DNA from: Zygnema cylindricum
Lineage: Eukaryota; Streptophyta; Zygnematophyceae; Zygnematales; Zygnemataceae
Assembly (NCBI GenBank): GCA_037447655.1
Contig: JBBHKE010001531.1
Location: 1-30,438, forward strand
Reading direction: 5' to 3'
DNA length: 30,438 nt
The position numbers were made by a program, and so were the translations under genes. The notes below the pieces were generated by a model. It ran no database searches, was not told the origin of the DNA, and saw only the letters and a program-made list of their open reading frames with translations. Shown one piece after another: positions 1 through 30,438 of this stretch (positions are counted from its first letter, which is position 1; every line of letters begins with the position of its first letter).

Positions 1-154
1 GATATCGGTGTTATCGCCGATAAAACCGATAAATATCGGGTATTTATCGGCGATAATACCGATAGCGATATATCGTACCAATATATCGATTATCGGGTAC
101 CCGAAAAAAGGTCCATATCGGTTATCGACAAATCCTTACCGATACACAACACTA
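1..154 (-). mobile_element. hAT-like TATCGG-rich element, one terminus (element runs off the window)
   Basis: The stretch is dominated by variants of TATCGG/CCGATA. It ends at 154 with the reverse complement of TAGTGTTGTGTATCGGTA, an 18-nt sequence that also begins the insertion at 22256 in the SDR intron. A TAGTG start fits the YARNG terminal consensus of plant hAT elements (family knowledge). The other end lies outside the window, so length and target duplication cannot be judged. No transposase is visible. Confidence 0.5.
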
Positions 155-535
155 GTATTTGTTGGTACAAAAATGTACTTGATTACCGAAAATCGTACAA
201 AAATTGTAGCTAATTTGTGTTGGTTGCATACAGAACTGCGCTTAGAATAAACGTGGAGTCGAGTTTGCGACAAACGCGTTCGCAAACCCAAATTATAAAC
301 ATGGATTAATTACACTGAAAGGACGCGACGTGGTACGGATTGTCAGATTCTGTACTTCTACCTATTTTAACGTATATGTAATGACGGCGGATTCTGTTTA
401 CCTGAATCAGCGTTATAGAGAAATTACAATTAAACATTTTTTTCATTATGGTATTGATAAACAAATTAGAATCAATGACACTAATTTATTATTGATACTA
501 ATAGTTTCTATGGTCTAATAACGATTCACAGTGTA
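155..535 (+). mobile_element. Truncated TIR element, type C copy 1 (3' part)
   Basis: Positions 155-250 and 330-450 resemble 3219-3320 and 3434-3535 of the complete copy at 3048-3627. The segment ends in an inverted terminus (CGATTCACAGTGTA) at about 521-535. Its 5' part is missing, apparently replaced by the hAT-like element to its left. Short open frames here are not conserved and I do not regard them as genes. Confidence 0.5.
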
Positions 536-604
536 GTGTACAATAAACACGATTTATTTCGTTTCGTTTTGTGCGCGCTTCCGTACATGACTTTTTTACT
601 ACAA

Positions 605-627
605 TACACCGTGAATCGCTATTAATG
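605..627 (+). repeat. Solo TIR remnant
   Basis: An isolated terminus (TACACCGTGAATCGCTATTA) sits directly before the full terminus of the next element. It is a leftover end from an earlier or nested insertion of the same family. Confidence 0.5.
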
Positions 628-632
628 TACAG

Positions 633-1221
633 TACACCGCGAATCGTTATTAGCGTTATGAACTCTATATCGGCGCCCCCAGATTTTGATTCCAAAACCC
701 AAAATAGAATTGATAATACTAATTTTTCCTTTACGTTAATTACGGTTCTAGAGAATTACCTTTCATAATTCTAATTTGTGATATTATTGAATAGTGTGGT
801 GTACGGACGTGCCAGTCCGTACAGAATGGTATTTTATTAGGTAAAAAAGTACGAAACATGGATTAAAATAATCGCGATCGCATGTAAAAGTATGCTCAAA
901 ATAAGAGACATAATAAGATCGTACCTATTTTAGTGTAAAGATATGTGTGGCGTAATAATTATTCGAGCGAACACCCGAATTAGAGTTATGAAAAAATTAG
1001 AGTTAAAGGACGCGACAATGTACGATTTGTCAAATTTTGAACTTTTACCTATTTTACTGTGAAAATCTTGATGGCATATCTGTTGTACCAAAATTAGAAT
1101 TAATGATCAATTAGTATTAAACATTTAAAAAAAAAAAAACGAAAATCGCAATTAGTGTTAATAACGCTAATTATTTTTTAACACTAATAATTTATCAACT
1201 CTATTAACGATTCACGGTGTA
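633..1221 (+). mobile_element. TIR element, type C copy 2
   Basis: It starts with TACACCGCGAATCGTTATTA and ends with the inverted counterpart (CGATTCACGGTGTA) at about 1208-1221. The interior shares the block 1020-1110 with the other type C copies (around 3434 and 340). It is AT-rich and has no coding capacity, so it is non-autonomous. Confidence 0.6.
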
Positions 1222-1454
1222 GTGTTCTACTTTAGTTTGGTGCTCCTAAATCTTGACCCTCGAACCTAAAACAGGATAAACAATTCTATTTTTTCCATTA
1301 CGCTAATATAGGTTACGATTTAATTAGTGTCAGTGACACTAATTAGGGCAACTATTCATTAACTGTACAAGTTCAGTACGCCGCGAATCGTAAGTAGAGT
1401 AAATAAAAAATTAGAGTAAAAAAAAAAAAAAAAAACAATTAGAGTTATGAACGC
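1222..1454. repeat. Fragments of the same TIR family
   Basis: This is a mixture of type C-like 5' interior (1222-1370) and a type A-like 5' terminus from about 1376 (GCCGCGAATCG followed by TTAGAGTA runs). No pair of ends closes it, so these are partial copies. Confidence 0.4.
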
Positions 1455-1657
1455 TACACCGTGAATCGTTATTAGCCTTATGTACGCTATATCGGCACCC
1501 CAAAATTTTGACATTGATACCTCAAATATGATAAACTACACTATTTAAGGATGTTGACCATAATATGCCACGTCTCCTATAACTAAATTAGAATGAATGA
1601 CGCTAATTTTTTCTTTACACTAATAATTTCTATACACTAATAACGATTCAAGGTGTA
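1455..1657 (+). mobile_element. 203-bp MITE, type B copy 1
   Basis: It starts TACACCGTGAATCGTTATTA and ends in the imperfect inverse (CGATTCAAGGTGTA). It is nearly identical to 2325-2527 and 4727-4929, including the interior around CTATATCGGCACC and CTGCCACGTCTCC-like sequence. Three copies of the same length with the same ends make this a clear MITE subfamily. Confidence 0.75.
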
Positions 1658-1660
1658 CAG

Positions 1661-2213
1661 TACACCGTCAATCGCTATTAGAGTATATAACGCCAATTCG
1701 GTGCCTTTTAAAAAAACAAAAAAACCCGAAATACAATCCATGATTTTATTTTTTCCATTATTCTAATTAGGTTTTTTTTTCAATTAGCGTTAATAAGGAA
1801 AGTACAATGCGATGAAAATATTGTGGCGTACGGACAGGAAATATTCGTACGAAATGGTACTTTTTGAATTAGGAAAGCATAAAAAGACACTTAACATTAT
1901 TGCGCACACATGTGAACGTGCACTGGAATAAAGAGACGAAAACTCGCCGACAAAAATCATATTATCGTATGTTCGTCCGTCGACCCTGTGAACAGCGCGA
2001 CGGCGTACGAATTGTCAGATTTTGTACGGCTACACAGATTACTGTAAACATCGAAAGGTCGGGTATTTATTATTCAGGACAACCCAAATTACAGTTAGGG
2101 ATTAATTAGTATATATATTTCTTTAAAAAAAACAAAAATCCCGATTAGTGTTAATAACACTAATTTTTTTTTTACGCTATTTATTCCTTACTCCAATAAC
2201 GATTGACGGTGTA
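1661..2213 (+). mobile_element. TIR element, type C copy 3
   Basis: It begins TACACCGTCAATCGCTATTA three bases after the previous element and ends in CGATTGACGGTGTA at 2200-2213. Both termini carry the same GTCAATCG variant, so the ends have co-evolved as one element. It is non-coding. Confidence 0.6.
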
Positions 2214-2324
2214 GTGTAGTTTGTGTAATATAACTTTTTCACAGAGGAAGTTTACTCTAATTTATTTAAGTACTCTATATTGGGTTATGTCGGCAATAAT
2301 TATCCGCGATGAAACTATGAACAC
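2214..2324 (+). repeat. Type A interior fragment
   Basis: This matches 29475-29580 of the type A copy at the right end of the window (CTTTTTCACAG, TTTACTCTAATTTATTTAAG, then a CTATATTGGGTTATGTCGGC block). Both TIRs are absent. Confidence 0.5.
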
Positions 2325-2527
2325 TACACCGTGAATCGTTATTAGCCTAATGTACTCTATATCGGCACCCCAAAATTTTGACATTGATACCTTAAATATA
2401 ATAAATTATGCTATTTAAGGACGTCGACCATATTCTGCCACGTCTCTTGTCACTAAACTAGAATGAATGACGCTAATTTTTTCTTTACACTAATACTTTC
2501 TAAACGCTAATAACGATTAAAGGTGTA
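2325..2527 (+). mobile_element. 203-bp MITE, type B copy 2
   Basis: This is the same element as 1455-1657, with a few substitutions. It abuts the next element with only about eight bases between the ends. Confidence 0.75.
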
Positions 2528-2535
2528 TTGTACAG

Positions 2536-3039
2536 TACACCGCGAATCGTAATTAGAGTAATGAATAAATTAGAGTACAAAAACTAAAAAAAACAATTAG
2601 AGTAATTAACGCTAATTTATGTGATAGAGCTTTTTCAAATATGAAGTTTACTCTAATTTATTTAATAACTCTAATTTGGCACGCTAATATCCTCTATTGT
2701 AAATAAGGTATTGGTACAAAATTTGGCAAACCGTACAGTTTATTGTCACTATGACGTTTGCATTACGCGGTTTGTTAAAACGCAGTTACATGATAACGGC
2801 CTGTATTAAATCATCATTTGTACTTTTTTACTTAATAAAGTACAATTTTGCACGGTCAGACACAGCTCTTATGTCACACTATTTAAAACGGCACTATGTT
2901 GGAGTTTTTAACGCTCATTCAAAAAGTACTTTAAACAATGTAAAGAATAATTTATAATAATGTTATATTTCAGGTGATGGAGTCAAAATTTGGGGTGACG
3001 GAATTAGCGTACATAACTCTAATAACGATTCGCGGTGTA
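2536..3039 (+). mobile_element. TIR element, type A copy 1 (~504 bp)
   Basis: The 5' end is TACACCGCGAATCGTAATTA and the 3' end is its near-perfect inverse (CGATTCGCGGTGTA). The first 325 bp are identical to the copy at 4219, then the two diverge abruptly after position 2860. It is non-coding; the 68-residue frame inside has no recognisable similarity. Confidence 0.75.
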
Positions 3040-3047
3040 CAGTTCAG

Positions 3048-3627
3048 TACACCGTGAATCGTTATTAGCCTTATGTATTCTATATCGGCATCCCCAAATT
3101 TTGACCTCGAAACCTGATATATAATTTACAAATCAAAACTTTCCTTGACGTTAATAACGGTTCTTATAAATTAGCGTTAACCATTATGAATTACACATTT
3201 CTTAAATAATGTGGTGTACGGAAAGTGTTTGTTCGTACAATAATGTACTTCATTACAAAAAATCGTACGGAAATTGTAGTTAGCTTATGTCGGTTGCATA
3301 CATAAATGCGCTTATAATAAACGGTTTTGTACTCATACCTATTTTAGTCTAAATATGAACGGCTTATTAATTATTAACACGGAAACCCAAATTATACTTA
3401 TGGATAAATTGTAGTAAAAGGACACGACGTTGTACGGATTGTCAAATTTTGTACTTTTACCTATTTTACTGTATATATAATTACGGCAGATCCGGTGTAT
3501 ATCATCGTTATGGATCAATTACAATTAATTTTTCAATTTGATTTTGCAAAACCCAAATTAGCATTAATAACACTAATTAATTATTAACACTAATAATTTC
3601 TAAACACTAATAACGATTCACGGTATA
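3048..3627 (+). mobile_element. TIR element, type C copy 4 (complete)
   Basis: It starts TACACCGTGAATCGTTATTA and ends CGATTCACGGTATA, followed by CTTTACTG beside TA. If the ends are extended to CAGT next to TA dinucleotides, they fit a Tc1/mariner-type terminus, which is inference. This is the best reference copy for the truncated versions at 155, 633 and 1661. Confidence 0.65.
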
Positions 3628-3754
3628 CTTTACTGTATCAAATTTCGGGCACCCGAGGTCTGGTGGGTCGAAGAAGCGCCCGCGTCCACGTCGCCCCCCT
3701 TTCATTTCATTTTACAACTCGCCTCGCCGCGAGGCCCTTCATATGTATATATGT

Positions 3755-3824
3755 GTTTAGGGTTTTTCATTATTTGTGTTTTTTTTTTTATAAACATAAA
3801 CACAAAAAATAAAAAACCCTAAAC
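3755..3824. repeat. Long inverted repeat with telo-box arms
   Basis: Two 27-nt arms (3755-3781 and 3798-3824) pair with about three mismatches. Each arm begins or ends with the plant telomere-like motif GTTTAGGGTT / AACCCTAAAC. The loop is T/A-rich. Transcription would give a strong RNA hairpin. It is most simply a small decayed palindromic element. Confidence 0.6.
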
Positions 3825-4161
3825 GTATAACCTTAAAAATACGAGATACCCAAGCGGAACCTACAACGTGAATCTCTTTTAGCGTTATGAAACATTTAGG
3901 GTTAAGAGAAAACTAGCATTATTAACGCTAATTGAGAATTTGGGAATCATTCACTCTTAGGGTGAAGTTCCATCAAGCGAAAAGTGGCGTTTCGAACAGA
4001 AATCCGCGACTCTCCGTACTAGATCGTACCGCCTATTTTGTTTTTATACGAAAGACAACATTACAAAGAATCTTGCCGATACTCTCCGGAGGTCTTGGAG
4101 GCAATACTGGCCGTCGGATGTTCATCTGCGATGAGTTCCCTTCAATTTTCTCTGTTAGACT

Positions 4162-4186
4162 CAACCCACCTCGACGAGGTGGGTTG
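4162..4186. repeat. 12-bp perfect hairpin
   Basis: CAACCCACCTCG and its exact complement are separated by one base. No T-run follows that would suggest a terminator, and this is a eukaryotic setting. Function is unknown. Confidence 0.6.
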
Positions 4187-4218
4187 GCATACACAGAAAA
4201 AAAATAAGTATTGTACAG

Positions 4219-4723
4219 TACACCGCGAATCGTAATTAGAGTAATGAATAAATTAGAGTACAAAAACTAAAAAAAACAATTAGAGTAATTAACGCTAATT
4301 TATGTGATAGAGCTTTTTCAAATATGAAGTTTACTCTAATTTATTTAATAACTCTAATTTGGCACGCTAATATCCTCTATTGTAAATAAGGTATTGGTAC
4401 AAAATTTGGCAAACCGTACAGTTTATTGTCACTATGACGTTTGCATTACGCGGTTTGTTAAAACGCAGTTACATGATAACGGCCTGTATTAAATCATCAT
4501 TTGTACTTTTTTACTTAATAAAGTACAATTTTGCACGGTCAGAGGTCATCCGTACTCCACACTATTTAAAACGAACCTATATTAGAATAAAAAACGCTAA
4601 TTAAAATTTACCTTAAATAGAATAATGAAAAAATTATAATCATTTACTCTATTTCCTGTGATACAGTCGAAATTTCGAGCGACCGAATTAGAGTAATTTA
4701 CTTTAATTACGATTCGCGGTGTA
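4219..4723 (+). mobile_element. TIR element, type A copy 2
   Basis: It has the same ends as 2536-3039. After 4543 the sequence follows the 29840-30020 version (CCACACTATTTAAAACGAAC, AAATTTCGAGCG) and not copy 1, so copies 1 and 2 are mosaics of two subtypes. Confidence 0.75.
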
Positions 4724-4726
4724 CAG

Positions 4727-4929
4727 TACACTGTGAATCGTTATTAGCCTTATGTACGCTGTATCGGCACCCTAAAATTTTGACATTGATACCTTAAATA
4801 TAATAAATTACACTATTTAAGTACGTGGACCATAATCTGCCACGTCTCCTGACACTAAATTAGAATGAATGACGCTAAATTTTTCTTTACACTAATAATT
4901 TCTATACGCTAATAACGATTCAAGGTGTA
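4727..4929 (+). mobile_element. 203-bp MITE, type B copy 3
   Basis: This is the third near-identical copy of the 203-bp element. It begins three bases after the end of type A copy 2. Confidence 0.75.
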
Positions 4930-4981
4930 CTTTACTTTAGTGTCCATACTATTCCAAGTTTATAACATTATTGTACTTTGT

Positions 4982-5128
4982 GATCCGGAACGAATACGTG
5001 TGCCAAATTTGGGGGCCGGCCGGATTCGGCCGGGTGATTAAAAAAGAAAAAAAAGCATTCGGGTACGGGCCGGGTAAAAAAAAAATGTCGGATTCGGATT
5101 GTTGAAATTTTGACTTTTGTGACCTCTG
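4982..5128 (-). mobile_element. Truncated hAT-type MITE (relative of 11264-11435)
   Basis: The block from GATCCGGAACGAATACG to GACCTCTG is the reverse-oriented counterpart of the element at 11264-11435. It shares TTTGGGGGCC, GGATTCGGCCGGGTGATT, an A-rich run and the GTGACCTCTG terminus. The end at 4982 lacks the terminal CAGAGGTC, so one terminus has been lost. Confidence 0.6.
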
Positions 5129-5185
5129 TCTCCTGCAACGGCAATCAACGAGAAAATTAAACATCTGCAGGTTCAAAATTTCGAG

Positions 5186-5689
5186 CATAGATCAAAAGTA
5201 GGCGTTTTTGTGGTAGGCCTTTGGTAGGCGCACAAAACTTGGCACAAAACTCGCGTAGAGTAGGCATACTGTATGTGTGTGCGTTGTGCACACTCTTGTA
5301 CGAACGTACGAATCTGACGTAGGATCATAATACAGCGCGCGCCGCCGGACGATTTTTTTTTGCGAACTGACACGGCGCAGGATGAGTTGTGTTATTGGCT
5401 TTTCATGTGATCGTCTTACATCGCTAATTTGATCAACGACCGTCCGATCGTCTAAATCTGACGGTTTAAATAAAATAAAACCTCAAAACTCACAGATTTT
5501 TTTTTGTCCGAATGTTTTTCAAAATTTAGACATGACGTTTAATTCTCTATCGATCGATGTGCAACTCAAACCTGTTACTATTTTTTTTCATTTTGCGACC
5601 AATACAATATGGGTCTTAAGGTCATATTGTATGTTTTACATACAATAGGCATATTGTATGCGCCTACTTTCACCTACTTTTGAACTATG
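5186..5689 (+). mobile_element. hAT-type MITE, 504 bp, with target duplication
   Basis: Inverted ends CATAGATCAAAAGTAGG and CCTACTTTTGAACTATG bound the element. ATTTCGAG lies at 5178-5185 and again at 5690-5697, an 8-bp target duplication typical of hAT elements. The identity could be read as 11 bp because the element's own first bases repeat CAT. A related copy lies at 28986-29440. It is non-autonomous, with no transposase. Confidence 0.75.
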
Positions 5690-6232
5690 ATTTCGAGCAT
5701 CGGGATTCTGAACATTTTTTTGAAAAGGTTATAGCTTCGTAAACATCGTTTGACAAGATGTTCAGAACTTCAGATACTTGTCCGATGTGTGACGATACGC
5801 AGTACTTCGGTACCCTTGTCTCTGTCAAATGGACGCCTGGATGTTAACCCTCGGACGGTGGAAAGCGTCTGACAACATATCAAAGAGAACAGTGAACACC
5901 CACCAGCTCCAGGAAGCCTCCAGAATCTTCTTGTCGCCACGTGAGACCCCTCGCCCCGTCATGATTGGCCTTCCTTCAGCTCCGGGCCTTCCCTTGCCAC
6001 GTAGCCAGATTCAGACTGCTCCCCACTTTCAGTACTGCGTCCAAAAACATTTGAGGCGGAGGTTTAGGGTATTAGGGACAAATGTCAAATGATGTGACCA
6101 ATTTACATGCTTTCACATGCAAGTGTATGTAGGATCGTACAGCCTTTGCCCAGGATCTTCAATTGTAGTTCTGTACTACGAGGGTAAACAAATCCTGCAC
6201 GTGCATATTTTGTAATCAGTTGTGGAACCGCC
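5690..6232 (+). promoter_or_regulatory. Probable promoter and 5' UTR of the FAX3-like gene
   Basis: This is the unique sequence between the last MITE and the ATG at 6233. It contains G-box cores CACGTG at 5938-5943 and 6198-6203, plus a CACGTA at about 5998. G-boxes are bound by bZIP and bHLH factors in light and ABA responses (established for plants); their role here is inferred. An 87-codon frame at 5829-6092 is probably not coding. No convincing TATA box was found. Confidence 0.5.
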
Positions 6233-8936
6233 ATGGCTTCTCTAACGCGTAGTGTGGTCGGGAATTACAGTGTGGTATCTCAAAGAAATCTGTCAGAATC
6301 TTTCATTGCCGCTGGATGTAAATGCAGGGTTTTGCCTCCCGGAGGCTTGCTGGAAAGCAGAGGAGGTGCGTATGTGAAAGCTCGCTCAACTTTACAAAAA
6401 AAATTACCTTCGAGTTTATTCGTTAATGGAAGCCGTAGTTGGAGTAAAGGTCATTGTCATCAATTGGTGGACGTTCTTAGGGCTACTTCTGAAGGCGAGA
6501 AGGTTAGTAGTTTATGGCCGATGCTATGCACTGTCCTATTTCATTGTCATTTTGTGATGCGCCTTGTTTTTTGCTTAGTTTTTAGCACTCTGCTTGTTTT
6601 TTCACACCACTTCAACAATTTTGTTTCTCTTTTTTCAGTCTCACGCATTGTGAACTGTGAGGTCATTGTTGTTAATCAGAGTTTCTAAGAGTTAACTTCC
6701 TGCTGTTTTGAGGAAAGTACATGGTTTCTTTTGGTTTTTTTTTTTTTTTTTTTTTTTCCCTTTTTCCCATACTAAGTAAGATACGAGTGTATTGGACCAG
6801 GCTGCACAGGTGGAACAAGTTACAGAGGAGGCCAAGAAAGTGTTGGAGGAAGCTGTGGAAGATGTCAAATCTACTGCTGCTGATACAGCCAATGGCGATC
6901 CGGATGGACCTGAAAAGGCTAAAGACTTGCTTCTGACTGCCGCACAGCAGCTGAAGGAGCAAGCAGGTGCACTTAGGAGTCAAGCCAGCATTGCAACTGA
7001 GCAGTTTGTGGAGTCCGCAGGAAAGCGAGCAGGCCTCACTGCCGAGCAACTGAAGGAAGAGACTGATAAAACTGCAGCACATGTAAGAGCAGAAGCAGAG
7101 AGAGCAGCAGAGGAACTGAGGATACAGAGTGAAAAGGCAGCAGCTCAACTTGCAGAAACCGCTCATGAGACAGCTGAAATAGCGAAAGAGGGCCTCGGGA
7201 TTATTGCTGAGAATTCGCCTGACTCGATCAAGGAGATTGCCCAAGTAGCTATCCATGCACATTCAAAGGAGGCTGCGAAGAAGGGAGCTGTCATTCACGA
7301 CTTCTGTCTTGGAATTCCCTATGGTACTGGATGTTTTTGTGTTAAACCTTTTTCGCAGTGAAGGCAATTCTATAGAGGATTTTCCTGGACACCATTGTGA
7401 CTTAATGCCTTAACTCACATATAATTTATGGGACCTTTTTTTTTGCAGGGGCTCTACTCGCTGTTGGAGGCCTCGTATGGTTCTTGCTTGCAGGAAGTTT
7501 GAATGCACTTAGATTCGGAACCATTTTGGGAGGCATAGTGCTTGCAGTTAGCGTACAGAGCCTAAGAGTATGGCAGCAAGGGAAGCCTACTACGTCCTAC
7601 ATTGTTGCCCAAGCAGGTAAAGTTCCTGTTGTTAACTAGCGAGTGTTATAGCTGGGGCTAACCTACATACATTTGGAGGCAAGCTACAGACGAATATGTT
7701 TTTGTCATAAAGCTCATCTCAATCGAACACCCAACTAAGTTTCCTCTTTAGTTCAACAAATGAGCGGCCTTGGACGATATTGCTTCTGTGTGCCTCAAGC
7801 TTGATTTCGTTTTTTTCTTGCAACACCAGTCTATGGCCTTAATAGAGAGTTGTAAAATAGCATGTTATGGAAACCTTTGCAAATGTGTGTCTTGATTTTT
7901 ATTTCTTACCTTCATTATTTTTTTTCTTGGCGGGGGGGGGGGGGGAGTGGCGGGTGGCGGGCAGTTATTGCTTTTGTTCTACTTCTCAAACAGGGTTCTA
8001 AATTTTTTCAGGTGAGTTGACAGGAATTATGTGTGGATAGTGAACTTTTGATTCGCAGTTTTTGTTCAGTGGACCCTCCATGTGTTGTGAGAAAATAGCC
8101 ACACAGTGAATGGCCTTTTGTTGTTCGTTTTCTCTGCTGTGAAAGTCTGTATACTTCACTAACCTACCGTGCGAATTTGAATTATGTTACTTGTCTTTCG
8201 TTGCTGACTGTCAAATGCTGTTTAATTTGATGTTACAGACTGGGGCTATATTTCCAACCGCAATTTCGGCTTTTGTGAGGTGAGCTCATTTTTTAAAATA
8301 TACTTGAGTCTTCCTTAACTGAAGCTTGCATTAGCCAGATTGTTGTGGAGGAAAACCAGAGGTTAGAACACGTCCATCTAGGATATGCGAGGGGAATTTT
8401 ATAAACTACTCTCTGGAATCATGTTATTTATCTGAAGTACTGCCAATGCAATGCAAAAGTTGGTTGCCCGTTTAAGTTTGAATGTTCTATACTGGTAGAG
8501 TTGTCCATTGATAGTGCACACTTGAACATGCTGATGGGTAGCTCACTTTTAAGTCATGAGTTTCTATGGCTAGCGAAAAAAACATGTTCTCAATTTTCTC
8601 ATCTATTGTGATTAATCATAGTAGTGGTACAAGGAAATGTGCAATTTGTACAGTTATCTGTATGGTTGCTTTCCCCACATGTAACTCATTGACTAGCCGC
8701 AATATTCTATGTCAATATTATGAGCGGATAATCTTAGACTTATAACTGGCCTATTGTAGGCAAACATAATCCTGATGCCACTTTCTTTGTGTCAAGTGTG
8801 TATTTTCATGTGAAGTGGCTGTCACTAACAGCTACTCCATGATGGGTTTGACAGTGGCATTATGGTTGCCTTCTACACGTACGTGGTATTAGCCGGTGGG
8901 CCTCCCAAGAAGAAAGAGCGTCTGGCGGAGAGCTGA
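6233..8936 (+). CDS. FAX3: FATTY ACID EXPORT 3-like chloroplast envelope protein (TMEM14 family)
   Basis: Proposed exons: 6233-6502, 6801-7323, 7449-7616, 8059-8081 (micro-exon), 8239-8279 and 8855-8936, giving 368 residues. Residues 1 to about 75 are a Ser/Arg-rich, acid-poor plastid transit peptide. About 91-240 is a charged Ala/Glu/Lys helical region like the apolipoprotein-like segment of FAX3. HDFCLGIPYG (256-265) opens the four-helix TMEM14 domain (LLAVGGLVWFLLAG, FGTILGGIVLAVSV, FPTAISAFVSGIMVAFYTYVV). The C-terminus is a short basic Lys/Arg tail. FAX proteins move free fatty acids across the plastid inner envelope for ER lipid synthesis; the activity of this copy is inferred. All junctions are GT-AG, with a CTAAG branch site and a T-tract before exon 2. 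Exon 2 could instead start at 6810. The micro-exon is the least certain part, but an insert of 2 mod 3 bases is needed to join exons 3 and 5 in frame. An AATAAA lies near 9013. Confidence 0.87.
7929..7964 (+). repeat. G-tract, possible G-quadruplex in intron 3
   Basis: A run of 14 G (7932-7945) is followed by GTGG, CGGG and GGCGGG. At least four G-runs lie within 36 nt on the sense strand, inside the intron between FAX3 exons 3 and 4. A structure is possible; no function is shown. Confidence 0.5.
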
Positions 8937-10115
8937 AAAGAAAATTCTTCGGTTCAGTTGGCAGGCTTCAACATTTGTGAATTGACTTAGCAAGGAAAGT
9001 TTGTCCTGCCCAATAAATTTTGCAATTCACATAATGAGCTTTTAGTGGTTATGCACTAGTACAAAAACACTAGTACAAGATAAGTGGCAGTTCCAAATTA
9101 TTTTGTTCCAGAGACTACCTTTCTGTAGAAATAAGTACCATGGATTCCATGATATCAGCGTTTAGTTGTCTGCTTCTAGAGCTGTCTGGCTGGAGGTACA
9201 TAAATAGTTTATAGTTTCTGTACACTTTGACCATTTATCCGAAGAACGTAAAACCAAATTACCGTGGGAACAACTGGTTGCTAGCAATCTTTTCGCCCCC
9301 TCAAATCCCACTTGTCAATCCATCCTCGTTATTACATGTAGCTACGCAGATATGGTGTGGGGGATTTACACTTTGTTTCACACAGCTTTCAGCTTATGCA
9401 GAGCAGAGAATTTACTTTTTTAGAGTGACGTGTTGACCGATTAATCTGCAGGCCGCATTAAAGTCTAAACAAACTCCGAGCAAAAATCTCTGTTGGCTAT
9501 ATGACTCTTTCCATTTTGGTGAGCTTGCCTTCTTCATTATGTCGATCAATAGCTTGACAGAATCACTTTTCATGGGTATGTTGGGGTTAATGTACCAGTG
9601 TAAAGCCTTGGATTTGATGATGTTTCACCATTTAGAAAAAGGAGGTATGTTGCACTAGAAACCTGTGGCACGACAGTGTAAACATTTCACAGATATGTAT
9701 AATTTTGTCCTTTTCCCCAATGCTGGGTTTATTTCGGGTTCTATTGGGACTATTTCATTGCTTACTTAGGTATTGAGCTCGGCTATTTGGCTTGCAAAGG
9801 ATGTTGAGGATGTTCTTCAGTAGTATGGTTTGCAGATGTGGGTATCTTTCTCTCTGCATAGAATCAGCAATTTGTGAATCTGAAATCAAGCAGACTATTC
9901 GCACGTTGCAAGGCATGTTAATTTTAGGAGTGTTACCAGATTTCTGGTAAAAAATGGGTAATTGCTGGTTACATTGTCAAAACTTAAAACGACAAAACAG
10001 AAACAATAGTTGATGAAGCTTTGACATATGCAGTAGCAATCCGGAAGCTAGATTCAGTCACCTTGAGCATTTGACATTTGACGGATTTGCAACCAAAGTT
10101 AGGTGCCATGATTTG
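8937..10115. other. FAX3 3' UTR and intergenic, nothing else recognised
   Basis: The first ~150 bases are likely 3' UTR, with AATAAA near 9013. The rest has average composition with no conserved frame, RNA gene or repeat I can identify. The 69-codon frame at 9227 lacks any similarity I recognise. Confidence 0.5.
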
Positions 10116-10635
10116 TACACCGTGAATCGCTATTACAGTTAAGAAATAATTGATGTAAAGAAACAATTAGTGTTACTAGGTCTATTTTGGGTTCAAGGGC
10201 CTAACACCAACAAAAATTAACGTTAATTTACACACTAAACACTAATTTGAATACACATTCCCATATAATAGGCGTAATAGTCTGTCCACATATTCGACGC
10301 TTGAACTTGTGATTTTCCTTCCTCTTATGACTGCGAAGAAAATTTTGAGTACGCTTTAATGTGGCGACGCACTCATTTTCCCGCGTTGACTCCTTTATTA
10401 GACACTTATTTTGTACATCTGTTCGTAATAATGAGCAGTTTTATTATGGACAGACACAATTCCGATATCTCACAATTGAATAACACTCAAAATTAGAGGA
10501 ATTAATACTATTTAAATAATATGAACATTATCTCATAAAAAAAAATTGAGCTATCAATTCTATTTTACGCTTGAGGGTCAAAATCAGGGGGCCGCTGAAT
10601 TAGTGTTTTTAACGCAAACAGCGATTCACGTTATA
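10116..10635 (+). mobile_element. TIR element of the 5'-array family, isolated copy (~520 bp)
   Basis: It begins TACACCGTGAATCGCTATTA and ends in the inverted GCGATTCACGTTATA. It sits alone, more than 4 kb from the array at 155-4930. The interior is AT-rich and diverged from types A-C. It shows that the family also inserts singly. Confidence 0.65.
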
Positions 10636-11263
10636 GTTTCAAAAGATATGTGCAAATTTAAAGCGGATTCTTGCTTGTAGCATCGCTCAGCTTGGATATT
10701 GTGGAAAGTGTTTATCTGTTTGTTTGCAATCTTTGAGCACGTTTTTTGCCCTTTCCATTTTCGTTTTTTGGGGCTAAAAAATAGTAATTATAAAACTGCT
10801 GGGTTTGGACATTGGATCAATATGGACTGTGTTGTGGAGTTTATGTAGACAGAGTCTTCATATTGACTGATTTCTCTCTGCGGAAAATAGTTATGGAAAT
10901 GTGGATGAGATATATTTTGGTTAATGTAAGCAAACTTTGTCTAATCTACAACATGACAGACACACTTAACTGCTCCTGTCTAGATGTCCCTATTGGTACA
11001 CAAAATGTAAGAAATTTAATTTTGTAGAATTTTCTAATGAATCAAGGGGGAGGTAGGAAATGTCAATTCTTTTGTTTGTAATCAAATTATTGATCTTCGG
11101 TGGCTCTGGTGAAATGATCCTGTCCAGGAGGTCGTGTTCAGATGTGTGGTTATCCAATCTGTTATTTGGATGAAGTTTATGCTTGTTGCTGGTCAATTTA
11201 ATTAGAGGGGAAAGTGTTAGACCAGATAATCTGATGTATCCTCCAAGTTTTTGCTACCCTAGG
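10636..11263. other. Intergenic, no gene recognised
   Basis: AT-rich sequence with short random frames only (71 codons at most). I see no repeat or regulatory signal to report. Confidence 0.4.
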
Positions 11264-11435
11264 AAGAGGTCGAAATCGGGTATCCGAATCTGGCCATACC
11301 CGATTTTTTTTTGTTTTTTTTTGTTTTTGAATCACCCGGCCGAATCCAGGCGGCCCCCAAACTTTTGCCACCCGAATCCATTCCGGACCGACGCGGCCGG
11401 CCGAGTACGGATTCGGGACCCGATTGTGACCTCTG
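11264..11435 (-). mobile_element. hAT-type MITE, 172 bp, with 8-bp target duplication
   Basis: ACCCTAGG flanks it on both sides (11256-11263 and 11436-11443). The ends are inverted repeats: AAGAGGTC...AATCGGGT...CCGAATC against the complement of GATTCGGGACCCGAT...GACCTCTG. The CAGAGGTC terminus and 8-bp duplication are standard hAT features. GC-rich cores (CGGCCG) and an A/T-rich strip are shared with 4982-5128. Confidence 0.8.
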
Positions 11436-11443
11436 ACCCTAGG

Positions 11444-13557
11444 TAATGCTTCGCATCAGTAGTTTTTCCATTCGGACCCAATAATTAAATCCCCTGCTCA
11501 TAAAGCACAAGTTGTTCAACAGCGACAGAGATATGAAACCGGCCATAGATGACTATAAATGGATGTCACTACTGCATCCCTGGCAATAAAATTTTATGGT
11601 ATTGTTACGACCTGTCTTTGGCGATGGACGAACACATGGCGCAAAAAGATTTGTTGACAACAGTCTAATGCCAATATAGTCTTTCTTTAAAAAGTGCGAT
11701 GACAGAAAATCTGGTAGATGAAAGGCGTGAAAAGGCAAATTAAAGAAATTTTCGAGCTATATCAAACAATGAAAAACCAATAACACAGTTAATCCCAATG
11801 GCAACCAAAAAGGAAAAGTTGTAGACACGACCAAAAGCAAAAAAACAAAAACAAAAACAAATTATATAAGCTAATAATAACTACCAAACTAACTCTCACA
11901 CATCAAGGCTTCCAAAAAAGAGACCGCCCACTAAATCCCCCATGCTTGGTGGAACGTGTCAAGGGATTTGTGGACCTACGACAATTCATCACCTTAATAA
12001 TAGAATCACCTTAATCGAAGCAAGAAGGAAACCTGTTTGCACTGTCAAGCCATGGACAAAACGTAGATGATAAAAGGCCTTGAGAATAGAAAGTAGAGGC
12101 ACTAAGGTTTGGTCCTCTCGAACGAGCCTCGACCACAAGTAAGGAGGAACTCATCCAAAACAATACCCAAGTAACCAAATATCCCTACATAAACAGATCA
12201 CGTGAAACAAAGAATGGACATAAGCATGTTATCGGCTTGTTGATCGTGTTACGAGCAGTTTGTGTGTTTTGTCTTTTGTGTGCATGCGGTGATGTGAGTT
12301 TTGTTGGTGTTGTGCACAATATGAAAACTTGTGTGCGTCTGCGCCATTTGCATATTTTATCATACGAGCGTTGTGTATCTTGTGCGCTTGGAGATCTTCA
12401 TTTTCGTGATTGGTAATCGCACTTGTAATGCAATGTTGCCGCCTACAAGGCTCCAGTTGACCACAAACATGACAGCTCAATATGAATAACAAGATTTCAT
12501 GAAAACTCAATTTCATAGCAATTTTTGTGATTGTCTCCATGAAAACGGATGGAAAAAGCATAAACTAATCTTACTAGAAGAGTACTAATCGTACTAATAC
12601 GACAAAACTACCAATTGGGGTACATTTCTAGCTGAAATTTTATATTCGTAAATCATAAGATTAATCAACATCAAAGCTCCAACCAAAAGCCTCCTTCACC
12701 CTACCACGACCAACAAATCTATTAATAAATTCAAGCCACTTAAAATTACTTGAGAAAATTTAACATGTTTTATCAATCGTCAACCTTGTATTCTTACAAG
12801 GTTTCCACATAGATGATTCCAAGCATGAATTCTCAACACAGAAAACAAGATTCATTGAAGACCTAAACTCATAATACAACTTTCGATATCAATATTGTAA
12901 AAGTACATGAATCGATAAAATAAACATATAGCTCATTATAGTCAAAAGGACACAACACATTTGATTTTAAGAACATAATTTTTTAATTTGTTGTTATTGA
13001 GGTGGACGACAATAGTTAACTACACATGCGAATTTCACAATATTATGAGCGGTAGTGATTGGGCTCGCCTAACAAAAAAGAGGTTTTTACTTGCATGGAG
13101 TGAAAATGTCTTTCAGTATTGAGTCGACATGTTTATACAGTGTGGAACTCCGCCCTTAGTTTTGCTGCATCAAATTTTTCGGGTTCTAAATTTCTAGTGG
13201 CTTAGCCGATACGAATGCTAGTGTACTACAGTACTGTACTGTACTGTCGATACGGAAACACGCGTGTTTCAACTTTCAGCTTTCAAGAAGAAGTACCAAA
13301 AATCGAGAAGTTATTCTCGATATACGGTACAGCAACGTTGAAACTTGAAACCGCACTTTTGAATCACTTGAACCGAATCACTTGAACTTGAACCGCACTT
13401 GAAAGTTTTTGATTTTCGGGGAAAGTGGTGCTTCTTCAACAAACCTTGAAAATTGGTTACCCTTTTAGTTTCTATTTTGTTTTTCTATTTGTTTCAAGCG
13501 GTTAATGATGCTGAGAAGTTGTTAAGCCGCCAATTTTAAATATCCTTTCTTGTTAAG
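11444..13557. other. Intergenic region upstream of AP2S1
   Basis: About 2.1 kb without a supported gene. The 110-codon frame on the minus strand (12229-12561) lies in a TGTG-rich stretch and resembles nothing I know. Towards the right edge are a TACAGTACTGTACTGTACTG run (about 13226-13246) and the 16-bp palindrome GAAACACGCGTGTTTC (13255-13270), roughly 290 bp before the ATG. The last few hundred bases should include the AP2S1 promoter and 5' UTR. Confidence 0.45.
13255..13270. promoter_or_regulatory. 16-bp perfect palindrome upstream of AP2S1
   Basis: GAAACACGCGTGTTTC reads the same on both strands and contains the ACGCGT core. It could be a dimeric factor site in the AP2S1 promoter; this is inference from position and symmetry alone. 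Confidence 0.35.
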
Positions 13558-16500
13558 ATGGTGAGCAAAGACGTACTTGAAGATAGTCTAATTGTATCTT
13601 TTTTTTTGTGGCAATGTTTGAAAGCAAAGGTTTTTGTAATGCCTTGTGTTTTAAACAAATATATCTGTTTCTGCAGATCAGGTTCATTCTTCTCCAAAAC
13701 AGGCAGGGAAAGACCCGTCTTGCGAAATATTATGTTCCTTTGGAGGATTCAGAAAAGCATAAGCTTGAGTATGAGGTACTGTGGTAACTAAAGCTAATCA
13801 TCGCCTTTGAAATCTTTCTTTTTCTTGTACTCGAACCATGACCAAACCAATGAGCTAGGCCACTCTCTCGAATCAAGCATTTCCATTTTCATTGTAAAAT
13901 GTATCCTGGATGAAGCTCATCCATGTGGACTAAGGAATGCCGTTGTTTATCATTTATTATTTCATGGATTTTTCTCGGTATTTCGAGTTTTATGTCGATG
14001 GTCTTTTTATGTATTTCTATGTGTGAAGGGGTTTGCGTTTTGTAATGTCGATGGTGGACATTACAATAATGTGCATAAACCTAAAAATGCTGGAAATATC
14101 GTGAATTTGTTTATTTTTTTCCATATGGTTCAGGATACTGGTTATCATGTCTCAACACAAACGGGTTTTAATGGATGGTTAAATTTCTCATTTATTTTAT
14201 CTGATTACTTTGACCTTGTTTTTCACTTCAGTTTCTGAAGGTTGTGCAGTTATCATGATTATCTCTCTTGGCCTTTTTACATTTTGCCTTGTGTTATTTA
14301 AGGTTATCCTTATAATTATTTGCAATTTGAAGTTAGCCGGTTTGAAGGATGCAATAGTTGGACATTGACTTTTTACTCCAATACTTGCAAAATGTGAAAA
14401 ATTTGTGTTGTGGGCCTTAATTTCTGATTGGAATTCGTCATGCCCATCCCTGATTTACTTTATGCAGGTTCACCGCCTGGTAGTGAACCGGGATCCAAAA
14501 TTTACCAATTTTGTGGAGGTTCGCTCTCTTCTTAGGCTCTTGTTGGACTTTGACATTCTGATTACTCACAGTTTGCTGCCATAACCAGCCAATTTATTAG
14601 GTTTTTGTCTCATGTTGGTTCAACTTTATGCGGGCAAGGTCTACATGGTGATGGAGGCTTAATGAAAATCATGGATTTATGGCACCCTGTATTGTATGAC
14701 CATCGGTGAAGGGCTCAGGTCATTAAGCAGTTTAACTGCTGTTCCTGGGGAGGTATATGAATTTTGACCTGATTGTGCAAAACGTTTTGATTTGTTTTAC
14801 CGTACAGCATTGGTGTGTGTTCACCTCAATAAGAATTGTATTATTCCTGATTGTTTTGGGAATCCATTACAGTCAAGCTGGTAAGCCATCACTGGAAAAT
14901 TGTCCTGGACATTTCATCTCTCGAGAACCACAGAAAGCCATCACAAAACGATATTTGTACCAGCAGCCTGTTTCTACCATCATTTCCTAGTTACCTTAGT
15001 GACGTCATTTGGTACAAATTTGTGTGAATGTTTCTCAACAAACATGGACACACGGAAAATTGTTGTACATTTGATGTTGAGGGTGGAATATTGCACTAAT
15101 CAATTTCTGAGTAACCACCGAGTATATCAATATTTCCTTTATCTCCGGACCATTTTTGCTTTAGTAGCTTTGTCCAAAACATTTGAAAATCGACGCCGCC
15201 AAGGAAAATGCACATGTACCAACAGTTTTGTAGGGCGTGAGAAATTTCATGGTGGAATATGTTATAAACATCCACTTAAAAAAAAGGACCAGCAAATGCT
15301 GCTATTATGTTTGCCCTTGCTGATTCCTGTTGCCTTTCTGCAGTTCCGCACATACAAGGTGATCTATCGCCGCTATGCAGGCTTGTTCTTCTCTGTTTGT
15401 GTCGACCTCACAGACAACGAGTTGGCGTATTTAGAGAGCATACACCTGTTTGTGGAGATTCTTGATCACTTTTTCAGCAATGTTTGTGAGCTGGACCTGG
15501 TCTTCAATTTCCACAAGGTGCTCATTGCAGAAGTTTTCTCTCAAGATTGTTGTCTGATGTCTCTTGCTATTTCCAGCTTTTGTTGCAGCTTGGCATGCTG
15601 TTGATGTCTACCAATCCTGGAAAGTTATCTAATCTCACTCAAGGGATGCAGCTGTTCAACTGATGACTTTTTACCTTTAAATATGATTTATTCTGTGTTC
15701 AACAAAATGATTTTCTCACTCAACGACTGTCTTGACTTCTAGATTTGTTTGATCCGTGGTCTTTCTTTTTAAGGACTGGCATCACAACTTTTAACCTTTG
15801 TTGTTTAGCCACTCCTTACCCGTTCGTCATGCCTCCTTGGTCATTCATGGTGGTCTCACTGTTCTTAGTTCATGGTTTAGAGAGTGGCTATGGGTGGTTG
15901 CAGGTCTACCTGATACTGGATGAATTCGTCCTTGCTGGTGAGCTACAGGAAACCAGCAAACGTGTGAGTACTCTTACTGACAATAACTTCTTTGGAGGCT
16001 TATTTGCATTTTGTGCGTGTCAAGTGTGTGCATCTAGGTTCAAAGAAGTCTTCTGTTTCTGCGGGTTTAAGTCTTTACCGCAGGTAAATGGCACACTCTG
16101 GCACAGCAGTCTTAACAATCTTGGAAATTATTCTTTACCTTATGCATTTACCAATAAGAGCAGCACATGGACTAATGTATATCAAGGTCAATTTCTTAAT
16201 ATTTGGTAAGCCTGGACATCCTTTAATAGTGCTTATCAATTTATTTCCCGGATGTGGAAATTCGATACAGCTGCTCAAAAAAGAAAAGAAAAACCGTGTC
16301 AAAGGAACGCAGGACACACACCATAAGGGTTAAGATACAGTCGATGGACCAACTGTACCTTGCACTTACTGTACGTCAGTCTAAGTTTTTTAACTCCTGT
16401 ATCGCAGAGGAAACCTCGCTACATTACGAATACAGTGTTGTATTCTAATTTTTTTGAATGTTCAGTAGACATGCAACGCTGTTTTAGATAGAAACAATCT

Positions 16501-16979
16501 CTTTTCAGGCAGAGGCAATGCTGGAAATTAATTTGGGAATCGGCATTGTCAGTTACATGAACAGAGAAAGTTGCTTTTCACTTCGTCAGATAGTGCTTGC
16601 TATATCTCATCATGTATAGTTGATGTTCATTGTTATATCTCTGGTTTAGGAGGGATTGCCATTGATGAGAATGAGCATGCCAGTTCGTCTGTTTCAAGTA
16701 TTACTCCTATCACGTATTTTGACTAATAGTTTATGAAGCATCATGAATCAGAGTCGCATGGGAAATTTTCAATGGCACCTTGCATGAACACAAATTCAAG
16801 TAGAAAGTCTAGCTCTTATTGCTGTGCACCTGTTGTGGTGAGGTTTTGTGATGTGTGCCTCTCACTGTTCTCATTATTATTTTGTCAAGGTGTGTACCAG
16901 CTCTTACACTAACTACACTTGGAAGTCCTCGTTGCAGGCCATTATTGAGCGAATGGGCGAATTGGAAAAGGCAGAGTAG
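13558..16979 (+). CDS. AP2S1: AP-2 complex subunit sigma (clathrin adaptor small chain)
   Basis: Exons: 13558-13560 (ATG only), 13677-13775, 14468-14518, 15344-15517, 15904-15963 and 16938-16979. All junctions are GT-AG and phase 0. They give exactly 142 residues, the family's usual length. The protein starts [20 protein letters not shown] and contains the signature blocks [54 protein letters not shown] and a final [13 protein letters not shown]. Arg15, which in animal AP-2 helps bind dileucine cargo signals, is present. The protein is a small longin-fold chain that pairs with the alpha large chain in the plasma-membrane clathrin adaptor and recognises cargo. AP-1 and AP-3 sigma chains are less similar in these blocks. 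Long in-frame read-through into introns (for example upstream of exon 4) is not coding. Confidence 0.97.
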
Positions 16980-18414
16980 CAGAAAAAGTATTTTTAACGT
17001 TTTCCAATCAAGTTGTCCTTTTTACTTGCTTGTCCTCTATTTGTGAGTCTAGCTCGTTTGTGTTGAGCTATTATATTTCCTTAATTTTCTCACCAGTTTG
17101 ACCAGTGTGCCTAAGTCTTGTTAGAAATAGTTAATGGCCTCTAGTTCATTTGTTATCCATTTTTTATATTGTTGTCAGTAGGTGTACATAAGCGATGCTT
17201 CAGCTGCCTCTAGTATATTTCTCAAAATAGTCAAGAGCCTCCAGTTGAAGACCAGCAGGGTCTCAAACGCGTGTCTCACTCTATTCTCATAAATTCGCTA
17301 AAACGCATCAAAAGGTTTTGTGATTGTCTTTTTCCCTGGCCCAAAGGCATGTTGAAAATGTTTTGGCAAACTGTGCCATGACGTTGCTGGAAAAAGGTTG
17401 GTCCAAATGTTATGACAAATCTAGAGAATGTGGTGAATGTCAGAATGTGATTGGACAGCCAGATTTGCACTGCTTGGATAATGTACTATATGTTCCATTT
17501 TTAGAACAGATGGGGGTTTGATTTTCAGCCTGGCAGAAACACATGCAATATCATTGTGGGCTGTTCTGGTACCACAAGTTGGGTCAATTGTGTGTCAACA
17601 TCCAAAAATCTGTGCATTTAAGTGTTGCCTTCATTCAAGGAAACCGAGAATTGGAGAGCATTATTCTTCTGGCATTGCTGTTTTAATAATTACTATGATG
17701 AACGCAGACGAGTGTCCATTGATCGTAGGGCTGTTTATGGTAATAATGCCATTGTATGGAAAAAGCTGGAAAGGCCAAACGTAGCAATCAATGGGAGTGA
17801 ATTTAATGAAACTTGTTGCACCCTACCACCTGCGTCTAGCATAGCAATATAATGACAAAACCCAGGCATAGAGAAGATCCTCATGGGGTAATTACGGTAT
17901 CAAAGATTTACCCTCATTTTGAGGATAATTCATACAATTTGTACAGTTTTTTGGGTAAATTTACGCACAAATTGGCCTTTAACTTTAGGATTCATCCTCA
18001 ACTTGAGGGCAACTTTCTTCAATGTAATTACCCTGTCACATAGAAAAGAAAAAGGTATTTTTGCACCTTCCAACCGAGGTCTCATCTTTTTTTCTGTTTT
18101 TAGGGTATGGAGTAATGTTTAGTGCTAGTATGATTCTGTATTTGTTTTTGTAGCTTTCAGCTTCAGATTTTTAGTTTTGCTTAGTTATTGTTATGCTTAA
18201 AGTATGTAGGGATTTTCTTCAAATCCCTTAAATGTCCGTCAACAATTTTTCATTTCAATCATGCTTTGTACCTAGATGGTTTTGCCATCGCGTTTTTTGG
18301 AAATAAAATCTTCTTCCTTCTCCTTACAACCAAAAAGCGACATAAAGCACGAGCATACCTAGCAGATTTTTGCAGGTTGACTTTAATCCTTCTTGCAATT
18401 CGAACATTAGCAAT
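16980..18414. other. Intergenic: AP2S1 3' UTR, a MITE, SDR gene 5' region
   Basis: No gene is supported between the AP2S1 stop and the SDR ATG. Frames of 60-88 codons overlap one another and lack similarity. The only structured item is the inverted-repeat element at 17886-18033. The SDR promoter and 5' UTR should lie in the last few hundred bases, but no clear motif decides the transcription start. Confidence 0.45.
17886..18033. mobile_element. Small inverted-repeat element (MITE-like, 148 bp)
   Basis: It begins GGGTAATTAC and ends GTAATTACCC. Inside these ends, CCCTCATTTTGAGGATAA pairs with the complement of ATCCTCAACTTGAGGG, so about 45 nt at each side are imperfectly inverted. A clear target duplication was not seen and no second copy is in the window. 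A decayed MITE is the simplest reading. Confidence 0.5.
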
Positions 18415-21400
18415 ATGTTTCTCTCTTGCTCAACTTCGATTGCCCTGCAGGATACACAATTCTCAAGATTTGCATCGCGTTTTCATTCTAGTCTGTACAC
18501 TGCAAATGATGAAAGTTCAGTCGGTTCAGTTAGTTCTCGTTTTGCAAAACCTGCTGTTCCTACAAATAAAACAAACACACTATATTCCAGGGCATATAAA
18601 GCCTCGGGTCCAACTTTTCAGGAAAATCCAAAGCTTTTCTGCTTTGGACTTGGATATACAGGAGAGGCAATTGCTAAAACGCTGAAAAATACGGGATGGT
18701 GTGATCCCTCTCTCTCCCTCTCTCCTTCTTTCTTCCTCTCTCTTCCTCTCTCTTCCCGTCTTTTCTGTCAGAACGTTGTATATAATTATCTCTTTTATTA
18801 TTTCTTAGTTTTTTTTCAGAATAACTTTTCTGCAACTCTGGAGGAACCCTAATAAAGCTTAGAGAATTGGAAAAGACTTATTTCTACCCTCCTGTAAGAT
18901 CCATAGCCGTCCAAAATCGCTATTCAAAGACCGAAAGAAAAGAGAAGATAGCTTTCCACGAACTTAAAAGTTGAAACGATTTTGACAAGCAAATTGAGTT
19001 TTGTGATATGCAGGAACGTGGCAGGAACTTGCCGTTCGAATACAAAACGTCAGTTTCTTTTGAATAGTGATATCGATGCCCATATTTTTGATCCAGAACT
19101 TACCGGCAATGGACTCATGTACAGTAATACTAATTCCTCGCCGTTTTCAGTTTTCTCAAAGGATAATCTCTATTAAATTATTTTTTTCTTAATTGATTTG
19201 CTATCTTGAAATCATAATATCTTATTGCAAATCCATGGTGTGAAGGCAAAACATTAGTCATTTATCATTTTTTTTTCCATGGTCTTTAATTGTTCGTCAA
19301 TGTCTTTCCAGATATTGTGTCTTTTTTAAACTTAATGCAGTTACATTTTCCCATCGTAATGAAGGGAAGAAGAAGAAATTTGTGTTAATCATAGTTCAAA
19401 CTTACACCTAATTGCCTCGCTCAATGTAAGTCAATAGTAAATTCTAGGTCATTGCTAAAGAAAATTTTTTCAAATTAGTTCGTTAACAAGTTATAAAATT
19501 GGGTGTTTTAGTTTTGCTTGATTTGTGATGCAAATTTTGAAGACGAACATGGCATCCCCATTTTCTGCATTTTTGGAGAATTTCCCCAAAACTCCACTTT
19601 GTAACCATGTGCCCCAACATCAAATCCTTCCAATAAGGCAACAACTTCTTGAAAGTTTTCGCCCTAATTTACCACCAAAAAATTATGTTTGGGAAGATTT
19701 ATCTTCGAGTGAACTGATCATCATTACTTGACTAAATCATGTTGCATTTTGGTTAGGCATGAGGCAATACTTGCTTTGCAAAGCTCCACACATCTTCTGT
19801 CAACAATTCCCCCTTCAGTTATTCAAAGCTATGATCCGGTATTCTTCTTTGCCTTCCGTTTTTTGAAACGATTGTCAAGCAAGTTTGTTGTGGATATGGG
19901 ATAACCATTCTAGTTTCACAAAGTGAATGGTGAGTAAGAAGGTCCAGGTTAGTCCGGTGCCCATTCTTAGTTGGGTTTTTTTTTTTTTTTGTGGAAAAGG
20001 AGGGCACCGTTAATATATTGATGGGGGTGCCAGAAAGTCGCGGGCTGGAAACAAAATTAATTAATTAATTCTTTTAGGGCCTCTAAAGTCAAGTTCACCT
20101 GCATTGTATCGTCAAACTTATCCCAGCAAATCAGTGAGCTAAAGGATGTTTATATGTTTGGAATTTTGAATTAGTACAGCAGTTTTTTAAACAGTCATGG
20201 AACTTGGTTCAAATGGGTAAATAGTGGAGTATTCTTTCTGTACATTTCGGAACGCAGCCTCAATTGTCCTCATGTGTAAATTTCAATTATTAGATAAAAG
20301 TATAACAGGTAGGCCGAATCGCCTAATATTAAGATATATATCTTTTGTTACCCCTTTTTGTAAGCTTTCAAATTATTGCAATTGAGCTTTGTTTTCTTCT
20401 GGTCTGTGTTCAAAAATGACACAGGCAGCTTTGTGTAATACATTTGGATTTGGAAGATAAAGCTGATTGAAGAAACTAATTGAAAGACAAAAAAAACGTA
20501 GTAGACGACTCTTTTCTGGTAAAAATGTTGCTAAAAGCATATTTTTTAAAGAGGTACGCACTTATAAAGTTTTAGAATCGCAGTTTTTTTTTCTGTAGGT
20601 GCTCGAATGGCATTTCAGTGACATTATATCGGCCAAAGAATCTGGACTCTCTTGGATAGGTTATCTTTCCACAACCTGTAAGTCTCAACTTTTCTAATGT
20701 CTCAACTTTTTTAATGTCTCTCATCCTGTTTTGACAACAATTGGATGAATGGATCGAAATTCATTCAGTTTTTTGCTTCTTTCTTTGAAATGTTTGCGAT
20801 TACTTTTCCTTTTTTGCGTATGGGAAACAACTTGTGAAGCTAAGATCCTCTGTCAAAAAAAAATGTGTGTTTTTTACTTTCAAAAGAAGTTGATGATGGG
20901 AATGCAATGGCAATCGGGAGTCAAAAATAAGTAGCACTAGAAAGTTTGTGAGCAAGGAGTACACCGCCTACCTCTATTAGTGTGGGTTGTGTTGGAGAGT
21001 TTCCAACTGTTTTGCTGTTGGCATTCCACACTAATTTTGGTACGACTTTCACAGATTAGATGCCTTAGACTCGGACTCATGTTTTGAACCAGACCGTTTT
21101 TTTTTGGTTCCCCTTTAATAACCATTCAATAGATTTAATTCATAATCAGTATGAATCACACTGACGGTGGTAAATATTGTAGTATTCAGGATCGGAATGG
21201 AAAGGAATCATGTATATAATTTAATGTAATATGATCTATAATTTAATATGGGTTTAGTTTTTTAAATTTTTTGAGTTAATGTGTACGTATTGATAATTTC
21301 TGTGAAGGAGGTTTTGTTGTTTGGTTGGAAATAACAGCTGTCTATGGGGATTGGAATGGAGAATGGGTGAACGAAAGGTAAGAGCTAAAATCAATTAATT

Positions 21401-24087
21401 TAATTGGTGGATTACTCTTCCTCCTCCTCCCTCCCTCCCTCTTTCTGTCTCCCTCTTTCTTCTTCTCCCGCCCTCTCTCTCTCGTCATCTCCTCTTCTGG
21501 CTCTTTAACTGTCGACTTCTAAAACACTCCTGAAGTCATTCTTGCCATCTTTTTTTTGTTATATTTAGATAAATCTGAACGTAAAATCTTGTTCTCGTTA
21601 GTTGATTTGAAAAACCTTTCTGTTTCACACTCAATAATTTTTGACCTAATGTTTTGTTTTTTTGTTGCAGCTGTTCTGTACGGCCAATGGATCCCAAAGC
21701 CAAAAAAAGAGTTATTGCAGAAGAAGGATGGTTAGAGTTAGGAAAAGATTCAAGAATTCCTACTCATGTTTTTCGTTTGGGGGGAATTTATGGACCTGGT
21801 CGAAGGTATTTACATTTGAACCTTCCCGTTTGTTAGGATTTCTTACGAATTTTGAGGGCTTTTTAGGGATTTTTATGGTTTTAGAGTGAAACTTGTTGAT
21901 GGCTAATAACTTGTCTTGAGGATGATGAAGGCTTAAGTTTTTTTCCAAGATTTTTGCCTGGTTTTTTTCTTGACAAATTGGAGTGTTTTGCTTATTTTAC
22001 GGCCAAAAGAGGTATAGTATTTTGATAAAGAGAGAGGAGAGCTAAAGAGAGGGGAGAAGTGGTATAGAGGGGAGAGATTATAAGAGCGGCGAGACAGAGA
22101 AGTGTTAAATGGAGCAAGATAGAGTTTTTACTTTAAGAATAGACAAAATTCTGGATTGGCCTATGGCATCTGTGAAGGTTAACCTCATTTTGAGATGGAC
22201 TATTGGTGTTATGTTGTCATTTGAATTAATGCATTTATCAACTAATGCTAATTGGTAGTGTTGTGTATCGGTAGAAAACTTATCGCGATAACACCGATAC
22301 CGATAGTTATCGGTTATCGAACGGTCAGAGGTTCCGATATATCGGTCTGGGACCAACAAATTCCATATCGGCGATAACTTAAAAAATATATAGTATGCAT
22401 ACAATAGTACTTTATAACATACTGTATTATTTTATTGATTTTATATAGCGTGGCATGCCACGTATGAAAAAATGTTCCGTTACAGTTTAACTGGTATTTA
22501 TTACGGTAAACGCTGCACATAAACGTTGGCCGGTTAACTGGAAAAAAATTTTACGGCGACGTACGGAAATTTACTAAAAAACTGGTAAACATGGAACTGG
22601 AAAAGGACGGCGGACACAAAAGTACAACGGACGCAAAATAACATTCTGCGCGCCGCCGGAATCGAACGGACGACTTGGAATGAGAAAACACGAACGGACG
22701 GGCCAGCGTGAGCGCCGGCATCCCGGAATGGCTCTTTTGGCAGCTTTTGCCAAAAAAGCCGACAGATTGACACGTGGCAGGTCCCCAGTGGATCTCAAGG
22801 AATTAAGGGACAAAGCCATGGCGTCGGATGTGAAAGGTACATCGTTTTTACTGGATCCGTATCAAAATCGTACAGATTTCATGGCGGCTACGGTACTTTC
22901 TATGCTTGTACACGTCCGGAGAATATGATGTACAGTTGAGGGTACAGACCGTACATTAATCTGTACGGTCCATACAATTATCGCCGATAATTATCGTTAT
23001 CGGCATTATCGCCGATAAGTACAAGATAGAGATTTTACTTAAAGAATAGACAAAATTCTGGATTGGCCTATGGCTTCTGTGAAGGTTAACCTCATTTTGA
23101 TATGGATTAAATGTTTGGTCGTATTGGTGTTATGTTGTCATTTGAATTAATGCATTCATCAACTAATTCTAATTGGGCTCCTACATTTAAACAATCATGT
23201 CTGTGTTTGTCCATCATAAGCCGTTTTTAAATTGCATCAATCGCCTAAAACGTTTTATCTCCATCGCAGAAGTCTATTTTCTATCATTGATTAATGTCGC
23301 CGATATAAATGATTTTCATACGCCTCATTCTTCATAACAAATGATTCTTTTATGATTATTCTTCTCACTTAGGATGCTTTTTGGGAATAGTTAAAGGATT
23401 TATAGATCGTTGGTCCCATGTGTCACAAATGCAGTGCTCTTGATACTCTGAGAAGAAATGAAAATCCGTCTGCGAATCAGAAGCGTCGAGAAAGTCAACT
23501 GTACACAGCTAGGTGCCACGTGGCAGATGTGTGCCAGGTCATACAGGCAAGCATGGCCCAACCTCGCAACGGGTAAGTGAAGTTAGCAGTCCCTTAAAAT
23601 TTTCTTCTACTTTTTTTTTTCGCTGTTAACCAAAATTAATCTTCTTCTTTTCACGTGTTTCCCCCCCTCTTCGTCTCCTTTCCTTTCCTTGTTTCTTTCT
23701 TTTCCAATACAGTGCAGAACGCTGTAGAACTGTTTTGGCATTTTCAATAAGTTAGTCTGTTTATTTATGTTTTTTTTTTTTACATTCTAATAGGTTCTTT
23801 AAATGATGGTTTCCTTTTTGTCTGGTGGTTCATCTATCAGAGGCATCTATAATGTTGTCGACGATTGTCCTGCGTCACGAAGAGAAGTCATGGCATTCGC
23901 ACGAAGTATTTTGGGACTCCCGTCGGTACCTCCAAATAAAAATTTAACAGGAGAAACAGAAACTTGGAGAGGAAAAGGAGAGAAGCGTGTCGAGAATAGT
24001 CGCATTAAAGAGGAGTTGGGAGCAAATTTGATATTTCCAGACTATATAGTAGGTCTGTTATCTATAGTGGAACAGGAGGAGCAGTAG
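18415..24087 (+). CDS. YeeZ-type atypical SDR, NAD(P)-binding Rossmann-fold protein, probably plastid
   Basis: Exons: 18415-18698, 19014-19118, 19757-19838, 20599-20677, 21338-21377, 21671-21805, 23435-23572 and 23841-24087. Phases agree throughout and give 369 residues. Residues 1 to about 70 are Ser/Thr/Arg-rich, like an organelle presequence. The Rossmann motif GLGYTG is at 78-83, GTCR (99-102) may bind the NADP phosphate, and LLSTIPPS and YLSTTSVYGDWNG (around 180-191) form the central sheet and active-site Tyr region. RLGGIYGPGR is at 232-241, and YTARCHVADV (265-274) and YNVVDD (291-296) are hallmarks of the YeeZ/SDR_a5 group. Substrate and reaction are unknown even for well-studied relatives. 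Intron 6 (21806-23434) carries a transposon insertion. Introns 1 and 5 have long CT-rich tracts. The gene converges on the minus-strand gene at 25359. Confidence 0.9.
22115..22255. repeat. Direct repeat, left copy, flanking an intron insertion
   Basis: This 141-bp segment from CAAGATAGAG to CTAATTGG recurs at 23022-23176 with a few substitutions and one ~14-base insertion or deletion. The two copies bracket the hAT-like element in intron 6 of the SDR gene. Confidence 0.8.
22256..23021 (+). mobile_element. hAT-like insertion in SDR intron 6, with GC-rich interior
   Basis: It starts TAGTGTTGTGTATCGGTA, the same terminus as at 154. The first ~60 bp and last ~50 bp are TATCGG/CCGATA-rich and imperfectly inverted. 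The interior (22600-22930) is distinctly GC-richer, with an 82-codon plus-strand frame (22680-22928) and overlapping minus-strand frames. None is recognised; this could be captured host sequence. The right end lacks the expected CACTA terminus and runs straight into a second copy of the left flank, so the end is damaged. Confidence 0.65.
23022..23176. repeat. Direct repeat, right copy
   Basis: This is the 155-bp counterpart of 22115-22255. The extra bases (around 23107-23120) are absent from the left copy. The sequence to its right is ordinary intron. Confidence 0.8.
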
Positions 24088-25358
24088 AGATGATCTAATG
24101 GAGAAAAGCAAATAAGATATAACGGAGAAGAAGTCGACTCGATGAAGATTTCATTGTGTCGCGATGTTGTGTATATGTGTAGTACCAGCTCTAAGTGTTC
24201 TAGGATGGGTCTTTGGACTAGTGATTGCTGTAGGTCAGTTTAATAACGACAGTTTAGAAGTTTGTAAACTTTTTTGTTCGGAAATGGATTATTTGCCTGG
24301 AAGACTAAAATTTTGATTTTGCAGTTATGACAATCTTTTGGAATACTGGAAGTGTTGACATGTTCACAAATGACTTTGTTGGACTTGTAAACATGAAACC
24401 ATTCTGGGACTTATTAAAATTCACATTCTGACTATAGGTTGGTATTGGTATTTTAAATATATATATTGGTATATAAATTGTGCACACCTTTGCAATTTAT
24501 TCCATCCCATTCATACTTCCTTCGAATTTTCTTCAAGACCCAGAGAAAATGTTTAAAAAAAGTGGACCAAACAGAAATGTAAATAAATTAAAAAAAAACA
24601 GATAAAAAATCACATAGTTTTACAAGACAGAAGTCACAATTCTTCTGAAATAAATAACCAAATGGCAACCTGACAGTTTCAACGTTTTGTATGTGACATC
24701 TGTCACCTTACACAAGGGGAAAAATAAAAGCTGCAACAAATTATAATGCCCTATAAAAAACCTGACACAATGGAAAGACTGTGAAACTAAGGCAGCTTAC
24801 CTTGGCAAAAAAATCGTGGTTGAATGGAGATGAGAGAAAAAAAAAGAAAAATCTACGACTTTCGCTAAAAAAAGGTTTTATGACTTTTGCTGAAATACCA
24901 ATTTAAAAGGCTATACCTGTGAGAAAAGACAATAGTCCCCTCCAAAAAACCCTCTAAAAATCGGTTTTATCGTAAAAATGAATCAAACTTTCGAAGAATA
25001 TAAATCTATATCTATGACTCTAAACATTTGACAGCTGGCTACAGTATTTTCTGTTTTTACCAAGTACTGAGCCTATTTCAAAGTCTATATTACATTCACC
25101 CCATGGATTACTCTCGACTTTTGGAAATAATGTCCTTATATCCTTCAACTCAAAATAAAATTTCTTCTCCTTTACTTCACTCTTCCGAACAAAAATCATC
25201 AAAATGTGAAGACTTCTTATTGGCCATCGATTAATTCCTCCGTCAACAAACTGTTAGGAGAAAGGTTTGATCTTTTTTTCAGTTTTTTTTTTTGGCCATC
25301 ATTTCAATTCTCTGCTAACAATCAGTTACGGGGTAAATTTTCTCCTCTAACCATCAGT
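24088..25358. other. Convergent spacer: 3' UTRs of the SDR gene and the minus-strand gene
   Basis: The SDR 3' UTR probably covers the first 200-400 bases. The minus-strand gene's 3' UTR covers the right part, and complementary AATAAA-like signals occur (for example TTTATT near 24498). The sequence is AT-rich with an AT dinucleotide run near 24458. No RNA gene or third coding region was found. Confidence 0.5.
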
Positions 25359-28139
25359 TTAAGCGGCAACTTTTCCATTAGAGACAGACATTGGTACAAA
25401 TGTCAAAGAGTTTCCCATAGAAAAATCGAACGGATTGTTAGGAGATGTTAACGGACTCAAAGATTCTGTTGAGCTCCGTACATCACAAGATACTTCCATT
25501 ATGGAGTTTTTGTCCATGCCTGGTTCTGTTAAGAGTCTCTTAAGAAGACCATCAACCTCATTTTTTACATTTTTCTTATGAGAAGATTTTTCCTCAGTTC
25601 TTGTCAATATTGTCTTTAGGACCAGCTCTTGCGATGGAGGTTCTGCGGTTTTCAACGGAGACTTCGATTGACCGTTCGAGTTCAGTTTCTGTGTGTTCTG
25701 TTCAGGTTTCAGTCTAGAAAAGAGATTCTGGGCCGGTTTCCTTGGTGGCAACAAGGGTGGTCCCGACTGGAGCTCCTTCCTCCGTGAAACTGGCGGTGCC
25801 ACATAGAACTCCTTCCTCCGTGAAACCATCTGAGCTTCCTTAGCCATTGGTATTAGAGGCCGTACACTTCCTCTCTCCGATACGCCATTCTTATTGGGGG
25901 ATAACACGATGGGCCCATTTTTTTTGGCCTCAATGTCAACCTTGGGTCCACTTTCTTCCGGCGAATTCACGACTTTGTTAGTTTCCACATTGGTTTTATC
26001 CTCGCAATCCACACCAACTCTTTGTTTGGCTCCTTCGATTTCAGAACTCCGAGGACTGACTTCACGAGTAATAGCTTCAGGAAGAGGAAGACTCCTTCCT
26101 CTCGGACTGAACGTGACAACTTCGACGACATCGTTGAATGACACCTGTCGGCTTCCCTTCGATCCTATGGAAGGCATTGACCTAGAACCACTGAATTCTT
26201 TGCCTTGAACTTCAACTGTAGGCAAAGATGAAGTCCTTCTTAATCCAGTTACTTTAGGACCAGTAGGACTTCCATTCCTCTGAACAAAGTCATGAGTCTC
26301 CAGTTCTTTCAATCCACCAAAAAAAGCCGGTGACCGATATCCCAATTCTTTTCCAATTCCGCCAAGAAGAAAGTTTGTTGCGATGGAACCCAAATCCACC
26401 ACTTCTGCGACAGGAATATCTTCGTCAGTTTCCAGATTTCCCATTGGCTCCACTGCGAATAAAATGCCGTTTCCCTCTTGATTTTGATTGTTTTTTTTTT
26501 CCTCCAAATTTTCAAAACTCTCTATCATCTCCAAGTGTTTGCTTCTTCCATCTCCATCCGAAATTATCGTATTTTCTTCGCCTGCCGAAGACCGAATTGT
26601 CTCCGACCTTCGCAACATATTTTCTAAATCATCCGCCTTCTTGATTTCGGACTCCGTCTCAATATTAGATTTGCTCTCACCTTCTGTAGATTCACAGCTT
26701 CCAAATCTTTCAGATTGCTGACCGGGAAAAAAAACAGCTGCCCCCAACTTTACACCGAGACCACTCGTTTCGACTTTTGGCATTTCTATTTTTTTATTCG
26801 CAGAACTTCGTTCCGGAAAAACCGCATTCACACCCTTTTTCAAAAATTGGAATCTTTCACTCATGGAGTTTCTTCTGGGTCGTCTCGGTATCACAACATC
26901 AGTTTTTACTATCTCTGGACTGTCTTTAGAAGAATCCATGGCAGCCCTTAACTCCACTTCTGGGACAGATTGTGCCCGGGAGATTCTTCCCACCATTCTA
27001 ATTTCCGTACCTCCCACATTTCCTCCCTTCATACCCCAATTTCCGGCCCCATTATCCTTCACATAACTCCATTTCGACGCAGTTTCCGCGGCCGGAAGGC
27101 ATAAATTCAAATTAATGACAGAAATTGGCATAGAATTCATCTTTAAATACGCCTTTCGCAACATTCTTTGCGCTTTTTCTCTCAATTCCACTTCGGTTTC
27201 ATTTTCTGCATCTCCTTCCCTCCCTCTCTCTGCTATCCCTGCTCCTCCCTGCACCCCTCCTGCTCCACTGACTCTGTCTCTGTGCTGCTCCTGTAAACTA
27301 ATTTTGCTAAAAATCGAATCAGACACGGAATCCCCACTACCCCTCCCTCCCTCTCCCTCCTCTATCTCTGTCTTCCAAAAATCACTAAACGACAAAACAG
27401 GACCCTCACCTTCCCTCTCCCTCCCCTTCCCCCACCTCCTCCTCCACGAAATGTGGGTCTGAGCCAAAACCTCCAAAACTATTTTCCCCTCCACTACCCT
27501 CTCGTTAAACCCAAAAATCCGTACACCGCATTTCCCATCCGTACTCTCCTCTCTCGAAACCTCGCACGTGCGAATCCATTCCCTGACACTCTCCAGAGTC
27601 CCGGGCATCTTTTTGTCCACATCCTCCGCGGTCCTCACGCCTCGCTCCCTCGCTTCCTCGGCGTCCATAGCCACAACTTTCCACGCTAATTTTGGTCCGT
27701 TCTCGACCACGGCGAAGGCGCCAAGTGGCACGATGTCGTACGCTTCTCCTCTCTCCGCCGTCCTTTTTTGTCCTATCTCTAATACTTCCAAAGGTTGGCC
27801 GTTGTACGGAATTCCCCCAGAAACCAGATTATCCTCCGTGGGATGGCCCCAGGTTTGAGGGAGAATCCCGAGATTCCAGGGGCACTTTGTACGGAACTGC
27901 ATGGAACTTCCGTTCCGTTCCCGGATACGGAGTGGGTACAAAGGCTCGGTTTCGGAGACGGTGTAAGGCGATTGCGTGTTTTTGGGGGACGTACAAACTG
28001 TACGGACGATGTCACTTGTGGGTCCGTACAACGGAACGTCTGCCCATGGAGACAGTTCCGTACCGTTTTGTCTGTTGCGGAGAAGGACGCGGTGCGAGAG
28101 ACTCCCGGGAGACCCGAATTCGACCGTCTCGAAATCCAT
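25359..28139 (-). CDS. Pyrophosphatase-like pseudoenzyme fused to a long low-complexity tail
   Basis: A single open frame of 926 codons; an in-frame upstream TGA supports the ATG at 28139. Residues ~5-237 align with eukaryotic soluble pyrophosphatase: PWADVPLY (31-38), NLGILPQTW (89-97), PLEVLEIG (116-123), AWKVVAMD (152-159), MPGTLESVREWIR (178-190) and QTHISWRRRW (227-236). Against yeast IPP1, active-site E48, K56, E58, R78, Y93, D115, D117, D120, D152, Y192 and K193 become T, P, T, Q, L, N, Q, E, A, C and E; only K154 remains. Catalysis is therefore unlikely. Residues ~238-926 are mostly predicted-disordered in character: acidic/Gly-rich 240-320, a basic helix-like stretch 318-335, RxxSxP sites, two VSRRKE copies (772-777, 784-789), a polyproline PPLLPPRKP (794-802), a charged helix 850-870 and a hydrophobic C-end. 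Function and location are unknown. A length of 926 against the usual ~215-300 rules out a plain pyrophosphatase. Confidence 0.9.
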   Translation of the reverse strand: MDFETVEFGSPGSLSHRVLLRNRQNGTELSPWADVPLYGPTSDIVRTVCTSPKNTQSPYTVSETEPLYPLRIRERNGSSMQFRTKCPWNLGILPQTWGHPTEDNLVSGGIPYNGQPLEVLEIGQKRTAERGEAYDIVPLGAFAVVENGPKLAWKVVAMDAEEARERGVRTAEDVDKKMPGTLESVREWIRTCEVSREESTDGKCGVRIFGFNERVVEGKIVLEVLAQTHISWRRRWGKGREREGEGPVLSFSDFWKTEIEEGEGGRGSGDSVSDSIFSKISLQEQHRDRVSGAGGVQGGAGIAERGREGDAENETEVELREKAQRMLRKAYLKMNSMPISVINLNLCLPAAETASKWSYVKDNGAGNWGMKGGNVGGTEIRMVGRISRAQSVPEVELRAAMDSSKDSPEIVKTDVVIPRRPRRNSMSERFQFLKKGVNAVFPERSSANKKIEMPKVETSGLGVKLGAAVFFPGQQSERFGSCESTEGESKSNIETESEIKKADDLENMLRRSETIRSSAGEENTIISDGDGRSKHLEMIESFENLEEKKNNQNQEGNGILFAVEPMGNLETDEDIPVAEVVDLGSIATNFLLGGIGKELGYRSPAFFGGLKELETHDFVQRNGSPTGPKVTGLRRTSSLPTVEVQGKEFSGSRSMPSIGSKGSRQVSFNDVVEVVTFSPRGRSLPLPEAITREVSPRSSEIEGAKQRVGVDCEDKTNVETNKVVNSPEESGPKVDIEAKKNGPIVLSPNKNGVSERGSVRPLIPMAKEAQMVSRRKEFYVAPPVSRRKELQSGPPLLPPRKPAQNLFSRLKPEQNTQKLNSNGQSKSPLKTAEPPSQELVLKTILTRTEEKSSHKKNVKNEVDGLLKRLLTEPGMDKNSIMEVSCDVRSSTESLSPLTSPNNPFDFSMGNSLTFVPMSVSNGKVAA

Positions 28140-28243
28140 CACTAGACGACAAAAGAGGGAGGGAAGACTCTTCGCTGGTTTCCTGCTTCAGTCAGTACGG
28201 TAATGGGGAGGTTTGAGGAGGAGGGAGGAGAGAGGAGTTAGAA

Positions 28244-28303
28244 GGGAGGGAGAGAGGGAGGGAGAGAGGGAGGGAGAGAGGGATAGAGAGAGAGAGGGAG
28301 GGA
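28244..28303. repeat. GA-rich tandem repeat, 12-bp unit
   Basis: GGGAGGGAGAGA is repeated about three times perfectly, followed by degenerate GATAGAGAGAGAGAGGGAGG-like units. It lies 105-165 bp upstream of the minus-strand start codon. It is a homopurine mirror-like tract with possible GAGA-factor (BPC) binding or triplex potential. Confidence 0.75.
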
Positions 28304-28444
28304 CAAAAAGTGAGACGTTCTTGGCCATGTAGAACGAAAAATGATTCGGCGTGTCTTCTTCCTTTACATGAGTTAAAAACGACTTGTACGGACGAGCTTG
28401 CAGGTTGCATGGCGGTGCAACGCCTACGATAAAACCGACTTTTG

Positions 28445-28460
28445 CGTGACACGTGTCACG
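28445..28460. promoter_or_regulatory. Palindromic G-box (CGTGACACGTGTCACG)
   Basis: A 16-bp perfect palindrome centred on CACGTG, about 305 bp upstream of the minus-strand ATG. Another CACGTG follows 34 bp away. Paired G-boxes/ABRE-like sites often act together in ABA- or light-responsive promoters; this is inferred here. Confidence 0.6.
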
Positions 28461-28985
28461 TAAGGCGAGAAAAAACGAGGGCCGCCCCGGAGACACGTGG
28501 AATTAGTTTTCATTTTTTGTGGGTGTCGGTGGGAAGGGTGGCGGCGGCGAATGGCGCGATTCGAACTGCGAAGCCGGAGGTTGCTGGGACTTGTCGCGCT
28601 GTTCAGAATCGTACAAAAGGACGGATTGTCGGACGAAGAGGAACCGCGCGGTGAAAACGTGCATTGCGTCTGTTTCTTGTTATATGCGCGTGGCGTTTTC
28701 TTCAATTTTGTCTAGCGTTACTGTTATGAAATAGTGGACCACTGAGGGGAGGACACGCTAGGTACGATCAAACGATTTTTTGCACGTGTGAATGATTGTT
28801 TACTGACTCTTCTGGGGATGGGTGAACGCTTTACGGTAGAAGGGTACAGGGTGGCTAGGCTACAAGAGGTGTATGCGGTGCCGACAATGGATACGAACTC
28901 TATTCATAGAAGAGTCTGGATAACAGTACAGTAAAGTACACCGCGTATCGTAATTAGAGTAATGAAAAAATTAGAGTAAAAAAAC

Positions 28986-29440
28986 CAGTTCAAAAGTAGG
29001 CGTTTCTATTGTAGGTCTTTTGTCGGCGCCTTCATCGTAAGTTGTGTTATGGGCTTTTCATGTAATCGTCTTAAGTCGCTACTTTGATCAGCGACCGTCC
29101 GATCGTCCAAATCTGACGATAGTCCTATTGTAATTTGTGTTATAGGCTTTTCATGTGATCTTCTTAGATCGCTATTTTGATCAGCGACCGTCCGATTGTC
29201 CGAATCTGACGGTTTAAATAAAAAGTCGCTCAAAACTCACAGAAAAATATTTTTTTGTCCGTTTGTTTTTTCAAATTTAGACATGACATTTAATTCTCTA
29301 TCGATCCATGTGCAACTCAACCCTGTTACTATTTCATTTCATTTTGCGGCCAATACAATATGGGTCTTAAGGGTATATTGTATTTTTTGCGTACAATAGG
29401 CATATTGTATGGGTGTACTTTCACCTACTTTTGAACTATG
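28986..29440 (+). mobile_element. Nested hAT-type MITE with perfect 8-bp target duplication
   Basis: Ends CAGTTCAAAAGTAGG and CCTACTTTTGAACTATG are flanked by AAAAAAAC at 28978-28985 and 29441-29448. It is homologous throughout to the element at 5186-5689 (AGCGACCGTCCGATCGTC, CAATACAATATGGGTCTTAA). It carries an internal tandem duplication and sits inside type A copy 3, which makes it the younger insertion. Confidence 0.8.
29041..29217 (+). repeat. Tandem duplication inside the nested MITE (~95-bp unit)
   Basis: The block from TGTGTTATGGGCTTTTCATG to AATCTGACG (29044-29118) recurs at 29138-29213 with a few substitutions. The related element at 5186-5689 has only one copy. Confidence 0.7.
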
Positions 29441-30020
29441 AAAAAAACAAAAAAAAAACAATTAGAGTAATGAACTCTAGTTTATGTGATAAAACTTTTT
29501 CACAGATGAAGTTTACTCTAATTTATTTAAGTACTCTATATTGGGTTATGTCGGCATTAATTATCCGCGCTGACATTATAAACACTAAATTACGTAGACG
29601 TACAAAATCTTTCAGTCCGTATAGTTTTGACGTCATTATGACGTTAGTATTATTTGTTGCGCTAAGTGTCAGTTAATGTTCACACTGACGACGATGCTAT
29701 CGACGGACGAGAGTTATGCGAACGGCTTTTTTTTCGATGTGATTGGTTTTTCGTTTAGTGCGATTTCACGTGCGAGCGCGATTTTATTAAATCATTATTT
29801 GTACCTTTTTACTTAAAAAAGTACAATTCTGTACGGTCGAACGTCGTCCATACTCCACACTATTTAAAACGAACCTATATTACAATTTTTTACGCTAATT
29901 AAACTCACCTAAATTATAATAATGAACAAATTATAATCGTTTACTCTATTTGATGTCATAGAGTCGAAATTTCGAGCGTCCGAATTAGAGTAATTTACTC
30001 TAATTACAATTCGCGGTGTA

Positions 30021-30438
30021 CAGTACAGTATCTCGGGTATCATCAACGTACAATATCCGTGTTCGGAAATCAACAAAAAGGCGTACGAAGTAGGGAGCAG
30101 TTTTGGTATGGGTCCGACATATTTGAGACGTTACACTTTGAAAACTACCCAGGTTAAACCCTACCTGAATAGATATAGTAAAGGGAAAAATATAATTATC
30201 AATTTTATATTAGGTTAGAGGGTCAAAATTGAAGGGCGACTAAATAGTGTTACTAACTCTAATGGCAATTCACGCTGCATTGTTGTGTATCGTAAGCCTC
30301 TTTTCAATAACCAATATGTTCCATTTTTTTACTTACCAATAATACTTATGTCATTTCGATATATTAATGAGGGAATTATAGCGATACTTTACCGATATAC
30401 CGCGCAAAACACTCCATAATTATCACGCCGACAATTAC
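30021..30438. repeat. Degenerate repeat fragments to the window edge
   Basis: A weak TIR-like GCAATTCACGCTGCA occurs near 30265. From about 30278 a hAT-like terminus (ATTGTTGTGTATCG) faces CCGATATACC...AACACT near 30393-30413, which could bound a ~136-bp decayed element of the TATCGG family. No gene is visible. Confidence 0.35.

Follow-up and report, generated by a model that had tools for sequence, protein, structure and literature searches.

A large gene family in Zygnema cylindricum in which the soluble pyrophosphatase fold has lost its catalytic residues

The window gene and its altered active site

The gene described here lies on the minus strand of a stretch of 30,438 nucleotides of the Zygnema cylindricum genome, the whole of which we call the window. 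It opens with an ATG at 28139, ends with a stop codon at 25359-25361 and runs through 926 codons without an internal stop; counted from stop to stop, the frame is 942 codons long. The first 240 residues are homologous to family I soluble inorganic pyrophosphatase, and the 686 residues beyond them form the tail that a first, sequence-only reading of this DNA had put at about 690 (Table 1). No match came from scanning the window for Rfam families or tRNA genes. One neighbouring gene encodes a Tmemb_14 domain together with an apolipoprotein-like stretch, a combination which we take to resemble the plant plastid fatty-acid exporter FAX3, and another encodes a clathrin adaptor small chain. These neighbours, and the plastid-type look of the active-type enzymes of the genome, make a green alga or plant the likely source.

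Table 1. Features of the window gene, in window coordinates
Feature	Position	Strand	Basis
Whole coding frame, 926 codons and stop, intronless	25359..28139	-	Near-twin L105 has the same frame, 927 codons, one in-frame codon indel
Pseudo-pyrophosphatase domain, residues 1-240	27420..28139	-	Pfam PF00719; human PPA1 match; Foldseek of the AlphaFold model
Former D-x-D-P-x-D metal site, now Y-N-G-Q-P-L-E, residues 112-118	27786..27806	-	Alignment
Last domain helix KIVLEVLAQTHISWRRR, about residues 218-235	27435..27488	-	Second exon in most relatives examined
Ser/Glu-rich tail of 686 residues without known domain	25362..27419	-	Composition and domain search; dN/dS 0.33
RQVSFNDVVEVVTF, PP1-docking (RVxF)-like motif, residues 664-677	26109..26150	-	Near-match in the L119 tail

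Homology to the enzyme extends across the domain in both sequence and fold. Pfam PF00719 matched residues 81-196 with 43 bits (cut-off 23.5), and phmmer aligned residues 2-239 with human PPA1 (E=4.9e-25) and the protein with yeast pyrophosphatase (E about 1e-21). Identical residues number 68 of 222 aligned with the human enzyme and 67 of 228 with the yeast one, and the backbone motifs of the family are present in the translation in the order and spacing first described for them. A search of NCBIfam with the whole protein found no match, and scans of IMG/VR and GTDB with the protein, or with an alignment containing it, found no relatives. With the aligned pyrophosphatases of yeast, human and E. 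coli as the query, one IMG/VR locus and 413 GTDB relatives, of which 80 were kept, were obtained; those that were read are of the prokaryotic type.

An AlphaFold model of residues 1-246, for which the input alignment consisted of 24 of these prokaryotic pyrophosphatases, reached a pLDDT of 64 and a pTM of 0.67. The best 50 of its 352 Foldseek matches in the PDB were all pyrophosphatases, with human PPA1 in first place (E=1.8e-14, TM-score 0.61). Because the input alignment was itself made of pyrophosphatases, this structural check of the N-terminal domain came out as anticipated partly by construction, and we treat it as supporting evidence only. The match in sequence is independent of the model. 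A prediction from the single sequence was unusable (pLDDT 38.8).

The active site has fared very differently from the rest of the fold. We scored 14 yeast catalytic positions, and among the 13 that can be aligned the window domain keeps K154 alone. The residues at E48, K56, E58, R78, Y93, D147, D152, Y192 and K193 have all changed, D152 to A and R78 to M or Q, depending on the alignment; D115 has likewise become Y or N, D117 has become Q, and D120 and D147 have undergone the mild change to E. The D-x-D-P-x-D metal site of the family is thus absent, and the alignment bears out the reading N-G-Q-P-L-E proposed for it at first. That eleven of twelve active-site positions are changed, as had also been claimed, holds as a statement of near-total loss; the gap at Y89 is no loss specific to this gene, since the active-type enzymes of the same genome share it, and one of 13 is therefore the fair count. 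Among positions at which yeast and human agree, the window gene keeps 1 of 14 catalytic residues and 50 of 119 others (Fisher p=0.017). The loss is selective and focused on the catalytic positions.

Relatives, single origin and exon layout

Is this gene alone in its genome? The assembly to which the window belongs (352.8 Mb, 2689 contigs) was searched for relatives with PF00719, which gave 33 match rows, and with the window's own domain, which gave 38; we analysed 31 regions from the former search and six more from the latter. At least 32 pseudo-pyrophosphatase loci were found, the window included. They comprise eight close or overlapping pairs and 16 singles, and hence about 24 distinct genes. 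In the 31 loci that were mapped, again with the window among them, between none and five catalytic positions are kept in each, some loci being partial (L097, L108, L117, L122, L126, L127 and L128 are incomplete or have poor alignment coverage). L124 was left out of the site mapping; it is 100% identical to L092 over 118 residues, and both contain runs of N. Intact D-x-D-P-x-D sites, which would have spoken against a repurposed fold, were seen in none of the 31 mapped paralogous loci of this one genome.

Four further loci are of the eukaryotic active type. L096, L115, L116 and L120 have 13 of the 14 catalytic positions intact, with the fourteenth in the shared gap, and represent three distinct genes (L115 and L116 being one). 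L111, the best PF00719 match in the genome, was left out of the site mapping and may be an active enzyme of another type. L114 also matches PF00719; two stops interrupt its reading frame, and at 1e-3 it shows no similarity to the family domains.

The contrast between catalytic and other positions is repeated in the family as a whole. Scored over 19 of the 24 genes, in columns where the active enzymes do not vary, conservation amounts to 49 of 242 cells at catalytic positions and 575 of 1037 elsewhere. E48, R78, D117, D152, Y192 and K193 are kept in none of the 18-19 genes scored (D117 in 0 of 19), and we infer that the pseudo-pyrophosphatases would be unable to hydrolyse pyrophosphate. Could the pocket have been remodelled to carry out a different reaction or to hold a different phosphate ligand? 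Some replacements do dominate, D152 being S in 16 of 19 genes and D120 being E in 15 of 19, while K154 is retained in 13 of 19 and E58 in 14 of 18. Against this, the residues at D117, R78 and K193 differ widely among members, which is unlike a shared catalytic site, and the window gene itself lacks E58 and has A at D152; we regard a new enzyme as unlikely. A sensor that binds pyrophosphate or polyphosphate without catalysis would accord with the retained fold and with K154, which is present in the window gene as well as in those 13 genes. Nearly all of the residues that hold the cations and the phosphate are lost from the window gene, however, and most are lost family-wide, and such a role seems to us more improbable still.

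For the maximum-likelihood tree we used 32 rows (26 pseudo loci, the four active-type loci of the genome, yeast and human) and omitted the catalytic columns; six loci found later were left out. All 26 pseudo rows fall on one side of a single branch with support of 100/100, so among the rows sampled the pseudo family has a single origin. With the root placed on yeast and human, L096 is the first to diverge and the pseudo clade groups with L115/L116/L120 (98/91), which places it within the active-type enzymes of the genome. The deep order within the clade is mostly without resolution, and L119 sits on a long branch. The family would have begun when a gene for a eukaryotic soluble pyrophosphatase of family I was duplicated, one of the plant plastid type, to which the active-type enzymes of the genome presumably belong. 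The metal and substrate residues would have been lost in the common ancestor of the family, leaving D152->S, D120->E and Y192->C as recurrent marks, and the gene would subsequently have radiated into about 24 genes in one genome.

Pseudoenzymes commonly act as inactive regulatory partners, and the three active-type paralogues could be the enzymes that such partners regulate through mixed dimers. Plant plastid pyrophosphatases are reported to be monomers, however, and the active-type paralogues have N, G or E in place of W52, which we take to be the dimer-contact residue of the yeast enzyme. About 24 divergent genes would also be excessive for mixed dimers with three distinct active-type ones. 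With the contact residue missing from the active-type paralogues too, we set this explanation aside as having little probability, about as little as sensing.

Most family members examined share one layout, in which the exon for the pseudo-domain ends shortly after an EWLRTC motif, an intron follows at a common place, and exon 2 starts with the last domain helix (for example FGLNERA..AHASWQLL) and continues into a long tail. Splice sites were judged by eye in 19 loci; the intron is of phase 1 where it was read through (L099 and L108), and L109, L110 and L119 are unclear. In the window gene the domain, the last helix and the tail lie in one exon, so that the shared intron has apparently been lost. 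The fusion of domain and tail noticed at first is real. It is not a one-off event, since the gene belongs to a large family of single origin and the tail is part of the family's layout within this genome.

Selection on the gene and the possible role of its product

A near-twin of the window gene, L105, lies on contig C877. Across 927 codon columns the two differ at 42 synonymous and 41 non-synonymous sites, and dN/dS is 0.28 for the full frame, 0.14 for the domain and 0.33 for the tail (Fisher test for dN<dS: p 1.5e-8, 8e-5 and 1.5e-5, respectively). Since the two are near-twin copies in one assembly, either haplotypes or recent duplicates, these values describe short-term selection. The coding stretch is 96.9% identical with a single in-frame codon indel, compared with 89.6% and 89.2% identity and 55 gap openings (39 and 16) in the near flanks of about 2.1 kb and 0.8 kb; further upstream two short pieces align and nothing else. 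Purifying selection on both the domain and the tail is thus shown. Other pairs in the family gave 0.38 (L093/L094), 0.23 (L095/L117), 0.56 (L121/L122), 0.20 and 0.12 (L100/L101) and 0.39 and 0.46 (L106/L107), values that are rough because the stop-to-stop frames may include intron or leader. L112/L113 showed one difference and no usable ratio, and the pooled ratio of proportions over six pairs was 0.34.

These results bear on whether the gene might be a decaying pseudogene or an artefact of assembly, a retrocopy without function that has a long frame by chance. It is intronless, as a retrocopy would be, and decay is seen elsewhere in the genome: L117, the twin of L095, is cut after 290 codons and followed by an apparent frame that we take to be from a Copia element, and the PF00719 match L114 has its two stops. 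However, in 300 simulations under a dinucleotide model the longest open run was 258 codons, as against 942 in the window gene. When the domain was allowed to decay neutrally to 50% identity in simulations, about six stops arose per 240 codons, and 1 of 100 runs left the frame free of stops. The dN/dS of 0.28 and the one coding indel set against 55 flanking gap openings argue the same way. Neither a disrupted frame nor neutral substitution was found in the window gene, and we consider a pseudogene or artefact very improbable. The opinion that a frame of 2.78 kb without stops implies selection on the protein is upheld by the simulations and by a ratio that is nowhere near 1, and lower still in the dead domain. 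Common origin, loss of the site and dN/dS well under 1 are together what a pseudoenzyme family should display. With the site lost across all 31 mapped loci and dN/dS low against the near-twin, the fold has probably been repurposed, as the sequence-only reading had preferred to think, and the window gene is very probably a selected pseudoenzyme.

What, then, might such a protein do? The tail of the window protein has few aromatic residues and many Ser and Glu, and to judge from composition the tails of the family are probably disordered. Searches with the window tail gave no Pfam match up to E 10 and, in the PDB, a sole and meaningless match at E 1.7. No match at E 0.01 was found by blastp to the other family tails compared (that of L105 being misframed there), so one function shared by all tails is not proven. 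The 14-3-3 pattern occurs four times in the window tail, against 0.46 expected. Across the family it occurs 10 times against 5.5 (P 0.053) and in 5 of 18 tails against 4.6 (P 0.49), and the idea of a tail that binds 14-3-3 proteins was dropped because the pattern is not family-wide.

RVxF motifs are docking motifs for protein phosphatase 1 (PP1). Besides the motif-like stretch of the window tail, the tail of L119 carries RRVSFKEQVEVLTF near its end and that of L097 carries KRVSWSEFVEV. In 18 tails from the about 24 genes, with patterns picked once the sequences were known, the canonical form [RK].?V[ST][FW] is present in six, against 0.8 by shuffling (none of 1000 shuffles was as high), and with a following acidic residue in five, against 0.1 expected; 12 of the 18 are without the canonical form. 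The looser ELM pattern shows weak enrichment, both in the number of tails that have it (13 of 18 against 8.9, P 0.041) and in its occurrences (20 against 13.8, P 0.079). Basic-directed phosphosites of the form R[RK].S[LVMIF] occur 13 times against 2.8 expected, five of them in the L118 tail, and are found in 7 of 18 tails against 2.5 (P 0.005).

We hypothesize that the folded pseudo-domain would provide a platform to which proteins bind, and that the long tail, probably disordered, would act as an arm that recruits partners under the control of phosphorylation. A scaffold fits better than ligand sensing, because most of the Lys, Arg and Tyr residues that hold pyrophosphate are gone as well, and on balance we incline towards a scaffold role for the window protein. 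The canonical [RK]-x-V-[ST]-[FW] motif in a third of the tails examined, that of the window included, suggests that the arm might dock PP1, in which case the window protein may deliver PP1 to a target that its pseudo-pyrophosphatase domain holds; that PP1 in particular is the docking partner seems to us possible, if rather doubtful. The picture taken as a whole, an undescribed scaffold family of about 24 members in a green lineage in which a dead plastid-type domain would select the target and the tail would bring PP1 under kinase control, is offered as a tentative proposal that has somewhat less chance of being right than its PP1 component.

Significance and comparison with known systems

The larger result is not the single gene but the family, in which about 24 dead pyrophosphatase genes within a single genome go back to one origin. 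Few housekeeping enzymes are as conserved as soluble pyrophosphatase, and a large pseudoenzyme branch is notable there. The family is a clean case of an enzyme fold that became a non-catalytic module and was then multiplied, with an exon layout of its own and long tails. Annotation is affected as well: most of its genes score above the PF00719 cut-off and would receive the label inorganic pyrophosphatase, and both pyrophosphate metabolism and the expansion of gene families in the lineage would then be misestimated. If true, the reading of the family as PP1 scaffolds would show how a housekeeping enzyme can turn into a family of phosphatase-targeting proteins. By their titles, none of the open-licence literature matches listed concerned a pseudo form of soluble pyrophosphatase. 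The GO term 'pyrophosphatase activity' is broad. It is among the terms enriched in Zygnematophyceae-specific orthogroups according to one study (PMC11096116), and given that breadth we draw nothing from it.

With the family I pyrophosphatases of yeast (IPP1) and human (PPA1) the window protein shares the fold and the order and spacing of motifs over residues 1-240; unlike them, it keeps one of 13 catalytic positions and adds the 686-residue tail. Its domain begins at the first ATG and is leaderless in this frame, although an upstream exon is possible. The plant plastid PPA6 type is presumably a close known relative of the domain. The fold of PHLPP2 differs from that of pyrophosphatase; to our knowledge, the folds of FAD pyrophosphatase and inorganic pyrophosphatase are also unrelated, and we know of no PP1 regulatory subunit with an RVxF motif that carries a pyrophosphatase fold.

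In plants, FAD synthetase is reported to be fused to a domain of FAD pyrophosphatase that has been inactivated (PMC9678776). This is likewise a plant protein with an inactivated domain that bears the pyrophosphatase name, but there, by the title of the paper, the domain accompanies a working enzyme, whereas the window protein combines the fold of inorganic pyrophosphatase with a tail that has no known domain. Rice OsINH2 and OsINH3 and wheat TdRL1 are reported to be regulatory subunits of PP1 with RVxF motifs (PMC9521630, PMC12109034); they resemble the window tail in having a basic-x-V-S/T-F motif and a probably disordered region, and differ in being PP1 regulators, whereas the motif of the window protein is known from its sequence. 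PHLPP2 is described as a pseudophosphatase that lost its activity long ago and still persists (PMC12002173). It is a single gene of animals, unlike the window family, and resembles that family in that an enzyme of metal-dependent phosphate chemistry has become inactive and has nevertheless been retained.

Family members on shared contigs and outlying matches

Searching the genome with PF00719 placed two or more members of the pseudo-pyrophosphatase family on the same contig in two cases, L099, L108 and L104 on C2033 and L094 and L110 on C283. The members on each contig lie tens of kilobases or more apart, and this arrangement suggests an old local duplication. The locus L117, the twin of L095, stops after codon 290, and beyond its end an opposite-strand frame (L117 about 2924-5090) has what we take to be the appearance of a Ty1-copia reverse transcriptase. 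It may be that a retrotransposon disrupts one copy of the L095/L117 gene.

Two further PF00719 matches lie apart from the family. L114 matched none of the family's domains at a threshold of 1e-3 and is perhaps a relic or an unrelated exon. The match of L111 is the genome's best, the human enzyme matches this locus poorly, and L111 is probably a pyrophosphatase of another type.

Blocks and repeated units in the tails

The long C-terminal tails of L099 and L108 end in a common helix-like block, LHA[RK]FNSRLA.T.VLL.RLR (59% over 44 residues, E 2.5e-10), and otherwise differ. RRHSLDE occurs four times in the tail of L118 and once in that of L093, and RSQT[IF]SEG four times in that of L095; both are repeated kinase-site-like units.

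Repeats and neighbouring genes in the window

The ~500-base repeat, with two copies at the left end of the window and one upstream of the twin gene L105 (82-84% identical), is a dispersed element. Among the neighbouring genes, the scattered exons resemble a plastid NAD-dependent epimerase-like gene, and their tested pieces had no match in Pfam. The clathrin adaptor small chain is probably of the AP-2 sigma subtype. The apolipoprotein-like stretch of the chloroplast-protein-like gene is weak, falling under its Pfam cut-off, and the gene as a whole resembles plant FAX3.

Positions of outlying matches, repeats and neighbouring genes
Feature	Position	Strand	Remarks
L114	C2129:2923-3288		Two in-frame stops within the PF00719 match
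L111	C1407:102557-104538		PF00719 match in two pieces, 65 bits
~500-base repeat	window 2536-3039; window 4219-4723; L105 5871-6380
93-base tandem repeat	window 29037-29211		1.9 copies, 89% matches
Chloroplast-protein-like gene	window 6233-7636	+	Tmemb_14 domain and apolipoprotein-like stretch (Pfam)
Clathrin adaptor small chain exon	window 14885-15601, perhaps to 16206	+	PF01217, E 2e-24
Scattered exons of one putative gene	window 18346-24084	+	plastid NAD-dependent epimerase-like
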